Part shown: piece after piece, positions 1 to 64,000 of the stretch | Position numbering within the stretch: the first letter of the stretch is position 1 | Layout: the number at the start of each line of letters is the position of its first letter | Source of the DNA: Solibacillus sp. R5-41 | Lineage (GTDB): Bacteria; Bacillota; Bacilli; Bacillales_A; Planococcaceae | Direction of reading: 5' to 3' | DNA length: 64,000 bases | Assembly: GCF_002736105.1 (NCBI RefSeq) | Contig: NZ_CP024123.1 | Span: 3,154,001 to 3,218,000, forward strand | Translations under genes and position numbers: made by a program | Notes under the pieces: model-generated | Databases searched by the model: none | The model's input: the letters and a program-made list of their open reading frames with translations, nothing else | What the model was told of the DNA's origin: nothing

Positions 1-250
1 CTTTTCCTGCTGATGATTCACGGCGTGTACGTTGCTCTGTAGCACGTGGAAGCATTGAATACTCCGCAGTAATCCAACCCTTGCCTTGTCCACGTAAAAA
101 GCCTGGTACTTTCTCTTCAATCGTTGCCGTACAAATTACTTTTGTATTACCTACTGCAATTAATACAGAGCCTTCCGGATGCATTAAATAATTATTTTCA
201 ATTTGAACTGGACGTAATTCATTCACAGCTCGTAAGTCATGTCTAGTCAT
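1..250 (-). CDS. rph: Ribonuclease PH (3' part cut by window edge)
   Basis: Phosphorolytic 3'-5' exoribonuclease that trims tRNA 3' ends. Only the first 83 codons are inside the window; the gene runs off the left edge. The visible N-terminus has the family pattern: LRPVQI near residue 11, [19 protein letters not shown] near 24, then [20 protein letters not shown], with Arg/Glu-rich residues after it that belong to the RNase PH core. The ATG at 248-250 follows AGGAGG at 6-nt spacing. A terminator at 341-372 separates it from murI upstream, so rph probably has its own promoter in the roughly 90 bp between. Gene order murI-rph matches Bacillus. Confidence 0.95.
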
Positions 251-340
251 TGTTGACCTCCTAAATAGATTCGCGCACTTATTTTAACATATTTTTTTTA
301 ACGCCTAAAGGAAAATTACCTTCCCGTAAAACACCATGCA

Positions 341-372
341 AAAAAACTCAAATAGACTTTCATCTATCTGAG
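341..372 (-). terminator. Rho-independent terminator after murI
   Basis: Nine-base arms 347-355 and 364-372 (one G-U pair) around an 8-nt loop, followed on the minus strand by seven T. It lies between the murI stop and rph. Confidence 0.85.
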
Positions 373-397
373 CCTTTCGCAAATTTTTTATTTCGTA

Positions 398-1192
398 TTA
401 AAATGAAATACGTCGAATCGTTAATTCACCTTGATCCAGCCAACGTTCAGCGATGGATCTGAAAATCGGTACTGAGCCCGATGCATGGAAAATATGTTTC
501 GGTGATTCTTTGTCTGTACGCAACTGATTGGTATAGCTTAAAATCGCTTCAACATCCTTTGCCGTTTCTTCAGCAGAGGATAATACATTTACCCCCGTAC
601 CTACCGCAGCTTCGATTTGCTTTTGTAAAATCGGATAATGTGTACAGCCTAAAATAACCGTATCAAAACGTTCATTTGCTATTGGATTTAAACCATTTGC
701 TACTAAATCATATGAAAACTGCCCTTCATATTCACCACTTTCAACAAGCGGAACAAACGTAGGGCATGCAAGAGAAATAACCTTCGCCTTTGTCGCAAGG
801 GAATTTAACGCATCCTCATAGGCTCCACTTTTTATCGTACCCTCTGTTGCTAATACGACAATTTCATTGCGTTTTGTCTTTTTTACTGCGGCCCTTGCCC
901 CTGCATTTATGACACCTAAAACCGGAAATGGCATATGTTTTTGTAAACTTTCCAACGCTACTGCTGTCGCTGTATTGCAAGCAATAACAAGCAGTTTAAC
1001 ATTCATTTTTTCAAGTGCCTTTGCCATTTGCCAAGTAAAATTTCTTACTTCTTGTTTCGAACGTGGCCCGTATGGACAACGTGCTGTATCGCCAATATAA
1101 TAAATTGTTTCGTTCGGCAAAAGCTCCATTATCGCTTTTGCAACTGTTAACCCGCCAACTCCAGAATCGATTACACCAATTGGGGCATTCAC
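398..1192 (-). CDS. murI: Glutamate racemase
   Basis: Cytoplasmic cofactor-independent racemase making D-glutamate for peptidoglycan. The 264 residues match the family's full length. Visible motifs are VIDSGVGGLTV at 7-17 (Asp9), ACNTATA with catalytic Cys72, and LGCTHYP with catalytic Cys183, the two-cysteine pair used for proton exchange. Known as racE in B. subtilis. The start is the ATG at 1190-1192 behind a GAGGCGG-like ribosome site. Only 16 bp separate it from the MarR gene upstream, so the two are probably cotranscribed; the terminator at 341-372 ends the unit. Confidence 0.95.
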   Translation of the reverse strand: MNAPIGVIDSGVGGLTVAKAIMELLPNETIYYIGDTARCPYGPRSKQEVRNFTWQMAKALEKMNVKLLVIACNTATAVALESLQKHMPFPVLGVINAGARAAVKKTKRNEIVVLATEGTIKSGAYEDALNSLATKAKVISLACPTFVPLVESGEYEGQFSYDLVANGLNPIANERFDTVILGCTHYPILQKQIEAAVGTGVNVLSSAEETAKDVEAILSYTNQLRTDKESPKHIFHASGSVPIFRSIAERWLDQGELTIRRISF

Positions 1193-1208
1193 TACTACCG
1201 CCTCTATC

Positions 1209-1652
1209 CTATTTCATTAATAAATGTAACTTTTGTAAGTTATTTGATAATTGTTTAAATTCCGCTTCATCAAATTCACCCATAATATCATGTAAATAAT
1301 TTTGTCGTTTCAATATTACCTCTTCAATAATGCGTTCTCCTTCTGGTAAAAGGTGAATACGTACAACTCGGCGATCTTTTTCGTCACGTACACGCTGCAC
1401 TAACTCATTCTTTTCCATACGATCAACTAAATCCGTTGTCGTGCTAAACGCTAAATACATCTTTGTCGACAAATCTCCAATCGTCATATCACCTGACTCA
1501 TGTAACCATTGAAGCGCAACAAACTGTGGAGGTGTAATTGTATAATTACTTAAAATTTCACGACCTTTTTGCTTAATTAAGTGTGAAATATATCTTAATT
1601 CTTTTTCTAGGATTGCTACAGATTCAGAACTATGTTTGTTTTGGTCTGTCAT
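1209..1652 (-). CDS. MarR-family transcriptional regulator (YsmB-like)
   Basis: 147-residue winged-helix regulator of the MarR family. The DNA-binding part spans about residues 38-105, with recognition helix around LAFSTTTDLVDRM (68-80) and wing DEKDRR (90-95); both ends are helical and should form the dimer interface. It sits between gerE and murI, where B. subtilis carries ysmB. There is 16 bp to murI, which suggests an operon. The start follows GGGGAG with a rather long spacer. The ligand and targets cannot be read from the sequence. Confidence 0.88.
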   Translation of the reverse strand: MTDQNKHSSESVAILEKELRYISHLIKQKGREILSNYTITPPQFVALQWLHESGDMTIGDLSTKMYLAFSTTTDLVDRMEKNELVQRVRDEKDRRVVRIHLLPEGERIIEEVILKRQNYLHDIMGEFDEAEFKQLSNNLQKLHLLMK

Positions 1653-1725
1653 CTAGTCCATTCACTCCCCAATACTTTTCATAATTCTATTTTGAAGTTT
1701 TTTGCGTAAAATAGCAAGTATCCAC

Positions 1726-1947
1726 TTAGTTTATAGATAATTCTTGCAATCGTAGTAATTCGATTAATGCTTGCGTTCTACTGGAGACTCCAAGTTTTTG
1801 AATGGTATTTGAAATATGATTACGAACAGTTTTTTCGCTAATGCCAAGTTTATTTGAAATATCTCGTGTCGAATAGTCTTTGATTAATAGCTCAAAAATT
1901 TCTCGTTCTCGCTTTGTTAACAGCGAACGATGCTGCGAACTAGTCAT
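1726..1947 (-). CDS. gerE: Spore-coat regulator GerE
   Basis: Small LuxR-type DNA-binding protein that, in B. subtilis, activates and represses late coat genes in the mother cell together with sigma-K. The protein is essentially one helix-turn-helix domain: LTKREREIFELL near the N-terminus, then ISEKTVRNHISNTIQKLGV as recognition helix. I chose the internal ATG at 1945-1947 (73 codons, close to the 74 of B. subtilis GerE) over the upstream ATG at 1990-1992, because AGGAGGG lies 10 nt before it. The upstream start would also place the sigma-K -10 element inside the coding region. It is preceded by a consensus sigma-K promoter. Confidence 0.95.
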   Translation of the reverse strand: MTSSQHRSLLTKREREIFELLIKDYSTRDISNKLGISEKTVRNHISNTIQKLGVSSRTQALIELLRLQELSIN

Positions 1948-1976
1948 TTTGCAACACCCTCCTATCCTCTTCTTTG

Positions 1977-2005
1977 TAAAGTATGTCAACACTACAAAGC
2001 AGGTG
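1977..2005 (-). promoter_or_regulatory. Sigma-K promoter of gerE
   Basis: On the minus strand CACC (2002-2005), a 16-bp spacer and CATACTTTA (1977-1985) match the sigma-K consensus mACm-N16-CATAnnnTA at every fixed position. The predicted start lies about 25 nt before the gerE ATG, which agrees with gerE belonging to the sigma-K regulon in B. subtilis. Confidence 0.85.
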
Positions 2006-2016
2006 AGGGCATTTAA

Positions 2017-2460
2017 CTATTTCCCCAGTAATATTTTTTTCTGCTCTTCTAAAATCGGAGACCCTTTACCCGTTTCGCAATTTAGCTGCACTAACGTACC
2101 TCGTCCTGTATAACAAATTTCATCCTTGGTATTTTTCACTAAATAATGTAAATCCATAGATGACGTGCCAATCGAGGCTGTTTTCACAAAAACAGTCAGC
2201 ACTTGATCGAAAAATGCCTCTTTCAAGTAATCACATTGTATGTCTGCTACGACAAGCATGTTCTTACTCCCTGCCTCTGGATTAAAGTGAAACCCTAACG
2301 CTTTTAAATATTCGATTCGAGCATATTCAAAATAAGTAAGCACCTTTGTATTGTTCACATGACCATACATATCTGTTTCCGAAAACCGAACCTGCACTTC
2401 CGTCGAAAAATTAAACCCTGCAACCCATTCTTGTACATCCTGAATATATGTAGCACGCAT
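2017..2460 (-). CDS. Acyl-CoA thioesterase, 4HBT hotdog family (YsmA-like)
   Basis: 147-residue single hotdog-fold protein of the 4-hydroxybenzoyl-CoA thioesterase type. The signature RFSETDMYGHVNNTKVLTYFEYAR (about 25-48) carries the catalytic Asp and the conserved His-Val-Asn-Asn. Such proteins hydrolyse acyl-CoA thioesters in the cytosol; the chain-length preference is not visible. Start ATG at 2458-2460 follows GGGAGG. It sits between sdhB and gerE as ysmA does in B. subtilis. The left end of a dispersed repeat (2497) lies only 37 bp upstream, so its promoter must be in or beyond that repeat. Confidence 0.88.
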   Translation of the reverse strand: MRATYIQDVQEWVAGFNFSTEVQVRFSETDMYGHVNNTKVLTYFEYARIEYLKALGFHFNPEAGSKNMLVVADIQCDYLKEAFFDQVLTVFVKTASIGTSSMDLHYLVKNTKDEICYTGRGTLVQLNCETGKGSPILEEQKKILLGK

Positions 2461-2496
2461 CCTAATTCCTCCCTTTTCGAAAAAGTTCCCCTTTTA

Positions 2497-2738
2497 ATCA
2501 ATTACGCCTCGGCTAACTCTTGTCCAGATTTTTTTTCGAGCAAGCTCAAAAAAACTGTGACATCCACCGGAGCCTTTGAACCAACACGATGTTGGTCACT
2601 CAGGCGTTGCCGCACGACGCGGTTTTATTAGCCTGAGTTCCCCTATTCAGTGGGGGTTCACCCCAACTGAATCATGTTAAATGAATACGTATTCATTATA
2701 TCATATTTTCATTTTTAGAACCTCGTGGAATTTCTTAA
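2497..2738 (-). repeat. Dispersed modular intergenic repeat, copy A
   Basis: Left end ATCAATTACGCCTCGG, then GTCCAGATTTTTTTTCGAG, TGTGACATCC, hairpin CCAACACGATGTTGG (2581-2595), CTCAGGC...GCCTGAG (2599-2636) enclosing GCCGC/GCGG, hairpin around CAGTGGGGGTT, and a GGAATTTCTTAA tail. The right half of the first palindrome is degenerate. Orientation is given as the strand on which the element follows the 3' end of a gene (here sdhB). See the other copies B-G. Confidence 0.85.
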
Positions 2739-2744
2739 CCATCC

Positions 2745-2771
2745 AAAAAGACCCCCACAGATGTGAGGGCC
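2745..2771 (-). terminator. Terminator of the sdh operon
   Basis: Arms 2750-2757 and 2764-2771 (GGCCCTCA / TGGGGGTC with two G-U pairs), then five T on the minus strand, right after the sdhB stop. Confidence 0.8.
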
Positions 2772-2783
2772 CTAAATATATTA

Positions 2784-3560
2784 TTAGTCAACCATGTGGT
2801 CAGAACCGAAGAAGTTCTTGAACATTTGAACTGTTGTCGCACGGTTAAGTGAAGCGATTGAAGTTGTTAAAGGAATCCCTTTTGGACAAGCCGCTACACA
2901 GTTTTGTGAGTTACCACAGTTTGCAAGACCACCGTCGCCCATAATTGCAGCTAAACGCTCATCTTTGTTCATTGCACCAGTTGGGTGAGTGTTGAATAAG
3001 CGTACTTGTGATAATGGGGCTGGTCCCATAAACGAAGCTGATTCAGACACGTTTGGACATGCTTCCATACATACACCACAAGTCATACATTTAGATAATT
3101 CATAAGCCCATTGACGTTTACGCTCAGGCATACGTGGACCTTCACCTAAATCGTAAGTACCGTCGATTGGAACCCATGCTTTTACTTTCTTAAGTGCATT
3201 GAACATACGGCTACGATCAACCTGTAAGTCACGTACTACTGGGAAAGTTTTCATTGGCTCTAAGCGAATTGGTTGAGTAAGTTTGTCAACTAATGCTGAA
3301 CATGATTGTTGCGGACGGCCATTGATGACCATTGAACAAGCACCACAAACTTCCTCTAAACAACTCATATCCCAAGAAACTGGAGTCGTTTTTTGACCCT
3401 CTTTCGTTACAGGATATTTTTGAATATACATTAATGCAGAGATTACGTTCATACCAGGACGGTAAGGAACCTCAAATTTTTCAACGCGTGTACTGCCATT
3501 CTCCGTATCTTGACGAAGAATTTCAAACTGAACTGTTTTTCCAGTATTTACTGTTTCCAT
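2784..3560 (-). CDS. sdhB: Succinate dehydrogenase iron-sulfur subunit
   Basis: Electron-transfer subunit of complex II; it passes electrons from SdhA's FAD to menaquinone at the membrane anchor. The 258 residues contain the three cluster sites: [2Fe-2S] cysteines 67, 72, 75 and 87; [4Fe-4S] cysteines 158, 161, 164; and further Cys168, 215, 221 and 225 that share the [3Fe-4S] and [4Fe-4S] sites. Last gene of sdhC-sdhA-sdhB, 14 bp after sdhA, closed by the terminator at 2745-2771. The start ATG follows GGGGGG. Confidence 0.97.
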   Translation of the reverse strand: METVNTGKTVQFEILRQDTENGSTRVEKFEVPYRPGMNVISALMYIQKYPVTKEGQKTTPVSWDMSCLEEVCGACSMVINGRPQQSCSALVDKLTQPIRLEPMKTFPVVRDLQVDRSRMFNALKKVKAWVPIDGTYDLGEGPRMPERKRQWAYELSKCMTCGVCMEACPNVSESASFMGPAPLSQVRLFNTHPTGAMNKDERLAAIMGDGGLANCGNSQNCVAACPKGIPLTTSIASLNRATTVQMFKNFFGSDHMVD

Positions 3561-3574
3561 TTTTAGTTCCCCCC

Positions 3575-5320
3575 TTATGCCGAGTAGTCACGTTTACGTG
3601 GTGGAATTAACGAAACGTCGACTTCTCCGTAAGTAATAATTGGTTCACCAGTAGCTGGATCGAACTTCGCCATAGTCGTTTTTAAGAATTTCTCATCATC
3701 ACGTTCTGGGAAATCTGGTTTGTAGTGAGCACCACGAGATTCATCACGTAATAATGCACCCTTTGTCATTACTTTAGCTAGGTATAACATATTTTTTAAC
3801 TGACGCGTAAAGTGAGCACCTTGGTTCGACCATTTTTGTGTGTCGTTAATGTTGATTTTTTCCCAACGCTCTTGTAACTCAGTTAATTTTTCATATGTTT
3901 TTTCTAGACGGTCATTATGACGTACTACTGTCATATTGTCAGTCATCCATTCACCAAGCTCTTTGTGTAGTAAGTAAGCGTTTTCTGTGCCATCCATGTT
4001 AAGGATTGCTTCCCATTTCGCTTTTTCTTCCTCTTCACGAGCAGTGAAAATATCTTCTGGTAAGTCTTCAGCGTGCTTTTTAAGCGTTTTTGTGTATGCT
4101 ACTGCGTTTGGACCAGCAACCATACCGCCATAAATAGCTGATAATAATGAGTTCGCTCCTAAGCGGTTCGCTCCATGTTGTGAGTAATCACATTCACCTG
4201 CAGCAAATAAGCCTGGAATTTCAGTCATTTGGTCATAGTCAACCCATAATCCACCCATTGAATAGTGAACTGCCGGGAAAATTTTCATTGGTAATTTACG
4301 TGGGTCATCCCCTACGAACTTTTCGTAGATTTCGATAATTCCACCTAATTTGATGTCTAATTCATGTGGATCTTTATGAGAAAGGTCTAGGTATACCATG
4401 TTTTCGCCGTTAATACCAAGTTTTTGGTTAACACATACGTCGAAGATTTCGCGTGTTGCGATATCACGTGGTACTAGGTTACCGTAAGCTGGGTATTTTT
4501 CTTCTAAGAAGTACCAAGGTTTACCATCTTTGTAAGTCCATACACGTCCACCTTCACCACGAGCAGATTCTGACATTAGACGGTTTTTGTCGTCCCCAGG
4601 AATCGCTGTTGGGTGAATTTGAATCATTTCACCATTTGAATAAGTAGCACCTTGTTGGTAAACAATTGATGCTGCAGAACCCGTATTAATTACTGAGTTC
4701 GTTGTTTTACCGAAGATAATACCAGGACCACCTGTCGCCATAATTACAGCGTCAGAACGGAATGATTTAATTTCTTCAGTTCTTAAATCTTGTGCTACGA
4801 TACCGCGGCATACACCTTCGTCATCAAGCACTGCACCAAGGAATTCCCAGTGCTCATATTTAGTAACTAAACCAGCTACTTCGTGAGAACGAACTTGCTC
4901 GTCTAGTGCGTATAATAATTGTTGACCCGTTGTAGCACCCGAGAATGCTGTACGGTGCATTAATGTACCACCGAAGCGACGGAAGTCTAATAAACCTTCT
5001 GGCGTACGGTTGAACATTACACCCATACGGTCCATTAAGTGGATAATACCAGGGGCTGCATCACACATACCCTTAACTGGTGGTTGGTTCGCTAAGAAAT
5101 CCCCACCGTAAACTGTATCGTCAAAGTGGATCCATGGAGAATCCCCTTCACCTTTTGTATTAACTGCTCCGTTAATTCCGCCTTGCGCACATACAGAGTG
5201 TGAACGTTTAACAGGAACTAACGAGAATAATTCAACTGCTGTACCAACTTCAGCTGCTTTAATCGTAGCCATTAAGCCAGCAAGACCGCCGCCAACGACG
5301 ATGACTTTACTTTTCGCCAT
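3575..5320 (-). CDS. sdhA: Succinate dehydrogenase flavoprotein subunit
   Basis: Catalytic subunit oxidising succinate to fumarate in the TCA cycle and respiratory chain. Dinucleotide-binding GGGLAGL at 10-16; His41 in RSHSVCAQGG is the residue that carries covalent FAD in this family; HPTAIPG and SESARGEGGRVW contribute active-site residues, and HYSMGGLWVD follows. Length 581 is close to the 586 of B. subtilis. The gene lies between sdhC (98 bp upstream) and sdhB (14 bp downstream), and all three should be on one transcript from the promoter at 6142-6170. Confidence 0.97.
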   Translation of the reverse strand: MAKSKVIVVGGGLAGLMATIKAAEVGTAVELFSLVPVKRSHSVCAQGGINGAVNTKGEGDSPWIHFDDTVYGGDFLANQPPVKGMCDAAPGIIHLMDRMGVMFNRTPEGLLDFRRFGGTLMHRTAFSGATTGQQLLYALDEQVRSHEVAGLVTKYEHWEFLGAVLDDEGVCRGIVAQDLRTEEIKSFRSDAVIMATGGPGIIFGKTTNSVINTGSAASIVYQQGATYSNGEMIQIHPTAIPGDDKNRLMSESARGEGGRVWTYKDGKPWYFLEEKYPAYGNLVPRDIATREIFDVCVNQKLGINGENMVYLDLSHKDPHELDIKLGGIIEIYEKFVGDDPRKLPMKIFPAVHYSMGGLWVDYDQMTEIPGLFAAGECDYSQHGANRLGANSLLSAIYGGMVAGPNAVAYTKTLKKHAEDLPEDIFTAREEEEKAKWEAILNMDGTENAYLLHKELGEWMTDNMTVVRHNDRLEKTYEKLTELQERWEKININDTQKWSNQGAHFTRQLKNMLYLAKVMTKGALLRDESRGAHYKPDFPERDDEKFLKTTMAKFDPATGEPIITYGEVDVSLIPPRKRDYSA

Positions 5321-5418
5321 GATTATTTCTCACTCCTCATAATAATTGCTAATTACTCTTACTCACAATTCATTCATCATCAATTTCTTACTTTGTATCA
5401 GTGTTCTAGTAAGAAAAA

Positions 5419-6033
5419 TTAAACGAACGCCAAGATTGCCGCAACACCCATAATACTTAAAATTACAAATACTAATAATGTAATATAAGTTGCGATTTGT
5501 TGTGACTTTTTAGATTGTGTAATACCCCAGCTAACTAGGAATGACCATAGGCCGTTCGCTAAGTGGAAAGTTGCAGATAAGATACCTACGATGTAGAATC
5601 CTAACATGAATGGATTCGCCACGATTTCAGCAATCATATCAAAGTTAACTTCTTCACCAAACGCTTTTTGAACACGAGTTTGGAAAATATGCCATGCAAT
5701 GAAGATTACAAGGAAAATTCCCGTAAAGCGTTGTAATGCGAACATCCAGTTACGGAATGTGCCGAAGCGTTTCACGTTGTTTGTAGCAGTAAATGCAATA
5801 TACACACCGTAGAATGCGTGGAACATAAGCGGAATATAGATAATAATCCATTCCATTGCTAACAATAATGAATGTGGAACTAATTCCATCATACCTGTAG
5901 CATTATTGTAATTTTCTTCACCGCCCACAGCAGTGAAGTTCAAAGATAAGTGGAACGCCAAGAACAATCCTACTGGAATTACACCTAATAACGAATGTAA
6001 GCGGCGCCATAAAAATTCACGATCTTTCGACAA
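5419..6033 (-). CDS. sdhC: Succinate dehydrogenase cytochrome b558 subunit
   Basis: Di-haem membrane anchor of complex II. The 204 residues form five hydrophobic segments. Histidines 28, 72, 115 and 157 fall where B. subtilis SdhC has its four haem ligands (28, 70, 113, 155), the two-residue shift coming after the first helix. The N-terminal WRRLHSLLGVIPVG is typical. First gene of the sdhCAB operon; a sigma-A promoter lies about 110 bp upstream, leaving a leader of about 100 nt. Confidence 0.95.
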   Translation of the reverse strand: MSKDREFLWRRLHSLLGVIPVGLFLAFHLSLNFTAVGGEENYNNATGMMELVPHSLLLAMEWIIIYIPLMFHAFYGVYIAFTATNNVKRFGTFRNWMFALQRFTGIFLVIFIAWHIFQTRVQKAFGEEVNFDMIAEIVANPFMLGFYIVGILSATFHLANGLWSFLVSWGITQSKKSQQIATYITLLVFVILSIMGVAAILAFV

Positions 6034-6099
6034 AACTGTTACCCCCCTTAGTACTTGAAATCCGCATCAACAAAGTCACTAATTTGTAAATGTTGTTTA

Positions 6100-6127
6100 T
6101 TGACTGCGCATCTCATCATGGTACAAT
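6100..6127 (+). promoter_or_regulatory. Candidate sigma-A promoter toward yslB
   Basis: TTGACT (6100-6105), 16-bp spacer, TACAAT (6122-6127). The predicted start is near 6134, giving a leader of about 170 nt before yslB. It faces the sdhC promoter on the opposite strand. Confidence 0.5.
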
Positions 6128-6141
6128 ATTATGACATGTCC

Positions 6142-6170
6142 ATTGTACTCTTCACAGATACTAGCGTCAA
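6142..6170 (-). promoter_or_regulatory. Sigma-A promoter of sdhCAB
   Basis: On the minus strand TTGACG (6165-6170), 17-bp spacer and TACAAT (6142-6147). It is the best promoter match upstream of sdhC, with a start near 6135. Confidence 0.75.
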
Positions 6171-6304
6171 GGTAACACCGCATATTTCATGCCGTTTTTA
6201 AAGACACTTTTACGCTGTTTAGAGTCGCTATTATTCTACTTATAGTTCACTTTTCTAGATTACGGTTTATATTATAAGAAAATTTATGAAAGAGGTTTTT
6301 TTCT

Positions 6305-6724
6305 ATGGAAGGGCACAAAATGAAAACGATTCCAACTTTTGGTTACGAAATCGTTCGCGATCATTTACTTACGTCAATTTTAGGAAAACATGAGGCAGAT
6401 GTCCTTTATTGGGGTGGTAAAGAAGTCGCTCGTCAATTCCCATTGTTTTCAATGGAAGAAGCATCTTCTTTTTTCATAGAAGCGGGTTGGGGACAACTCG
6501 CTATAGAGAAGGAATTGAAGGATGAGGCGCATTACATACTCACGACTGAAGACCCTGCATCATTAAACATCGAGCAGCGCTGTTTTCGATTAGAGGCTGG
6601 GTTTCTAGCAGAGCAAAAACAAAAAAATATTGGTCATTTAACGGAATGTTACGAGGAAAAAAACGTGAAGCACAATTGTGTTAAATTCATATTAAAATGG
6701 GATTTAAAAGAACCAATCCGCTAA
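6305..6724 (+). CDS. yslB: YslB-family protein (DUF2507)
   Basis: 139-residue soluble protein of unknown function, recognised by the pattern DVLYWGGKEVARQFPL, EEASSFFIEAGWG and the C-terminal FRLEAGFLAEQ..., which is shared with B. subtilis YslB beside sdhC. No catalytic motif can be named. The first ATG (6305) follows GAAAGAGG at 8-nt spacing and is preferred over the ATG six codons later. It is monocistronic: the own promoter candidate is at 6100-6127 and a terminator at 6743-6777. Confidence 0.85.
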   Translation: MEGHKMKTIPTFGYEIVRDHLLTSILGKHEADVLYWGGKEVARQFPLFSMEEASSFFIEAGWGQLAIEKELKDEAHYILTTEDPASLNIEQRCFRLEAGFLAEQKQKNIGHLTECYEEKNVKHNCVKFILKWDLKEPIR

Positions 6725-6742
6725 TTACTTTTCCTTCGAAGA

Positions 6743-6777
6743 AACTTCAAGCAATGAAATCTAGCTTGAAGTTTTTT
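6743..6777 (+). terminator. Terminator of yslB
   Basis: AACTTCAAG (6743-6751) and CTTGAAGTT (6765-6773) form a 9-bp stem followed by six T. Confidence 0.88.
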
Positions 6778-6797
6778 CACTTCAATTCACCAGCGAT

Positions 6798-7292
6798 TTA
6801 GATGGACATTTTCTGCTGAACGAACATAAACTCATCATGCAATACATTGGCGGCTTGCATCATCGCATCTTGCGGCACGATGACCGACACTTTCACTTCA
6901 GATGCACTTAGCATCTTAATGGGAATATGTTCCTTCCCTAACCGCGCAAACACCCGTGCTGCTACTCCTGGACTAAAATTCATGCCCGCTCCGATTATTG
7001 ATATTTTCGCTAAACCTATTTCGAAATCAGCAAAACGAAAACCTAAAGATGCTTTACTCGCTTCTAATATTCGTAAACTTTCAGCAAATTTTTCCTTAGC
7101 AATCGTAAACGAAACGGTTGGTTTGACACCATCCATTACAGACTGCACGATCATGTCCACATTAATATTATTTTCCGCTAAAACACTAAATACTTCTGCA
7201 AGTGATGCAGTTTCATAAAAATCATAGCCAATCGTTAATCGAATTACATCCGCTTCATAAGCTACCCCGCACACCATTAAATTATTTTTCAT
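6798..7292 (-). CDS. Stand-alone aspartokinase beta-type regulatory protein (two ACT domains)
   Basis: 164 residues corresponding only to the C-terminal regulatory part of lysine-sensitive aspartokinase II. The sequence MVCGVAYEADVIRLTIGYDF, the NINVDMIVQS segment and LAKISIIGAGMNFSPGVAARVF align with the separately translated beta subunit of B. subtilis LysC. The amino-acid kinase catalytic domain is absent: upstream there is only a lysine riboswitch. The ATG at 7290-7292 is chosen over one ten codons earlier because AAAGGGG precedes it. It may regulate a kinase encoded elsewhere or bind lysine on its own; this is inference. Confidence 0.88.
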   Translation of the reverse strand: MKNNLMVCGVAYEADVIRLTIGYDFYETASLAEVFSVLAENNINVDMIVQSVMDGVKPTVSFTIAKEKFAESLRILEASKASLGFRFADFEIGLAKISIIGAGMNFSPGVAARVFARLGKEHIPIKMLSASEVKVSVIVPQDAMMQAANVLHDEFMFVQQKMSI

Positions 7293-7350
7293 TTTTAGTA
7301 ACCCCTTTATATTAGCACTCAAAAATAAGATTCGGACCTATTAATCCACG

Positions 7351-7588
7351 AAAAAAAGCGACCTTCCATGTTCATGGAAAGTCGCCGTCAAGACAAATAA
7401 TAAAGTTAATTGTTCTTTTTGGATAGCTCTCCAGAACATGCGCTCTGACAATTTTACATTTCTTAAATGCAAAACCAGCAATTTGTGCGAACAATACACA
7501 ATTCACTTCGGCAGTCTCCCCTTTCGAATGCATTCAACGGAATTGTCCTTCCTCATGCATCGTACTTTTGAACACTGCGCCTCTATCG
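7351..7588 (-). promoter_or_regulatory. Lysine riboswitch (L box) with terminator
   Basis: On the minus strand the leader starts with P1 GATAGAGGCGC (about 7577-7587), passes GAGGAAGGAC, GGGGAGACTGCCGAAGTG and GAGCGCATGTTCTGGAGAGC, and closes P1 with CTATC (7422-7426), as in known L boxes. The expression platform at 7351-7386 is a strong hairpin (GGCGACTTTCCAT / ATGGAAGGTCGC) with seven T. It should switch off the downstream ACT gene when lysine is bound. Confidence 0.93.
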
Positions 7589-7622
7589 ATTGAAATTATT
7601 AAATTAGTCTCACTCTAGCATA

Positions 7623-9416
7623 CTACGACTCGTTTTTCAATGACTGCTCTTGAAAATAGTGATGAATTGTTTCAGCTAGCTTTTTGGGTATGCCCGCTTC
7701 AATAAGCTGTAAAACAGTGGCTTCACGTATTCTTTTCACCGACCCAAAATGCTTCATCAGCTGTTGTTTACGCTTCGGACCAATTCCTTCTATGCCGTCT
7801 AATATCGAAACTATGGTATTCGCTTGCCGTTGCTGTCTTAAAAACGTAATCGCAAAACGGTGTACCTCGTCTTGAATGCGCTGCAATAAATAAAATGCAT
7901 CACTCGTTCTCATTAATGGAATTTGCTCCACTGGGTCACCGAACAATAATTGAGACGTATTATGCTTCTCATCCTTCGCTAATCCAGCAATCGGAATATA
8001 AAGACCTAACTCATCTTCTATTACTTCACGCGCAACTTCCATATGTCCCTTCCCACCATCAATAACGATTAAATCAGGCAACGGTAAATTTTCTCGTAAT
8101 ACACGTGTGTAACGACGTCGAATGACTTCTTGCATTGCGCCATAATCATCATGTTTCGCCGCTTCCCTCGTTTTATATTTACGGTACTCTTTTTTTAGCG
8201 GCTTTCCGTCCACAAAAACAACCATCGCTGAAACGGGGTCCGCACCGTGCATATGACTGTTATCAAATGCTTCAATGCGCATCGGAATAGGAATATTCAT
8301 TGCTTCACCTAGCGCCTCACACGCACCAATCGTTCGTTCCTCTTGACGCTCAATTAGTTGGAATTTTTCATGGATCGCAATATCTGCATTTTTCGAAGCT
8401 AAGTCAACCAATTCCTTTTTTGAACCTTTTTTAGGGATAACAATTTTAACATTCAAAAGCTTTTCTAATAAAACGCCATCCACTTGTGTAGGAATGAAAA
8501 TTTCCTTTGGAAGCATATGGTTCGGTTCATCATAAAAACGCCCAACAAATGTTAAAAATTCCTCTTCAGGTTCATTGTAAATCGGAAAAATGGATACATC
8601 TCGTTCGATTAACTTTCCTTGTCGAACAAAAAACACTTGCACACACATCCAGCCCTTTTCCACGGCATAACCGAATACATCGCGATTACTTAAATCACCC
8701 GTCACAATTTTTTGCTTTTGCATAATCTTTTCAATATGAGCAATTAAATCTCGATATTCCTTAGCTCTTTCAAATTCTAATTTTTCAGCAGCATCGAGCA
8801 TTTTTTGTTCTAAATCTTGCTTTACTTCTTCATAGCCACCATTTAAAAACTTCGCAATTTCATCAATCATTTCACTATATACATTGTTGTCAATTTCTTT
8901 CACACATGGTGCTAAACATTGACCTAAATGATAGTAAAGGCACACTTGCTTTGGAATTTTCGCGCATTTTCTTAATGGATACAAGCGATCTAATAATTTT
9001 CTCGTCTCATTTGCTGCAAATGAATTCGGATAAGGACCGAAATATTTGGCCTTATCCTTTTTGATCTTGCGTGTCGTTAAAATGCGCGGATATTTTTCAT
9101 TTGTAATTTTTATATACGGATAGGTTTTATCATCTGTTAGTTTAATATTATATTTCGGATCATGAAGCTTTATTAAATTTAGTTCTAAAATTAATGCTTC
9201 TAAGTCGCTTGAAGTCACGATATATTCGAGGTCCACAATTTCACTTACTAGACGGGCAGTCTTCCCATCATGGCTACTTGTAAAATACGAACGTACCCGA
9301 TTTTTTAATGATTTTGCCTTACCAACATAAATTATCGTCCCTTGGTGATCTTTCATCAAATAACAACCTGGATCACTCGGCAAAATTTCTAATTTCGCCT
9401 TAATATTTGCATTCAT
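7623..9416 (-). CDS. uvrC: UvrABC excinuclease subunit C
   Basis: Nuclease subunit of nucleotide excision repair, making the 3' and 5' incisions beside a lesion. Domain order: GIY-YIG nuclease at about 13-95 ([25 protein letters not shown]), cysteine-bearing linker, UVR motif near 205-235, RNase H-like nuclease in the middle to C-terminal third ([32 protein letters not shown]), and a helix-hairpin-helix end ([14 protein letters not shown]). Length 597 is normal for the family. Start ATG 9414-9416 follows AAGGTGATGG. It lies between lysC and trxA as in B. subtilis. Confidence 0.97.
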
Positions 9417-9583
9417 TCCATCACCTTAAATTTCCGTCGTTTCCCCTTAGTTTACCCTATGTTCAAGTGATTTTAAAAGGCAAGAATCGAAGCTTTATTC
9501 GTTTCCACATATGAAAAACAAAAGATTCTATCTCTTTGATATAAGTTTTCTATTAGGGATCCTTATAAAGTGTGCGCTTATTT

Positions 9584-9851
9584 GGCTGGCTAAGCACATG
9601 AGTCACACAGCTTTGTTTCCACAAATCTGTACGACTCATCTCTGTGCTTTGTGTAAGGCCAGCCTTTTTAACGTTTATCCTACTGGAGCTTTCTGAATTT
9701 CTTGCGCCGCTACCGTGGGAGGCGGCGTCATCCTAAGTAGATTTTTATCCCAATAGGAAAAAATCCATCGTATTTGCATGAAAATCCACTTGTTTCTAGA
9801 TCCACCTCGAAACAAGTTAGTTGGAGCATTGCCCGCAGTAAGGGTCCTTAC
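9584..9851. other. Unassigned region with five consecutive hairpins
   Basis: The 555-bp gap between uvrC and trxA has no convincing gene. It holds a nested hairpin at 9584-9664 (GGCTGGC/GCCAGCC, AGCACA/TGTGCT, GAGTC/GACTC, ACAG/CTGT, TTTGT/ACAAA) followed on the plus strand by TTTTT. Further hairpins are at 9705-9727 (CGCCGC/GCGGCG), about 9740-9765, 9788-9817 (ACTTGTTTC/GAAACAAGT) and 9838-9851 (GTAAGG/CCTTAC). The first looks like a plus-strand terminator with no visible gene to terminate. It may be a non-coding RNA or a decayed repeat element. Confidence 0.5.
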
Positions 9852-9924
9852 CGAAATGGAAATTAACTCCTCCTTTTTTGGTGAACTTATTAAGATGGAT
9901 TCTTTTGTTCAATTTTTACAGACT

Positions 9925-9963
9925 AAAAAAAGTCGTATACCCGCTAGTGGCATACGACTTTTT
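9925..9963 (-). terminator. Terminator of trxA
   Basis: AAAGTCGTATGCC and GGTATACGACTTT arms (one mismatch), T runs on both sides, so it could work in both directions. Starts 9 bp after the trxA stop. Confidence 0.88.
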
Positions 9964-9971
9964 GAAATGGA

Positions 9972-10286
9972 TTATTTGTTGTCGTTAATGAAATCGATTA
10001 ACGCTTCTTTTGGCATGAAGCCAGCAGTTTTTGCTTTTAACTCGCCATCAACGAATAATAATAATGATGGAATAGACATGATTTGATATTCAGCTGCTGT
10101 TCCTTGGTTATTATCAACATCCACCTTCACGATTTTCACATCGTTACCAATTTCTGCGTCAAGCTCTTCAAGAACTGGAGCGATCATTTTACATGGACCA
10201 CACCATGCAGCCCAAAAGTCTACTAAAACGACACCATTTGAAATTTCTTGCCCAAAAGTTTGATCTGTACCGTGTACAATTGCCAT
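9972..10286 (-). CDS. trxA: Thioredoxin
   Basis: Cytoplasmic dithiol carrier that reduces disulfides in ribonucleotide reductase, PAPS reductase and other partners. The 104 residues are the full single-domain length. The redox motif WCGPC is at 28-32, the preceding FWAAW is typical, and the cis-proline SIPSLLLF follows near 76. Start ATG after AGGAGG. Monocistronic: a terminator follows directly, and the upstream etfA unit ends in its own terminator at 10400-10439. Confidence 0.97.
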   Translation of the reverse strand: MAIVHGTDQTFGQEISNGVVLVDFWAAWCGPCKMIAPVLEELDAEIGNDVKIVKVDVDNNQGTAAEYQIMSIPSLLLFVDGELKAKTAGFMPKEALIDFINDNK

Positions 10287-10399
10287 AATTAAATAGCCTC
10301 CTTATCTAACATATATTTGTAGTATAGCATGATTTCCCAATTAGAAAAAAATAATATGCTCGGGGAGGTATATTTTCTTCAAAAATCCCTTGAACATGG

Positions 10400-10439
10400 A
10401 AAAATAACAGCTTCCTCATCGAAAGGTGAGGAAGCTGTC
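10400..10439 (-). terminator. Terminator of the fad-etf operon
   Basis: Twelve-base perfect arms ACAGCTTCCTCA (10408-10419) and TGAGGAAGCTGT (10427-10438), then TATTTTT on the minus strand, just after the etfA stop. Confidence 0.9.
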
Positions 10440-10443
10440 ATTA

Positions 10444-11421
10444 TTATGCTCCTACTTTTAACGCTTTAAACTCTTCAATAAGCATTGGAATAACTTCGAA
10501 TAAATCGCCAACAATTCCATAGTCTGCAATTTTAAAAATATTTGCTTCTGGATCCTTATTAATTGCTACGATTACTTTCGAGTTCGACATTCCTGCAACA
10601 TGCTGGATTGCACCCGAAATACCCGCTGCGATATAAAGGTCTGGTGTTACGACTTTACCCGTTTGACCAATTTGTAATGAGTAATCACAGTAGTCCGCGT
10701 CACATGCACCACGTGATGCACCAACTGCACCACCTAGTAATTTAGCAAGATCATACAATGGACCAAAGCCATCTTCAGACTTCACACCACGACCACCTGC
10801 TACAACTACTTTTGCCTCAGATAAATCGACCCCTTCAGTTGATTTACGAACAACTTCTTTAATAATTGTACGTAAATTTGTAATGTCTACCGATAAAGCC
10901 GATACATCACCTGCGCGACCTGCTTCTTTTGCAAGCGGCGTGATGTTATTTGGACGAATTGTAGCAAATATAATGCCGTCTTTTACCTTTACTTTTTCGA
11001 ACGCTTTACCAGAATAGATTGGACGAATGAAAACAACATCCTCTCCAGCGCCTTGAATTTCTGTGACATCTGATACTAAACCAGCTTTTAAGCGAGACGC
11101 AATTTTAGGAGATAAATCTTTCCCTAAAGATGTATGACCGAATACAATTGCATCTGGTTTTTCTTGCTCAACTACCGCTAAAACAGCTTGGCTAAACCCA
11201 TCCGAAGTATATGTTTTTAAATGTGGATGTTCCACCGTTACGACACGATTTGCTCCAAACTCAATTAATTCAGATGCTACCCCAGCAACTGCATCTCCTA
11301 CTAAAAGACCCACTACCTCGCCACCATTAGCGATTTGTGCACCTGCAGCTATTGCCTCAAATGAAACGTTACGTAAGCTTCCTTCACGAACTTCACCTAA
11401 CACCAATACTTTCTTTGACAT
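10444..11421 (-). CDS. etfA: Electron transfer flavoprotein alpha subunit
   Basis: FAD-binding half of the ETF heterodimer that takes electrons from acyl-CoA dehydrogenases during fatty-acid oxidation. The 325 residues have the N-terminal ETF domain and the C-terminal FAD domain with ASRGACDADYC (about 238-248), IGQTGKVVTPDLYIAAGISGAIQH and INKDPEANIF, which wrap the flavin. Last gene of fadR-fadB-etfB-etfA, 75 bp after etfB and closed by a terminator. Regulation by FadR is expected from the operator at 13785-13802. Confidence 0.96.
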   Translation of the reverse strand: MSKKVLVLGEVREGSLRNVSFEAIAAGAQIANGGEVVGLLVGDAVAGVASELIEFGANRVVTVEHPHLKTYTSDGFSQAVLAVVEQEKPDAIVFGHTSLGKDLSPKIASRLKAGLVSDVTEIQGAGEDVVFIRPIYSGKAFEKVKVKDGIIFATIRPNNITPLAKEAGRAGDVSALSVDITNLRTIIKEVVRKSTEGVDLSEAKVVVAGGRGVKSEDGFGPLYDLAKLLGGAVGASRGACDADYCDYSLQIGQTGKVVTPDLYIAAGISGAIQHVAGMSNSKVIVAINKDPEANIFKIADYGIVGDLFEVIPMLIEEFKALKVGA

Positions 11422-11496
11422 GCATATCCCTCCATTACCATCTTCGTAAATTTAGCCATTAGGCGTTTTTGTTTAACCTTAAAATTCCTTAACCAC

Positions 11497-12270
11497 TTAA
11501 ATTACTTTTGCCTCATTATGAAGTAAGTTAACTAGCTCTTTTACTTGTGCAGAAAGATCGCCTGCTAATACGCGGCCAGCTACTTTTTGAGGTGGTAAAT
11601 AAATTTCGATTGTCTCGATTTTCACTTCCACATCATCTTCATCGATATTTAAATCATCTAACTCAAGTTCGGCAAGTGGCTTCTTTTTCGCCTTCATGAT
11701 TCCCGGTAATGATGGGTAGCGTGGTTCATTTAAACCTTGCTGTGCTGTTACTAATAATGGTAATGATGTTTCTAATATTTCAGAGTCCCCTTCAATATCA
11801 CGAACGATTTTTGCTGTCGTTCCTTCAATTTCAAGACTTGTAATTGTTGTAACATAATTGATTCCTAATAAGTCTGCTAAACGAGGCCCTACTTGACCAG
11901 AACCTCCATCAATGGCAACATTACCAGCTAAAATTAAATCCGCTTCTTTGTCTTTTAAATATTCAGCTAATATGTACGCTGCAGAATATTGATCTAACTC
12001 ATCTAAATCATCTTCTGTATTAATTAATACGGCTTCATCTGCACCCATTGCTAATGCTGTACGAAGTTGCTTTTCAGCATCCTCACCACCGATTGTTAAA
12101 ACCGTAACTTTACCGCCTAAAGCATCGCGTTTTTGAATGGCTTCTTCAATCGCATATTCATCGTATGGATTGATGATAAATTCTGCACCATCCTCTTGAA
12201 TTTTACCGCCAGTAATGACGATCTTTTCTTCTGTGTCAAAAGTACGTTTTACTAATACAAAAATATTCAT
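11497..12270 (-). CDS. etfB: Electron transfer flavoprotein beta subunit
   Basis: Partner of EtfA, binding AMP and contacting dehydrogenases. The 257-residue sequence shows MNIFVLVKRTFDTEE, the INPYDEYAIEEAIQ segment, the conserved DGGSGQVGPRLADLLGI near 122-138 and the C-terminal IMKAKKKPL recognition-loop region. It is 28 bp after fadB and 75 bp before etfA in the same operon, so electrons from the encoded beta-oxidation steps are handed on by products of the same transcript. Start ATG after AGGAGG. Confidence 0.96.
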   Translation of the reverse strand: MNIFVLVKRTFDTEEKIVITGGKIQEDGAEFIINPYDEYAIEEAIQKRDALGGKVTVLTIGGEDAEKQLRTALAMGADEAVLINTEDDLDELDQYSAAYILAEYLKDKEADLILAGNVAIDGGSGQVGPRLADLLGINYVTTITSLEIEGTTAKIVRDIEGDSEILETSLPLLVTAQQGLNEPRYPSLPGIMKAKKKPLAELELDDLNIDEDDVEVKIETIEIYLPPQKVAGRVLAGDLSAQVKELVNLLHNEAKVI

Positions 12271-12298
12271 TATTCAGACCTCCTAAAAGCTTCTATTT

Positions 12299-13072
12299 TT
12301 ATTTGCCAGTAAACATTGGTTCACGTTTTTCAATAAATGCTTGAATACCTTCTTTAGCATCTGCTGATACAAAAACTTCACCAAAACTTGTTGCCTCTGC
12401 TAGCACACCTTCATAAAAAGATGGCGTTTTAGCGTGATTAAGCATTTGAATCGTTGCTCTTAAAGCAATTGGACTTTTCTTTGCTATTTTCTTTGCCATT
12501 TCAAGTGTTTTTGGAAGAAGTTCATCCTCTGTGAAAGCACGATTTGCTAATCCCCATTGAACAGCCTCTGTCCCAGAAATCGGATCGCTTGTAAACATCA
12601 TTTCAGCTGCTTTTGCAACGCCAACATAACGTGGTAAGCGCTGTGTACCCGCAAAACCTGGAATAAGACCTAATGAAAGCTCAGGTAATCCTAGCTTAGC
12701 CGATTCTGTAACAAATCGAATATGGCAGCCCATTGCTAACTCCAACCCGCCACCTAATGCTGCACCATGAATGGCCGCAATAACTGGTTTCGGGAAATTT
12801 TCTAATCGTTCAAAAACTTGCTGTCCATTTTGTGCTAGGACAGTAAATTCTTCACCCGTTTGAACGCTCGTAAATTCTTTAATGTCCGCACCAGCAGAGA
12901 AAAATCGTCCTTCACCATGCAAAACAATTACACGAACGCCTTCATCTTGCTCAACTGCATCTAAAAAAGCATCTACATCTTTAATTAATCCTTGTGATAA
13001 CGCATTTGCAGGTGGTCTAGAAATTGTAACAACCGCTACGCCTTCTTCTACTCTCCAACTAAGAAACTCCAT
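12299..13072 (-). CDS. fadB: Enoyl-CoA hydratase/isomerase family protein
   Basis: 257-residue crotonase-fold enzyme, by context the trans-2-enoyl-CoA hydratase of beta-oxidation. Oxyanion-hole segments [11 protein letters not shown] (about 58-68) and [18 protein letters not shown] (about 100-117) are present. The catalytic glutamates expected in hydratases lie in [11 protein letters not shown] and [20 protein letters not shown]. It sits between fadR and etfB, the position of fadB (ysiB) in B. subtilis. Overlap in the substrate range with other crotonases cannot be excluded. Confidence 0.92.
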
Positions 13073-13088
13073 TTCCCCACATCCTCTT

Positions 13089-13670
13089 TTATGCTTTTAG
13101 TGCACTCAACAGTAATTGTTGAATTTTTGGAGACTGCTCCAATAAGTCATACCGATAATCCGCCATCACCCAAGTTGTCGAAATTTCATCGATTGTACCG
13201 AACACCATTTGTCTGGCTATACGAACATCCATCGTTGCATTAAATTCTCCACTTACCATACCTTCTATCAAAATTTGATCGAGCAATGCTAAGTATTCTT
13301 TTAGAATCGAATTAATTTTCAATCGGAGTTCTCTATTCGACTGTCTCAATTCAAGCTGTGTAACTGTCGCTAAATGACGATCGCTCGAAAGGACACTTAA
13401 GTGATTATCAATCATCTTGCATAACTTTTCTGAAGGAGTATTTCCACTATTCATTATATCCTGTAAATTATCTACGAATATACTCATTTTTTCCTTAAAT
13501 ACAGAAATTAATATATCTTCCTTGTTTTTAAAGTATAAATAAATAGTTCCGTCTGCTACACCCGCCTGTTTTGCAATTTTAGATACTTGCGCTTGATGAT
13601 AGCCATTTTCAGCAATTGCAATTACAGCTGCATCCACTATTTGCATATACTTTGGTTTATTTCGTTTCAA
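13089..13670 (-). CDS. fadR: TetR-family fatty-acid degradation regulator FadR
   Basis: Acyl-CoA-responsive repressor of beta-oxidation genes. The N-terminal helix-turn-helix [20 protein letters not shown]...[17 protein letters not shown] is nearly identical to B. subtilis FadR (YsiA), and the ligand domain keeps TQLELRQSN and [11 protein letters not shown] chose the TTG at 13668-13670 (193 codons, [10 protein letters not shown]) because it aligns with the B. subtilis start and follows GGTGGTG; a longer reading from 13685 would place the ribosome site inside the gene. First gene of fadR-fadB-etfB-etfA; its operator lies 115 bp upstream. Confidence 0.93.
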
Positions 13671-13768
13671 GTTGTTCACCACCAATTAGATGACACATTT
13701 TTTGCTGAATAGCTTAAAAGATGTCCTTACTTATGCACTGGAGAAAGCTAATTTCTCCTTTTTGAATT

Positions 13769-13814
13769 AAAAAAGATAAAAACATGAATGACCATTCATT
13801 CATGTTTTTATCTT
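13769..13814 (-). terminator. lcfA terminator hairpin
   Basis: A perfect 19-bp inverted repeat (13773-13791 and 13796-13814) with the 4-nt loop CCAT, followed by T-rich sequence on the minus strand. It ends the lcfA transcript, and its tip is the FadR operator listed separately. Confidence 0.8.
13785..13802. promoter_or_regulatory. FadR operator
   Basis: TGAATGACCATTCATTCA matches the B. subtilis FadR consensus TGAATGAMTANTCATTCA at all but one position. It lies upstream of fadR, so autoregulation of fadR-fadB-etfBA is likely. It is embedded in the lcfA terminator stem. Confidence 0.82.
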
Positions 13815-13853
13815 ATAATTAATCGAAGTTTCTGTCAATAGTTTGCTGACGAA

Positions 13854-15545
13854 TTATTTCGCTGCTTGTTCTTCCATCTTTTTCTTTTCCTCTTCAACTA
13901 GTGTGCGGCGTAATATTTTCCCTACCGCCGTTTTTGGTAGCTCAGTACGGAACTCATAAAAACGTGGCACTTTAAAGGCAGCTAAGTTTTGACGGCAATA
14001 CGTATTTAATTCGTCTTCCGTTACCGATTTTCCTTCTTTTAACACAATATAAGCTTTTACTGTTTCGCCACGATATGCATCAGGTATCCCTGCAACAACA
14101 CATTCTTGAATGGCTTCATGCTCATACAGCACTTCTTCAACTTCACGAGGATAAATATTAAAGCCACCCGCAATAATCAAATCCTTCTTACGATCAACAA
14201 CGTAGAAGTACCCCTTTTCATCCATATACCCTAAATCTCCTGTTAAAAACCAACCATCTGCAAAAGTCATCGCTGTATCTTCCGGACGGTTCCAATAGCC
14301 TTTCATGACCTGTGGACCTTTTATCGCAATTTCTCCGATTTCTCCTGGTGGTAAGATTTCTGTATCTCCTGTACGGAATATAACGCAATCCGTATTAGGC
14401 CATGGTAAACCAATGGAACCGTTAATTCGATTCTCCCAAATTGGATTCACATGTGTAACTGGTGACGTTTCCGTTAACCCATAGCCTTCCACTATACGCC
14501 CACCTGTTATCTCTTCGAATTTTTCCTGCAATTCTAACGGTAACGGTGCAGAACCACTCATACATGCCTTGATTGAAGAGAGGTCATATTTGGATAAGTC
14601 TGGATGATTTAAAATGCCGATATACATCGTTGGTGCACCAGGGAATAATGTTGGCTTTTGCTTATCGATGTTTTTTAACGTTTGCTCGACATCAAATTTC
14701 GGTAATAACACCATTTTAGCTTGTTGCATGACCGATAAAACTAACACCGTCGTCATCCCATATACGTGGAAAAACGGTAACACACCTAAAATGATTTCTT
14801 CTCGTTTTTTACAACGATACATCCAAGCATCACACATCGTTGTATTGGCAACTAAATTTTTATGCGTTAGCATGACACCTTTAGGAAACCCAGTCGTACC
14901 ACCCGTATATTGTAACAATGCTAAATCATTCTCAAAATCAAATTCGACATCAATCGGATTTGCAGAAGCAGAGCGCATAATTTCAGTGAATAAGTGGTTC
15001 ATCCCACTATGTTCAACTTTTACACTAAAGCCGTACTGCTTCTTTTGAATAAATGGATACACTAAATTTTTAGGGAATGGTAAATAATCTTTAATGCCTG
15101 TCACAATCACATTTTCAATTTTTGTTTCTTTTAATATTTTCATCGCGCGTGGATATAAAATATCCATCACTAAAATGACTTTGGCTCCTGAATCGGCCAT
15201 TTGATATTGCAACTCACGCTCTGTATACAAAGGGTTCGTTTGAACGACAATCCCACCTGCATACAGAATCCCGTAATACGCGATTACTGCTTGTGGACAG
15301 TTTGGCAGCATAACCGCTACACGATCATCCTTCTCCACCCCTAGAGAACGCAAGTAATTCGCAAATTTTAAAGAAGACTCATACAGTTCCTTAAACGTCA
15401 GCTCTTTCCCCATAAAATGTATTGCTACATTCGTTGGAACTTCATTATTTGCCTGTGTTAAAAATTGTTGCACAGGATTTTGGGGAATTTCCAACGTATG
15501 AGGAACTTCATCAGGATAACTGGCAAACCATACTTTTTCTGTCAT
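13854..15545 (-). CDS. lcfA: Long-chain fatty acid-CoA ligase
   Basis: Adenylate-forming enzyme that activates fatty acids to acyl-CoA for beta-oxidation. Motifs in order: YTGGTTGFPKGVM (phosphate-binding loop, about 210-222), VEGYGLTETSP (about 348-358), GWFLTGDLGY and DRKKDLIIAGGFNIYPREVEE, and the C-terminal PKTAVGKILRR with the catalytic lysine. The ATG at 15543-15545 is preferred over one 13 codons upstream: AAGGGGAG precedes it and it matches the start of the B. subtilis protein. A strong promoter is at 15587-15615; a terminator with an embedded FadR box follows. Confidence 0.95.
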   Translation of the reverse strand: MTEKVWFASYPDEVPHTLEIPQNPVQQFLTQANNEVPTNVAIHFMGKELTFKELYESSLKFANYLRSLGVEKDDRVAVMLPNCPQAVIAYYGILYAGGIVVQTNPLYTERELQYQMADSGAKVILVMDILYPRAMKILKETKIENVIVTGIKDYLPFPKNLVYPFIQKKQYGFSVKVEHSGMNHLFTEIMRSASANPIDVEFDFENDLALLQYTGGTTGFPKGVMLTHKNLVANTTMCDAWMYRCKKREEIILGVLPFFHVYGMTTVLVLSVMQQAKMVLLPKFDVEQTLKNIDKQKPTLFPGAPTMYIGILNHPDLSKYDLSSIKACMSGSAPLPLELQEKFEEITGGRIVEGYGLTETSPVTHVNPIWENRINGSIGLPWPNTDCVIFRTGDTEILPPGEIGEIAIKGPQVMKGYWNRPEDTAMTFADGWFLTGDLGYMDEKGYFYVVDRKKDLIIAGGFNIYPREVEEVLYEHEAIQECVVAGIPDAYRGETVKAYIVLKEGKSVTEDELNTYCRQNLAAFKVPRFYEFRTELPKTAVGKILRRTLVEEEKKKMEEQAAK

Positions 15546-15586
15546 AAAACTTCTCCCCTTTGCAAAAGCTTCATTTACTTCCATTT

Positions 15587-15615
15587 ATTATAATTAAAAA
15601 AGGAAATTCTTTCAA
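15587..15615 (-). promoter_or_regulatory. Sigma-A promoter of lcfA
   Basis: Minus strand TTGAAA (15610-15615), exact 17-bp spacer, TATAAT (15587-15592), about 40 bp upstream of the chosen lcfA start. Confidence 0.85.
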
Positions 15616-15810
15616 ACTATTTTCGTTACAATCGCACCAATTTTCTCGTTTGAGCGTTTTTTATCTAAAAACAATTATGTTTTTCATAGTAATCTATATA
15701 TTCATTTGCCAACTAAATTATACATACATACCCTAAAAATACTTTTTAGGAATAACAATTTTAGGTCTTTACCAAATGACTATATAACTTGTTTGCTATT
15801 GAACTAAGAT

Positions 15811-15851
15811 AAAAAATGCCGAAACTTTGATTTAACAACGTTTCGGCATTT
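15811..15851 (-). terminator. Terminator after the DUF350/small-ORF unit
   Basis: AAATGCCGAAAC and GTTTCGGCATTT, a 12-bp perfect stem with a 14-nt loop, followed by T on the minus strand. Confidence 0.9.
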
Positions 15852-15896
15852 CAAATTCAGTTAATTTTATTGTAAAAGGACTTATTAGACAGCCCT

Positions 15897-15980
15897 TTAA
15901 ACAGTAAACATGTAGTAGACACCTACAACCAGGAATAATAAACAGACGACAATTAAAACTTTTGATAAGGTTTCCATCAT
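15897..15980 (-). CDS. Very short membrane peptide (26-27 residues)
   Basis: Two adjacent in-frame ATGs (15978-15980 and 15975-15977) follow TTAGGAG, a good ribosome site. The product begins (M)METLSKVLIVVCLLF, continues as one hydrophobic stretch and ends VYYMFTV: a single predicted membrane helix with a charged first few residues. It starts 7 bp after the DUF350 gene stop and is followed by the terminator at 15811-15851, so it closes that unit. I do not recognise a family. Function unknown; a partner of the DUF350 membrane protein is possible. Confidence 0.6.
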   Translation of the reverse strand: MMETLSKVLIVVCLLFLVVGVYYMFTV

Positions 15981-15986
15981 ATTCTC

Positions 15987-16400
15987 CTAAGATATACTTG
16001 CACCAATTACGAAGGATAAGCCAACAGAAATCGTACACGAAATAAATCCAACCGAACGATTATCTGCAGCAATTTCTTCATCTACTTTAAATTTTGGCGT
16101 TAAAAATTCAAATAATAAATACGCAAAAATTAATAGAGTAAAACCAAATAAGCCCCAACCTAACATTTCAACCAACGAAGTATGTTTCTCAATGGAATAA
16201 CGGAAAATATTACAAACCCCGAGGATTTTACCTCCTGTCGCTAAAGCAACTGCAATATTTCCCTTTTTTATTTCTTCCCAATTTTTGTACTTTGTTACGA
16301 TTTCAAATATAACCATTGAAACAAACAGGCAAAGAATGACCACACTAAAATAACCTGCTGTTTCAATGAGAGGATGGTGCCAAAAAATTGCACTTAGCAA
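15987..16400 (-). CDS. DUF350 membrane protein (YshE-like)
   Basis: About 137-residue integral membrane protein with four hydrophobic segments and the family pattern GNIAVALATGGKILGV (about 48-63). It holds the position of yshE between lcfA and mutS2 in B. subtilis. Function unknown. Both candidate starts are TTG; I prefer the one at 16398-16400, since AAGGGG then lies 9 nt upstream, whereas it directly abuts the TTG three codons earlier. The small ORF at 15897-15980 follows after 6 bp. Confidence 0.82.
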   Translation of the reverse strand: MLSAIFWHHPLIETAGYFSVVILCLFVSMVIFEIVTKYKNWEEIKKGNIAVALATGGKILGVCNIFRYSIEKHTSLVEMLGWGLFGFTLLIFAYLLFEFLTPKFKVDEEIAADNRSVGFISCTISVGLSFVIGASIS

Positions 16401-16468
16401 TCCATTCAACCCCTTCTAAATCAACTTATATATCTTATACTAGCCAAAATTAGCAAAGAAGCAATGTT

Positions 16469-18838
16469 TTATTTTAATTCGACAACAGTGACACCAAAGC
16501 CACCCTCGCCAGCTTCCCCGTAGCGGTATGTTTTTACACGCTTATGTTTCTTTAAAAAGCTTTGAATTCCTTGTCGTAGCGCACCTGTACCTTTACCGTG
16601 GATAATGGAGACACGTGGATAATTGGATAAAACAGCATCATCTAAATACTTTTCAGTACGGATTAACGCGTCTTCATAACGTTCCCCTCGTAGATCAAGC
16701 TCCAGCTTCACATGCGTATCTTTTCGATTTTTAATATTCGTCATCGTTCTTGTCACTTGCTCTTTTTCAGGCTTAATATATTCTAAATCCGATTCTGGCA
16801 GTTTCATTTTTAAAATACCAATTTGAACGACCCATTCCTTAGCACTTACTTTTTGAAGCAATGACCCTTTTTGACCATAGCTTAAAACCTTTACTTCGTC
16901 ACCAACTTGAAGATTTTGAATGCGTTCACGTGTAGCAACGGCCTTTTGTAACACTTTATTATTTTGAGGCGCGGCTTCATCTAAACGTTTTTTCGCATCA
17001 ATTATTTCATGCTCTTTAACTGACATGGCGGCGTTTTTCTTCATTTCACGTAATTCTTCAATGACTTTTTCGGCTTCTTTTTTCGCGTCATCGACAATTT
17101 TACGTGCTTTATCTTTTGCTTTTTTCTCTAAGTTCTCTTTCTTTTCATCATAGGCTCTTAATCGCGCTTCAAGCTCTGTACGAATTTTTTGTGCATCCTC
17201 TAATAAAATGTGCGCTTCATCCGCTTCACGCTCCGAACGTAGTCGACTTTCTTCTAACGAGGCAATCATTGACTCTACCTCATGTCGATCCGTTCCAGTA
17301 AATGATTTTGCACGGTCGATGATCCCATTACTTAGTCCAAGTCGTTTCGAAATTTCAAATGCATTTGAACGTCCTGGTACACCGATTAATAAACGATAGG
17401 TTGGGCTCAGCGTCTCCACATCAAATTCCACGCTTGCGTTCACAACAGAAGGTCGATTGTAACCGTATGCTTTTAATTCAGGATAATGCGTTGTTGCCAT
17501 AATGCGTGCGCCTTTACCTACAACTTCATCTAAAATAGAAATGGCTAATGCTGCACCTTCTTGAGGGTCTGTCCCTGCTCCAAGCTCATCAAAAAGTACT
17601 AGGGAGTTTTCATCAAACTTACTTAAAATATCAACAATGTTCACCATGTGTGAGGAAAACGTTGATAACGATTGTTCGATGGACTGTTCATCGCCAATAT
17701 CTGTAAAGATTTGATCGAATACGGCTAATTCCGACCCATCTAACGCAGGTACTGGTAAACCACATTGCGCCATTATTGTACAGAGGCCTACTGTTTTAAG
17801 CGTAACTGTTTTACCACCTGTATTCGGTCCTGTAATGACAATTGCTGTTATATCACGGCCAAATTCAATCGTATTTGGCACCGCTTGTTCAATTGGTAAA
17901 AGAGGATGTCGAGCCCGTACTAAGCGCGTGAAACCCTCCTTATTCATTTTCGGCATCGTGCATTTATTCGCCTGTCCATATTTTCCTTTTGCTAAAATTA
18001 CATCAATTTCACCAAGTAGCTGAACAAGTACAAATATATCATGCCCTACTTCTTCAACCATTGCAGTTAATGCTAATAAAATACGCTCGATTTCGGCTTT
18101 TTCCTTCATTTTTAAACGCTGTACTTCATTATTTGCTTGTACAACTGCATCAGGTTCGATAAATAGTGTCTGCCCTGAAGCCGATTGGTCATGAATAATC
18201 CCACCATAATGCGAACGATATTCTTGTTTTACTGGGATAACGAAGCGATCATTCCGAATTGTAATAATCGTATCGGATAACATTTTTGTCGCATTTGATC
18301 CGCGTGTTAAGCTTTCTAATTTTTGGCGAACTTTTGATTCTTCCGCACGTAAACTCTGGCGAATAGATCGCAATGCTTGGCTCGCTGAATCTAAGACCCC
18401 ACCATTATCATCAATGCAATCATTTATTTCATGCTGCAACGCTGTTAATACAGGCATTTGCTCTTTTCGTTCAATAAAATGAGGAATAGTAATCGTATTA
18501 TCAGATTCAATTTCTTCAATAAAATTACGTAAAATTCGACTTGCTCGAATTGTACTGGCGATTTCCATTAATTCCATTGGACTTAATGTACCACCAATTT
18601 GAGCACGCCTTGCATGGGGACGTACATCAAAAATCCCGCCCAATGGTGCGCTACCTTTGACACGTAAAATAGCTAAACCTTCATCCATTTCCTCAAGTAA
18701 TTCTACGACCGTTTCAAAATTTGTTTCTGGTACTAATTCATCAATTGCTTTTTTACCAATTGTATTTGTACAAAATGCCGCTACTTGCTCTCGGACCTTA
18801 TCAAATTCTAGTGTTTTCAGTGCTCTATTTTCGATCAT
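16469..18838 (-). CDS. mutS2: Endonuclease MutS2
   Basis: Large MutS-like ATPase (789 residues) linked to suppression of homologous recombination and, in Bacillus, to ribosome rescue. It has the MutS lever/clamp region (about 20-310), the ATPase with GPNTGGKT (Walker A, about 332-339), LVLFDELGAGTDPQEG (Walker B) and TTHYPELK, a long charged coiled coil (about 510-620), and a C-terminal Smr domain with ELDLRGERYEDAL and IIHGKGTGALR (about 710-789). It lacks the mismatch-recognition domain of MutS1. 24 bp after polX, so probably cotranscribed. Confidence 0.96.
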   Translation of the reverse strand: MIENRALKTLEFDKVREQVAAFCTNTIGKKAIDELVPETNFETVVELLEEMDEGLAILRVKGSAPLGGIFDVRPHARRAQIGGTLSPMELMEIASTIRASRILRNFIEEIESDNTITIPHFIERKEQMPVLTALQHEINDCIDDNGGVLDSASQALRSIRQSLRAEESKVRQKLESLTRGSNATKMLSDTIITIRNDRFVIPVKQEYRSHYGGIIHDQSASGQTLFIEPDAVVQANNEVQRLKMKEKAEIERILLALTAMVEEVGHDIFVLVQLLGEIDVILAKGKYGQANKCTMPKMNKEGFTRLVRARHPLLPIEQAVPNTIEFGRDITAIVITGPNTGGKTVTLKTVGLCTIMAQCGLPVPALDGSELAVFDQIFTDIGDEQSIEQSLSTFSSHMVNIVDILSKFDENSLVLFDELGAGTDPQEGAALAISILDEVVGKGARIMATTHYPELKAYGYNRPSVVNASVEFDVETLSPTYRLLIGVPGRSNAFEISKRLGLSNGIIDRAKSFTGTDRHEVESMIASLEESRLRSEREADEAHILLEDAQKIRTELEARLRAYDEKKENLEKKAKDKARKIVDDAKKEAEKVIEELREMKKNAAMSVKEHEIIDAKKRLDEAAPQNNKVLQKAVATRERIQNLQVGDEVKVLSYGQKGSLLQKVSAKEWVVQIGILKMKLPESDLEYIKPEKEQVTRTMTNIKNRKDTHVKLELDLRGERYEDALIRTEKYLDDAVLSNYPRVSIIHGKGTGALRQGIQSFLKKHKRVKTYRYGEAGEGGFGVTVVELK

Positions 18839-18862
18839 GAGAACACCTCCTGTTACTCTAAA

Positions 18863-20575
18863 TTAGTTTTTATTTTTGTTAATGAACGTATCAAACTGTT
18901 CTTTTGACCATGTATTTACAATTAAATCTTTTTTCAGCCAAGCTTTTTGCGCATATTTTGTTCCGATATCCATAAAGCGTAGTTGATCAATTGCATGTGC
19001 ATCGGTATTAATGGCAATCGGCACGTTTTTCTCCATTGCCAATTGCAAATGCTCCACACATAAATCTAAACGGTACGGATTGGCATTTAGTTCCAAAATT
19101 TTACCGTGTTGCGCCGCCCATTCAATTAGTAACGGAACATCTGGATCATAGCCACCGCGCTGCCCAACTATGCGCCCAGTAGGATGGGCAATCATATGGA
19201 CATAAGGATTTTCGATGGCCGTTTTTAAGCGAGCCATAATTTTATCTTGTGATTGCGTAAAGCTAGAATGAATCGATGCGATAACAAAATCTAATTGCCT
19301 CATTACATCCTCATCAAAATCTAATGACCCATCAGGTAAAATATCCATCTCTGTCCCATGGTATAAACGGAATTTTGGGTGTGCTTCATTGAATGCGATA
19401 ATTTCTAGCTTTTGCTTCTCCAACCGTTCTGGCGTTAACCCATTCGCCACTTTTAAATACTGGGAATGGTCGGTAATGACACCATGTGTATAGCCACGAG
19501 TGATTAAAGCTTCTCCCATTTCCACCACAGAATGCGCACCATCCGACCAAGTTGTATGCATGTGTAAATCTGAGACAATATCCGAAAGCTGGATAAGTTG
19601 ATTAAGTTCATCTAAACGATCCAACTCTTTTCCACTTTCACGAACAGTTGGCGGAATAAATGGCAAATTGAAATGCGCAAAAAATTGTTCTTCTGTTTCA
19701 AATGTTACAACCGATCCATCTTCTTGTTCCACACCATATTCGCTTATTTTTTTGCCCTTCGATTTTGCGAGTTGGCGCATGCGGACATTATGATCTTTAG
19801 AGCCTGTAAAATGGTGTAACGCAGTTGCATATTCTGAGCGTTTCACCAATCTAAAATCGACGCTAACAGGCTCATCTCTATCTAAGATAACCGAAATTTT
19901 CGTGTCTCCAGCAGCAACTGTTTCTAAAATCGCTAACTTGGATAAAATCGCTTCACGCACGAGATCATGTGCTTCTGTTGCGACGATAAAATCAACATCT
20001 TTACTCGTTTCAGCAACACGACGGAAGCTCCCTGCCACTGAATACTTTTCTACTTCAGGCAAGCTCGCCAGCAATTCATTAATTTCAACAACTACCGGCT
20101 CTAATTGCCATATTGGTAAACGTTCTGCACGACTTCCGAAGTTTTCTAACTCCTTTATAATCTTTTCTTCTGTTTTGGCAGCAAAGCCAGCAAGTTCACG
20201 AACTTTTCCTGCTTCACATGCTGCTTTCAGCGTTTCTGCATCTGAAATATTTAATTCTTGATAAAGTTTCGCTAGTTTTTTGCCACCTAATCCCGGTAAC
20301 TTCATTAGTGGTATTAAGCCTTTTGGTACTGCTGTTTCGAGCTCCATTAATACGCTTGATTGTCCTGTCTCGATAAGCTCTAAAATAACTGCTGCCGTCC
20401 CTTTGCCAATGCCTTTTATAGCAGTTATATCGTCTATTTCACTTAAACTGCGTTCGTCTGCTTCGAGTGCCGCCGCCGCCTTACGAAATGCAGAAACTTT
20501 AAATGGATTTTCCGCCTGTAATTCCATATACAATGCAATTTTTTCTAATGTACGGATGATTATTTTCTTGTTCAT
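18863..20575 (-). CDS. polX: DNA polymerase X family protein with PHP domain
   Basis: Repair polymerase of family X, used for gap filling, with an added PHP exonuclease. The 570 residues carry helix-hairpin-helix motifs at about 45-130 (IKGIGKGTAAVILE, LPGLGGKKLAKLY), the nucleotidyltransferase site GSFRRVAETSKDVDFIV (about 182-198) with its metal-binding aspartates, and the C-terminal PHP domain from about 337 (DLHMHTTWSDG, ITDHSQ, HGTEMDIL, HPTGR, NTDAH). All family motifs are intact. Directly upstream of mutS2 as in B. subtilis. Confidence 0.95.
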   Translation of the reverse strand: MNKKIIIRTLEKIALYMELQAENPFKVSAFRKAAAALEADERSLSEIDDITAIKGIGKGTAAVILELIETGQSSVLMELETAVPKGLIPLMKLPGLGGKKLAKLYQELNISDAETLKAACEAGKVRELAGFAAKTEEKIIKELENFGSRAERLPIWQLEPVVVEINELLASLPEVEKYSVAGSFRRVAETSKDVDFIVATEAHDLVREAILSKLAILETVAAGDTKISVILDRDEPVSVDFRLVKRSEYATALHHFTGSKDHNVRMRQLAKSKGKKISEYGVEQEDGSVVTFETEEQFFAHFNLPFIPPTVRESGKELDRLDELNQLIQLSDIVSDLHMHTTWSDGAHSVVEMGEALITRGYTHGVITDHSQYLKVANGLTPERLEKQKLEIIAFNEAHPKFRLYHGTEMDILPDGSLDFDEDVMRQLDFVIASIHSSFTQSQDKIMARLKTAIENPYVHMIAHPTGRIVGQRGGYDPDVPLLIEWAAQHGKILELNANPYRLDLCVEHLQLAMEKNVPIAINTDAHAIDQLRFMDIGTKYAQKAWLKKDLIVNTWSKEQFDTFINKNKN

Positions 20576-20601
20576 AAGTAATACATACCCCCTAATCAGT
20601 T

Positions 20602-20631
20602 AAAAAAACTTCCCCCGAAAATCGAGAGAAG
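20602..20631 (-). terminator. Terminator after cvpA
   Basis: Nine-base stem (CTTCTCTCG / CGGGGGAAG, several G-U pairs), then seven T on the minus strand; separates zapA-cvpA from polX-mutS2. Confidence 0.78.
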
Positions 20632-20651
20632 CGCTTCACATTGATTTTCAA

Positions 20652-21191
20652 TTATTTCATGTAAATATACCACCAGTTTTGGAACATATTCGAAATGACT
20701 GGTGTATGTTCAAGCATAATGCCCGTCAAAATAGAACTATCCGTAAATTTTTGGACTGACTCTAATGGAATAAGTGCTACTACATATAAGCCAATAAATA
20801 TTAAAATATACGCTTCGATAAAGCAAAATACTGCACCTAATAGGAAATTCAATGAATTCAGTACAGGTAAATAAGCTAAAAAGTCAAACATAGACAAAAT
20901 AATTTGTAAGGCAATTTTTGCTACGAAAAAGATAATCGCAAAAGCAAAGATGCGATAAAATGTACGGTCCACATCTAACGAATCCAATACAAGTGTAATC
21001 GTTGTATTATTCGTGAAACCTGGATAAGGAATCCACAAAACAAATTTATCCGCAAGTTGCTTATAATAAGAAACCGCAATAAGCAGTGCAATAATGATGC
21101 TGCCAATATGAATTAATTGTACAATTAATCCACGTCTTGCACCAATAATTAAACTAATAATAAGTATAAAGAAAATAACTAAATCTAACAT
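20652..21191 (-). CDS. CvpA-family membrane protein
   Basis: 179-residue protein of the CvpA family (colicin V production protein homologue, yshB position). It has four hydrophobic segments, starting LVIFFILIISLIIGARRGLIVQLIHIGS, with the characteristic GARRG after the first helix. The molecular role is not established. Overlap-free but only 5 bp downstream of zapA, so a zapA-cvpA transcript is likely, ending at 20602-20631. Confidence 0.87.
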   Translation of the reverse strand: MLDLVIFFILIISLIIGARRGLIVQLIHIGSIIIALLIAVSYYKQLADKFVLWIPYPGFTNNTTITLVLDSLDVDRTFYRIFAFAIIFFVAKIALQIILSMFDFLAYLPVLNSLNFLLGAVFCFIEAYILIFIGLYVVALIPLESVQKFTDSSILTGIMLEHTPVISNMFQNWWYIYMK

Positions 21192-21196
21192 TTATT

Positions 21197-21457
21197 TCAA
21201 CCCTTCAATTGTTTCAATTGTTCTTCTAATTTTTCACATTGCTCTTTTAATAATAAATAATCATGAATTGAATTAACCGCTGTAAGCACTGCTAGTTTGG
21301 CACTGTCTAATGATGGATTATGTGAACTGATTTCACGCATTTTGTCATCTACTAATGAAGCAACTAATCGCATATGTCCTGTCGACTCAGTTCCCACCAT
21401 TTTATATGTATGACCATAAATTTCTACTGAAATTCGATTCTTCTCTTGTGCAGTCAA
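21197..21457 (-). CDS. zapA: Cell division protein ZapA
   Basis: Small FtsZ-binding protein that bundles protofilaments at the Z ring. The 86 codons are the usual length. [35 protein letters not shown] is the family's N-terminal globular part, and residues from about 60 on form the dimerising coiled coil. I chose TTG at 21455-21457, as GGAGGG precedes it by 6 nt and it gives the B. subtilis length; the upstream ATG would add 14 residues not found in the family. Cotranscribed with cvpA. Confidence 0.92.
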
Positions 21458-21727
21458 AATAATCCCTCCAGAAAGAATATATAAAACAGTGACCATCATA
21501 GTATGACTTCATCTAACAGTATTACCATTCTTTTCAATATACAATCTGATTCCTGTTTAATTAAATTTGCATTTTTCATATTTTACATCATACCATTTCC
21601 AATTTACACATAGCAACACAATCACCGTATTGTCACTACGAAACATGATATTTCAATGAAATTTCCACTTTTTACTTCAACCCGTTATACTAATAATTAA
21701 CTAGTTTTATTTGAGAAAGGGTTTACT

Positions 21728-22663
21728 ATGACAAATATTGTATTGCAGTTAACAAGTGAAGAACAACAAAAAATAAAGGGGTTCTATAAAAAGTCGCTTA
21801 TTGAACGTAACGGCCCAGGTATACTTTTTGGGATTAAACTAACTGATACCGCGATTACAGCCTATAAATCGGGAAAAGTGATGTTTCAAGGATCTGGTGC
21901 TACACGAGAAGCGGCTAAATGGGGTACAGTCTCCGCAACAGCTAAAAAGAGCACGAATACAAAAGGCGATACACTTCCGAAAGATTTCGCTTCCCTTTCC
22001 GTTATTGGCTCTGATGAAACAGGGACAGGTGATTATTTTGGGCCAGTAACAGTCGCGGCGGTTTATGTGCCGTCAGATAAAATTGAATTAGTTCAAGAGC
22101 TTGGCGTAAAGGATTCTAAACAATTAACAGATGATTATATGAGAAAAATTGCACCCGATTTAATGAAGGTTTGTACGCACAGTATTTTAACTTTACGCAA
22201 TGACAAATATAATGAAATTCAAGCACGGGGCTATTCACAGGGGAAAATAAAAGCGATTTTACACAACCAAGCATTAAAGCATGTATTAAATAAAATCGCT
22301 CCAGAAAAGCCTGATTATATTTTAATCGATCAATTTGCAGAACGTGGCATTTATTATAATCATATTAAAAATGAAAAAGAGATTATTCGTGAACAAGTAC
22401 TCTTTTCAACAAAGGCGGAAAATTTACATGTCGCTGTAGCAACTGCTTCTATTTTAGCTCGATGTGCCTTTTTAAAGGAAATGGATAATTTAGCGAAAAT
22501 AGTAGGCTTTCCTCTTCAAAAAGGCGCGAGCGGAAAAGTGGATCAAATGGCCGCTAAAATTTGGCTAAAGTTTGGTGAGGACACATTGCGCTCCATGACG
22601 AAATGGCATTTTGCTAATACGGAAAAGGCGCAGACCCTCATTCAAAAATTGCGCTCGAACTAA
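21728..22663 (+). CDS. rnhC: Ribonuclease HIII
   Basis: Cleaves RNA in RNA-DNA hybrids. The 311-residue protein has the extra N-terminal TBP-like substrate-binding domain (about 1-90) typical of RNase HIII, then the RNase H core with IGSDETGTGDYFGPVTVAAVYV (Asp/Glu catalytic pair near 96-97), LGVKDSKQLTD and the later metal-site region around DYILIDQFA and HVAVATASILAR. Start ATG after GAAAGGG. Plus-strand, divergent from zapA-cvpA; it ends in a two-way terminator shared with the VOC gene. Confidence 0.96.
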   Translation: MTNIVLQLTSEEQQKIKGFYKKSLIERNGPGILFGIKLTDTAITAYKSGKVMFQGSGATREAAKWGTVSATAKKSTNTKGDTLPKDFASLSVIGSDETGTGDYFGPVTVAAVYVPSDKIELVQELGVKDSKQLTDDYMRKIAPDLMKVCTHSILTLRNDKYNEIQARGYSQGKIKAILHNQALKHVLNKIAPEKPDYILIDQFAERGIYYNHIKNEKEIIREQVLFSTKAENLHVAVATASILARCAFLKEMDNLAKIVGFPLQKGASGKVDQMAAKIWLKFGEDTLRSMTKWHFANTEKAQTLIQKLRSN

Positions 22664-22724
22664 ATAGATAAGTAAGGATAATTTTTAAAAGAGGGATTCT
22701 TTAGTTCAATTTATACAAATGACC

Positions 22725-22761
22725 AAAAAGCTACGAACAATAAAAAAGTTCGTAGCTTTTT
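22725..22761. terminator. Bidirectional terminator between rnhC and VOC gene
   Basis: Perfect 14-bp arms AAAAAGCTACGAAC (22725-22738) and GTTCGTAGCTTTTT (22748-22761) between convergent genes, T tracts on both strands. Confidence 0.92.
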
Positions 22762-22762
22762 A

Positions 22763-23134
22763 TTACTTTTCTACTATAGCGAAGTAATTTCCTTCATCAT
22801 CTGCAAAATTAAATACTTTCCCAAAAGGCATTGTCACCATTTCGCCTATCGTTACATTTAAGTCTTTTAACTTTTCATAAAGTGCGTCCAATTGGCTTGA
22901 ATAAAATAGTAATGAAGGTGTTTTTAAATTAAGCTCCGGCTGCATTTTGGCAATGGCTTGCTTGTCATGTAAAACGATACTAGTTTGAGCCTCTTCTGTT
23001 GGTGAGATAGTTATCACTCGCATCCCATTATCCTCATCAGAAATAACGACAAACCCCATTTTTTCTGTCCAAAACGTTTTAGCCTGCTCTTGATTGTCAA
23101 CATAAAGCATTACTTGTCCTAATTGTTCAATCAT
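22763..23134 (-). CDS. VOC-family protein (glyoxalase/bleomycin-resistance fold)
   Basis: 123 residues forming a two-repeat VOC fold: QVMLYVDNQEQAKTFWTEKMGFVV at the start, and PSLLFYSSQLDALYEKLKDLNV with KVFNFADDEGNYFAIVE at the end. Many such proteins bind metal or sequester small ligands; no specific substrate can be assigned. Gln at the usual first metal position and Glu in FAIVEK suggest an intact site. Stop codon sits just after the shared terminator; the MFS gene upstream is separated by 88 bp. Confidence 0.82.
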   Translation of the reverse strand: MIEQLGQVMLYVDNQEQAKTFWTEKMGFVVISDEDNGMRVITISPTEEAQTSIVLHDKQAIAKMQPELNLKTPSLLFYSSQLDALYEKLKDLNVTIGEMVTMPFGKVFNFADDEGNYFAIVEK

Positions 23135-23222
23135 CTACATCTTCCTTTCTACTTCTCCGATCTTCTCTACTATACATTAGAAAAAACGGCATGAGCAAAT
23201 TTCGCCCATGCCTTTTCATTCA

Positions 23223-24731
23223 TTATTTCCCTTTAACATTTCCTGTGTAATCTTCACGTTTTGTGACATCAACACGTTTTACGAATATTGTCAAAATCAA
23301 CGCAACAACAGTTACTCCTGCTGAAATCATGAATGAATACGTAATCCCTTCAAGCATTGCCTGTTGTTTAATTTGCATCAATTGTTCCACTGGCAATTTC
23401 GTACCCGGAGTTAAATTAGCCTGCATTTCTCCTGCAATTTCTGTTGCACGTGTTTTCGTGTGTGCGTTAAAAATTGTTACTAATATAGCAGTACCAATTG
23501 CTCCTGCCACTTGTTGTGCTGTATTGTTCATCGCTGTACCATGCGGATTTAGACGATTCGGTAAAGCGTTCAAGCCGTTCGTCATAATTGGCATCATAAC
23601 CAATGAAATACCGAACATACGGATTGTATACATTGAAATAATATATAAATAAGAAGAATCTAGTGATAAATAGCCGAGTCCGACCGTTGCAACCGTTGTA
23701 ACAAATAACCCGAAAAGTGCAATGATTCGAGGTCCAAATTTATCAAATAATTTCCCTGTTATCGGAGACATGATCCCCATTACAATCGCACCTGGCAACA
23801 TCATTAATCCCGCGTCAAATGGACTAATCTCACGTACATTTTGTACATAAGCAGGTGTTAAAATCATTCCTGAAAACATCGCTACTGATAATACCATTGA
23901 AATGACCGATGCTAACGCATAGGTTGGATAAGAGTAAATTCGTAAATCTAGTAAAGGTTCTTCTAATCTTAGCTGACGAATAACGAACCAAACGATTCCG
24001 ATCGCACCTACTAAAATTGTTCCCCAAACTTCAACTGCTTCCCATCCTGCTGTACTCGCTGTACTAAATCCATATAATAAACCGCCAAATCCAATCGTTG
24101 ATAAACCAACTGATAGAATATCAATTTTTGCTGGTCGGTTTGGTAATACGTTCTCTAATTTCCAAATCGCCAATAATAGTGAAATGATGGCGAATGGTAA
24201 AATCATTTTGAACAGTACGCTCCAGTCGTAATGTTCCACGATCCAACCAGATAATGTTGGCCCAATTGCTGGTGCTAATACCATAACTAAACCGAATATA
24301 CCCATTGCTGTACCGCGCTTTTCAATAGGGAAGCTAATTAACATAACGTTCATTAAAATTGGTGCAATAGCAGATGCTCCTGCTGCTTGAACCATACGAC
24401 CAGCAAGTAAAATTTCAAATGATGGAGCAAATGCTGCCATTGCTGTACCGACCACGAAGATCGACATTGAAACAATAAATAATGGTTTTGTTTTAAATTT
24501 TGTTATTAAGTATGCCGAAGCAGGAACTAATACCCCCCCCACAAGCATGTACCCTGTGGATAACCACTGTACCGTTGAAAAATCTTCAATATTAAAAGAT
24601 TTCATAATCGTTGGGAGTGCTACGTTTAATAACGTATTGTTTAAAAATGCTACGAAAGCCCCGACAAATAATATTACAATCATTAAATAAGGTGGCTTTT
24701 TGGTTTGAGTTGTTTGTGCTGTTTGTGCCAT
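23223..24731 (-). CDS. MFS multidrug exporter, DHA2 (EmrB/QacA) type
   Basis: 502-residue membrane transporter with 14 hydrophobic segments, the DHA2 pattern. NTLLNVALPTIMKSFNI in helix 1 and WLSTGYMLVGGVLVPASAYLITKFKTK in the 2/3 loop, plus GRMVQAAGASAIAPILM and the motif-C region FGLVMVLAPAIGPTLSGWIVE, are typical of proton-driven drug export. The C-terminal tail is short and basic. Divergent from a TetR gene that probably controls it. Its promoter is at 24777-24805 among repeated AAGTCCAAA motifs. Confidence 0.9.
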   Translation of the reverse strand: MAQTAQTTQTKKPPYLMIVILFVGAFVAFLNNTLLNVALPTIMKSFNIEDFSTVQWLSTGYMLVGGVLVPASAYLITKFKTKPLFIVSMSIFVVGTAMAAFAPSFEILLAGRMVQAAGASAIAPILMNVMLISFPIEKRGTAMGIFGLVMVLAPAIGPTLSGWIVEHYDWSVLFKMILPFAIISLLLAIWKLENVLPNRPAKIDILSVGLSTIGFGGLLYGFSTASTAGWEAVEVWGTILVGAIGIVWFVIRQLRLEEPLLDLRIYSYPTYALASVISMVLSVAMFSGMILTPAYVQNVREISPFDAGLMMLPGAIVMGIMSPITGKLFDKFGPRIIALFGLFVTTVATVGLGYLSLDSSYLYIISMYTIRMFGISLVMMPIMTNGLNALPNRLNPHGTAMNNTAQQVAGAIGTAILVTIFNAHTKTRATEIAGEMQANLTPGTKLPVEQLMQIKQQAMLEGITYSFMISAGVTVVALILTIFVKRVDVTKREDYTGNVKGK

Positions 24732-24776
24732 TGAATTTTCCTCTCTTCTTTCTACATAATTAACTGTACTTGCACT

Positions 24777-24805
24777 ATTTTATACTCCAAGTCCAAAAAA
24801 TTCAA
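24777..24805 (-). promoter_or_regulatory. Promoter of the MFS gene with likely TetR operator
   Basis: Minus strand TTGAAT (24800-24805), 17-bp spacer, TAAAAT (24777-24782). The element CAAGTCCAAA occurs twice (about 24787 and 24819), flanking TTCAA-N5-TTGAA. This arrangement between divergent tetR and exporter genes suggests the repressor site; that part is inference. Confidence 0.6.
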
Positions 24806-24889
24806 CTTTTTTGAACAGCAAGTCCAAATCGATTGCTATTTTAATGTATGAGAAGTAAAATTAACATATCATTAATTTGGGAGGACTTT

Positions 24890-25783
24890 ATGAATCAACG
24901 AAAAAGACAAGTGATTGATTCGGCCTTACAGCTATTTATCGAAAAAGGTTTTCACAATACATCAATTCAAGAAATTTTAGATCGTGCAAAAATTTCAAAA
25001 GGGACATTTTATAATTATTTTTCTTCAAAAAATGAATGTTTCATGGCCATCTTAGAGCAAAGCCGTTACGAAGCGAATCTACGTCGACACGAAATACTTC
25101 TCGGCAAAGATGTCGCGGATGAACAAGTATTAATTGAACAAATCATTGTCTTAATGAAAATTAATAAGGAACAAAATTTAATTCCTTTATTTGAAGGGAT
25201 TTTCCAATCAAATGATGCTGAATTACGATCCATGCTGGCACGTTATCGTCTATATGAAGTCGAATGGGTATCTAACCGATTCGTTGATGTATTTGGCGAA
25301 GAGGCAAGGCCCTTTACGTTCGAATTGACTATTACATTCTTTGGAATCATTCAGCATTTATCAATGACTTATCGGTCGTCGCGAGGTATTGCCATTGAGG
25401 CGGACAAAATTGTGAATGTTGCTTTTAGAAATATTAAAGCGATTTTACCTGTAATGAATAGTGGAGATATTTTATTGACGCAAGATTTATGGGGTTTAAT
25501 AGAATCAAAAGTGGCGCGCAAATCCGTTTCAAAAGAAGACGTGTTAGAAAAACTTATTGGTTTTCATGAAGGATTAATTTATGATAATGCCCATTGTACA
25601 GCTGTACAATTTACAGAAAGTTTATTGGACGAGTTTAAGCGAGATAACCTACGAATTGCAGTAATTGAAACATTACTCAAGAGTTTTCGTGAATCGTTAG
25701 AAGGTACGCCCCATATTGCAGAAACCATCGAAATAGCGAATTTGATGTGGTACTTCCTTAAAAATATACAGGAATCAAAATAA
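24890..25783 (+). CDS. TetR-family regulator
   Basis: 297-residue regulator, longer than the roughly 200 usual for the family. The helix-turn-helix is KRQVIDSALQLFIEKGFHNTS...ISKGTFYNYFSSKNECF (residues 5-50). The rest is helical, and an extra C-terminal stretch from about 200 on makes the ligand/dimer part unusually long. The ATG at 24890 follows GGGAGGA; an upstream in-frame ATG (24848) lacks a ribosome site and would overlap the promoter region. Divergent from the MFS exporter, its likely target. Confidence 0.88.
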   Translation: MNQRKRQVIDSALQLFIEKGFHNTSIQEILDRAKISKGTFYNYFSSKNECFMAILEQSRYEANLRRHEILLGKDVADEQVLIEQIIVLMKINKEQNLIPLFEGIFQSNDAELRSMLARYRLYEVEWVSNRFVDVFGEEARPFTFELTITFFGIIQHLSMTYRSSRGIAIEADKIVNVAFRNIKAILPVMNSGDILLTQDLWGLIESKVARKSVSKEDVLEKLIGFHEGLIYDNAHCTAVQFTESLLDEFKRDNLRIAVIETLLKSFRESLEGTPHIAETIEIANLMWYFLKNIQESK

Positions 25784-25785
25784 CG

Positions 25786-25839
25786 AAAAGCATTTGCTCC
25801 CACCGTTTCAACACGGAAATAGATGCAAATGCTTTTTTT
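25786..25839 (+). terminator. Terminator of the tetR gene
   Basis: AAAAGCATTTGC and GCAAATGCTTTTTTT arms enclosing a small CCGTTTCAACACGG hairpin. Confidence 0.85.
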
Positions 25840-25848
25840 GTTATGCTT

Positions 25849-26039
25849 ATCAATTACGCCTTGGCGTAATTGCGTCCAGATTTTTTCGAGCTAGCTCGAA
25901 AAGCTCCTCTTAAAAATCTGTGACATCCGCCGGGGGCTTTAATTTGATTCAGCCTGGGTTTGAACCCCCTCTGAAATCAGTGAATATTTCGTATTCATCC
26001 ACACCTATATAAGCGGAAGATTTCTGTTGAAGCAAATTA
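25849..26039 (-). repeat. Dispersed modular intergenic repeat, copy B
   Basis: Left palindrome AATTACGCC-TT-GGCGTAATT (25852-25871), then GTCCAGATTTTTTCGAGC, GCTCGAAAAG, TGTGACATCCGCCGGGG, arm AATTTGATTCAGC, and the tail GTTGAAGCAAATTAA. The final TTA (26037-26039) is the complement of the dbpA stop codon TAA. Confidence 0.88.
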
Positions 26040-27488
26040 AAATGACTTACTATTCGCGATATGCACTTTTAAATGCTTGCCTTTTATTGGTGTTGTTTTC
26101 ATTGCCTTTAACACTAAATGACCTTTGCCATTCAATATTTCAATAAAGGTTGATGTATCCAAAATCGTAATGATTCCAATATCATCTCCAGTCATTCCTG
26201 GTATTTTGGCAATTGTCCCAACAAAGTCTACTGCACGCAATTTCTTCTTTTTACCGCCGTTAAAATAGAGCTTCGTAATTTGTGCATTCACTTTGGCACT
26301 TTTCGATTTTTTCTTAATCGGCATGGCGTCCATTTTCTGTTCAAATGCATCCTGGTTGGCCGCTACTGCCTCTGCTGTTGGAAGTGGGGTTTTCGCAAGC
26401 TCAAATTGAATAAATTCTTCAATGCCCGCTAAAAATTTATGCTCAAACGGTGTTACGAACGTAATGGCTTTGCCTGATAATCCTGCACGACCTGTTCGAC
26501 CCGTCCGATGAACATAGGCTTCCTTTTCTAATGGTAGATCATAGTTTACAACAAGTGAAATATTTTCAACATCAATCCCGCGCGCAGCAACATCCGTCGC
26601 TACTAAATAACGAAACTCACCGCGCTTATAGTCATCCATTACCATTAAACGGGTAGACTGATCCATACCCCCGTGCAGCTTATCGACACTATATTCTAAA
26701 TCATATAAGTGGTCATGAACTTCATCCACACGATCTTTTGTGCGACAAAAAATAATACAACTATCTGGATTTTCCACAATCATTGCCTTTTTTAATACGG
26801 CAAGTTTCTCGTCCTCTTGTACTTCCATTGCGATATGCTCAATTTTAGGCGCCGTTTGTTGTTCTTGTTGGACTTCGATATCAACGGGCTGCTTCATATG
26901 GCGCAGTGCTAAAGTTTTAATTTCATTCGGCACAGTTGCTGAAAAGAGCATCGTTACACGTTCTTTTGGTAAGTACGATAAAATGGCCTCCACTTGGTCT
27001 AAAAAGCCCATATTCAGCATTTCATCAGCTTCATCTAATACAAGATACTTTATTTTATCTAGCTTTAGCGTTCCTTTTTCGATATGATCTAATACACGTC
27101 CGGGAGTCCCTACTGCAATATGTGTTTTTTGCTTTAGCTCATCCTGTTGATAACGGAATGGCTGTTTTCCATAAAGAGCCGTTGCCTTAATACGTTTATA
27201 GCGTCCAATATTCGTAAACTCTTCCTTCACTTGTACCGCTAATTCCCTTGTCGGTGTTAAGACAAGTGCTTGTGGTTTATTTTCAAGCCATTCAACATTT
27301 TCACAAATCGGAATGGCAAATGCAGCCGTTTTCCCACTTCCGGTTTGAGATTTTGCGATGATATCCTCTTTTTGAAGTGCAATTGGCAGCACTCTATCTT
27401 GAATTTCAGTTGGCTCTGTATAATCTAAATCACCCAGTGCTCGGATGATTTCGTCTGATAAATTAAATTGTTGAAATTGTTTACGCAT
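26037..27488 (-). CDS. dbpA: DEAD-box RNA helicase DbpA (YxiN)
   Basis: ATP-dependent helicase specific for 23S rRNA hairpin 92 in large-subunit assembly. Two RecA domains carry [41 protein letters not shown] and [10 protein letters not shown] in order. The C-terminal part ends with the rRNA-binding RRM that begins [26 protein letters not shown] and closely matches B. subtilis YxiN. The ATG at 27486-27488 has AAAGGAG 6 nt upstream; the track's earlier starts do not. The stop codon is formed by the right end of repeat copy B, and copy C begins only 22 bp upstream of the start. Confidence 0.94.
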
Positions 27489-27510
27489 CATTTGCTCCTT
27501 TTTCTTTATA

Positions 27511-27761
27511 ATCAAATATGCCTCGGCATAATTGCGTCCGGAATCGGCTTTGTGTTGGCACAGGATGTTAGCCTAAGTTCGTCGCATCCATGCGACAACG
27601 GCTAACTGACCTGCATCATGCTGGCCTCCTTTCCGATTCTGTGACATCCGCCGGGGCTTAACTTATTTCAGTAATTGTTTAGATAAACACTGAAAACTAA
27701 CTTAAAATCCATTTTCATCTTACCACTTATATAGGTAGGATACTTCTACTGAAAAAAGTTA
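27511..27761 (-). repeat. Dispersed modular intergenic repeat, copy C (variant)
   Basis: Left palindrome here is ATGCC-TC-GGCAT, a compensated form of the ACGCC/GGCGT seen in copies B and F. The second stem is GGAATCGG/CCGATTC instead of AGATTTTT/AAAAATCT, and its interior is replaced by a nested hairpin (TTAGCC/GGCTAA around GTCGCAT/ATGCGAC, 27569-27608). TGTGACATCCGCCGGGG is conserved. The outer tail arms TTAACTTATTTCAGTA and TACTGAAAAAAGTTAA pair at 15 of 16 positions. The last TTA supplies the LysR stop codon. Confidence 0.85.
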
Positions 27762-28655
27762 AATGTTTGCAATTGCTGGATCGACAATTGCAATAAATTT
27801 CTTTGTCGCTCTTGAAATTGGGACCGATTTCAAATGGACAATCCCTATACTTCGCTTTGGTACTTCTAGTTGTAAACTGACCTCATGTAATATCCCTTTA
27901 TCCAAATAATCTAATGCAAACTCTTTCGTCACACTAGCAACGCCCAAATTGATTTTTGCGAATTCCAACACTAAATCATGTGAACCTAGTTCAAATTCAG
28001 GTGAAATAGTATACCCTTGTTCCTTTAAATAATTCTCTACATAGTTTCGAGAATTCGCTTTTTTTTCTAAAAAAATTAACGGTAACTTCATCAGCATATC
28101 CAAACTAATCGGTTTTTTCGTTAAATTTCGGTATTTTTCACCACAGACGAAAATGTCTTGAATTTCCTTACACGGTAGGACTTGCAATTGCTCATCTACT
28201 ATCGGTAAATTACAAATACCTAAGTCTGCCTCTCCCGATTTTATAAACGCCAAAATTTCAATCGTTGTTCCATTTAAAACCTTTAATTTAATTCCAGGAT
28301 ATTTCACATGAAAAGCTTCTAAATAGGGTAAAAGAAAATAACGCGAAATTGTATCACCTACACCAATTCTTAGCTGACCTGTTCGCAAATTTTTAAATTC
28401 TAAAATTTTTTCTTCTCCGGCATCCAAAATACCAAGAGCGGAATTAACATATTCGTGTAAAAGCTTTCCCTCATTTGTTAATGTAACTCCTTTTGGTGTC
28501 CGATTAAAAAGTAAGGTTTCAAGTTCTTTCTCAAGCTTTGAAATCGTTTGACTGACTGCGGGTTGTGTCATATATAATTCCGCGGCTGCCTTCGAAAAGC
28601 TTTGATTACGACTTACAACATTAAAAATCCGATACGATTCGAGCTTCGCAATCAT
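27759..28655 (-). CDS. LysR-family transcriptional regulator
   Basis: 298-residue LysR regulator. The N-terminal winged helix-turn-helix spans about 5-65 (YRIFNVVSRNQSFSKAAAELYMTQPAVSQTISKLEKEL), followed by a linker helix and a periplasmic-binding-type effector domain (about 90-295; GQLRIGVGDTISRYFLLPYLEAF). It is divergent from the CofE-like gene at 28779, with an ATAA-N7-TTAT element between them, so the neighbour is the likely target. The effector is unknown. The stop codon TAA is formed by the terminal bases of repeat copy C. Confidence 0.9.
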   Translation of the reverse strand: MIAKLESYRIFNVVSRNQSFSKAAAELYMTQPAVSQTISKLEKELETLLFNRTPKGVTLTNEGKLLHEYVNSALGILDAGEEKILEFKNLRTGQLRIGVGDTISRYFLLPYLEAFHVKYPGIKLKVLNGTTIEILAFIKSGEADLGICNLPIVDEQLQVLPCKEIQDIFVCGEKYRNLTKKPISLDMLMKLPLIFLEKKANSRNYVENYLKEQGYTISPEFELGSHDLVLEFAKINLGVASVTKEFALDYLDKGILHEVSLQLEVPKRSIGIVHLKSVPISRATKKFIAIVDPAIANI

Positions 28656-28700
28656 ATAAGCACCTCTTATATCAGTTATTAGAATTATTAATTTTACTTA

Positions 28701-28723
28701 TACCATAAACCTACGTTATAGTA
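28701..28723. promoter_or_regulatory. Probable LysR-type operator
   Basis: TACCATAA-N7-TTATAGTA: arms of 8 bp with one mismatch and the core ATAA-N7-TTAT, a form bound by several Bacillus LysR proteins such as CcpC. It lies in the 123-bp gap between the divergent LysR and CofE-like genes. Confidence 0.6.
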
Positions 28724-28778
28724 AACCTTGTGAGAATTAGAAATTAACAAACATTGATATTGATGGGAGAGATTTATT

Positions 28779-29969
28779 TTGGAACGTGTAGTAGGAACAG
28801 TAGTCAGAGGTCTTCGTGGCCCAATCATTAATGAAGGTGACGATATTGTACAAATCGTTGTTGATACAGCATTAAACGCAGCAAAGGTTGAAGGTTTTGA
28901 AATTGCTGACCGTGATATCGTAACAGTAACAGAATCAGTTGTTGCTCGTGCACAAGGAAATTATGCAAGCATAGCAGATATCGCTGCTGATGTAAAAGCA
29001 AAATTCGGCGATGATACAGTTGGAGTTATTTTCCCAATCCTTTCACGTAACCGTTTCTCAAATATTTTAAAAGGGATTGCAAAAGGTTCAAAGAAAATCG
29101 TCCTTATGCTAAGCTATCCATCTGATGAAGTTGGGAACCATTTAGTATCACTTGATGAGTTAGATGAAAAAGGCGTTAACCCTTGGACAGATGTATTAAC
29201 AGAAGCACAATTCCGTGGTCACTTCGGCTACAAAAAGCATACATTTACAGGTATTGATTATATCGATTACTACAAAGAATTAATTATTGAACAAGGCGCA
29301 GAAGTAGAAGTTATTTTCTCAAACAATGCGAAAACGATTTTAGATTATACGAAAAACGTTTTAACTTGTGATATCCACTCTCGTTTCCGTACAAAACGCA
29401 TTTTAACAGCTGCTGGTGCTGAAAAAGTATTCGGATTAGACAATATTTTATCTGAATCAAATAATGGCTCAGGTTGCAATGCGCAATACGGTTTATTAGG
29501 TTCAAACAAATCGACTGAAGATGGCATTAAATTATTCCCAAATAACTGCCAACCAATCGTTGATGACATTCAATCAAAAATTCTTGCAGCTACTGGAAAA
29601 TTAGTAGAAGTAATGATTTATGGTGATGGTGCATTTAAAGATCCTGTTGGACAAATTTGGGAGCTTGCAGACCCTGTTGTATCACCTGCATTTACACCAG
29701 GTCTAGATGGCACACCAAATGAAATTAAATTAAAATATTTAGCTGACAATAATTTCGCTGAATTACAAGGTGAAGAGTTAAAAGCAGCTATTAAAGAATA
29801 TATCAACAATAAAGAAGAAGATTTAACAGGGAATATGGCCGCTCAAGGTACAACTCCACGTAAATTAACGGATTTAATTGGTTCTTTATCTGACTTAACA
29901 TCTGGTTCTGGTGATAAAGGAACGCCTATGATTTATATCCAAGGTTACTTCGACAACTATACAAAATAA
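28779..29969 (+). CDS. CofE-like protein (F420-0:glutamate ligase family), function unknown here
   Basis: 396-residue protein related to CofE, which adds glutamate to coenzyme F420-0 in F420 producers. The N-terminal half has RGLRGPIINEGDDIVQIVVDTAL and DRDIVTVTESVVARAQGNY, which correspond to the CofE signature for the metal and GTP site. Bacillales are not known to make F420 and no other F420 gene is in the window, so another substrate is likely. Start is TTG at 28779-28781 after GGGAGAG. Divergent LysR regulator upstream; ECF S-component downstream after a terminator. Confidence 0.75.
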   Translation: MERVVGTVVRGLRGPIINEGDDIVQIVVDTALNAAKVEGFEIADRDIVTVTESVVARAQGNYASIADIAADVKAKFGDDTVGVIFPILSRNRFSNILKGIAKGSKKIVLMLSYPSDEVGNHLVSLDELDEKGVNPWTDVLTEAQFRGHFGYKKHTFTGIDYIDYYKELIIEQGAEVEVIFSNNAKTILDYTKNVLTCDIHSRFRTKRILTAAGAEKVFGLDNILSESNNGSGCNAQYGLLGSNKSTEDGIKLFPNNCQPIVDDIQSKILAATGKLVEVMIYGDGAFKDPVGQIWELADPVVSPAFTPGLDGTPNEIKLKYLADNNFAELQGEELKAAIKEYINNKEEDLTGNMAAQGTTPRKLTDLIGSLSDLTSGSGDKGTPMIYIQGYFDNYTK

Positions 29970-29980
29970 TTTTCCATCTA

Positions 29981-30033
29981 AAATCTCCCACTTAGTGGCC
30001 GAAAAAAGGGCCATTCATGTGGGAGATTTTTTT
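29981..30033 (+). terminator. Terminator of the CofE-like gene
   Basis: AAATCTCCCAC / GTGGGAGATTT outer stem, inner TGGCC / GGCCA, then seven T. Confidence 0.9.
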
Positions 30034-30141
30034 ATCTGTAATCCTATCTGACCTTATCATATATTATTTAATTGACACTTTCACAAATGCCAGACTGTTG
30101 ATAATATTAAGAGCAATTAAATCAATAAGGAGTGTTTACAT

Positions 30142-30750
30142 ATGCAATCAACTAAAAGCTACACTGCTTCAAGCAATACAAACTCTGATGTAATCTTAAC
30201 TGCAGAACCATCAAAATCTATTCCGGTGACTTATGGTAAAAGCAATAAAACATTTGATTTGATCATAACGAGCTTGCTCATCTCCCTTGTGTTTGTAGCA
30301 ACGTTTTTCATTAACATTCGACTACCAATTGCAGCAAATGGTGGACTTGTTCATTTAGGCTCAGGTATGTTATTTATCGTTGCAATTATGTTCGGTCCGA
30401 AAAAAGGGGCAATTGCTGGTGCAGTTGGGATGGCATTATTTGATCTATTTTCAGGTTGGACTTTATGGGCTCCGTTTACGTTAGTCGCTCGTGGTGTTCA
30501 AGGTTATATTGTGGGGAAAATCGCTTGGTCTGGTGGGCGTAAAGGGAAGAGCCCTGTCTTTAATGTCGTGGCAATTATTAGTTCCGTTCCATTTATGCTA
30601 TTAGGCTATTATGTATGTGAGCGCGTTTTATACGGCAGTTGGGTTATTCCTCTTGCCTCGATTCCTGGAAACTTAGTGCAAAACTTTGTTGGTATGTTAA
30701 TTGCAATTCCTGCATGTTTGGCGCTAAAGAAGTTGCCTCTATTTAAATAA
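30142..30750 (+). CDS. ECF transporter S component
   Basis: 202-residue substrate-capture subunit of an energy-coupling-factor vitamin transporter, which would share the general EcfA/EcfT module encoded elsewhere. After a polar, low-complexity first 45 residues come five to six hydrophobic helices; VHLGSGMLFIVAIMFGPKKGAIAGAVGMALFDLFSGWTLWAPFTLVARGVQG is the typical S-component core (PF07155-like). The vitamin cannot be told from sequence and I see no riboswitch in the 108 bp before it. AAGGAG precedes the ATG. Position beside the CofE-like gene may indicate a related substrate. Confidence 0.82.
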   Translation: MQSTKSYTASSNTNSDVILTAEPSKSIPVTYGKSNKTFDLIITSLLISLVFVATFFINIRLPIAANGGLVHLGSGMLFIVAIMFGPKKGAIAGAVGMALFDLFSGWTLWAPFTLVARGVQGYIVGKIAWSGGRKGKSPVFNVVAIISSVPFMLLGYYVCERVLYGSWVIPLASIPGNLVQNFVGMLIAIPACLALKKLPLFK

Positions 30751-30755
30751 ATAAC

Positions 30756-30796
30756 AAAAAGTCGAGATGGGCATCCTACACCTTTCTCGACTTTTT
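30756..30796. terminator. Bidirectional terminator, ECF-S / isochorismatase
   Basis: AAAAAGTCGAGA (30756-30767) and TCTCGACTTTTT (30785-30796), perfect 12-bp arms between convergent genes. Confidence 0.9.
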
Positions 30797-30800
30797 AACT

Positions 30801-31340
30801 TCATTTTACTAAGCCACTAATTGTTTTAAATGTATCGCCCTTTGCTATTTGCTGCATTTCGAATAATGCCATTTCAACACTTGTTAGCTTTGCTCCTAAT
30901 TGAAGCATTTTCTGTACGCCTACTTCGCGATTTCCCGCAGTACGTGATGTCACACAGTCTGCTAATACTTCCACCTCATAGCCATTTGTTAGCAAGTGCG
31001 CGGCTGTTTGATAAACACAAATATGCGTTTCAATACCTGCAAGCAATACTTTTTTTCTTCCTGTTGCTTCTAATTGATCGACAAATTCTGGTGTATCATA
31101 TGCGCTAAATGTTATTTTTTCAATTGGCTTAATGTCCGTTAAATGTTGGGCTATTTCTTCAACCGTCGGACCTAAACCTTTCGGGTATTGCTCTAGCCAT
31201 AAAATAGGAAGCTGTAATGCTTGTGCTCCTTGTACTACTTTTGAAATGCTATCGATTACAATTTCACTCTCATCCACAATTTGTGCTAGCTTTCCTTGAA
31301 TATCAATTAACACTAATACCGTTTCTTCTTTCGTAAGCAT
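30801..31340 (-). CDS. Isochorismatase-family cysteine hydrolase
   Basis: 179-residue hydrolase of the isochorismatase-like fold (nicotinamidase relatives). The presumed nucleophile Cys108 is in GIETHICVYQTA, and Asp13 in VLIDIQGKL fits the triad's aspartate. Similar proteins with the ITFSAYDTPEF segment act as general amidases of unknown substrate. The ATG at 31338-31340 follows AGGGGAGGA; a start 8 codons upstream lacks this. Repeat copy D begins 75 bp upstream, so any promoter must lie in that gap or in the repeat. Confidence 0.85.
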   Translation of the reverse strand: MLTKEETVLVLIDIQGKLAQIVDESEIVIDSISKVVQGAQALQLPILWLEQYPKGLGPTVEEIAQHLTDIKPIEKITFSAYDTPEFVDQLEATGRKKVLLAGIETHICVYQTAAHLLTNGYEVEVLADCVTSRTAGNREVGVQKMLQLGAKLTSVEMALFEMQQIAKGDTFKTISGLVK

Positions 31341-31414
31341 AACAATTCCTCCCCTACGTCTCATTTCAATCTCATTATACTTGAAATAATAAGAGAAAGT
31401 ATGCTTTTCTTTCG

Positions 31415-31610
31415 ATCAATTACACCTCAGCGGAATTGGATCCAAATTTTTTTGAGAATGCTCAGAAAACCCCTATAAAAATCGGTGAAATCCGCCGGGG
31501 GCATTAGGCCAACACGAATGTTGGTCACTCAGGCAGGGTTTGAACCCCCACTGAATTAAGAGCATATTTAGACGTAACGAAATAGCGGAATTGTGCTGAA
31601 GCAAGTTGAA
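31415..31610 (-). repeat. Dispersed modular intergenic repeat, copy D
   Basis: ATCAATTACACCTCAGCGGAATT, then TTTTTTTGAGAATGCTCAGAAAA, a TCCGCCGGGGGC block, CCAACACGAATGTTGG (31513-31528), AGGGTTTGAACCCCC hairpin, and a GTGCTGAAGCAAGTTGAA tail. Left palindrome is partly decayed. The only copy that lies between divergent genes. Confidence 0.82.
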
Positions 31611-31658
31611 ATAGGATTAACTAGCCTGTATAGTGTTAACTAGAAATGGAGGATTTTC

Positions 31659-32132
31659 ATGTTACGACTTAGTTGGCTCATTAGTATGGGCATTAGTTTA
31701 TTTGGTGTAATGCTTATTCAACAATTTTTCACAATGAAACCAGATGATGTTGCACAAGCTGGAAATCTTGGCGCACTTGGTTTAGCACTTGCTGCACCGT
31801 TTATTCTGTTAAGCTTGTTTATTACATATCGTTTCTTTCTAGTAACGTCGAGCCAAGCACGTGATCAGTTGATGCGCTTAATTTATTTAATTTTTGGCGT
31901 TGCGCTACTTATTGTACTTATTTTTTATGCAATCGAGTTTAAAAATGATGTGTATGCATCACTTGGTGGTAATACACATACAAAAGGTTCACAAATATAC
32001 GGCTTCCCAACGCTAAATGAATATACGAATCATGTTTTTCTTAACTTTTATACATTCGGAATTATTCATGTCGTGAGCGGATTAGCTGCAACGATTATAG
32101 GCATATTTAAAAAATCTACTGTGAAGGATTGA
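31659..32132 (+). CDS. Membrane protein of unknown function
   Basis: 157 residues with four hydrophobic segments (about 1-22, 42-64, 73-95 and 130-152). A polar loop around 96-128 contains GGNTHTKGSQIYGFPTLNEYTNH and faces the outside or inside depending on topology. I do not recognise the family. ATG at 31659 follows GGAGG at 6-nt spacing. It stands alone on the plus strand, divergent from the isochorismatase gene with repeat copy D between; no clear terminator follows in the 165 bp before the CopC-like gene. Confidence 0.7.
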   Translation: MLRLSWLISMGISLFGVMLIQQFFTMKPDDVAQAGNLGALGLALAAPFILLSLFITYRFFLVTSSQARDQLMRLIYLIFGVALLIVLIFYAIEFKNDVYASLGGNTHTKGSQIYGFPTLNEYTNHVFLNFYTFGIIHVVSGLAATIIGIFKKSTVKD

Positions 32133-32297
32133 ACGCTCGGCACGCCAAATTGTAAAGTAACTCATCCGAGAGCAACATCGTGACGACCCATCCCATAGCA
32201 TAGGAATACGAAACTTATGACCATAAACCGACCTATTTCTAAATTTTTTTACAGATTACTATTTATGAGGAATAAATTGACCTATATCAATAAATGG

Positions 32298-32879
32298 TTA
32301 TTTATTTTTTTTGCGCTTTACATAAGTTCTCTTATAGGTATAAATAGTTATAACAGTTATAACAACTAAAATAATTACAATGACAGATATTAAAGCCCAT
32401 ATTGAATTTCCATCTTCAGAATCGGTTTCAGTTTTTAATGTATCTACAATTTTTGTTACATCTGATGCTATTTTCTCATTAGTATCAGCTCCAGAAATCT
32501 TTTCGTTATCAGACTCGGAAGCAACAAGAGCATTCATTGTAAAAGTAAATGAACCTGATAATGGGTGCCCGTCTTGGCTAATAACATCCCATTTAACTGT
32601 ATAGTTGTCATTTGGAAGAGGAGAAGCTATAGTACCGGTTAGTACATCATCATTTATTGCAAACGATTCCATTGCCATTTCTGTACCATCGCTTGCAAGT
32701 ACTTTAAAGGTGCTGCCATCTTCAATTTTACTTGAATAGTTTAATTCAATCGTTTGTAATTCCTCTGTGACTGTCGCACCATCTGTTGGATTTGTTAAAT
32801 CTAAGTACGTGTGTGCATAAGTCTTTGGTACAACTAGTAAAAATGTAGCAACAAGCGTAAATATTAATTGTTTCAACAT
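32298..32879 (-). CDS. CopC-domain protein, membrane-anchored
   Basis: 193 residues: signal peptide (1-22, cleavage after TYA giving mature N-terminal His23), a CopC-type beta-sandwich (about 23-117; HTYLDLTNPTDGATV and DGHPLSGSFTFTM), a polar low-complexity linker, and one C-terminal membrane helix (about 160-182) with a basic tail. An N-terminal His and the DGHP histidine are copper ligands in CopC proteins, so an extracellular copper-binding role is likely. Unlike B. subtilis YcnJ it lacks a fused CopD membrane domain, and no copD is adjacent. Confidence 0.85.
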   Translation of the reverse strand: MLKQLIFTLVATFLLVVPKTYAHTYLDLTNPTDGATVTEELQTIELNYSSKIEDGSTFKVLASDGTEMAMESFAINDDVLTGTIASPLPNDNYTVKWDVISQDGHPLSGSFTFTMNALVASESDNEKISGADTNEKIASDVTKIVDTLKTETDSEDGNSIWALISVIVIILVVITVITIYTYKRTYVKRKKNK

Positions 32880-33099
32880 TTAAATAACTTCCCTTCATCA
32901 TCATTTTTACTCACTCTTAATTGTAGTGATAAACCCACTTTTACACGTTTGGAATTAAAACTCCTTATGAATGGAGTGATAATTTTAGTATGACCCAAAA
33001 TTTGTAGAAATATTTGAGGACAGCATACTAATCAGGGAAGTGGTTTTTATTATTTAAAATAATCAATAGTCCAACCAATAGATTGTCCGTTTTTCTACT

Positions 33100-33152
33100 G
33101 TGATGCAAGAAGAAGAGAGTGATTAACTCCTGTCTTCTCGCATCACTTTTTT
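33100..33152 (+). terminator. Plus-strand terminator-like hairpin without an assigned gene
   Basis: GTGATGC/GCATCAC plus AGAAGA/TCTTCT arms with one mismatch, then six T on the plus strand. No plus-strand gene is seen between 32133 and here, and the minus-strand side has no T run for gerAC. The 295 bp 32880-33174 otherwise hold nothing I can name. Confidence 0.5.
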
Positions 33153-33174
33153 AATAGAGTCGATAAAAAACACC

Positions 33175-34302
33175 TTATTTAAGAATTCCCGTACCTGTTA
33201 TTTCTACTTCTATTTTAGGTTTGATGTCAATCGTAGGAAACGCGTCTGGCCAATCGATTTCCTTCCAAGTTTCAGGATGATAAGCCATTAGTTCCCTACC
33301 AATTCCAAAATAATCACAATTGGCTTTTTGTAATTGTTCAACTACTTTTTCTGCTTTTTCGGTTAATTGCTTAGAAATTTCCTTGTTCAATTTAAGTACT
33401 TTTTCATGTTCAAATAAATGATCTTTCGGATATTCTACTACTGTAACATTTAATTTCACATTAATTTCAACAGAAACATTATGACTTTTATCGACTTTTA
33501 CCTTTAACTTTTGATCCTTTAAAAATGCATTTGTCGTGAGGAATTGATTCTGAAATTGTTCTTCTTCTGGATTGACATTGAAGCTTAACGTTGAACTTTC
33601 CCCATGTTCTCCATTCAAATACAACAAGACTGTCGCATCTTCTCCCTCCAATACTGTACCTGTAAAGCTTTTATCATGAAAAAGAGCCATTCCAGCTACA
33701 TCAAAATTATCTGAATCCTTTGCTTTTATATAAGGCAGCGCAAAATCTTTCCCTGGATCAAATAAATCTGGACAAACCGATTGAATCGTTACGCCAGGAA
33801 TCAATGTTTGTTCTTCCGTTTCTATTAAAGTCTTATATATTTTTTCACTAATAAAAACATCCTCTGACATTTTCATATTAAGTAGATCCTTAGCAGTACC
33901 TTCAGCAACAACCAGTTTTGCCCCTAAAGAATTCCTTGGATCCCTATAAAAAATATCTATAATTGGAAGAATATCTTCTCCCGCTAATTCCTCGCCAAGC
34001 ATAAGAACTTGCATTTTATTCGATGCATATTTTCCTCCAAGCTGCTTTTGAATGTAGGACCGAGTCTCTCGCAATGTATTTCCAGCAGCACTATAAATGA
34101 CGTTTGATGTAGCAGGCTTTCCAGTTCCGCCACTGTCTTGTTTGATTTGTCTGATGACGGCCGTTTGCATTATTTTATCATCATCTTCTACATCGAGACC
34201 TATCCCTACTACTAAGCTATTATCTTTCAATAGCCGTACATCCCAACACCCCGTTAATAACCATAAATTCAAAACAATCAAGATGAGCATTCCTTTTTTC
34301 AT
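33175..34302 (-). CDS. Spore germinant receptor C subunit (GerAC family)
   Basis: Lipoprotein subunit of a nutrient germinant receptor in the inner spore membrane. The 375 residues begin with a lipoprotein signal whose lipobox is LTGC with Cys19, followed by WDVRLLKDNSLVVGIGLD, the family's usual start of the mature protein. The remainder gives the three-domain GerAC length. Its ATG overlaps the end of the B-subunit gene by 4 nt, so translation is coupled. Last gene of a gerA-type A-B-C operon. Nutrient specificity cannot be told. Confidence 0.93.
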   Translation of the reverse strand: MKKGMLILIVLNLWLLTGCWDVRLLKDNSLVVGIGLDVEDDDKIMQTAVIRQIKQDSGGTGKPATSNVIYSAAGNTLRETRSYIQKQLGGKYASNKMQVLMLGEELAGEDILPIIDIFYRDPRNSLGAKLVVAEGTAKDLLNMKMSEDVFISEKIYKTLIETEEQTLIPGVTIQSVCPDLFDPGKDFALPYIKAKDSDNFDVAGMALFHDKSFTGTVLEGEDATVLLYLNGEHGESSTLSFNVNPEEEQFQNQFLTTNAFLKDQKLKVKVDKSHNVSVEINVKLNVTVVEYPKDHLFEHEKVLKLNKEISKQLTEKAEKVVEQLQKANCDYFGIGRELMAYHPETWKEIDWPDAFPTIDIKPKIEVEITGTGILK

Positions 34303-35396
34303 ACAGATGAACTCCTATAGTTGTATTTCTTTCTTACTATTGACACAAGTAAAGTAAGGAGTGGAATAAATACACTAAAGATATAACCGCTAATAGCAAC
34401 ATATTTACTAAATTGTTTCAGTTCGAACTCGGAAGAAAAAAATAAACCTAAAATAAACACAAAGAGAGGTAAGTACCAAATGGTGTACTTTCTTTGCCCT
34501 TTATGCAGGGTATATGCTGCACCTTTACTCGATAAATAAAAATATGTTACAAGGGAGGTTGTCATTGGAATAATCCAAATCGATAGGAAAATTAGATCGA
34601 GTCGCTCAACCCATGGGAAACTCACCGCTTTTAATAAATATAAAACAGGTTCTGAAATAATCTTAATTTCCGCTGGACTAAATATTAAATAGCAAGCAAT
34701 CGTAAAATAAACATACATCAAGGTCACCGTCATATTTGCCAATGAGACGTTCTTTAATGATTGTTTATACGTCCCCTCCACGAAAGGTAAAACGACCGCA
34801 ATTATCTCAAATCCTAACATGGCTACAATGGCATCATGGGCTCCCATCGTAATATTCCCTACTCCCGATTGTCCTATCGGAAATAAATAGGCCCATTCGA
34901 AATTGAATGTGAAGGCGAACCAAGGAAGTACGATGGAAATGATGATTACTCCTGCGGTTAACATATAAAATCGAGCCAACACCCGCAAATTGCTCTTTCC
35001 TATATAGATTGTTGTTGCCAGTATAATCAAGAGTAGAATTGAAAACGGTGTATACCCTAATATCCATTCTTTTAAAAGATTCGCAAACAGAAACGCTAAT
35101 AAAGCCATTACAATCAGAAAGTAAACGGTGTATAAAATGTTAATAAATTTCCCTACATATTTGCCAAATACAATGACCGAGATTTCAAAAATGCTCTTGC
35201 CTTTAAATCCATTTAGTAAAGTCCACAGTAGCAAAATTAATATTTGTATACTAATCCCTGCCAACAGGACAGAAATCCATCCATCATTTTTGGAATGACC
35301 AAAAACATTGGAGGGAAGTGCTAGAAGCCCTATCCCTATTTGGGACTGTAAAACCATAAAATATAATTGCTTTTGAGAAATGCTTTTTTCATTCAT
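34299..35396 (-). CDS. Spore germinant receptor B subunit (GerAB family)
   Basis: Amino-acid-permease-like membrane subunit that binds the germinant in characterised GerA receptors. 365 residues with about ten hydrophobic segments, starting MNEKSISQKQLYFMVLQSQIGIGLLALP, typical for the family. I take the ATG at 35394-35396, which overlaps the A-subunit stop by 8 nt and follows AGGGGATGG; the longer reading would add 27 residues lying within the A gene. Followed by the C subunit with a 4-nt overlap. Confidence 0.94.
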   Translation of the reverse strand: MNEKSISQKQLYFMVLQSQIGIGLLALPSNVFGHSKNDGWISVLLAGISIQILILLLWTLLNGFKGKSIFEISVIVFGKYVGKFINILYTVYFLIVMALLAFLFANLLKEWILGYTPFSILLLIILATTIYIGKSNLRVLARFYMLTAGVIIISIVLPWFAFTFNFEWAYLFPIGQSGVGNITMGAHDAIVAMLGFEIIAVVLPFVEGTYKQSLKNVSLANMTVTLMYVYFTIACYLIFSPAEIKIISEPVLYLLKAVSFPWVERLDLIFLSIWIIPMTTSLVTYFYLSSKGAAYTLHKGQRKYTIWYLPLFVFILGLFFSSEFELKQFSKYVAISGYIFSVFIPLLTLLVSIVRKKYNYRSSSV

Positions 35397-36876
35397 CTCT
35401 TTTCCATCCCCTAGGGTGACCTGTTCTAACACTATCTTTCGGACGTGGACCAGATGGCCTTTTGATAAATTGCCCAAGTGGAAGCCTAATTATTGTATCT
35501 TTGTTTTCTGATAACCTAAAAGGTGCTAATGGCGTAAAATAAGGTGTACCAAAGGATTCCAGCTTACATAGGTGAAGTAAAATAACCATTAATCCAAACA
35601 CAATCCCAACAAGACCAAATAAAGAGGAGGCCACCATGAGAGGGAAACTAAGCAAGCGAATGGTTGTCCCCATCTCTGTAATAGGAAGTGCATAAGAGGC
35701 TACTGCTGTTAACGCAACGACGACAACCATAGAATTCGATACTAAATTCGCTTCTACTACTGCTGTTCCGATAACTAAACCACCTACGACACCGATCGTC
35801 TGGGCAATTGGACTTGGCAAACGCGTAGCTGCCTCACTTAAAAGTTCTAAAATTATAAGCATGGACACAGCTTCGACAATGGGCGGGACAGGGACAAATT
35901 CTAACGTTCCCTTTAAAGCAAGGACGAGTTCAAATGGAATTATCTCGTAATGAAAAGAAACGACCGCAATGTATAAAGAGGGTAAACCAATCGCAATCAT
36001 TAAACTCATCACTCGGAATAGCGTTAAAAATGAACCAATTAGCCAACGATTATTGTAATCATCAGGTGTCTGAATAAAAGCAAAGAAATTTATCGGTGCA
36101 ATCATAGCCGTTGGACTGCCGTCAGCTATGATTGCAAACCTACCTTCCATCAAATTAGCTACAACACGATCAGGTCGTTCCGTATTTAACATTTGTGGAA
36201 AAGGAGAATACGTTTCATCTTCAATAAATTCCTGTATGTGACCAGGTGACTGTATATAATCAACTTTCGCGTAAGATAATCGGCGAAATAATTCATTTAT
36301 GATATCATCGTTGGCCAAATCTTCTATATAAATGACGGCAACTTTTGTGCGGGATCTTTCTCCTAACGTCATATACCTTACCATTAGCTTAGGATTTTTA
36401 ATGTACTTTCTAACTAATAAAATATTTGTTTCTAAATTCTCAATAAATCCTTCATGTGAACCTTTTAATATTTTTTCACTTAAAGGTTCTTGAATTGCTC
36501 TTTTTTCTTGTGCTGCGGAATTGAACGCAGCTGCGTAGGTCCTACCTTCTGAAATAAAAATAGCGTATCCTTCTATAAGAAAATTTGTAATTTCATATAG
36601 GTTGGTAATTTTTATATCACATATGATTTCATTGTCACTAGCCATAATGCGTGTTAAAACTTTATCAGAAATCTCTTTTGAATCAACTAAAGATTCAATA
36701 AAAAAGAGAGTATCTGTTTCGGATAAATGATGAATAATCAAATCTTCTGTATGAACTAGTGAGTTTTGAACAAAGAATATGTTGTCGGCTAATTTTGGAA
36801 AAAGAGATTTCTCTTCTTGTTGAAGGTTTTCATACGTATTCAAACCATTCCCTTTTACTCCCTTTCGTTTGAACAT
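35389..36876 (-). CDS. Spore germinant receptor A subunit (GerAA family)
   Basis: 495-residue first subunit of a gerA-type receptor. The soluble N-terminal part (about 1-240) contains YMTLGERSRTKVAVIYIEDLAND and ...IQEFIEDETYSPFPQMLNTERPDRV, followed by four to five membrane segments with VPVPPIVEAVSMLIILELLSEAATRLP and IGVVGGLVIG, the hallmark region of GerAA/SpoVAF. ATG at 36874-36876 follows GAGGGGG; the TTG before it is less likely. An operon promoter of forespore type would be expected; a poor sigma-G-like match is at 36911-36942. Confidence 0.95.
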   Translation of the reverse strand: MFKRKGVKGNGLNTYENLQQEEKSLFPKLADNIFFVQNSLVHTEDLIIHHLSETDTLFFIESLVDSKEISDKVLTRIMASDNEIICDIKITNLYEITNFLIEGYAIFISEGRTYAAAFNSAAQEKRAIQEPLSEKILKGSHEGFIENLETNILLVRKYIKNPKLMVRYMTLGERSRTKVAVIYIEDLANDDIINELFRRLSYAKVDYIQSPGHIQEFIEDETYSPFPQMLNTERPDRVVANLMEGRFAIIADGSPTAMIAPINFFAFIQTPDDYNNRWLIGSFLTLFRVMSLMIAIGLPSLYIAVVSFHYEIIPFELVLALKGTLEFVPVPPIVEAVSMLIILELLSEAATRLPSPIAQTIGVVGGLVIGTAVVEANLVSNSMVVVVALTAVASYALPITEMGTTIRLLSFPLMVASSLFGLVGIVFGLMVILLHLCKLESFGTPYFTPLAPFRLSENKDTIIRLPLGQFIKRPSGPRPKDSVRTGHPRGWKRDE

Positions 36877-36910
36877 CAAAATCCCCCTCTATCCTTTGCC
36901 TCGATATGTA

Positions 36911-36942
36911 TAAGAATGCCCAACACAGAGAAGGAATATTCG
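36911..36942 (-). promoter_or_regulatory. Weak sigma-G-like promoter of the ger operon
   Basis: Minus strand CGAATA (36937-36942), 18-bp spacer, CATTCTTA (36911-36918). It departs from consensus at both boxes; the position 35 bp before gerAA is what supports it. Confidence 0.3.
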
Positions 36943-36985
36943 CAAAACTATAAAGTCGAAAATACAAAAGGTGAAAAAAAAGGCA

Positions 36986-37023
36986 CAAAAAAAACCCGAT
37001 GATTGAGTAAAAAATCATCGGGG
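36986..37023 (-). terminator. Terminator of pheST
   Basis: CCCGATGATT / AATCATCGGG, 10-bp perfect stem, then eight T on the minus strand, after the pheT stop. Confidence 0.92.
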
Positions 37024-37037
37024 CTTCGTTCAATTAC

Positions 37038-39443
37038 TTAGCGTACTTCTGCACCGGCCTCGGCTAATGCTTTTAGTACTTTATTGTGGGCTGCTACTAC
37101 TTCATCGTCTGTTAATGTACGCTCTGGGTCAAAATATTTTAATGAGAATGCAACTGACTTTTTACCTTCTGTCATTTTTTCCCCTTCATAAACATCGAAT
37201 ACTTTCACATCTTTTAATAATTTTGTACCGGCGTTTTTAATGACTTCCACCATTTCACCAGCTGGCACTGTACGATCAAGTTCAAGCGCAATATCGCGTG
37301 TCATGACTGGGAATCGAGGAACAACTGAATAAATTAAATCTTCTTTTGCTGCTTTTAAAATCGCATGTAAATTTAGTTCTGCTACATATGTTTCCTTCAC
37401 ATCCATTGCTTTTTGCTCCTGTGGATGTAACTGTGCAAGAACCCCAATTTTTTCGCCATCTAATAAAATTTCAGCTGTACGTCCAGGATGTAAGCCATCT
37501 ACTACTGCTTTAGCATACGTTACTTTATTCGTTAAGCCTAGTTTTGCAAATACAGCTTCAATCATTCCTTTTGCAACGAAGAAATCGACATTTTTCTTTT
37601 CACCTTGCCAGCTATTATCAATCCATTTACCTGTTAAAACAAGTGCTAAATGCTCTTCTTCTACTGGTGTTCCATCTGCTGTTTGGCCAAAGAAGACAGA
37701 ACCAATTTCATAAAAGGCTACTGTTTCCGCTTGACGCGCTACATTATAGCTTGCCGCTTCCACTAAATGTGGGATTAAGCTTTGTCGCAAAGTTGAACGA
37801 TCTTCAGACATTGGCATTAATAATTTTGTTGTAGACTCTTCTTTTAATGCGAATTTTTGTGCAGACGCTGAAGAAGTAAGTGAATACGTAACCGCTTGGT
37901 AAAGACCCGCACCTTCCATCACATTACGAACGATACGGCGACCTGCTTGGTAAGCTGTTAACTTTCCGACTTGATCCCCTGCTGGTAAGCTCATTGGAAT
38001 TTCATCATAGCCATACATACGTGCAATTTCTTCAACGATATCTTCTGGAATTTTAATATCTCCACGACGCGTTGGTGCATCAATTACTAATACACCATTT
38101 GCTGCTTCTACATCGAATTTTAAACGCTCTAAAATTTCTAACATATCTTCTAAAGAAATTTTCATCCCTAGACGGCCATTGATGAAATCTGGTGATACAA
38201 CAATTCGTACTGGCGTTTTGTCTAGCTCATCGACTAAAACAGTACCTTCTAATACTTCCCCGTTTGCAAGCTCAGCTAGTAATTGTGCTGCCCGTTCAGC
38301 TGCTACTAATACACGATTTGGATCGACACCTTTTTCAAAGCGTGCAGACGAATCCGAACGTAAGCCAATTTCTTTTGATGTACGACGAACTGATGCAGGA
38401 TTGAAATAAGCCGATTCAATTACGACTGTTTTCGTCGCATTTGATACTTCTGATTTTGCTCCGCCCATTACACCAGCAATAGCTTCTGCTTCTAGACCAT
38501 TCGTAATAACAAGATTGTGACTCGCAAATTTACGTTCTTGGTCATCTAACGTAGTCATCGTTTCACCATCTTTAGCAAGACGCGTTACAATTTCACCCGT
38601 TTCTAATTGATCATAGTCAAATGCGTGTAACGGTTGACCATATTCCATTAACACATAGTTTGTAATATCGACTACGTTATTCAGTGGACGAACACCCGCT
38701 GCCATTAAGTAATGTTGTAGCCATAATGGCGAATCTTTTACTTCAATGTTTTTCACAACTTTCGCTGCATACATTGGGTTTGCTTCGATATTTTCAACAC
38801 GAAGCTTTAATAAATCCGTTGCTTTTTCAGTAGCTTTTGCATACGTAATTACTGGTAATTTCACGTCTTGACCTAAAATCGCCGCCACATCATATGCAAC
38901 ACCTAGCATACTCATCGCATCTGAACGGTTTGGTGTTAAACCAAGCTCTAATACCGTATCGTCTAAGCCTAATAACGCTAAAACATCAGCTCCTGGCACG
39001 CTGTCAGCTGGTAATACGTAAATACCTTCTGCATACGCTTTAGGTACAAGACGCCCTTCTATGCCTAGCTCTTGTAGCGAGCAAATCATACCGTTTGATT
39101 CTTGACCACGTAATTTTGCTTTTTTTATTTTAATGCCACCTGGCAATTTTGCCCCTGGACGTGCAACGATTACTTTTTGCCCTGCATCAACATTTGGTGC
39201 ACCACATACGATTTGTTGAAGCTCTTCTTCCCCAACATCTACTTGGCACACATTTAATTTATCTGCTTCAGGATGTTTTTCTTTTGATACAACATGACCT
39301 ACGACAACATTTGTCATCCCTTGTGAACGGTCGATCACAGCATCTACTTCAATACCTGCGCGTGTAATTTTTTCAGCTAATTCATTGGCTGTTAATGATT
39401 CAAAATCAACATATTGGCTTAACCATTTTAATGATACTAACAT
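37038..39443 (-). CDS. pheT: Phenylalanine-tRNA ligase beta subunit
   Basis: 801-residue beta chain of the (alpha-beta)2 enzyme. Domain order: OB-fold tRNA-binding domain about 40-150 (VVVGHVVSKEKHPEADKLNVCQVDVG), B3/B4 editing domain about 210-390, B5 about 405-475, the catalytic-like core, and the C-terminal FDX-ACB anticodon domain (YSVVPRFPVMTRDIALELD from about 704). It is 14 bp downstream of pheS and closes the operon before the terminator at 36986-37023. Confidence 0.97.
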   Translation of the reverse strand: MLVSLKWLSQYVDFESLTANELAEKITRAGIEVDAVIDRSQGMTNVVVGHVVSKEKHPEADKLNVCQVDVGEEELQQIVCGAPNVDAGQKVIVARPGAKLPGGIKIKKAKLRGQESNGMICSLQELGIEGRLVPKAYAEGIYVLPADSVPGADVLALLGLDDTVLELGLTPNRSDAMSMLGVAYDVAAILGQDVKLPVITYAKATEKATDLLKLRVENIEANPMYAAKVVKNIEVKDSPLWLQHYLMAAGVRPLNNVVDITNYVLMEYGQPLHAFDYDQLETGEIVTRLAKDGETMTTLDDQERKFASHNLVITNGLEAEAIAGVMGGAKSEVSNATKTVVIESAYFNPASVRRTSKEIGLRSDSSARFEKGVDPNRVLVAAERAAQLLAELANGEVLEGTVLVDELDKTPVRIVVSPDFINGRLGMKISLEDMLEILERLKFDVEAANGVLVIDAPTRRGDIKIPEDIVEEIARMYGYDEIPMSLPAGDQVGKLTAYQAGRRIVRNVMEGAGLYQAVTYSLTSSASAQKFALKEESTTKLLMPMSEDRSTLRQSLIPHLVEAASYNVARQAETVAFYEIGSVFFGQTADGTPVEEEHLALVLTGKWIDNSWQGEKKNVDFFVAKGMIEAVFAKLGLTNKVTYAKAVVDGLHPGRTAEILLDGEKIGVLAQLHPQEQKAMDVKETYVAELNLHAILKAAKEDLIYSVVPRFPVMTRDIALELDRTVPAGEMVEVIKNAGTKLLKDVKVFDVYEGEKMTEGKKSVAFSLKYFDPERTLTDDEVVAAHNKVLKALAEAGAEVR

Positions 39444-39457
39444 CTATTTCTTCCTCC

Positions 39458-40495
39458 TCACACTTCTGCCTGGTGGAATTGTGCTAAGAAACGCGTGTCA
39501 TTTGTATAGAAATGACGAATATCATCCACCCCATATTTTAACATTGCAATACGCTCTGCACCGATACCGAATGCGAAGCCTGAAACCTTTTTCGAGTCAT
39601 AGCCAGCCATTTCAAGTACGTTTGGATGAACCATACCAGCACCTAAAATTTCAATCCAGCCAGTCTTTTTACAAACATTACAGCCTTCACCACCACATTT
39701 ATGGCAAGACACATCCACTTCTACTGATGGTTCTGTGAACGGGAAGAAAGATGGACGTAAGCGAATTTCACGCTCTGCACCGAACATTTTTTTTGCTAAT
39801 ACATCCAACGTCCCTTTTAAATCAGACATGCGGATGTTTTCCCCAATTACTAGCCCTTCAATTTGCATGAATTGGTGTGAATGCGTCGCGTCATCTGTAT
39901 CACGACGGAATACTTTACCTGGACAAATAATACGGATTGTTTCTCCTTTTTTCGCTTCCATTGTACGTGCTTGTACAGGTGATGTATGCGTACGTAATAA
40001 TAGCTCTTCAGATATATAGAAAGAATCTTGCATATCACGTGCTGGGTGGCCTTTTGGTAAGTTTAACGCTTCGAAGTTATAGTAGTCTTTTTCGACTTCT
40101 GGACCTTCCGCGATTTCATAGCCCATACCAACGAATAGATCTTCAATTTCTTCCACTACACGTGTTAATGGATGACGATTTCCGATGCGCACTTGGGCAC
40201 CTGGTAATGTGACATCAATTGACTCATTTTCCAGTTGTGCTAGAATTGCCGCTTCTTCAAGAGCAGCAATCTTTTGCTCTAATTGAGCAGTTACATTTTC
40301 ACGTACTGTATTTACAAGCGCACCCATTTTCGGACGTTCTTCGGCCGAAAGCTTGCCCATTCCTTTTAATAAATCTGTAATTGGACCCTTTTTACCTAAA
40401 TAAGCGACACGAACTTCATTTAACGCTTTTAAATCTGCAGCTTCTGCAATTTTCGTTAAAACTTCATGTTCTAATTGCTTTAATTGTTGTTCCAT
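39458..40495 (-). CDS. pheS: Phenylalanine-tRNA ligase alpha subunit
   Basis: 345-residue catalytic chain that charges tRNA-Phe. The N-terminal coiled coil (about 1-85) is followed by the class II core with [12 protein letters not shown], motif 2 [21 protein letters not shown] and the C-terminal motif 3 [16 protein letters not shown]. The Ala of the FAFGIG motif, where analogue-tolerant mutants change, is unaltered. Transcribed from a sigma-A promoter at 40858-40886 through a T-box leader that senses uncharged tRNA-Phe. Confidence 0.97.
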
Positions 40496-40592
40496 TTTTT
40501 GATTTCCTCCTTAAATGAAAATTAGAAAAACAGCACACGTGCTATATGGACGTGAGCTGCTTAAATTTTTTTGGGATGCTATTTCGATCCAC

Positions 40593-40848
40593 AAAAAAAC
40601 CTCGCCCCCTAAAAAAGGGACGAGGACGAGTTTCGCGGTACCACCCTAGTTATTGCAAAAATGCAATCACTTCATTTGAGCTAACGACTCATTACGCCGG
40701 CAATCCTTTCACCAATTTTGGCTCCCGGAAGCTGCTCGCGGGGTGAACTTCATTATGCAATTTGTATGCAAGCTTGCAGTCTCGGCTCACATTTCCTAAA
40801 ACAAATTTCACATAATTACTCTTCCCGGTCAATGCATTTAGTAGTTAT
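40593..40848 (-). promoter_or_regulatory. T-box riboswitch, pheST leader
   Basis: Minus strand carries the T-box sequence AGGGTGGTACCGCG (about 40633-40646) and a terminator at 40593-40625 (CCTCG...CGAGG, then seven T). A TTC triplet at 40745-40747 fits the specifier for phenylalanine. Antiterminator formation on uncharged tRNA-Phe should allow pheS expression. Confidence 0.93.
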
Positions 40849-40857
40849 TCTCCATTT

Positions 40858-40886
40858 AGTCTAATGTATTTTGAATTTATTTTCAA
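40858..40886 (-). promoter_or_regulatory. Sigma-A promoter of pheST
   Basis: Minus strand TTGAAA (40881-40886), 17-bp spacer, TAGACT (40858-40863), only 12 bp after the qoxD stop codon. Confidence 0.75.
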
Positions 40887-40898
40887 CTAAATTAGAAC

Positions 40899-41180
40899 TT
40901 ACATATCCCAAAGTAGGATTAAAAGTGTACCTAAAATTGTCAGAACTACTAAACCTATACCGTAAAAAATGTTTGAGTAAATTGACCATTTATCTTCTGT
41001 TTCACCAGCATGCATGAATACCAGGAACTGTAATCCAGCTTGTATGAACGCTGTTACTAAAAGAACAATCATACCTGTCGTGAATGACATATCTGTGAAA
41101 TACACTAACATCGCAATTCCTGTTAATACAAGTGAAAAGATGAAGCCCATTACTTGACCTAAAGGAAAGAACTTCGCCAT
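40899..41180 (-). CDS. qoxD: Cytochrome aa3 quinol oxidase subunit IV
   Basis: 93-residue small subunit with three membrane helices (about 8-30, 36-56 and 70-91), the pattern of QoxD/CyoD. LVFMHAGETEDKW in the second loop is typical. It is the last gene of qoxABCD, its ATG following the qoxC stop after 1 bp. No terminator is present between its stop and the pheST promoter, so the qox transcript may continue into the pheS leader. Confidence 0.93.
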   Translation of the reverse strand: MAKFFPLGQVMGFIFSLVLTGIAMLVYFTDMSFTTGMIVLLVTAFIQAGLQFLVFMHAGETEDKWSIYSNIFYGIGLVVLTILGTLLILLWDM

Positions 41181-41181
41181 A

Positions 41182-41781
41182 TTACATCATTCCTTTCAAG
41201 TACACGAAACTAAAGATGAAGATCCAAACAACGTCTAGGAAGTGCCAGTAAAGTGAGAATACAAATGTTTTCCCTGCTGTAACTGGTGTTAAGCCACGTT
41301 TTGCGATTTGGATAATTAAGAATGTACCCCATAATAAACCAAATGTAACGTGAAGACCGTGTGTCCCTAAAGTTGTTAATAAAATAGATGTAAATGCACT
41401 TACTGTTATGCCAGCCCCGATGTGTACATAGTGTATAAATTCATAAACCTCTACGCTTATGAATGCTGCACCTAATAGTAATGTAATTACCATAAATGAA
41501 ATCGTTGCTTTTTTACTACCAAGGCGCATTGCATGAATGGCTAACCCGATTGTAAAACTTGATACTAAAAGAATAAATGTTTCAAGTAAAACAGGTGTGA
41601 TTTCGAAAATCTCAGCACCTGTTGGACCAGTACCTGTACGGTCCACAAGTGTGAAGTATGATGCGAATAATGTACCGAATAACATAATTTCCGCACCTAG
41701 GAATACCCAGAAACCAAAGATTTTCAAATTGTTTTCCTCAGTAGAATACTCTAAAGGAACATTATTATTAACTTTCCCCAT
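41182..41781 (-). CDS. qoxC: Cytochrome aa3 quinol oxidase subunit III
   Basis: 199-residue subunit with five membrane helices. IFGFWVFLGAEIMLFGTLFASYF (about 20-42) and LTTLGTHGLHVTFGLLWG with YWHFLDVVWIFIFSFVYL at the C-terminus are the subunit III signature. Its ATG overlaps the qoxB stop by 1 nt, so translation is coupled. It has only five helices, as in quinol oxidases, rather than the seven of many cytochrome c oxidases. Confidence 0.95.
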   Translation of the reverse strand: MGKVNNNVPLEYSTEENNLKIFGFWVFLGAEIMLFGTLFASYFTLVDRTGTGPTGAEIFEITPVLLETFILLVSSFTIGLAIHAMRLGSKKATISFMVITLLLGAAFISVEVYEFIHYVHIGAGITVSAFTSILLTTLGTHGLHVTFGLLWGTFLIIQIAKRGLTPVTAGKTFVFSLYWHFLDVVWIFIFSFVYLKGMM

Positions 41782-43742
41782 TATTTCGCACCTCCTTTTT
41801 CATAACTTTTTTCTGTTTCTTCTACTTCATGAGCATGAATATGGTAACCGTGATCATCTTCTAATGAACGTGCAGCCATTGTCGCTAATACGCCGATTAG
41901 TCCGAAGATTGCCATTGGCCACATGCTGAATACCATACCGAAGCCTGCAATAAAGAAGAATATTGACATAATAAACGGTTGACCCGAGTTATTTGGCATA
42001 TGGATATCTTCTATTTTGCCTTTAAATAATTGAACCCCGTTTTTCTTAGAATCCCAGAATGCTTCTGAAGATCCTTTTTCAAGGTTTGGTGTAATTGCAA
42101 AGTTATAAACCGGAACTGGTGTATGCGTTGCCCACTCAAGACCGCGCGCATCCCAAGGATCACTTGAAATATCACGAGGAGAGTTTTTAAAGCTATACCA
42201 AATGTTCCATACAAGCATGATAAACGAAACTGTCATTAGACCAGCACCGATGAACGATACCATGTTTAAGAAGCTAAAGCCTGTTGATTCAGAGTAAGTG
42301 TACATACGACGCGCTTGACCATCTAAACCAGTAATATACATTGGCATAAACGCTAATACGAATCCAATAGACATTACCCAAACTGTTGCTTTACCAATTT
42401 TTTCATTCAGCATGAAGCCGAACATTTTTGGCCAGTAGAATGTTAAACCAGCTAACATCGCGTAAACAACACCAGGGATGATTACGTTATGGAAGTGAGC
42501 TACTAAGAACATTGTGTTGTGGTATTGGTAGTCAGCTGCTGACATCGCAAGCATAACACCCGTTACCCCACCTAATGTAAATAACGGCAAGAAGTGCAAC
42601 GCGTATAACATTGGTGTCGTTATAACAATTTTCCCTTTGTACAGCGTGAGTATCCAGTTAAAGATTTTTACACCTGTCGGGATGGCAATCGCCATTGTTG
42701 TAATCGAGAAGATTGAGTTTGTTAATGCACCTTGACCCATTGTGAAGAAATGGTGCGTCCAAACTGCAAATGAGAACACTGAAATCATAAGCATAGACCA
42801 TACCATTGAATTGTAGCCATATAGATTACGACGAGCAAATGTTGTAATAATTTCCGAGAATAAACCGAATGCCGGTAAAATCAAGATGTATACTTCAGGG
42901 TGACCCCAAACCCAGAATAGGTTGGCCCATAACATGTCCATACCACCATTAGCAGTAGTAAAGAATTGTGTACCGAATAAACGATCTAACGTACCCATTG
43001 CAAGTGCCACTGTTAATACAGGGAATGCGAATACGATAATTAAGTTGGCAATCAGTGCCGACCAAGTGAACATTGGCATTTTGAATAATGTCATGCCTGG
43101 TGCACGCATTTTCATAATTGTCGTAATGAAGTTAACACCTGTAATCAACGTACCAAGACCCGCAATTTGGAGCGAAATCATATAGTAGTTTGTACCAACA
43201 GAAGTACTGAATTCATTACCTGCTAGTGGGAAGTAAGAAGTCCAACCAGCGTCTGGAGATCCACCAATTACGAATGAGAGGTTGAATAATCCCATCCCCA
43301 TGAAGAATAACCAGAATGAAACAGCATTTAATCGTGGGAACGCTACGTCACGAGCCCCGATTTGTAATGGTACTAAATAGTTAAAGAAGAAAATGATAAA
43401 TGGCATGGCCATGAATAAAATCATGACTACCCCGTGTGTTGTAAATACCTCATTATAGTGTTGTGCATCTAAAAATGCATTATCTGGAACAGCAAGTTGC
43501 ATACGCAACATAATTGCGTCTACACCACCGCGGAATAGCATTAATAATGCAGTGAGTAAATACATGATACCGATTTTTTTATGGTCAACAGTTGTAATCC
43601 ATTCGCGCCATAAGTAGCCCCACAATTTAAAGTATGTGACAATAGCTACTAAAGCGATTGCGCCAATAACCATCGAAGCCATCGCAATATAAATCAATAA
43701 GCTTGGATGTGGAATGGCAAACTGAGCAAAAAATTCTTTCAT
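41781..43742 (-). CDS. qoxB: Cytochrome aa3 quinol oxidase subunit I
   Basis: Catalytic 653-residue subunit that reduces oxygen to water at the haem a3-CuB site and pumps protons. [15 protein letters not shown] contains the CuB His and the cross-linked Tyr of the active site, [11 protein letters not shown] the CuB histidine pair, and HFHNVIIPG the haem ligands. Helix count (about 14-15) fits the Qox type. Second gene of qoxABCD, 37 bp after qoxA. Menaquinol is the expected donor. Confidence 0.97.
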
Positions 43743-43779
43743 TGTAGTACTCCTTTCAAAATTTCTATGTTAGAAAAAA

Positions 43780-44691
43780 TTACTTATTCGAATGTTCTTC
43801 ATGCTCTTCGTGCTCTTCATGCTCTTCGCCAGATTGATTTTCATCTGATGAACCGTGATTATGATGCGGAGCTGGTGAGAACTCTAAGTGTGTACCAGTA
43901 TAAGTTGAGCGACCAAGGTGACCTGGCTCTAACAACTCTTCAAACTTGTCTTCTGTAATTGGTTCAGCAGTAGCATGTACTTCATCTACCCACTCATCAA
44001 ACTCAGTTTGTGTCATGGCAGTTGTAATAAATGTATTTTCTGCTGTCCCACGACCACTGAAGTTTGCATTACGTCCCCAGAATTCGCCTGGAGCATCTGC
44101 TGCTAAATTTAATGTTGTAACCATGTCTGACATGGCATATTTCTGACCACCTAGTTGTGGAATCCAGAAACTTGTAATCGGACCGTAAGAATATAATCTA
44201 AATTCAATTGGACGATTTGCAGGAATGTATAAATAGTTTACCGTCTCAACATCTTGTTCTGGATAACTGAAGTGCCATTTCCAGTCTGATGATGAAGCAT
44301 AAATTACAAGTGGTTCCTGATCTTCATATCCTTGTGGTACGTTCTCAACGATATAGTTACTCTTAACAGATACAACTGATAAGAAAATAACGATAATTAC
44401 AGGAATACCAATCATAATTGTTTCTACAAGCCAGTTACCCTCGATATGTGGTGGTTCATAATCTGGACTTTGTTTTGACGCACGGTATTTAATTAACATA
44501 TATACCAACATTGCAAAAACGGTAATAACAACGCCAGACATAATGTAAATTAATAACATCGTATCATCGGCTTGTCTTTGTGCTTGAGGACCTTTAGGAT
44601 CAAGGACTGCTAATTTATCATTACAGCCTGCTAATAATACTGCACCTAGTCCCATGATAGAGAGTAATGTTCCCTTCATATTTACTTTCAT
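43780..44691 (-). CDS. qoxA: Cytochrome aa3 quinol oxidase subunit II
   Basis: Membrane-anchored subunit II (303 residues). The lipoprotein signal has lipobox LLAGC (Cys23 from this start); two membrane helices follow, then a cupredoxin domain. The CuA cysteines of cytochrome c oxidases are missing (GRNANFSGRG stands at the site), which is what identifies it as a quinol oxidase. The C-terminal tail has HHNHGSS and then EEH repeated three to four times, an unusual acidic/His-rich end. ATG at 44689-44691 has AAGGAG upstream; the TTG-based longer start is unlikely. Confidence 0.95.
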   Translation of the reverse strand: MKVNMKGTLLSIMGLGAVLLAGCNDKLAVLDPKGPQAQRQADDTMLLIYIMSGVVITVFAMLVYMLIKYRASKQSPDYEPPHIEGNWLVETIMIGIPVIIVIFLSVVSVKSNYIVENVPQGYEDQEPLVIYASSSDWKWHFSYPEQDVETVNYLYIPANRPIEFRLYSYGPITSFWIPQLGGQKYAMSDMVTTLNLAADAPGEFWGRNANFSGRGTAENTFITTAMTQTEFDEWVDEVHATAEPITEDKFEELLEPGHLGRSTYTGTHLEFSPAPHHNHGSSDENQSGEEHEEHEEHEEHSNK

Positions 44692-44734
44692 AGTTGGACT
44701 CCTTTCCAATATAGATAGAGCTAGTTAGAATTGT

Positions 44735-44748
44735 CTTAAGCGCTTACA
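44735..44748. promoter_or_regulatory. Possible CcpA (cre) site upstream of qoxA
   Basis: CTTAAGCGCTTACA matches the cre consensus TGWAARCGYTWNCW at 12 of 14 positions, 44 bp before the qoxA start. The 690-bp region 44692-45381 otherwise shows no gene. Confidence 0.45.
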
Positions 44749-45331
44749 ATGAATGCTTATACTAAAATAAATGTAAGTGATGCATGAATAAAAATTCTTT
44801 GTACCTTTTTGCACCATGCTAATAGTGAAAACTACGTTATATGTTCCCACAATACAAAATTTTCATCCGTACGTATTTGTATGAATCGTAAGAAACGTTT
44901 TCTGAAATCTCTACGAAAGAATTATTATCCTGTCATGCATTACACTTGAGTGACATGTCTAACTGTTATCGATTCTAGTGAAAGATCAAATAAGTGTCAA
45001 AACATCTAATTGGAAAAAAGCCGATTTCACTATTTTTTTAGAGTTGGTTAAATTTTGTAATCCGGGATAATCGACCGAATTTGATTAAAAATACGCAATA
45101 TCGAGCGAAAAACGCACACCATATCAATAATGACATTTCTATGAACTTGTAAAAGTTAATTTCTTCTGATGATTCTGACTCATTCACAATATGTATTAGC
45201 TACATTTATTTTACAAATACACCAAGGATATATCTTCCTCAACTCTATCCTAGGGCTAGTTTCAACTTTGCCGCGAACACATTTTGTTTTGCGAGAACAG
45301 CTCCAACTTGTGGTTATGATTTAGTTATTTT

Positions 45332-45373
45332 AAAAAAAAAAAAGTAATACAGCCAACTAAGCCGTATTACTTT
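45332..45373 (-). terminator. Terminator of the rRNA methyltransferase gene
   Basis: AAAGTAATACGGC / GCTGTATTACTTT stem and a run of 12 T on the minus strand. Confidence 0.92.
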
Positions 45374-45381
45374 TTTATTTA

Positions 45382-46143
45382 TTATTTCACAAAAGCATAC
45401 AATAATATTCCCGCTGCTACTGCTACATTTAATGACTCTGCGCCGCCTAAAATGGGGATAATAACATTTTGATCTGTTTTGGCAAGCAATTGCGGGCTTA
45501 TCCCACTGCCTTCATTACCTAAAAGTAATGCAAAGGCTTCACTTGGCTCAACGTCCTTATACGAAACAGCTTCTTCAAGCGATGTACCATATACGCGAAC
45601 ACCATCTTGCTGAAGGTTTTCAATCCATTCCATTAAATCGCCACGTACAACAGGGATGTGGAAATGTGAACCTTGTGCAGAGCGCAGTGTTTTTGGATTG
45701 AAAGCATCCACACAGCCTTTTCCTAATACGACCGCGTCAATTCCTGCTGCATCAGCCGTTCGAATCATTGTACCAATATTCCCTGGATCTTGTACCGCAT
45801 CGACTAGCAGTACTTTGCGCCAATCGTACTTTTCGTCTTCTGACACTTCACGTTGCGTACAATGAGCAAACACACCTTGTGAATTTTCAGTTTCGGCAAT
45901 TTCCTTTGCTACGGCATCATTTACTTCTACAAGCACAACATCATCAATTTCCCATAGTAACGGTAAATCTACGCCGTCACGAACGATAATTTGCGTAATT
46001 TGATCTTTATGTTTTAATGCTTCTTCTACTAAATGAAAACCTTCTACGATATACTCGCCTGATTTTTCACGTTCTTTACGTTGTGTTAGTAGCTTTTTCC
46101 AATGCTTTACGAGCGCATTTTGAGTTGATTCAATTCGTTTCAT
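45382..46143 (-). CDS. TrmH-family RNA 2'-O-methyltransferase (YsgA-like)
   Basis: 253-residue SPOUT methyltransferase that transfers methyl from SAM to a ribose 2'-OH, probably in rRNA. An N-terminal L7Ae-like substrate-binding part (about 1-95) precedes the trefoil-knot domain with LVDAVQDPGNIGTMIRTADAAG (motif 1), FALLLGNEGSGI (motif 2) and IPILGGAESLNVAVAAGILLYA (motif 3). Corresponds to ysgA next to sspI and pheS in B. subtilis. The target nucleotide is not known to me. Confidence 0.92.
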   Translation of the reverse strand: MKRIESTQNALVKHWKKLLTQRKEREKSGEYIVEGFHLVEEALKHKDQITQIIVRDGVDLPLLWEIDDVVLVEVNDAVAKEIAETENSQGVFAHCTQREVSEDEKYDWRKVLLVDAVQDPGNIGTMIRTADAAGIDAVVLGKGCVDAFNPKTLRSAQGSHFHIPVVRGDLMEWIENLQQDGVRVYGTSLEEAVSYKDVEPSEAFALLLGNEGSGISPQLLAKTDQNVIIPILGGAESLNVAVAAGILLYAFVK

Positions 46144-46214
46144 TCTATCCGTCCTTTACATTTACTCGATTATCCATTTTAGCATAAAACACTTTTTTCC
46201 CCTAATGGATTCGA

Positions 46215-46244
46215 TGTATAATTGTTGAATTTTTGTTCATAGTA
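46215..46244 (+). promoter_or_regulatory. Sigma-G promoter of sspI
   Basis: TGTATA (46215-46220), 17-bp spacer, CATAGTA (46238-46244), which fits CATNNTA exactly. About 20 bp before the ribosome site of sspI, a forespore gene. Confidence 0.8.
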
Positions 46245-46263
46245 AGTAAAAAGGAGGTTTCAT

Positions 46264-46473
46264 ATGGATTTTCAAATTCGACAAGCCATTACGGCAAACG
46301 TTACAAATCAACAGCCACAGGAGTTTAGCGACATTGTAAACGATGCGATTTCACGTGGAGAGGAGCATCTGCTACCAGGTCTCGGTGTCTTTTTAGAGAA
46401 ATGGTGGAGTGCAGCAAATGAAAATGAAAGAAATGAATTTTCCCAAAAGTTAGCTGCCCAATTCGCATCTTAA
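46264..46473 (+). CDS. sspI: Small acid-soluble spore protein I
   Basis: 69-residue minor SASP. The sequence MDFQIRQAITANVTN...VNDAISRGEEHLLPGLGVFLEKWW...ENERNEFSQKL follows B. subtilis SspI (71 residues) through the conserved GEE-x-LLPGLGV core. It is made in the forespore; its exact role is unknown. Start ATG after AAGGAGG. Own sigma-G promoter and own terminator, convergent with nothing, divergent from the methyltransferase gene as in B. subtilis. Confidence 0.95.
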   Translation: MDFQIRQAITANVTNQQPQEFSDIVNDAISRGEEHLLPGLGVFLEKWWSAANENERNEFSQKLAAQFAS

Positions 46474-46548
46474 CGAGCGCGATACAAACAGGGAGAATCA
46501 CAAGTAAATATATCTTTTCAGTTTAATGACAACTGTAAGAACGCTCTT

Positions 46549-46609
46549 AAAACACCACAATGTTGAAATTTGAGATTGCCCCATCTCAAATTAACGTTAT
46601 GGTGTTTTT
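46549..46609 (+). terminator. Terminator of sspI
   Basis: Outer AACACCA/TGGTGTT and inner AATTTGAGAT/ATCTCAAATT stems, then TTTTT. Confidence 0.85.
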
Positions 46610-46771
46610 CTATTGAATGCGAGGTCAAAATATTTCCACTCAGCCTTTAAATAGTAAACCCTGTAAAGAGTTCTCCACTTCTTTTGCGTACTTTTCTTGT
46701 TGTTTGGGGCGTTACGGTGGAGAGCAGGGCATCTGAGCTTTATTCCTGCTTATTACAATAGCTATCTTTAA

Positions 46772-47026
46772 GTTCTTGAAGGTAGTATCGCAATTCAAGA
46801 TCAAACAATACATGCGCACCAAGTCGTTCGTTTTGAAAGTTCCAGCGAAATAGATTCGATTCCATACAGCAATTCAACACATGCAAAATTCGTTCTCTTC
46901 GCGGGATTACCTATTAAAGAACCAATTGTCGCGCGCGGTCCATTCGTCATGAATACGGACGAGGAAATTAAGGAAGCCTATGCTAGCTATCGCAACGGTA
47001 CTTTTTTAGATGGTGTTCCTTATTAA
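46772..47026 (+). pseudogene. Pirin-like protein, C-terminal remnant
   Basis: An 84-codon open stretch without a start, ending in TAA. It reads VLEGSIAIQD near its beginning and FAGLPIKEPIVARGPFVMNTDEEI near its end, then DGVPY. This is the C-terminal domain of a pirin family cupin; the N-terminal domain is missing, because the sequence before 46772 has stops and no pirin-like reading. A stop codon immediately precedes. It is a gene fragment, one of several decayed genes in this accessory patch. Confidence 0.8.
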
Positions 47027-47217
47027 TTTAATACTTTGTAAAGTATCAAAAGATTAATAATAGAGCGATACATATTTGTTTTATTGATCAACAGTTGAAC
47101 AAAGGACTATAAACAAACGTTGTTTTCAAGGGGAAACCAACAGTTTACACACTTGCAACTATGCGGTTCTTTAGTTTTTCAGTAAAAATAAATATACTAT
47201 GGATAGGAGTTGATCAT

Positions 47218-47664
47218 ATGTATTTTTCTTCAAAAATAAAAGAAGAACGTCAGAAGCATAATTTGTCACAACAACAGCTTGGAGAAAAACTTAATATTAG
47301 TAGACAATCTATTTCCAAATGGGAACGTGGAGAAAGTTACCCTAGTATTGAATTACTAATAAAGATAAGTGACCTATTTGAAATTACTCTGGACGAATTA
47401 GTAAAGCAGGATAATTCTTTAAAAGAGAAAATCATAAAAGATAGCCAACAATTAGCCTATCCAAGATGGAAATTATTTTTTGATATTCTTCTAACAATTG
47501 GTTTTTTTATCATACTAGCTAAGATATTCGTTGTTATAGGTAATAAGTTTTTTGATTTAAATATCGCGTTCTTACAGGGGTCTCTGTTATTTCAAATTGG
47601 ACCGTTTTTTATGTCTATCATTGGAGCGATTGGCAGCGAATCTCTAGCCAAAAAATACAAATAA
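47218..47664 (+). CDS. XRE-type helix-turn-helix protein with two membrane segments
   Basis: 148 residues: a Cro/C1-type helix-turn-helix at 6-60 (KIKEERQKHNLSQQQLGEKLNISRQSISKWERGESYPSIELLIKISDLF), then a linker and two hydrophobic segments (about 84-105 and 118-140). DNA-binding domain plus membrane helices suggests a membrane-tethered regulator that senses envelope or membrane state; that is inference. The ATG at 47218 follows TAGGAG; the upstream ATG (47161) has none. No cognate membrane partner is adjacent. Confidence 0.83.
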   Translation: MYFSSKIKEERQKHNLSQQQLGEKLNISRQSISKWERGESYPSIELLIKISDLFEITLDELVKQDNSLKEKIIKDSQQLAYPRWKLFFDILLTIGFFIILAKIFVVIGNKFFDLNIAFLQGSLLFQIGPFFMSIIGAIGSESLAKKYK

Positions 47665-47755
47665 TCTTTTAGGATTTAGATTTATACATTAAATGCATAG
47701 GAAAGTCCCTACCAACTATTAAGTGTACTCTTTGTAAAGGACATTTTGAAAAATC

Positions 47756-47885
47756 CTAGGCAACTTGTTGAAGCTGCTGTCTGTATTTTGCAGGTGGCAG
47801 CTTTTTTAAATTCCAAAGGTCTCGATAATGATTGTAATAAGTTTTGTAACTCTTAATTTCTCGGTTTACTTCTTCTAACTTCTTC
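47756..47885 (-). pseudogene. IS3-family transposase, C-terminal remnant
   Basis: In one minus-strand frame the sequence reads KLEEVNREIKSYKTYYNHYR and then DLWNLKKLPPAKYRQQLQ, ending in TAG at 47756-47758. This is the typical C-terminal end of the IS3-type OrfB integrase (YYN...W.LKK..P..YR). An in-frame stop lies just upstream and the rest of the element is gone. The adjacent TGTACTCTTTGTAAAGGACA (about 47723-47742) may be the surviving end of the element. Confidence 0.75.
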
Positions 47886-48004
47886 TAACGTTTCACATTT
47901 TTTAATATTTATTTCATTTTTAAAATGCCCAAAGTTACATGAATATAGATTATTACCCAAATAAACCTTACTTTCCCAATAATACATATACCTGTTTCTT
48001 CTTA

Positions 48005-48679
48005 CTATGTAAGATAACTTAATAATCCATCAAAAGAATTGATCTCGTCATACGGTTTTATTTCCGTATCATTCTTGATCATATGAGGATTGAACCATAT
48101 GCCCTTTATATTTGCATTTTGGCAGCCACCAATATCCTTTTCTAAATCATCTCCAACGAATAATGTGGCTTCCGGTTGCACATTAAGCTTATTTAATGCC
48201 CATTCAAATATGCGCTTGTCAGGTTTACTAAATCCCACTTCTTCAGAAATAATGATTATTTCAAAACATCTATTTAATTTAGTGTTAATTATTTTAGCTT
48301 TTTGTCTCTGAGTTGAGCCGTTTGTAATAATCGCAACTTTAACATGCATTTGTATCGCTTTGATGATATTTATAGTTTCTTGGTTTATCGAAAAACAATT
48401 CGGAAAATGATTATTCCAAAAATCTTGAATGCCGTGGCGTGGTAATCTACATTGGGGTGGGAATTCATTAAAAAATGACTCAAGAACTTTTATTTTATCA
48501 TTATCTCCATAGCTTCTATTGTCATATTCCTTGAACTTTTCAAGCATTCTGTTTATTTCAGAGTGTTTAACATCCTCATAAAATTTATTTAATATAACAA
48601 AAAACATTTTCTCCACGGCATTATCCCTATCAAGCAAAGTATCATCTAAATCAAATAGCATTGCTTTATAACCACCCAA
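48005..48679 (-). CDS. HAD-family hydrolase
   Basis: 224-residue haloacid-dehalogenase-type phosphatase, YjjG-like. Motif I is MLFDLDDTLLDRD (nucleophile Asp at about 10 and Asp12), motif II VAIITNGSTQRQK, motif III Lys around GFSKPDKRIFEWAL, and motif IV FVGDDLEKDIGG. The helical cap between about 16 and 95 fits subclass I, often acting on nucleotides or small phospho-sugars. The start is TTG at 48677-48679, though an ATG six codons downstream is also possible. No operon partner; substrate unknown. Confidence 0.87.
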   Translation of the reverse strand: MGGYKAMLFDLDDTLLDRDNAVEKMFFVILNKFYEDVKHSEINRMLEKFKEYDNRSYGDNDKIKVLESFFNEFPPQCRLPRHGIQDFWNNHFPNCFSINQETINIIKAIQMHVKVAIITNGSTQRQKAKIINTKLNRCFEIIIISEEVGFSKPDKRIFEWALNKLNVQPEATLFVGDDLEKDIGGCQNANIKGIWFNPHMIKNDTEIKPYDEINSFDGLLSYLT

Positions 48680-48879
48680 AATACTTCACAACCTTTCTCA
48701 CATAATAAAAATAATCACTAATCCGTACCTTCAAATTTTTGCTTCCCTTAAAGTATCCACCTTTATATAATAAAACTATTCCTTTTTCCTCAAACCACTG
48801 CTGAGTTAATTGTAAGAAAAGGGTTTAATTCCACATTGCACCCAAGTCTTCTTTAGATTAGTAAAGGAGATTTTTCGAA

Positions 48880-49260
48880 CTAAATTTGTACTTCACAGAT
48901 TAAAGCATGTGTATTACCTTCAGTATCATTAAAGAAAGTCATCCACGTTTCTGTATTCTCCATTTTTGCAACGACGTGTGGTTGATCGATAAAGGGAACT
49001 CCCTTTTCAATCAATTCTTCGTAGGCGATTTTTATATCTTCTACTTGAAAATAAATAACCGAACTTGAAGTGGCAAATTCCTTTTTTTCTGGAAGGGAAA
49101 GTAGAAGGCGTTGCCCATTACATTCAAAAAATGCCATACTGTCAGTGCTAAAAAGAAGCGGTAACCCCAATGCATCTTTATAAAATTCAATGGCATTTTC
49201 TATATTTTTTATTGGCACTCCGATTTGTCCAATTTTTTGAATTACATTAGTTTTCATTGA
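48880..49260 (-). CDS. VOC-family protein
   Basis: 126-residue glyoxalase/bleomycin-resistance-fold protein distinct from the one at 22763. It starts IQKIGQIGVPIKNIENAIEFYKDALGLPLLF and continues SVIYFQVEDIKIAYEELIEKGVPF and FFNDTEGNTHALICE. His and Glu residues at the usual metal positions (H in THALICE) are present. ATG at 49258-49260 follows GGAGG; the ATG five codons upstream is not preceded by a site. It sits 34 bp after the GNAT gene and could share its transcript. Confidence 0.83.
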   Translation of the reverse strand, partial: SMKTNVIQKIGQIGVPIKNIENAIEFYKDALGLPLLFSTDSMAFFECNGQRLLLSLPEKKEFATSSSVIYFQVEDIKIAYEELIEKGVPFIDQPHVVAKMENTETWMTFFNDTEGNTHALICEVQI

Positions 49261-49294
49261 TATTCCTCCACTCATTTCATATTACTTTCCAATA

Positions 49295-49771
49295 CTATTC
49301 AAACTCTTTGACCATAGTCATAAATTCTGCAAAATCGGTGCTAAATTCATCTTTCTTAACAAAACCAAGCTTTTCATATAGATGGATCGCTCTTTGATTG
49401 AACTTTGCTACAGTCAGTCTAATTGGCGTACTTTGATAGTTCTTTTCGATATAACGCATAATAAAAGAGCAAAATTCAAAACCGCTCCCTTTGCCTACAT
49501 ATTTAGGGTTCATGCCTAGTCCCATATCAATTGATTTAGCTGAATAAACACCAAGCTTTTTCCCAACAGGAACTTGCGCATTGTTACCAGTGCAAAAAAA
49601 TCCAATTAATTCTTGATTATTATTAACAAGTGCATTATATGAACCATCAAGTAGTTCCTTCATCGCTTCATCCGTTAATTCATTATTGTAGAAATCATAT
49701 GGTTTATCATATTCCCAGCTTAGTACCTCTTTGGCTATTTCTCCATTCATATTTTCAATAAGTAATTGCAT
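49295..49771 (-). CDS. GNAT-family N-acetyltransferase
   Basis: 158-residue acetyltransferase. The acetyl-CoA-binding region is GLGMNPKYVGKGSGFEFCSFIM (about 83-104; normally R/Q-x-x-G-x-G/A, here VGKGSG), followed by IRLTVAKFNQRAIHLYEKLGFVKKDEF with the conserved N and YEKLGF. No substrate can be assigned. Start ATG after GGGGAG. It is upstream of the VOC gene on the same strand with a 34-bp gap. Confidence 0.85.
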   Translation of the reverse strand: MQLLIENMNGEIAKEVLSWEYDKPYDFYNNELTDEAMKELLDGSYNALVNNNQELIGFFCTGNNAQVPVGKKLGVYSAKSIDMGLGMNPKYVGKGSGFEFCSFIMRYIEKNYQSTPIRLTVAKFNQRAIHLYEKLGFVKKDEFSTDFAEFMTMVKEFE

Positions 49772-50283
49772 ATTCTACACCTCTCCCCTTTAATATTTCA
49801 ATATTTTACCAATATATAAAGTCATGAATGATGTCATATTATCATTAAAAAGTTTATCATCAGTGTCCACTCCCTACTTCGATTAAACTGCGCCGCTATT
49901 TGTACTAACATTATCTTCAAATATCTAAAAAAGTATCTAAAAACACTGAAAATGAGTTATCCATGAAAGTTCTTCCTATAAATATGTACGTATATACAAT
50001 TCTATATAAAAACAAATATCCCTTTATTTAACTAATCGATAACCTTTAATAGAGCGCTACATAAGTTCATTCCATAAATCCGCTTAATCTTTTTTTTTTT
50101 TCTTTTAATATTCAATAAGTGCATCCTCGTTTCTTTTGTTCATCTTTTTTTATTAATAGCAAAAAAGTATTCCAGCTGCTGACATCTAGATCCAAATTTA
50201 ATAAAATAGCGTACTTAATGTTAGATGAAGGTATTTTATGTTAAAATATTCCTAATCTAAAAAGATTTATAAAGGGGTACAAT

Positions 50284-50790
50284 ATGAAAAAAATCATACT
50301 CATTGGTTCTGGGGGAGCAGGGAAATCCACATTAGCAAGGAAATTGGGGGAAAGTTTAAAAATAGATGTTTATCATCTAGATTCGTTATTTTGGAAACCT
50401 AATTGGGTTGACGTTACCAAAGACGATCAAAGAAAAATTCAGCAAGATATTGTAAAAAAAGAAGAATGGATTATTGATGGAAACTATGGCGGAACGATGG
50501 ATATACGAATTAATGCAGCTGACACTATTATTTTTCTGGATATTCATAGAACGATCTGTGTGTATCGTGCTTTCAAAAGAATGTTGCAATATCGCAATAA
50601 AACAAGACCAGATATGGGGGAAGGCTGCGAAGAAAGAATTGACTTAAATTTTTTAAAATGGATATGGGATTATCCAAAAACTAAAAGGCCAGAAATTCTA
50701 AATAAACTTAGACAATTCTCTAATAGTAAGAACGTTATTCTATTAAAATCACCAAAAGAAATACAACGATTTTTAGATAATATGCAGTAA
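50284..50790 (+). CDS. P-loop nucleotide kinase-like protein (FlaR/topology-modulation family)
   Basis: 168 residues of an adenylate-kinase-like P-loop fold with Walker A GSGGAGKST (8-16), YHLDSLFWKPNW (30-41), IDGNYGGTMDIRINAADTIIFLD and the lid-type MLQYRNKTRPDMGEGCEERID. Such proteins are annotated as DNA topology modulation protein FlaR or as nucleoside/nucleotide kinases; the true substrate is uncertain. ATG at 50284 follows AAAGGGG. It stands alone; 512 bp upstream (49772-50283) contain no gene I can support. Its stop abuts a GNAT remnant on the other strand. Confidence 0.8.
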   Translation: MKKIILIGSGGAGKSTLARKLGESLKIDVYHLDSLFWKPNWVDVTKDDQRKIQQDIVKKEEWIIDGNYGGTMDIRINAADTIIFLDIHRTICVYRAFKRMLQYRNKTRPDMGEGCEERIDLNFLKWIWDYPKTKRPEILNKLRQFSNSKNVILLKSPKEIQRFLDNMQ

Positions 50791-50953
50791 AGTAAGTTTT
50801 ATCATAAGCTGAACCTATACAATTACCACGACACTCCTCTTTTACATAAAGGTCGCTTAATTTAGGTAGCAAAATACCTTTAAATTTAATGACCGCAAAG
50901 CCTAATATAAGTGCATCTTGTTCAGCGATGACCAAATATACTTCCTTTTTGGT
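50791..50953 (-). pseudogene. GNAT acetyltransferase fragment
   Basis: A minus-strand frame reads VYLVIAEQDALILGFAVIK and then LSDLYVKEECRGNCIGS. This is the central strand and acetyl-CoA-binding motif (R-G-x-x-I-G-S) of a GNAT protein. An in-frame stop precedes it, and similarity fades after the motif, where the P-loop gene begins on the other strand. Both ends of the enzyme are lacking, so it is a remnant. Confidence 0.72.
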
Positions 50954-50971
50954 TCATATCCTTTATAACAG

Positions 50972-51006
50972 AAAAAAAAGCAATCCAGCGTCTCCCGGAT
51001 TACTTT
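50972..51006 (-). terminator. Minus-strand terminator downstream of argF
   Basis: AAAGTAATCC / GGATTGCTTT (one G-U pair), followed by eight T on the minus strand; about 190 bp after the argF stop. Confidence 0.8.
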
Positions 51007-51194
51007 TACTATGTAGTGATGAGGTATTCCATCTTGAGTACTTTCATCACGTGTAGTTATTTGATGTGTCACAGCGTCTCCCATTCCAGCATCAAACAGT
51101 GCTACTATCTACTTGTTCGCCCTTCCTGCTTGCAAGTAGATATGTTTTTATATATAGCATCACCATTACAACCCGCAATCGTGAAGCTTTTTCA

Positions 51195-52160
51195 TTATGA
51201 TAATACTGAAACTAACACCGCTTTTTGTGCATGCAGACGATTTTCAGCTTGTTCAAAAATGAACGAATTTGGTCCATCAATGACAGAGGTAGCTATTTCT
51301 TCCTCGCGATGTGCAGGTAAACAGTGTAGGAACATATAATCTGGCTTAGCATGTGCAACAAGTGCATCATTAATTTGATAACCTGTAAAGTCCTTTAAGC
51401 GCTGTGCCGTTTCTTCTTCTTGCCCCATCGACGTCCAAACATCTGAATAGATGGCATCCGCATCTTGTACAGCTAAAACAGGGTCATTTGTAACAAAAAC
51501 GATACTACCATTTTCCGCTGCAATTTCTTGTGCTTTTTCGATAATCGTTTCATCACATTCATAGCCAGCCGGTGTTGCAACAGTTATGTGCATGCCTACA
51601 TGGGCAGCTGCAACGACTAATGCATGGGCAACGTTATTCCCATCTCCAACATAGGCAATTTTCAAGCCTTTTAATTCACCTTTGTTTTCAGCAATTGTTT
51701 CAAGATCAGCTAATGCTTGGCAAGGATGATCAATGTCTGTTAAACCATTGATTACCGGAATCGAAGCAGCCTCAGCAAGTTCTTCAACCATAGCATGTGA
51801 ATTTGCACGAATCATAATGCCGTCCAAATATCCTGACAAAACTTGTCCTGTATCCGAAACAGGCTCCCCACGACCAATTTGCATATCCCGTGCATTCATA
51901 TACATTCCGTAGCCACCTAGCTGCTGCATGCCTACTTCAAATGATACACGTGTACGAGTCGAGCTTTTTTCAAAAATCATCCCTAGCGTTTTACCTTCTA
52001 GTAAACGTGGACACTTACCCGCTTTTGTAATCGTTTTTAGCTGTGTTGCTAATTTAATTAAATCTTGAACCTCTTCACTTGTATAATCAAGCAGTGTTAG
52101 CAAATCTTTACCTTTTAAGCTTTCGACAGGCTTTAACTGTATCTCTTCTAATAATTTCAT
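51195..52160 (-). CDS. argF: Ornithine carbamoyltransferase
   Basis: Condenses ornithine and carbamoyl phosphate to citrulline in arginine synthesis. From the chosen start, carbamoyl-phosphate motif STRTR is at 67-71, HPCQALADL follows near 131, and HCLPAHR near 272 supplies the ornithine-side Cys. The 321 residues are full length. ATG at 52158-52160 follows AGAGGTG; the upstream 21 codons of the longer frame look non-coding. Other arg genes are not in the window. A 34-bp palindrome sits about 70 bp before the start. Confidence 0.95.
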
Positions 52161-52230
52161 GCTCCTACACCTCTGTAACCTTAATGTTGTCTTTATTATA
52201 CATATGCATAAATATAAAATCAAGTGGATT

Positions 52231-52264
52231 ATTATAAAAAATTAAATATTTAATTTTTTATAAT
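52231..52264. repeat. Perfect 34-bp AT-only palindrome upstream of argF
   Basis: Each 17-bp arm (ATTATAAAAAATTAAAT and its complement) is perfect with no loop. Its centre TTAAATATTTAA is ARG-box-like in being AT-rich and symmetrical, but the match to known arginine boxes is weak. It lies between argF and the SRPBCC gene, which are divergent. Confidence 0.7.
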
Positions 52265-52466
52265 TATTAGGCATAAAAGTGCTCGCAGCGAATAAAGTAA
52301 ATACCCGCATAAAGTAGAAAATAATCAATTTCACTAGAATTTATAGTTAATTATATTGAAATCATAGTTATTTTCCGTAATAATAAAATGAATGATTGGT
52401 TTTTTTTGTATTTTTTCCATTATTCGAGAACCGTTCATAATGATAGTAAAAGGGGATGAGCAAGCA

Positions 52467-52922
52467 ATGGCAAAAGCAATTCATTCAGTTGAAGTCGCAT
52501 TAAGTAATGAAGTCGTTTGGGATTTTACGAAGGATTTTAACTCGTGGGCGCCATTAATTTCCGGCTATTTAGCGCATGATGTACAAAGTGATACACAATT
52601 CCATTGGGTTTTTAAAGCAGATCTTGGTTTTACGAAAAAAACAATTAAACTACAAGTTGATATACAGGCGCTCTCTGTGCCATCCGATGTGAAGTTCAAG
52701 TTGACCGGTCTATCGGATAGCTTTAATGGGAATGGCTATTTTAAGCTTCATGAGGTGAATGAAACGACAACACAATTCACAGGAAGCCTCGACCTTTCTG
52801 CTAGTGGAATGATGGGGATGATGATTAATCCCGTTTTAGAAAACTTCGTCCCACAAATGACGGAACAATTAATTGAAGCCATTAAAGCAAAGTTAAATGG
52901 AGAATATTCTATAAGCACCTAA
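52467..52922 (+). CDS. SRPBCC (CoxG-like) protein
   Basis: 151-residue START-like fold protein. MAKAIHSVEVALSNEVVWDFTKDFNSWAPLISGYLAHDV is the typical first strand-helix of the family; the middle alternates beta strands and TEQLIEAIKAKLNGE forms the long C-terminal helix. Such proteins bind hydrophobic ligands; none can be named. ATG at 52467 lies about 11 nt after AAAAGGGG, so an upstream start (ATG 52440) is possible but would add residues not typical for the fold. A 16-bp perfect hairpin follows. Confidence 0.78.
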   Translation: MAKAIHSVEVALSNEVVWDFTKDFNSWAPLISGYLAHDVQSDTQFHWVFKADLGFTKKTIKLQVDIQALSVPSDVKFKLTGLSDSFNGNGYFKLHEVNETTTQFTGSLDLSASGMMGMMINPVLENFVPQMTEQLIEAIKAKLNGEYSIST

Positions 52923-52927
52923 ATTGA

Positions 52928-52965
52928 AACGGCGTATGAAAGGTCAACTCCTTTCATACGCCGTT
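52928..52965. terminator. Strong hairpin between convergent genes
   Basis: Perfect 16-bp arms AACGGCGTATGAAAGG and CCTTTCATACGCCGTT with a 6-nt loop. T tracts are weak on both strands, but the position between convergent stops at 52922 and 52974 argues for a two-way terminator. Confidence 0.65.
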
Positions 52966-52973
52966 CAATATTT

Positions 52974-53711
52974 CTACTGCGGAACTTTTTCTTCCATCTC
53001 TTTATAAAATGCCGCAGTTTCGTCCTCTGTATCTAAATTTAAAATGATTTTTTTATCATTCACGACAAACGAAATAAATGGTGGTACATTTTTATCAACA
53101 AAAAGCTTTGCCTTCTCTCCATTCTTAAATTTAAAATGTCCTTTTAAATGGGAGCCTACAGCAGAACCATTTGTACGCATTGAAATTTCAGGAAGTTCTT
53201 CTATTAAAGTAAGCTGTTCTATTTCTGCCCACTCATATACATCTCCATACATACCACCAATTTCTAGTGCATCTTCACTCGCTACAATGCCGGATTGTTG
53301 CGTCGAAAAATACATTAAAATCGCTACTCCTATTAAAGTAATGACCAAAATCGTAATCGGCGTTTTTAACTGCTTGCTCGCACCTTTCTTCCAATTACCG
53401 TTTTCATCAAATAAATTACCATTAAACTTTTGAGCTTTTACAATCAAAATAACCGTTGCAATGGCAAATACAATCATAATTAGTGCTGACATAGCGGGTT
53501 TATCCATCCATTGCAAGGAGCCCATTACTACAAATAAAAAGGAGAGAAAGTACATATACAGCCCCATCAAGCGTCCTAACCCTTTTGTATCGACATTGGC
53601 CTTACGCTCTTTTGACATTGTATTAAAGCCCGAAATTAAGAAGTACCATTTCAATTTATGCACCGCAAATCCTAAAAAGATAAATAATCCCGCTAATATA
53701 AACCAAACCAA
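52974..53711 (-). CDS. DUF3784-type membrane protein with PH-like domain
   Basis: 245 residues. The N-terminal part has four hydrophobic segments (about 1-20, 48-66, 72-92 and 116-135), with WYFLISGFNTMSKERKANVDTKGLGR after the first, the DUF3784 pattern. From about 140 there is a soluble beta-rich tail with EWAEIEQLTLIEELPEISMRTNG and KGHFKFKNGEKAKLFVDKNVPPFISFV, resembling a bacterial PH domain. Function unknown. Start ATG after GGAG. It stands between two convergent or unrelated units. Confidence 0.72.
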   Translation of the reverse strand: MVWFILAGLFIFLGFAVHKLKWYFLISGFNTMSKERKANVDTKGLGRLMGLYMYFLSFLFVVMGSLQWMDKPAMSALIMIVFAIATVILIVKAQKFNGNLFDENGNWKKGASKQLKTPITILVITLIGVAILMYFSTQQSGIVASEDALEIGGMYGDVYEWAEIEQLTLIEELPEISMRTNGSAVGSHLKGHFKFKNGEKAKLFVDKNVPPFISFVVNDKKIILNLDTEDETAAFYKEMEEKVPQ

Positions 53712-53789
53712 CTTTTCTCCTCCGTTCTTTTTTATTCATTTTATGTATGATTAGAATGCTAAAATCAACAGAAGATGTTTATATAATGC

Positions 53790-53829
53790 AAAAGGTAGGT
53801 TAATCCTTTACAGAATTAAACTACCTTTT
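53790..53829 (-). terminator. Possible terminator of the M42 peptidase gene
   Basis: AAAAGGTAG / CTACCTTTT with a further TTAAT/ATTAA pairing; the T tract is short. Confidence 0.5.
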
Positions 53830-53837
53830 ACGCTTTA

Positions 53838-54929
53838 TTATTCGAACGTAATTTTATTTACTGTGTCACGGTCTAATTTCTTGATTACTTCTACGATTAA
53901 TTTAACTGCATTGTCGTAGTCATCACGGTGCAAAATACCGGCATGTGAATGGATATAACGTGTCGCAACACCGATTGCAAGTGATGGAACGCCGTTTGCT
54001 GTGATGTGGATTGAGCCTGCATCCGTACCGCCGCCAGCCATTGCTTCGAATTGATATGGAATGCCTGCTTCCTCTGCTGTATCAATAACCAATTCACGTA
54101 AGCCTGTGTGTGACACCATTGATGCATCATACACAACAATTTGTGGACCTGCACCGATTTTTGATGTCGACTCACTTGGTGTTACGCCTGGTGTGTCTCC
54201 TGCTACACCTACATCTACTGAGAAACCGATATCTGGTTGTACTTTAAATGTCGAAGTTTTCGCACCACGTAGGCCGATTTCTTCTTGTACATTCCCTACA
54301 CCATAAACAATATTTGGATGTTTTTCATCTTTTAATGCTTTTAATACATCGATTGCAATAGCACAGCCAATTCGGTTATCCCAAGCTTTCGCTAATAAAT
54401 GCTTTTCATTTTTCATTACGTGGAATTCGAAATAAGGTGTGATCATATCGCCTGGACGAACGCCCCACTCCATCGCTTCTTCTTTAGAAGTGGCACCAAT
54501 ATCAACGAACATTGCTTTTATATCAACTGGCTTATTACGCACTTCTGCTGGTAAAATATGAGGTGGTTTTGAACCGATTACCCCAATAATTTCCCCATCT
54601 TTACGCGTCGTAATTGTGACACGTTGAGCAAGCATGACTTGACCCCACCAGCCGCCAACTGTTTGAAAGAATACGAAACCTTTATCGTCAATACGCGTTA
54701 CCATGAAACCAACTTCATCTAAGTGACCGGCAACCATAATTTTCGGTCCGTTTTCATCGCCCACTTTTTTGGCGATTAAGCTTCCTAAGTTATCTGTTTC
54801 AATTTCATCAGCAAATGGCGTAATGTATTTTTTCATTACCTCGCGAGGTGCACGCTCATTCCCCGGAATCCCGTTTGCATCCGTTAAATCTTTAAACATT
54901 TGTAATGTAGAGTCAAGCTTTGTCATCAT
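53838..54929 (-). CDS. M42-family glutamyl aminopeptidase-type metallopeptidase (YsdC-like)
   Basis: 363-residue cytoplasmic di-metal aminopeptidase forming tetrahedral complexes. Metal ligands and catalytic residues are visible in [12 protein letters not shown] (His about 69 and Asp), [22 protein letters not shown] (catalytic Glu pair), [12 protein letters not shown] and RYIHSHAG (last His). [13 protein letters not shown] is typical. B. subtilis carries ysdC at this position near ysdAB. GGGAGG precedes the ATG at 54927-54929; a promoter is at 54963-54991. Confidence 0.92.
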
Positions 54930-54962
54930 TCATCTGCCTCCCAAATATGTACTTCATTTCAT

Positions 54963-54991
54963 ATTATAACGAAATTATTTCGAAATGTGAA
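54963..54991 (-). promoter_or_regulatory. Sigma-A promoter of the M42 peptidase gene
   Basis: Minus strand TTCACA (54986-54991), 17-bp spacer, TATAAT (54963-54968), about 35 bp before the start codon and just outside repeat copy E. Confidence 0.8.
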
Positions 54992-55000
54992 ATAGTACTA

Positions 55001-55197
55001 ATCAATTACGCCTCGACTTAATTGTGTCCAGATTTTTTTCGAGCATGCTCGAAAAGCTTCCCTAAAAATTCTGTGACATCCGCCGGGGCTTTAGGCCAAC
55101 ACGATGTTGGTCACTCAGGCGTTGCCGCACGACGCGGCGTTCTTAGCCTGAGATCCTTCTAAACAGTTGGGGTTTGAACCACTGCTGAATCAAGTCA
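55001..55197 (-). repeat. Dispersed modular intergenic repeat, copy E
   Basis: ATCAATTACGCCTCGACTTAATT, GTCCAGATTTTTTTCGAGC and GCTCGAAAAG, TGTGACATCCGCCGGGGC, CCAACACGATGTTGG (55094-55108), CTCAGGC...GCCTGAG enclosing GCCGC/GCGGC, GGGGTTTGAACC, then GCTGAATCAAGTCAG. It has the same middle module as copy A. The TCA at 55195-55197 is the complement of the dUTPase stop codon. Confidence 0.88.
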
Positions 55198-55677
55198 GTA
55201 ACCTGAACGTTGGCGCTCATAATTTTTTTCGTTTTTTTCTTTATATGCTTTTATAATATCTTCCACGGTAAACCCTAAATTGTATGCCAGTATACTATAG
55301 CTATTCCAAAGCGCTTTATAACTCGCCTCTGTCTGCTCCTTCACAAATGTCAAAACAACTTGTGTCATTTCGATAAATAATGGCGTTAGCGCTTGTTTTT
55401 GCGGCAGGTTTGGCCACTCCGTTAAAATAAACCCTCTCATATTTCCTAGCGACAGCATGAAATGAATGGAATCAACAAATTCCTCTAAAATAACTTCGCG
55501 TTCTGAAGGGCCTTTTGTCGACCAAAACTTAAAACAGCGCGTTTCATTTGCTAGTTCCGATAATTCAACTAATAGAGCCAAGCCCTTTTCTTCAAATACA
55601 TCCTTTTGTACATTTTGCGTTTCCTCAATAAATAGATCAAGTTCACGCTGCATTTCAAATAATTGTTTAAATTCCAT
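55195..55677 (-). CDS. Dimeric dUTPase-type NTP pyrophosphatase
   Basis: 160-residue all-alpha protein of the dUTPase_2/MazG-related superfamily, not the beta-trimeric dUTPase. VELSELANETRCFKFWS (about 36-52) provides the ExxE metal-binding motif and the Arg/Lys of the active site; EEFVDSIHFMLSLG (about 65-78) supplies the second E-x-x-D. It should hydrolyse dUTP to dUMP, limiting uracil in DNA. The stop TGA lies in the last bases of repeat copy E. Confidence 0.85.
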   Translation of the reverse strand: MEFKQLFEMQRELDLFIEETQNVQKDVFEEKGLALLVELSELANETRCFKFWSTKGPSEREVILEEFVDSIHFMLSLGNMRGFILTEWPNLPQKQALTPLFIEMTQVVLTFVKEQTEASYKALWNSYSILAYNLGFTVEDIIKAYKEKNEKNYERQRSGY

Positions 55678-55704
55678 AATATTTCTCCTTATTTATCAAA
55701 AAAA

Positions 55705-55731
55705 TGAAACCTTCTTCACTACTTAATCGTA
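55705..55731 (+). promoter_or_regulatory. Sigma-W (ECF) promoter of ysdB
   Basis: TGAAAC (55705-55710), 17-bp spacer, CGTA (55728-55731), an exact sigma-W type pair. ysdB is a sigma-W target in B. subtilis. Confidence 0.85.
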
Positions 55732-55766
55732 TAGCATGAAAACAGCGTAAGCAAGGAGGAAGTTTC

Positions 55767-56147
55767 ATGGCTCTACTATTGCGCATCGCCATCATTATTC
55801 TCATCATTTACATATTTTATAAAGGGGTGCGTTATTTAACAGACCCAAAGCGTAAATTTGATGAGGCGTACGAAAATGGGCACTATTATTTTTATGACGA
55901 TGTTAAAAATATCCGTAAAAACTTTTTCATTTCGTATAAAGATGCGTTATTTGAAGGTGAAAAATATTTAGGTACTACTGAAAATGCTTTTGAAGTTGTT
56001 AGTATTTTCGTATTTGTTCATGATCCGATGAAGTTGCAAGGTTTTACAAAAGAGGACTTTCACTATTTAGAAAAGGAAATATTAATGAATTATCCAAATG
56101 CGAAAATTAATTGGAAAAATCCCATTGAAATGTTAATGAAGGATTAA
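55767..56147 (+). CDS. ysdB: Sigma-W pathway protein YsdB
   Basis: 126 residues: an N-terminal membrane helix (LLLRIAIIILIIYIFYKGV, about 3-21) and a soluble remainder containing DPKRKFDEAYENGHYYFYDDVKNIRKNFFISYKDALFEGEKYLG, which matches B. subtilis YsdB (130 residues). Its role in the cell-envelope stress response is not known. ATG at 55767 follows AAGGAGG. It is the only gene of the ysd cluster on the plus strand and has its own sigma-W promoter and terminator. Confidence 0.9.
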   Translation: MALLLRIAIIILIIYIFYKGVRYLTDPKRKFDEAYENGHYYFYDDVKNIRKNFFISYKDALFEGEKYLGTTENAFEVVSIFVFVHDPMKLQGFTKEDFHYLEKEILMNYPNAKINWKNPIEMLMKD

Positions 56148-56201
56148 AGTACAGACTACTTTTTCGTGCATCGCAGCTTATTTAGGAGCGCTACCCAAAC
56201 C

Positions 56202-56243
56202 AAAAATCCACCATTTTAACTTTTGTTAAAATGGTGGATTTTT
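56202..56243. terminator. Terminator of ysdB
   Basis: Perfect 19-bp stem (56202-56220 with 56225-56243), 4-nt loop, T run at the plus-strand end. Its A-rich start may also let it act on minus-strand transcripts. The region 56244-56423 beyond it holds only T-rich sequence with loose CATCACTTT-like motifs. Confidence 0.9.
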
Positions 56244-56423
56244 GATGTGTGTTAACAAAATTGTAACTCAAATTGATACAGATTTGATTATAAACCGACT
56301 GAATAATCGTTCTATCCATCACTTTTTAATTTTTATCTATCACTTTCTAACTTCTATCATTCACTTTTATCTTTCTTTCCATCAAATTCGCCGTCTGAAC
56401 CAAAAATACAGTCTATATTCCCA

Positions 56424-56500
56424 ATCAATTGTGCTCCTGCCAACTTTTGTCCAAAATTTTTCGAGCACGCTTGAAAAACTTCTCTAAAACAGCTGGACAA
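56424..56500 (-). repeat. Decayed copy G of the dispersed repeat
   Basis: ATCAATTGTGCTC, then TTGTCCAAAATTTTTCGAGC, ACGCTTGAAAAACTTCTCT and CAGCTGGACAA line up with the left half of the other copies. The palindrome is lost and the element is truncated at its right side, where ysdA begins. Confidence 0.65.
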
Positions 56501-56744
56501 GTAAGAAAAATTGTACGGCAGCGAGTAACGGAAAACCAAATGCGAAGGTATTATGTTTTGTTTTGTGTCGGAATAAATACATGCCGATCACCCCACCAAT
56601 CGCTCCCCCGAAAAACGCTAACGTAAATAATGTTTTTTCAGATATACGCCATTCTTTATTTTTGGCACGTTCTTTATCACTATACATATAAATACATAAA
56701 ATAAGCGAAACAATCGATACGTATGCAAGTACGGCTAAATCCAT
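56484..56744 (-). CDS. ysdA: DUF1294 membrane protein YsdA
   Basis: 86-residue protein with three hydrophobic segments; SEKTLFTLAFFGGAIGGVIGMYLFRHKTKHNTFAFGFPLL (about 35-74) is the DUF1294 signature, including the FRHKTKH motif. Function unknown. It is downstream of rplT as in B. subtilis but behind a terminator. Its final codons, GTC CAG CTG TTT TAG, correspond to a conserved segment of the dispersed repeat (compare GTCACAGATTTTTAG in other copies), so the gene end appears to be formed by decayed copy G. Confidence 0.88.
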   Translation of the reverse strand: MDLAVLAYVSIVSLILCIYMYSDKERAKNKEWRISEKTLFTLAFFGGAIGGVIGMYLFRHKTKHNTFAFGFPLLAAVQFFLLVQLF

Positions 56745-56837
56745 AAAATTTTATTCCCCTTTCGCTTCTTAGAAAGAAAACGTTCGCACAAAAAATCGTG
56801 TGATTAGATTCCCCAAAGCAACTACTTTTTAACGACT

Positions 56838-56882
56838 GAAAAAAGACTGATAAGGAGAGCTATTCTCCCTGTCAGTCTTTTG
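56838..56882 (-). terminator. Terminator of infC-rpmI-rplT
   Basis: AAAAGACTGA / TCAGTCTTTT with an inner GGGAGAATAGCTCTCC hairpin, then T on the minus strand. Confidence 0.87.
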
Positions 56883-56891
56883 AAGTGTAAA

Positions 56892-57266
<375 letters not shown>

Positions 57267-57326
57267 CTAATTCTTTCGAATGTTTAATTGTTTTTTTGTT
57301 TTTGTTTACAGAAAATCGATAATCGA

Positions 57327-57527
57327 TTATTTCATGTAAGTTAATAATGTACGGATACGTTTGAAATCGCCAGATGATGCAACTTTAGCTTTACGTAAGT
57401 GACGTTTTGCTTTAGTTGATTTGTTAGCGAATAAGTGGCTTCCGTAAGCGCGGTCAAATTTTAATTTACCAGTACCTGTTTTTTTGAAACGCTTCGCAGC
57501 TCCACGGTGAGTTTTCATTTTTGGCAT
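57327..57527 (-). CDS. rpmI: 50S ribosomal protein L35
   Basis: 66-residue L35, small and highly basic: [36 protein letters not shown] with the C-terminal [11 protein letters not shown]. Middle gene of infC-rpmI-rplT, 36 bp after infC; start ATG behind AGGAGG. Confidence 0.98.
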
Positions 57528-57563
57528 GTCGATTTCCTCCTAAACTTGTTTCTAACAATACTT

Positions 57564-58079
57564 TTAATTCTCTGCCTTCGGTTGAAGAACTAAGAACATG
57601 CTTCGGCCTTCCATCTTCGGTTTTTGTTCAACCGTAGACATTTCGGCACAAGCTTCAGCAAAGCGATCTAACACACGCTGACCAATTTCTTTGTGTGTGA
57701 TTGCTCGACCTTTGAAACGTATAGATGCCTTCACTTTGTCACCTTTTTCAAGGAACTTAATTCCAGCACGTAATTTCGTTTGGAAATCATGCTCATCAAT
57801 TGTAGGGCTCAAACGAACCTCTTTCATACTGATAACTTTTTGATTTTTACGAATTTCACGGTCTTTCTTTTGCTGATCAAACTTAAACTTACCATAGTCC
57901 ATGATACGAGCGACTGGTGGCTTGGCTTGAGGGGCCACAAGGACAAGATCCAAGTTAGCACGAGTAGCAAGTTCTAACGCTTCAATACGTGTTTTAACGC
58001 CTAGTTGATCCCCATTGTGATCGATTAATCGAAGTTCACGTGCGCGAATGCCTTCGTTTACATACATGTCTTTGCTAAT
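57564..58079 (-). CDS. infC: Translation initiation factor IF-3 (AUU start)
   Basis: 171-residue IF-3, which keeps subunits apart and proofreads the start codon. N-domain [20 protein letters not shown] and linker/C-domain [11 protein letters not shown]...[21 protein letters not shown] are conserved. No ATG sits behind the ribosome site TGGAGG. The ATT at 58077-58079, 9 nt downstream, matches the start of Bacillus IF-3 (ISKD...), and AUU is the classic self-regulated infC start. The in-frame ATG further upstream lies in the leader and is not used in my reading. Confidence 0.93.
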
Positions 58080-58221
58080 ATTAATCCACCTCCAAGATAG
58101 TGTCCCGAATACATGAGTTGGTGTAAAGTATACCCCGGTCGAACGGTACACCTCCGTGATATGTCCATATGTCCCTTGGAAATAAATTCATATTCCCAAT
58201 CATTTTGTGGTTTAACCCAAC

Positions 58222-58365
58222 AAAAAAGACGGACATTTGAGATGTCCGCCCGCTATATGTGCATACGCAACGACTGCGTAAAACAATTCAACGTGTCATT
58301 ACCTGTAAATAACTCGAAAGCATTCGTCAGGTGAGAAGCGGGCAGCCTCTACTTTCAAACTTAGT
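58222..58365 (-). ncRNA. L20-type leader of infC-rpmI-rplT with terminator
   Basis: The leader between promoter and infC holds a terminator hairpin at 58222-58250 (GGCGGACAT/ATGTCCGTC, six T). AGCGGGC at its start (58248-58254) can instead pair perfectly with GCCCGCT (58337-58343), an antiterminator. This alternative pairing, plus gene context, matches the L20 leader by which L20 represses its own operon. Confidence 0.8.
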
Positions 58366-58381
58366 ATTCATAACCTCATTA

Positions 58382-58411
58382 ATAATACCATGAGTCATTT
58401 AATAATGTCAA
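58382..58411 (-). promoter_or_regulatory. Sigma-A promoter of infC-rpmI-rplT
   Basis: Minus strand TTGACA (58406-58411), 18-bp spacer, TATTAT (58382-58387). Confidence 0.8.
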
Positions 58412-58557
58412 CAATATTTATAGAGAAAAAATAATGCCCAAAATTATTATTTTCTCACTATATTAAACTCATCGTTTAAAGTTAATTTATTCTAAGTAAC
58501 TATACTAAAAGCGTGTGTAATTTGTCTATAAAATTGCTCATCGAAGTGATTGCTTAA

Positions 58558-58600
58558 AATAAAAAAGTTACTCAAAAGGATTCACCTCTCGAGTAACTTC
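58558..58600 (-). terminator. Terminator of thrS
   Basis: AAGTTACTC / GAGTAACTT stem (58591-58599 and 58565-58573), then six T on the minus strand. Confidence 0.88.
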
Positions 58601-58610
58601 TATACGAATA

Positions 58611-60542
58611 TTATTTCTTTGCTTCTGCTGAAATATTTGTTAAGAATTCATCAAAGCTAATTGTTTCAGAATCTTTTGAGCCGTAACGACGAATATTTAC
58701 GCCGCCTGCTTCCACTTCTTTGTCTCCGATAACAAGCATGTATGGAATTTTTTGCATTTGTGCTTCACGGATTTTATAGCCTAATTTTTCTTCACGATCA
58801 TCCATTTCTACACGGATACCAGCTGCAGCTAATTTTTCTTGTACTTCACGTGCGTAATCATAATGTACGCTGTTTGATACTGGAATAACTGTCGCTTGTA
58901 CTGGCGCTAGCCACGTCGGGAATGCCCCTTTGTATTCTTCAATTAAGAAGGCTACGAAACGTTCCATTGTAGATACAACACCACGGTGAATAACAACTGG
59001 ACGTTGCGGTTGACCATCTTCACCAATGTAAGAAAGATCAAAGCGTTGTGGTAATAAGAAATCAAGCTGTGCTGTTGATAATGTTTCTTCTTTACCAATC
59101 GCTGTTTTAACTTGAACGTCTAATTTTGGACCGTAGAATGCCGCTTCATCTTCTGCTTCGAAGTAGTCTAAGCCAAGCTCATCCATTGCTTCTTTTAGCA
59201 TGCGTTGTGCTGTTTCCCACATTTCATCGTCATCATAGTATTTCTCTTTGTTGTTCGGATCACGATAAGATAAACGGAATGAATAATCTGTTAAATCAAA
59301 GTCTTTGTAAACTTCAAGGATTAACTCCACTACTTTTTTGAACTCTGTTTTAATTTGATCTGGACGAACGAAAATATGTGCATCATTTAACGTCATTCCA
59401 CGTACACGTTGTAAACCTGAAACAGCTCCAGACATTTCATAACGGTGCATTGTTCCAAGCTCCGCGATACGTAATGGTAAGTGGCGATAAGAATGCAAGC
59501 CATTTTTAAATACCATCATATGGTGAGGGCAGTTCATCGGACGTAAAATTAATGTTTCATTGTCCATCTCCATTGGAGGGAAAATACCTTCTTGATAGTG
59601 CTCCCAGTGACCTGAAGTTTCGTATAATTTTTTCGAACCAAGCACTGGTGTGTATACATGCTTATAACCTAAAGATAGTTCTTTATCTACGATGTAACGC
59701 TCAATTGTACGACGAATTGTTGCACCATTTGGCAACCATAGCGGTAAACCTTGACCAACTGTTTGACTCGTCATAAATAAATCTAATTCTTTACCGATTT
59801 TACGGTGATCACGCTCTTTTGCTTCTTCAATCATTTGTAAATGATGTTTTAACTCATCTTTAGTGAAGAAAGCTGTACCGTAAATACGTTGTAGCATTTT
59901 ATTATCCGAGTTTCCGCGCCAGTAAGCACCTGCTAAAGATAATAATTTAAACTCTTTTAATTTCCCTGTCGATGGAACGTGAACCCCACGGCAAAGGTCA
60001 AAGAAATCACCTTGGTAGTAGATCGACACTTGGTCATCTGCTGGGATAGCTTCTAGTAATTCTAATTTGTATTCGTCGCCGACTTGTTCATAAATCGCTT
60101 GCGCTTCATCACGAGAAACCGCTTTACGGTCAATTTCGATATTTTCAGCAATAATTTTTTTCATTTCTTTTTCAATCGCTGGTAAATCTTCTGCTGTAAT
60201 TGGTGTCGGTGCATCGATATCATAGTAGAAACCTGAATCAATAACCGGACCAATTCCTAATTTCACTTCTGGGAATAGGCGTTTCACTGCTTGTGCTGTT
60301 AAGTGAGCCGTAGAGTGACGTAAAATTTCTAATGCTTCTGTTGATTTATTCGTAATAATTTCGATATGTGCATCTTCTTCAATCGGTGTTTTGGCATCAA
60401 CTAAAGTACCATTGACCTTACCTGCTAATGCACTCTTTTTTAATCCAGGACTAATCGAGCCTGCAACATCTAAAGTTGAAATCCCTTTTTCAAACTCTTT
60501 TACATTGCCATCTGGGAATGTAAGTTGAATCATTTCTGACAT
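58611..60542 (-). CDS. thrS: Threonine-tRNA ligase
   Basis: 643-residue class II synthetase. N-terminal TGS domain (about 1-62), the second-additional editing domain ([16 protein letters not shown] near 77; [11 protein letters not shown]), class II core with [12 protein letters not shown] (zinc Cys about 336), [28 protein letters not shown] and [15 protein letters not shown], and the C-terminal anticodon domain. All catalytic and zinc residues are visible. AAAGGAGG precedes the ATG. It is controlled by the T-box at 60584-60825. Confidence 0.97.
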
Positions 60543-60583
60543 ATTTCTTCCTCCTTTAATCTATTCGTGCGCTTTTACGGGCA

Positions 60584-60825
60584 AAATAAAAAGCACCATC
60601 CCAACAAAGGGACGATGCTGTATATGCTCGTGGTGCCACCCTTCTTCCTTCTCGCAAAATTGCGAAATTGAAGCTCTCGGTCAGTTAACGTACTGAGAAA
60701 CGTTGACGGATTCGCCCCGTCACTGCTCCAAGGTAGTAAAGATTTACGCTTTTGCTAGGAAGTTTGCAGCCGTGACTTCCCTCTCTAAAAGCTAGTTCGT
60801 AAAACTTGTTGTCCTCTTCAAGGCA
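60584..60825 (-). promoter_or_regulatory. T-box riboswitch, thrS leader
   Basis: Minus strand has AGGGTGGCACCACG (about 60627-60640) and a terminator at 60584-60619 (GCATCGTCCC/GGGATGGTGC, T run). An ACC triplet at 60732-60734 fits a threonine specifier. The leader begins almost directly at the left end of repeat copy F; no separate promoter is evident between them. Confidence 0.92.
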
Positions 60826-60836
60826 TTTGAATGTTG

Positions 60837-61025
60837 ATCAATTACGCCTCGGCGTAATTGCGTCCAGATTTTTTCGAGCTTGCTCGAAAAACTCCTATAA
60901 AAATCTGTGACATCCGCCAGGGGCATAACTTGATTCAGCTGTGATTTAAACCCTCACTGAATAAAGTTCGCACTTGGCATTTATCCCAAATTTTAAAAGT
61001 AGGAGATATCTGCTGAATCAAGTTA
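60837..61025 (-). repeat. Dispersed modular intergenic repeat, copy F (best conserved)
   Basis: Perfect 20-bp palindrome AATTACGCC-TC-GGCGTAATT (60840-60859), GTCCAGATTTTTTCGAGC and GCTCGAAAAAC nested inside CAGATTTTT/AAAAATCTG, TGTGACATCCGCC, and outer arms AACTTGATTCAGC (60928-60940) and GCTGAATCAAGTT (61011-61023) that are perfect complements. It lies 70 bp after the dnaI stop and directly before the thrS leader. Confidence 0.9.
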
Positions 61026-61093
61026 ATTACTAAAGTAGTATACGCTCGTTCCTCACGAATTGCAACTGCTAATAGGAGATTTATTCTGACAAA

Positions 61094-62035
61094 TTATAGA
61101 CGGCGGTTAATGCCATCCATTGGAATCGGAACTGTTACCGCTTTAATACGTTCCATTACACGCGCAGCCTTCACGACCTCAATATCACCACGCTGCGACT
61201 GCGCTAAATGATGCTCTAGTCCAGCGTAATCAAAATTTGACGTAATAAATGTTGGCAGTTCCTCACTCATACGATAGTGAAGAATCGTCCCTAAAATTTC
61301 ATCTCTCGTCCAAGCAGACATCGTTTCAGCGCCAATATCATCCAGCATCAAAACAGGTGCTTTTTTCACATAATCAATTTTTTCATTTAATGTATTATCT
61401 GAAATGGCATTTTTCATCTCACGTAAAAATTCGGGTACAAACACAACGACAGAACGTACTTTTAATGAAGCGAGTTCATTGGCAATCGCACCTAGTACGA
61501 ATGATTTCCCTACACCAAACTGACCATACAAGTAAAATCCTTTTTTCGGTAGCACGCCTGTACGACTATATTCTGCAACAAATTCAGCTGCTTGATCGGC
61601 AATGCTCAAACGGGAGTGATTGTCGATGGCTAAATCTTTTAACGTTGCCTTTAAGACATCCTTTGGCATATACATACTTGAAATCATATTTGCCACGTCA
61701 CGTCTCTCGTCCTCACGTATTTTTTGCTCACATGGTACATAGGAAATATCAATAGCATTGTATGTTGTAAACAATTTCGGGACGTAACCCTTTAACAAAT
61801 TCGTGCAATTTCTCGTATCGCCACAACCACAGCATTCTGTGTCCTGCGTAATATATTCATAAAGCTTCGGTAAACTAATATCGACCATTTGTGTTGTCAC
61901 TTGTTGATTATGTTCTAATAAAAATTGTTGTACTTTCGGATGCTCGACCGTTTCTCTACGCATCTCTTCAAAACGCGCCTCAAATGACGGCATTTTTTTC
62001 TTTATTTGATTTAATTGTTCATTAATCGGTTCGAT
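61094..62035 (-). CDS. dnaI: Helicase loader DnaI (apparent AUC start)
   Basis: AAA+ ATPase that loads DnaC helicase at oriC and restart sites. From the proposed start: zinc-binding Cys68, Cys69, Cys71 and Cys77 in the N-domain, Walker A GQFGVGKS near 170, Walker B LMLDDIGAE, sensor and arginine region TFITSNF...RVMERI. The first ATG (61991-61993) has no ribosome site and would cut 14 conserved residues. ATC at 62033-62035 lies 7 nt after AGGTG, which overlaps the dnaB stop, and its product IEPI... aligns with MEPI of B. subtilis. An in-frame TGA precedes. Confidence 0.88.
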   Translation of the reverse strand: MEPINEQLNQIKKKMPSFEARFEEMRRETVEHPKVQQFLLEHNQQVTTQMVDISLPKLYEYITQDTECCGCGDTRNCTNLLKGYVPKLFTTYNAIDISYVPCEQKIREDERRDVANMISSMYMPKDVLKATLKDLAIDNHSRLSIADQAAEFVAEYSRTGVLPKKGFYLYGQFGVGKSFVLGAIANELASLKVRSVVVFVPEFLREMKNAISDNTLNEKIDYVKKAPVLMLDDIGAETMSAWTRDEILGTILHYRMSEELPTFITSNFDYAGLEHHLAQSQRGDIEVVKAARVMERIKAVTVPIPMDGINRRL

Positions 62036-62045
62036 TGGAATTCAC

Positions 62046-63419
62046 CTACTTTTGTTGTTCTAGTTTTTGTAAGATTTTCAAACGTTCTTTTTCAAAATCG
62101 ACTGCGCTTGTGTCTTCTTGCTTCGGTTGTTCATTGCGCTTATAAAACCAATCTGGCACTTGCTCGTTACGTGTATTTTTACGAGATGTCGATGATTTTT
62201 GATACGATTTATTTGGAGTCGTTGAAGGTTTTGGCGTAGCACTTTCTGTTTTCCATTGCGCATATTTATCACGTTCCTGGCGCGCTAAATCCATCGCTTC
62301 TTTCGCCGTCTTTAAATGCTTTCGACTCCAATGATCGGCAATCTTTTCAACATAACTTCGAGGCAACTTCATATCCGTAGATAGCATGACATATTCAAGT
62401 AATACATTTACAACACCAATTGGCATACTATAGGTTACGACTAAATCTTGCGCTAGTTGAATCGACGAAGGGAGCGGTTCCTTGCCTTTGTTAATATCCC
62501 GTAAAACCTGAACGGGCGGTGTTGTTTCTAAGTATTGAAGCAATTCCTGCTCCTTCGATAAATTTTGTTGAACTGTTTCTTCCACTTGTTTACTTTGGAA
62601 AGTCTTAGTAAACGTCGGCGCATCTTTTGATACAGATAGCTTATAGTAATCGGCAGCAGCTTTCTTCAACTTTTCCGTCGGCAGTTTCATTTGTTCATCT
62701 AATGCTAAAATAACGACTTTTTGCATGTCAATCGGGGAAAGCTTATACAAAAAGGAAAGCTTTGCAATCATTTCCCGCGCTTCAATCGTCAATGCAGAAG
62801 AAGGGACAAGCTGTTCAGATAATCCCGACTGTAATAATTGAAAATCAAATTGTTCATAATAAAACGGATAATCCTGTTGCTTCGGTGCTTCTTCTTCATT
62901 AAAATCCGTTGGGACATTCGTATGCACAGGTTTGTACACATCTATAAACGTTCGGGTCACTTCATCAAATGCTTCTTTAATTGGTTGCGATATAAAACGT
63001 TGACGCAGTTTTCGATAAGCGCCTTCCCCAATTTTACTGAATAAAAACATCGACAGTAGCGGGTCTTTAAAAAAACTTTGGGCATCTAATGGACGCACAA
63101 GCTCATATACAAAATGACGACTAGTGCCTAAATCCTTTTTCCACGTACGTAATAAACCGATTGCTTCTAAAGCAATGCGTGCTTCAAACACTTTTGGTAG
63201 CGGCATCGATAACACATTCATTAAATAATAATGGTTCATCTCTTGTGGAACATAGCTTTCTGCCTCTGCCCATAACGTTAAATAAAGACTAATCGGTTCT
63301 GCCCCTGTTAATGGCTGGTAAAATAATGTGACAAGCTGGCGTTCATTTGTCGATAATGCATGAGGGAGCTTTATTTCAAAATGATCCGTGGGTTGTAATT
63401 CTTTCATCAATTGAACCAT
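62046..63419 (-). CDS. dnaB: Replication initiation/membrane attachment protein DnaB
   Basis: 457-residue primosomal protein of Firmicutes (not the helicase), part of the DnaB-DnaD-DnaI loading pathway. The N-terminal winged helix (LQPTDHFEIKLPHALSTNERQLVTLFYQPLTGAEPISLYLTLWAE) and the DnaB/DnaD C-terminal domain around 300-400 (TPPVQVLRDINKGKEPLPSSIQLAQDLV) are visible, with a charged disordered tail. The ATG at 63417-63419 follows GAGGGAGG; the upstream 10 codons are a weaker choice. 19 bp after nrdR, stop overlapping the dnaI ribosome site. Confidence 0.93.
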   Translation of the reverse strand: MVQLMKELQPTDHFEIKLPHALSTNERQLVTLFYQPLTGAEPISLYLTLWAEAESYVPQEMNHYYLMNVLSMPLPKVFEARIALEAIGLLRTWKKDLGTSRHFVYELVRPLDAQSFFKDPLLSMFLFSKIGEGAYRKLRQRFISQPIKEAFDEVTRTFIDVYKPVHTNVPTDFNEEEAPKQQDYPFYYEQFDFQLLQSGLSEQLVPSSALTIEAREMIAKLSFLYKLSPIDMQKVVILALDEQMKLPTEKLKKAAADYYKLSVSKDAPTFTKTFQSKQVEETVQQNLSKEQELLQYLETTPPVQVLRDINKGKEPLPSSIQLAQDLVVTYSMPIGVVNVLLEYVMLSTDMKLPRSYVEKIADHWSRKHLKTAKEAMDLARQERDKYAQWKTESATPKPSTTPNKSYQKSSTSRKNTRNEQVPDWFYKRNEQPKQEDTSAVDFEKERLKILQKLEQQK

Positions 63420-63438
63420 TTTTGTTCCTCCCTCTGAA

Positions 63439-63906
63439 TTATTTGTCATGCGATTGACGGGTCATAATATCTTTTAGTTCTTCAATAAATACAGTAATGT
63501 CTTTAAACTGACGATAAACCGATGCAAATCGAACATAAGCAACCTCATCAATTTTCGCTAATCGATCCATGACCATTTCACCAACATCTTCCGAGCGTAC
63601 TTCGGCATTTCCTACACGACGCAACTCTTTTTCAATGTCCATCACAAGCTCTTCTAAATGGTCTAGCGGTACCGGACGTTTTTCACACGCACGAATAAGT
63701 CCACGCAAAACCTTTTCGCGAGTAAATTCCTCTCGTGAACCTTCTTTTTTCACAACAATTAATGGTGTTTCTTCTATTTTTTCAAACGTTGTAAATCGAA
63801 AGCTACATGATTCGCATTCACGACGTCTACGAATTTCTTTATTATCATCAACAGGTCTAGAGTCTACAACACGAGTTCCGTTGTATTGACAAGTTGGACA
63901 TCTCAT
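63439..63906 (-). CDS. nrdR: Transcriptional repressor NrdR
   Basis: 155-residue zinc-ribbon/ATP-cone repressor of ribonucleotide reductase genes. The zinc ribbon has Cys3, Cys6, Cys31 and Cys34 (MRCPTCQYN...CESC), and the ATP-cone follows at about 46-136 ([27 protein letters not shown]). All four zinc ligands are present and the length is normal. First gene of nrdR-dnaB-dnaI, as in B. subtilis. AGGAGAATG precedes the ATG at 63904-63906; a TATAAT-like -10 is at about 63940 but the -35 is poor. Confidence 0.96.
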
Positions 63907-64000
63907 AGTTCATTCTCCTGATTCTTAAGTCATAATCGTATTATAACAAAAATAACGCGCATGAAATAGTCATTCCTGCGCGCGCATCGTTTCCGAAAAT

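Follow-up and report, generated by a model that had tools for sequence, protein, structure and literature searches.

Some α2β2 aspartokinases make a separate β subunit from an internal start. A role of this subunit apart from α has, to our knowledge, not been settled. In the α2β2 enzymes of Corynebacterium, Thermus, and Pseudomonas (PDB 3aaw, 2zho, 5yei), β is complexed with a catalytic α subunit. For aspartokinase II of Bacillus subtilis, the β subunit is annotated as lysCB (PMC5743806), and α is derived from the same gene. A different kind of system is the trypanosome prozyme (PMC5201418), a dead-paralogue regulator: a non-catalytic relative is kept alongside the single active enzyme that carries out the step.

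The locus described here is part of a stretch of 64,000 nucleotides from Solibacillus sp. R5-41, referred to as the window. Its product resembles that of B. subtilis lysCB in being a two-ACT protein with a start and ribosome site of its own at a riboswitch-controlled position, but no α is encoded in the genome. Similarly, its predicted fold matches the regulatory subunits of the α2β2 systems, whereas the catalytic partner is missing and the α part of full-length relatives is degenerate. As with prozyme, a non-catalytic relative is found beside one enzyme predicted to be active in the same step; in contrast to prozyme, the dead domain has been discarded and a regulatory domain is left, whose action on the active enzyme is hypothetical. 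While the anatomy is known from the B. subtilis β subunit, the absence of α, its repeated loss, and its degeneration in relatives set this case apart. No earlier report of a β-only or pseudokinase LysC was found in the open-access literature, subscription papers being outside the search.

Anatomy of the locus and identity of its product

Where lysC would be expected, with uvrC on one side and a yslB-like gene on the other, lies a short open reading frame; in B. subtilis, lysC adjoins uvrC as well. The features of the locus, in window coordinates, are as follows.

6305..6724, forward strand: yslB-like gene (DUF2507, PF10702), downstream neighbour
6798..7292, reverse strand: β-only LysC open reading frame of 164 codons with two predicted ACT domains, ATG at 7292 and stop at 6798, assigned by Pfam, model matches, and predicted fold
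7302..7308, reverse strand: AAAGGGG, read from the sequence as the ribosome-binding site, which lies 9 nt upstream of the ATG
7357..7386, reverse strand: intrinsic terminator of the riboswitch, a 13-pair stem followed by a T run (fold z = -4.35)
7416..7593, reverse strand: aptamer of a lysine riboswitch (L box), matching RF00168 over model positions 1-182 with 124.2 bits
7612..7640, reverse strand: promoter-like site with extended -10 directly upstream of the aptamer, a consensus match only, such sites being no commoner in the region than in shuffles
7623..9416, reverse strand: uvrC, conserved upstream neighbour, an open reading frame that was the source of the species tree

The aptamer is full length, contains the conserved core, and scores above the RF00168 gathering score of 30. 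Together with the terminator that follows it, this bears out the initial annotation, which had described both elements as intact. The annotation had also given the gene its own ribosome site 60 bp after the terminator. The site itself is present, but the distance of about 60 bp applies to the start codon, so that the ribosome site lies about 45 bp after the terminator. Elsewhere in the 64 kb, the Bacillaceae-1 small RNA (RF01690) was detected three times, at 2581-2647 (reverse), 27557-27624 (forward), and 55096-55162 (reverse), and a T-box leader (RF00230, 107 bits) at 40613-40841 (reverse).

Pfam matches of the 164-aa protein are limited to the ACT families PF22468, PF13840, and PF01842, and the protein aligns only to positions ~246-406 of full-length aspartokinase models. 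Neither search detected a kinase domain, so that the amino-acid kinase domain with catalytic residues that marks an aspartate kinase enzyme is missing from this protein. The nearest solved structures by sequence are aspartokinase regulatory domains. Its two ACT domains are arranged as in aspartokinases, and the predicted fold (mean pLDDT 84.3) corresponds to that of the regulatory subunits in the aspartokinases from Thermus, Corynebacterium, Mycobacterium, and Pseudomonas. Effector-site positions mapped from C. glutamicum are partly conserved, a pattern that is not decisive for lysine binding.

At the position of the β start, most full-length relatives examined read MEKNLIVRGVAYE or close to it, and in most of them AAAGGGG, AAAGGAG, or a similar site directly precedes this internal start. 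Start and ribosome site of the window frame equal those inside the relatives' lysC, which indicates that the frame begins exactly at the ancestral internal β start. A mechanical listing of open reading frames gave the longer alternative start TTG 7322; ATG 7292 is favoured because of its Shine-Dalgarno site and its alignment with the internal start of the full-length relatives. Judged from sequence, the open reading frame is exactly the two-ACT β subunit of aspartokinase II. The earlier proposals that the gene keeps only the C-terminal two-ACT part and that the β frame has become the whole gene are thus upheld.

Aspartokinases of the genome and β-only genes among relatives

The genome is assembled as one contig of 4.28 Mb and is 99.99% complete. 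It encodes four PF00696 proteins, namely proB (glutamate 5-kinase), argB (acetylglutamate kinase), pyrH (UMP kinase), and an AKIII-type aspartokinase. None of these is a LysC α subunit that could serve as partner of β, and the PF00696 search of the whole genome revealed no LysC α or orphan kinase domain elsewhere. The AKIII-type protein matches NF006540 with 609 bits (cut-off 434) and keeps the motifs KFGGTSV, GEDNN, DRGGSD, and FTDVD. By these motifs it is the only predicted catalytic aspartokinase in the genome, which answers the question of further aspartokinases raised with the initial annotation. The genes dapA and lysA are also present. Two more lysine riboswitches were found upstream of a LysP-like permease gene and of amino-acid ABC transporter genes, both identified by reading the sequences. 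As these riboswitches precede two importers, β is probably one member of a small regulon for lysine scarcity that also includes the two uptake systems.

The survey of relatives covered 261 genomes from the order, and every genome listed is from a single family. A β region was recognisable in 198 genomes and absent from 63. Of the matches listed, nearly all are full-length, with genes spanning about 400-500 codons. β-only genes occur in six genomes from two genera: the window genome (G000), G062, G073, and G144 belong to one genus, G037 and G053 to another. In all six, the AKIII-type enzyme is the sole aspartokinase with a kinase domain. G062 is a sister species of the window strain (84% identity) with the same structure and a homologous junction. 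In a class-wide sample of Bacilli, no other β-only genes were found among the matches listed, the other open frames of which have at least about 400 aa. No recognisable LysC β region was found in genera g4, g9, and g18 and in part of g3 and g17; an AKIII-type enzyme is present in the LysC-less genomes examined (G003, G008, G018). Since 63 of the 261 genomes have no recognisable LysC, its function is dispensable for some of these organisms.

The β-only genomes are interleaved with full-length relatives. In the uvrC tree, G144 groups with the full-length G108, G114, and G120 (support 99), G073 with G092 (82), and G037/G053 with G019 (95), while G000 and G062 form their own pair (100). In the AKIII tree, G144 again falls next to G108 (95), as does the G037 pair next to G019 (92), each tree being built from a single gene. 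The junctions also differ. In G144, a decayed α start (about codons 14-45) is fused to the last α codons, and this remnant is strong, with a score of 106 against a shuffle maximum of 48. In G073, the last α codons are kept, as shown by direct alignment alone. G037 has a weak trace collinear with the α 3' end (score 53, shuffle maximum 50). G000 and G062 have a common short leader and no α remnant above shuffled sequence, in accordance with the earlier statement that the α-specific catalytic region is gone. Interleaving and differing junctions point to separate losses; assuming no regain, α was lost independently at least three times, probably four. The comparison of the locus across relatives that had initially been suggested thus yielded mostly full-length genes, with β-only genes recurring in the sister species and in other lineages. 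Full-length relatives or a faulty assembly had been named as grounds for giving up the claim; most relatives are indeed full-length, yet the β-only form recurs in the sister species and in separate lineages.

Some further loci deviate in other ways. In the full-length LysC of G133 (L145, G133:C68:171751-179751; genus g14), α is interrupted by a stop and a small deletion, with an open frame of 320 aa left; either α was inactivated recently, or the draft genome contains a sequencing error. In G126 (L135, G126:C1:2685778-2693778), an additional ~1.9 kb containing two open reading frames, possibly an insertion element, separates uvrC from lysC. The LysC β region at G028:C2:260528-261008 (g10) is split by a frame change, which is an error or a pseudogene.

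Degenerate α and selection on β

In the family alignment, canonical LysC motifs are found in genera g2, g3, g5, g6, g8, g10, g12, g13, and g17. In seven other genera (g1, g7, g11, g14, g15, g16, g19), the equivalents of Glu74 and Arg151 (C. glutamicum numbering) are replaced in all 20 full-length LysC proteins tested, and the KFGGTS, RGGSD, and TDV motifs are altered in most of the same 20 proteins. The literature assigns Glu74 and Arg151 roles in catalysis and in contacting the substrate (PMC4691045, PMC8690038). Since both are lost throughout, the α part of full-length LysC in this clade is a predicted pseudokinase. According to one of the two papers, however, arginine mutants are still active, so that inactivity of α is strongly predicted rather than demonstrated. 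In the β tree, the degenerate-α genera cluster with moderate support (80), save for a long-branched g13 pair that is misplaced among them.

The two halves of these proteins differ in conservation. β is more conserved than α in all 190 pairs of the degenerate-α clade (mean identity 76.5% vs 53.6%), whereas in canonical genera both are about equal (67.8% vs 66.5%). Among 17 pairs from the window's genus, which are not independent, α has a median dN/dS of 0.111 and β one of 0.023. As α is already degenerate in full-length relatives, its deletion probably came after it had ceased to be an enzyme.

Selection after the loss of α was estimated from two pairs judged from their leaders to have a clear (G000/G062) or probable (G037/G053) common β-only ancestor. 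For β, dN/dS is 0.128 (bootstrap 0.072-0.212; dS 0.69) in G000/G062 and 0.198 (0.112-0.325; dS 0.94) in G037/G053, where part of the constraint would predate the loss if both genomes lost α separately. In a simple neutral simulation, the frame stays open in 13 of 2000 and 1 of 2000 runs, respectively. With an open frame and a rate of 0.13-0.20, the gene lacks the broken frame or near-neutral rate of a pseudogene. The β values are several times higher than those of uvrC in the same pairs (0.032 and 0.017), while the β part of full-length genes matches uvrC in constraint. β-only proteins are therefore constrained but clearly relaxed relative to β in full-length genes, and residues near the effector site are changed in some of them. 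The aptamer is intact in five of the six β-only loci and scores as well as those of full-length relatives. In G144 (L073:3025-3227), it lacks the 3' part (72 bits vs ~125), with β little changed; given this damage, the locus could be in the process of being lost.

Possible functions of the free-standing β subunit

The best explanation, quite possible though short of probable, is that β has been retained as an ACT protein regulated by lysine, which would act non-catalytically on a partner, most simply AKIII. According to this proposal, the catalytic half of aspartokinase II would have become useless and then been deleted, while the regulatory half stayed as a free-standing protein. When lysine is scarce, the riboswitch would permit transcription of β alongside the two riboswitch-controlled importers. 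The two-ACT protein would form the usual ACT dimer, bind lysine when it returns, and then modulate its partner. The AKIII-type aspartokinase is the likeliest candidate as no other catalytic aspartokinase is left to start the pathway, although its own intact ACT domain argues against an action of β on it. The dispensability implied by the 63 genomes that have no recognisable LysC, the relaxation of β, and the aptamer damage in G144 also count against a retained regulator. These same observations, along with the frame change in G133 α, would be expected if LysC had become redundant with AKIII, so that α was eroded and repeatedly deleted and β is a harmless, slowly eroding relic with its own ribosome site. 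Such decay is a serious, though less likely, alternative. Against it stand frames that are open in six genomes, dN/dS values far below 1 at a dS of 0.7-0.9, and the retention of riboswitch, terminator, and ribosome site in the majority of β-only loci; β of full-length genes being as constrained as uvrC also speaks against it.

An unlikely explanation is that β has a function unconnected with aspartokinases, such as the regulation of a transporter or of another lysine-pathway enzyme, which it already held as a separately made subunit and which let it survive α. The internal start and ribosome site conserved in full-length genes, the conservation of β where α is degenerate, and the riboswitch control in common with two importers are consistent with such a role. 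However, the neighbourhood indicates no partner, and aspartokinase regulation is the only role of the two-ACT fold in this form that we know of. It is highly improbable that the leader RNA is the selected element and the open reading frame a passenger: the aptamer is intact in five of six β-only loci, but the protein-level constraint, the conserved ribosome site, and the little-changed β behind the broken aptamer of G144 contradict this. An assembly error that conceals the kinase domain has a negligible probability and was rejected on the basis of the single-contig 99.99% complete genome, the homologous junction in G062, and the lack of an orphan kinase domain.

The reading of β as a retained regulator may extend beyond the β-only genomes. 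Tentatively, the riboswitch-controlled LysC of a clade of at least seven genera could have turned from an enzyme into a regulator, a pseudo-aspartokinase conserved chiefly in β, in which case β could stand alone and would tune AKIII or another partner to lysine, and the repeated deletion of α would show which half carries the function. The family looks like an enzyme-to-regulator conversion at several stages, from the canonical enzyme through degenerate α, α remnant, and β only to complete loss. The clade's full-length LysC proteins score as aspartate kinase in family models but probably lack activity, which would mislead metabolic models. Genomes that naturally have β without α beside one catalytic aspartokinase make the role of β testable without engineering.

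Follow-up and report, generated by a model that had tools for sequence, protein, structure and literature searches.

Why should a dispersed repeat begin exactly at the stop codons of the genes beside it? The window analyzed here is a stretch of 64,000 nucleotides, positions 3154001-3218000 of the single-contig 4.28 Mb genome of Solibacillus sp. R5-41 (G000), and it contains seven copies of such a repeat, named A to G. An earlier note on this DNA observed that the stop codons of dbpA, a LysR gene and a dUTPase gene appear, in complement, on the forward strand as TTA (26037-26039), TTA (27759-27761) and TCA (55195-55197), and that a repeat copy begins at each of them. These observations are correct. 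The note went on to propose that the repeat supplies the stop codons, that it always starts at the 3′ end of a host gene, and that its insertion is targeted to stops or gene ends, perhaps through a TTAA-like target. Comparison with related genomes allows these proposals to be separated.

The repeat and its copies

We use sense for the strand of the host genes, which is the window's minus strand, and genes are throughout uncurated open reading frames (ORFs) of at least 80 aa. The element proper in copy B spans about 188 nt (25849-26036, minus strand). Its target TTAA occupies 26037-26040 (minus strand), and the TAA at 26037-26039 is the pre-existing stop of a dbpA-like helicase ORF (26037-27515, minus strand). 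Copy C (27511-27758, minus strand) contains a match to the Bacillaceae-1 RNA family (RF01690; 27557-27624, plus strand), and its target TTAA (27759-27762, minus strand) includes the pre-existing TAA stop of the LysR gene; the relative G003 has CTAA at this place. Copy E (55001-55194, minus strand), which also contains an RF01690 match (55096-55162, minus strand), adjoins the dUTPase TGA stop at 55195-55197. Copy G (56424-56483, minus strand) is a remnant of the sense 3′ half and lies directly after the ysdA stop (56484-56486). A start at the 3′ end of the host gene therefore holds for copies B, C and E and loosely for G, but it does not extend to the other three. The target TTAA of copy A (2497-2676, minus strand; target 2677-2680) coincides with no gene stop, copy D (31415-31605, minus strand) follows TCAA in sense and is not at a stop, and the nearest upstream stop to copy F (60837-61021, minus strand) is about 70 nt away. 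Copies A to E are absent from G003, as is the copy G region (56274-56484), whereas copy F is common to both genomes.

In sense, the element reads 5′-CTTG(N)TTCAGC...GGCGTAATTGAT-3′. Its parts follow the target (T)TTAA in the order 5′ hairpin, internal four-base stretch, block, second hairpin, terminal hairpin and GAT. The arms of the 5′ hairpin are CTTG(N)TTCAGC and GCTGAATCAAG, the internal four-base stretch behind it is TTAA in the main type, and the block GCCCCGGCGGATGTCACAG lies 3′ of that stretch. The terminal hairpin, AATTACGCC...GGCGTAATT, precedes the final GAT. Helices at both ends of the consensus give the element a hairpin near each end, and its two ends do not form an inverted repeat. 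In some copies, one or two Bacillaceae-1 modules follow the 5′ hairpin and precede the block; in simpler copies the 5′ hairpin is short and perfect.

Genome-wide, a 14-base core pattern with at most two mismatches matched 180 places in G000 (93 forward and 87 reverse), compared to 3 for a control. A profile run on the fetched stretches recovered 174 copies, 106 of them with both ends; the copy set derives from BLAST and one pattern and is not exhaustive. With one full copy as query (E <= 1e-6), 23 of the 61 genomes searched gave matches, the query's own genome included, and none of those outside the family did. Among the matches listed for an exact 19-mer of the core in the named collection, most were records of Sporosarcina, Solibacillus, Lysinibacillus, Psychrobacillus and Metasolibacillus. 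In the search for an autonomous parent, a plasmid collection and a phage collection each gave no match, and a search of open-licence papers gave no earlier description of it.

The Bacillaceae-1 matches have a distribution of their own. The G000 genome has 103, and those in the fetched stretches lie nearly all within repeat copies; the window holds a further one at 2581-2647. Several others belong to another dispersed repeat (L406, L408, L411, L420 and L427). Bacillaceae-1 appears in Weinberg et al. 2010 (PMC2864571) as a candidate RNA. RF01690 resembles our element in being found as the inner module of many of its copies, and differs in that it also occurs in other G000 repeats and in that the element is far larger. 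This orphan RNA family is a module that repeat families have in common, and in G000 it occurs mostly as part of dispersed repeats. The window also has an ordinary lysine riboswitch and T-box leader, at 7416-7593 and 40613-40841.

Gene stops pre-date the repeat

The TAA of the stop-associated copies sits in the conserved terminal TTAA, and a repeat inserting in the 3′ end of a gene could in principle create a stop by truncating or extending the frame with these bases. The repeat-free loci of G003 contradict this. Over dbpA and LysR, G003 is 89-90% identical to G000 and has neither copy B nor copy C, yet each gene stops at an unchanged codon position, with TAA in both genomes: dbpA ends SKSF* in both, and LysR ends PAIANI* in G000 and PAIANN* in G003. 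The G003 dUTPase gene ends GGT TAT TGA without the repeat. The ysdA gene ends GTC CAG CTG TTT TAG in G000 and GTG CAA CTA TTT TAA in G003, both encoding VQLF*; the G000 codons, which the earlier note had assigned to a conserved repeat segment, are ysdA coding sequence, and the remnant starts after the stop. The comparison of repeat-free orthologues that the note had itself suggested thus found the same terminal bases and speaks against its claim.

The same is seen more widely. Among the relatives compared, G003 included, the C-termini of DbpA (27 relatives) and LysR (19 relatives) mostly end at the same position or within a few codons of it; several LysR tails diverge, and none of these genes has the repeat after its stop. 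Within the G003 sequence that was fetched, the 29 genes with a copy at their stop gave 11 matches, and one of these, a paralogue only 35% identical, was set aside. Of the remaining 10 orthologues, one shares the repeat and nine lack it; eight of these nine stop at the codon used in G000 (7 TAA and 1 TGA), and the ninth is shorter by one codon. In addition, random codon insertion should bring stops in the other frames of the element into use, and the corresponding offsets are almost absent (3 copies). This indicates that the gene stops pre-date insertion and that the repeat does not supply them. Stop creation is refuted for dbpA, LysR, dUTPase and ysdA, and as a general account of the coincidence it is scarcely credible.

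The empty dUTPase site of G003 reads TGA-ATTGAT-GAG (G003:C1:3165001+66.5 kb). ATTGAT matches the last bases of the repeat, either by chance or as a trace of excision.

Insertion beside an undoubled target

Testing 135 copies in both directions located 40 orthologous sites, and at most of these the presence of the copy differs between close relatives. The most frequent net gap between filled and empty sites is 4 nt (12 of 40), which means that the four bases initially assigned to the end of the repeat belong to the empty allele. The other 28 sites are split between 14 with net gaps from -8 to 12 and 14 outside this range; in all, 26 of the 40 aligned within it, the rest being shared copies, indels or rearranged flanks. 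No duplication of flank or target was found in 99 copies. The element enters immediately 3′ of a (T)TTAA that is already present on its sense strand, and the target is left undoubled. The suggestion of a TTAA-like target has therefore held up: TTAA is present in the empty site, it is not duplicated, and a guide-like stretch inside the element matches it. Taken as one explanation, we consider it probable that the repeat is a family of gene-less mobile elements, with about 180 core matches in G000, that inserts in this manner. A MITE of a DDE transposon was rejected as a candidate, terminal inverted repeats and target duplication both being missing.

The variable occupancy also bears on whether the copies are instead regulatory RNAs of 3′ untranslated regions (UTRs), selected at a fixed position after the stop and not mobile DNA. 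Such a role would fit the compensatory changes seen at 10 of the 32 consensus pairs and the many copies that are co-directional with the upstream gene. However, occupancy of orthologous 3′ UTRs was not seen to be conserved across species among the located sites, copies are found between gene pairs of every orientation, and 80 of 109 lie away from stops. RNA function is likewise not supported by the stems, in which G-U pairs are about as frequent as A-C pairs. We regard regulatory RNAs as a quite improbable explanation.

Copies are concentrated at stop codons

A readable 5′ end was available for 109 copies. In 68 of them, the stop of a co-directional ORF (at least 80 aa) is found from -200 to +120, and in 29 this stop falls exactly in the terminal four bases (TAA; once TGA). 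No other offset occurs in more than 2 copies. Distances from repeat end to stop are thus not random, as the earlier note's reading of the coincidence had required, and G003 repeats the pattern, with 7 of its 29 copies at the same offset. Copies at a stop are nonetheless only about a quarter of the total.

A TTAA target by itself predicts some of this coincidence. Among copies with a TTAA target, 18 of 63 are at a stop. This is a 7-fold excess (binomial P 3e-11) over noncoding TTAA sites, of which 4.0% are at a stop; G003, and not G000, supplied this background (1.18 Mb). Within 200 nt behind co-directional genes, the excess of TTAA copies is about 2.8-fold (18 of 41 at the stop where 15.4% would be expected; P 1e-5), and for any NTAA the figures are 28 of 53 against 17.7% (P 8e-9). 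Targets of stop-type copies include CTAA, ATAA and GTAA. Copies inside an ORF number 0 of 160 in G000 and 0 of 64 in G003.

These figures suggest how a simple rule could produce so striking a coincidence. TTAA contains the stop TAA, and insertion after this TAA in the direction of the gene would leave the protein unchanged, while the opposite orientation would split the stop from its gene. If insertions inside genes are lost, survivors would accumulate exactly behind stops and always in the direction of the host gene. The lack of copies in ORFs, together with a stop that stays intact in the gene direction, would explain the orientation and much of the enrichment. The family would then be a clean example of a target sequence and selection hiding insertions behind stop codons. 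The target and avoidance of coding DNA do not clearly account for all of the excess, because 18 of 63 TTAA copies at a stop is more than the 4.0% that TTAA predicts.

The remainder could reflect active targeting of translation stops or gene ends beyond the TTAA preference, for example through DNA or mRNA exposed at termination. The excess within 3′ UTRs and the tolerance of CTAA, ATAA and GTAA at stops are in its favor, but the same pattern can arise if insertions in terminators, in promoters and in untranslated regulatory DNA are selected against. In addition, none of 18 copies from other genera, mostly with a TTAT target, has a stop at +1 (named genomes; copies drawn from the 80 stretches that were listed, out of 120 in the named collection), as expected if the TAA in the target is what matters. 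The proposal of stop-directed insertion is thus partly upheld, as an enrichment and not as a general rule, since most copies are elsewhere; we consider active targeting unlikely, though not negligible.

An internal stretch complementary to the target

In 107 copies, the four target bases and the four internal bases form 354 of 428 possible Watson-Crick pairs, and in 5000 shuffles all values fell below this (mean 309, maximum 327). The combination TTAA/TTAA (target/internal) accounts for 45 copies and TTAT/ATAA for 9, and single matching cases are TCAA/TTGA, TTCA/TGAA, TCAT/ATGA, CTAT/ATAG and ATAA/TTAT. The element has an internal four-base stretch complementary to its target, a relation that is weaker in strict register, where covariation over 45 copies reaches significance at the last target base alone (P 0.002). 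At three sites where the element carries ATAA and the target is TTAT (G000 493833, G000 3299765 and G003 3193865), TTAT is already in the empty allele; each insertion takes its target from the host.

In the named genomes (L281-L360), most Sporosarcina copies have the target TTAT and the element start CTTC, a guide type that differs from the main type of G000. Two guide types with different targets provide a natural data set for testing DNA-guided target choice.

Discussion

Members of the IS200/IS605 family insert without target duplication and have hairpins at their ends. Our element resembles the non-autonomous derivatives of this family in three respects: it inserts on the 3′ side of a short constant target, which is retained and not duplicated, it has hairpins near both ends, and it contains sequence complementary to the target, if less clearly in strict register. 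Such derivatives include PATEs and the mini-IS605 and mini-IS606 of Helicobacter pylori. The latter two adjoin TTTAA/TTTAAA and TTAT, with the target on one side and short copies 10-20% apart (PMC2993954). TTTAA is also the motif of the TnpB of an IS605-type element (PMC11043419).

The closest parallel for the internal stretch is IS608, which selects its target by base pairing of a guide with TTAC (PMC5934647). Both have four internal bases complementary to the target, but in our element these bases form the far arm of a long 5′ hairpin, instead of lying 5′ of the hairpin. A further difference is that the 3′ hairpin of our element extends to the element end, unlike that of IS608. By description only, the repeats are also like bcr1-bcr18 of Bacillus cereus, which are interspersed repeats of 100-400 bp that show mobile traits and have a TTTAT motif (PMC6542083). 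There bcr1 is described as specific to the B. cereus group, whereas our family is found in Planococcaceae-type genera. An attC-like reading (RYYYAAC...GTTRRRY) was rejected: the second box departs from the pattern, and the internal arm does not form the end of the element.

Unlike the IS200/IS605 derivatives, the family has no known autonomous partner, and G000 has no match to the Y1 transposase (PF01797) or to TnpB (PF07282). Within the genus, 9 of 16 genomes have Y1 matches, with none in the repeat-rich G000, G002 and G015 and one broken copy in G003. The ends of the element do not resemble those of the genus's Y1 elements: at 12 Y1 loci (12 of the 20 matches listed), no repeat ends were found at E up to 10. 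A comparison with REP/RAYT systems meets the same lack of a Y1-type protein in G000. Because neither a Y1 TnpA nor an autonomous element with the same ends was found, we describe the element as working in the manner of IS200/IS605 but do not file it as a member.

Spread by reverse transcription in trans, in the manner of group II introns or SINEs, is another means of moving a gene-less element. The element is structured and compact, makes no duplication and has its target upstream of the insertion, and copy G is a single 5′-truncated remnant; these features would suit such a process. However, the sole RVT_1 match in G000 (G000:C1:3572044-3572892) scores best as the defence reverse transcriptase Drt2, and the similar frequencies of G-U and A-C pairs give no sign that an RNA strand was selected. 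We therefore consider reverse transcription improbable. A group II intron or derivative was rejected as a candidate, the host having no intron reverse transcriptase and its single reverse transcriptase scoring as Drt2.

Based on its likeness to IS200/IS605, the element may have moved as single-stranded DNA, with the internal stretch pairing with the target during insertion and a transposase supplied in trans that has since been lost from the lineage. Among 93 G000 copies, identity to the nearest neighbor has a median of 85% and does not exceed 91%, and the family looks dormant because no copy is more than 91% identical to another and G000 has no Y1 transposase; its enzyme may be lost. It is tempting to speculate, as a tentative possibility, that these are dormant guide-carrying miniature elements whose TTAA guide steers insertion to the TAA stop, a self-programmed safe harbour, and that sister subfamilies with an ATAA guide lose the stop habit. 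The enzyme may in that case be of a kind missed by the Y1, TnpB and reverse transcriptase models.

Five records titled Arthrobacter beigongshangensis (L291, L303, L323, L326 and L351) contain the repeat and have a mean G+C content of 42%. This value is low for the genus Arthrobacter, and these records are possibly mislabelled.

Follow-up and report, generated by a model that had tools for sequence, protein, structure and literature searches.

A family of structured intergenic repeats in Solibacillus sp. R5-41 with features of a non-autonomous mobile element

Repeat copies in the window and their architecture

The window analysed is a 64-kb stretch of DNA, bases 3154001-3218000 of the 4,283,411-base (4.28 Mb) genome of Solibacillus sp. 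R5-41. Between dnaI and the T-box leader of thrS (gene names after Pfam) it holds a structured repeat, copy F, one of seven that the initial annotation had described as a family in one shared orientation. All seven, A to G, were recovered in that single orientation by an HMM search, which gave no eighth copy in the window. The limits proposed earlier mostly match those of the HMM, except that copy A ends at about 2681, so that its former end at 2738 lies about 57 bases too far. The natural reading direction is the reverse of the one first adopted, the opposite strand reading 5'-CTTG...GTAATTGAT-3'. The copies and the matches to the Rfam family RF01690 (Bacillaceae-1) within them are as follows, G011 being a sister genome:

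2497..2681, minus strand: copy A, whose third arm holds Bacillaceae-1
2581..2647, minus strand: RF01690 Bacillaceae-1 module in copy A (67.5 bits, E 3e-10)
25849..26040, minus strand: copy B, starting on the TAA stop codon of a DEAD-box helicase gene; G011 site empty
27511..27762, minus strand: copy C, starting on the TAA stop codon of a LysR-type gene; G011 site empty
27557..27624, plus strand (opposite to C): RF01690 Bacillaceae-1 module, type II, in the double stem of copy C (59.6 bits, E 2e-8)
31415..31609, minus strand: copy D, with half a Bacillaceae-1; G011 site empty, target TCAA
55001..55197, minus strand: copy E, with Bacillaceae-1, starting on the TGA stop codon of a dUTPase gene; G011 site empty
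55096..55162, minus strand: RF01690 Bacillaceae-1 module in copy E (77.2 bits, E 1.6e-12)
56424..56489, minus strand: copy G, decayed, right end alone (HMM positions 1-67, E 8.5e-8)
60837..61026, minus strand: copy F, full element without Bacillaceae-1 (HMM limits)

The thrS T-box leader (60613-60830, minus strand) lies just downstream of copy F; its stretch alone scores 38 bits, truncated at the stretch end and under the Rfam gathering score. A lysine riboswitch (7416-7593) and a second T-box leader (40613-40841), both on the minus strand, have also been found.

On the minus strand copy F reads TTAA^CTTGATTCAGC ... GTAATTGAT, the caret marking the junction, and consists of these parts:

61023..61026, minus strand: TTAA at the 5' junction, probable target (flank preference; empty sites of other copies)
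61012..61022, minus strand: left-end hairpin arm CTTGATTCAGC (helix 1)
60929..60939, minus strand: internal partner arm GCTGAATCAAG (helix 1)
60925..60928, minus strand: foot 4-mer TTAT (TTAA or ATAA in other copies), covarying with the target
60907..60923, minus strand: conserved core block CCCCTGGCGGATGTCAC
60866..60906, minus strand: double stem AGATTTTT / TCGAGC..GCTCGA / AAAAATCT, which in other copies hosts a type II Bacillaceae-1
60839..60860, minus strand: right-end hairpin CAATTACGCCGAGGCGTAATTG, then AT and the 3' junction

The general layout of the family begins with TTAA^CTTG[A/C/T]TTCAGC ... GCTGAATCAAG-TTAA-GCC..CGGCGGATGTCAC and continues in its 3' part with the double stem, TCTGGACG, the hairpin CAATTACGCC-GAG-GCGTAATTG and AT^. 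The loci fetched from this genome have a length of about 190 bases without the Bacillaceae-1 insert and about 253 bases with it.

A helix count over 47 copies and the fold of copy F both place hairpins near the two ends of one strand. Folded as single-stranded DNA, copy F is more stable than 200 of 200 shuffled sequences (z -5.7). The covariation test that had been proposed was carried out on a named structure with the same 47 copies, drawn from several genera; two-sided changes were found in 25 of the 50 pairs of the named helices, exceeding the 10.7 +/- 2.1 of shuffled alignments. Standard pairs make up 89.7% of the pair cells, and the pairing signal is abolished when the helix partners are slid against each other. 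Among the stem mismatches G-T (144) and A-C (145) are equally common, hence no RNA strand looks selected after insertion.

The view that the middle of the element is modular holds, with a different distribution of the modules. The CCAACACGATGTTGG module, assigned to A, D and E, corresponds to RF01690 in A and E (with CTCAGGC/GCCTGAG), and D carries half of it. Copy C, taken to be without that module, does hold RF01690, in the other orientation and inside the double stem.

Empty sites, orientation and target

The repeats are a non-coding DNA family, recently mobile and present in more than 100 copies in this genome. A sequence search gave at least 40 full-length copies of the F type, and 108 copies keeping the ATCAATT end were counted among the loci fetched, both numbers being lower bounds drawn from searches and fetched stretches and lying far above chance expectation. 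When 410 kb of this genome was compared with 400 kb of G011, about 88% identical, copy F was the sole full copy common to both in the compared block, with 93% identity between the two. At least 18 copies here face empty sites in G011, and about a dozen copies of G011 face empty sites here. The suggestion of a non-autonomous mobile unit is strongly supported by these empty sites and by copy numbers that range within the genus from none detected (E<=0.001) to more than 40 per genome.

The insertion junctions were obtained by taking the element as CTTS...GAT, joining the flanks by script and aligning them to the empty alleles. In the 19 that were readable the insertion is exact, with clean joints and no target duplication; some junction bases have mutated since insertion, the sister species being 12% diverged. 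The element lies 3' of TTAA in most cases, or of TAA/TGA preceded by a variable base, and one subfamily uses TTAT. For copy B, for example, the empty allele reads tcattttaa^tagcataa and the filled one tcattttaa[element]aagcataa. The base before the insertion is A in 16 of 16 A-type sites and T in 3 of 3 T-type sites of the empty alleles. Since this base is already there in the empty allele, the TTAA-like flank is target and not element, except that T-type joints may be read one base leftward, in which case the covarying base would fall inside the element. By analogy, the TTAA at 61023..61026 is most probably part of the target of copy F, outside the element. The start of 24 copies, B and C among them, coincides with the stop codon of the gene upstream (copy E was read separately). 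This placement is explained by TAA and TGA serving as targets, and the stop is preserved.

The functional strand runs along the leading-strand gene direction in 82 copies and against it in 26 (p 6e-8). The replichores are confirmed by GC skew, with the origin near 0 and the terminus near 2.1 Mb. The ratio is 19:3 between convergent genes and 8:5 between divergent ones (together 27:8, p 0.002), and 6:2 between two lagging-strand tandem genes, which brings the three classes to 33:10 (p 0.0006); the gene-orientation classes are approximate, with ORFs called by a simple script. The orientation follows replication and the bias is not borrowed from the neighbouring genes. It places the functional strand usually, in about three of four copies, on the lagging-strand template, and the agreement of all seven copies in the window results from this genome-wide bias.

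The foot 4-mer sits 3' of the left hairpin, and its first base was compared with the target base at -1. A T-foot goes with A in 94 copies and an A-foot with T in 43, the mismatched combinations T/T and A/A being found 5 times and once (Fisher p 1e-29). CTTG copies with an A-foot have T at -1 (13 copies) and CTTC copies with a T-foot have A at -1 (10 copies); such crosses show that the target is predicted by the foot, whichever bases the element starts with. The excess of foot-target pairing is found at -1 and -2 and is gone at -4 and -6. The match is one of base complementarity across subfamilies, seen as a correlation. Where Bacillaceae-1 occupies the third arm the foot is gone, yet these copies too lie at TTAA-type sites.

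Distribution in the family and the Bacillaceae-1 module

The genome-wide search that had been named as a possible refutation gave further copies both in this genome and in its family, where the element has been identified in 120 of 200 genomes and 12 of 19 genera, and it was also found in another family of the same class. Named records that contain it are Solibacillus palustris, Metasolibacillus meyeri, Psychrobacillus, Lysinibacillus xylanilyticus and Bacillus norwichensis, some of these hosts having been supplied by a 16-base core search of genome contigs whose matches were mainly due to chance. Two genomes of the other family, G377 and G281 (L484-L487), carry minimal relatives with the compensated arms CTTTATTCAG/CTGAATAAAG and CAAATACGCC/GGCGTATTTG. 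The clearest of these has an identical TTAA flank and foot, and no autonomous version was seen on reading the copies of both genomes.

The three RF01690 matches in the window lie far above the Rfam gathering cut-off of 35 bits. The statement that no named element of this kind was known thus stands for the host element, while one of its modules is a named Rfam family. In the literature found, Bacillaceae-1 is treated solely as a candidate RNA (PMC2864571), and eight of them have been counted in B. subtilis (PMC8208703). This genome gave 103 matches, found mostly inside the element: in the third arm of at least 50 copies and, as a second form, in the double stem in either orientation. Within this genome RF01690 further sits inside Bacillaceae-1 itself and inside two unrelated repeat families, and in other genera it occurs in further repeat families and alone; it was present in 146 of 200 genomes.

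At L033, L027, L075 and L080 a Bacillaceae-1 lies within another one and replaces about 5-7 bases of the inner-hairpin region of the outer copy; at least some Bacillaceae-1 junctions replace several host bases. A second repeat family, GTTGATTGGAATGGAG..GGCGACTCCTGCGGGAA ... CCCGCGGAAAGCGTCC..GGAAATCAAC, carries the module at varying positions (L035, L037, L040, L049, L056) and occurs in related genera as well, one copy lying 1.4 kb past the end of the window at genome position 3219371. A third family, CCGCCGCC..TCTTGCACAAAGCACAA, contains it at L041, L058 and L244, and more unrelated repeats of other genera do so at L371, L398, L385, L390, L395 and L383. From the nested and varied positions of RF01690 we infer that Bacillaceae-1 is a separate, smaller module, mobile as an insert and not an sRNA gene of fixed position.

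Mode of movement and comparison with known systems

As a non-autonomous mobile DNA element, the repeat probably transposes in single-stranded form, as IS200/IS605 elements do. An HUH-type nuclease supplied in trans would cut the strand at target^CTTG and TTGAT^, assisted by the folded ends and by pairing of the foot with the target. The excised strand would then be joined to a new target exposed behind the replication fork. Bacillaceae-1 would have entered the element at several points and then spread along with it. A host function is not needed for these data.

Lagging-strand targeting, hairpin ends, guide-target pairing and non-autonomous "PATE" forms have been described for IS200/IS605 (PMC6006769; PMC7290912). 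The element shares with them (i) hairpins near both ends; (ii) insertion 3' of a short fixed target; (iii) the lack of target duplication; (iv) the bias to the lagging-strand template. Its internal 4-mer, which covaries strongly with the target, may correspond to their guide. The element differs in that the genome is without tnpA, the ends differ from those of the IS200 of the genus and the targets are TTAA/TTAT; its foot is found 3' of the left hairpin, where IS608 has it 5'. No Y1 transposase was found in this genome in the PF01797 search, and for this reason the element is likened to the non-autonomous IS200/IS605-type elements and not filed as a member. Of the four genomes of the genus with the highest copy numbers, three (G000, G001 and G002) have no PF01797, control genomes being matched; several high-copy genomes of other genera have no Y1 gene either, and that of G011 carries a stop codon.

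Several candidate drivers have been rejected. The IS200 of the genus has ends unrelated to those of the element. The flanks shared between copies are orthologous genes or chemotaxis receptors, with no recurring transposase ORF. RAYT-like Y1 genes are present in 125 of 250 family genomes, and at 2 of 30 RAYT loci, both in one genus, the element is their neighbour. At these two loci, L454 and L457 (two genomes), the right end of the element lies 12 and 17 bases past the Y1 stop codon; in a third genome a decayed copy stands behind a RAYT-like Y1 gene (L444).

Similarities to other repeat families should also be considered. Like REP/BIME with TnpA-REP (RAYT), the element forms many intergenic palindromic copies, and REP/BIME are thought to be moved by a Y1 protein. 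Unlike them it is about 190-255 bases long with defined ends, has GTCC conserved beside the double stem (e.g. TTGTCC in A and G) instead of a conserved GTAG/CGTC tag, and does not regularly flank RAYT genes, which are absent from the highest-copy genomes of the genus. The pneumococcal BOX is similarly modular and composite, intergenic, structured, non-autonomous and spread in a burst (PMC3049150); it has been tied to an IS via its terminal inverted repeats, which the element does not have, and the modules are unrelated. The bcr1 of the Bacillus cereus group is another short non-coding mobile repeat of Bacillales, set apart by its description as a MITE with terminal repeats (PMC3733652).

Another single-strand route, through a plasmid or phage Rep protein (HUH), an integrase that works on folded single strands, or template switching at the fork, appears unlikely. 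It fits the same data as the IS200/IS605-like reading, the missing Y1 gene leaving room for other enzymes, and Helitron-like A^T joints would suit the T-type sites. PF04986 (IS91 type) had no match in any genome of the genus, with the control equally silent, and against template switching the fixed short target and fixed ends favour a dedicated nuclease.

Group II introns insert without target duplication, base-pair with the sequence immediately 5' of their site and may prefer the template of the lagging strand. An RNA-mediated route would share these insertion traits: a transcript of the element would enter single-stranded DNA at the fork, in the way of endonuclease-free group II introns, and its foot would be comparable to an exon-binding sequence. 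The functional strand often runs in the direction of the upstream gene. This route is nevertheless improbable, since no Rfam intron family and no Domain V/VI matched, reverse transcriptases were absent from G001 and G002 and limited to one weak RVT_1 match in G000, and the equal mismatch frequencies favour no RNA strand.

The initial annotation had also considered a transcribed 3'UTR element, that is, a conserved 3'UTR or intergenic RNA kept for gene regulation or mRNA ends. The strong covarying structure, the 24 starts on stop codons and the cataloguing of RF01690 as an sRNA speak for it. This proposal has little support and is very improbable, as copy F alone among the full copies is common to both sister species in the compared block, copy number varies more than tenfold in one genus, the orientation tracks replication, no strand-specific G-T tolerance is seen and the placement on stop codons reflects target choice. 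A DDE-type MITE from a resident insertion sequence, the MITE origin that had been raised as a refutation, would account for a short, structured, gene-free, high-copy repeat and is largely refuted by ends (CTTG... and ...TTGAT) that are not inverted repeats of each other, by the 19 junctions without target duplication and by an orientation bias that such an element is not expected to have.

A further reading is possible at a clearly lower level of confidence than the IS200/IS605-like one. In it, family-wide single-strand elements choose their targets by hairpin-foot pairing and depend for movement on an enzyme other than a recognisable Y1 transposase, and Bacillaceae-1 would be a second mobile unit, of about 70 bases, inserting into them, into other repeats and into itself.

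In genomes of the Solibacillus/Lysinibacillus family the repeat accounts for a component that is very abundant and had no annotation. Its hundreds of insertions form a natural data set for reading target choice by base pairing. Rfam files RF01690 as an sRNA gene, whereas the majority of its occurrences here are nested within mobile repeats; most RF01690 hits examined in this family look like mobile inserts, and the annotation of Bacillaceae-1, together with the functional guesses attached to it, needs revising.
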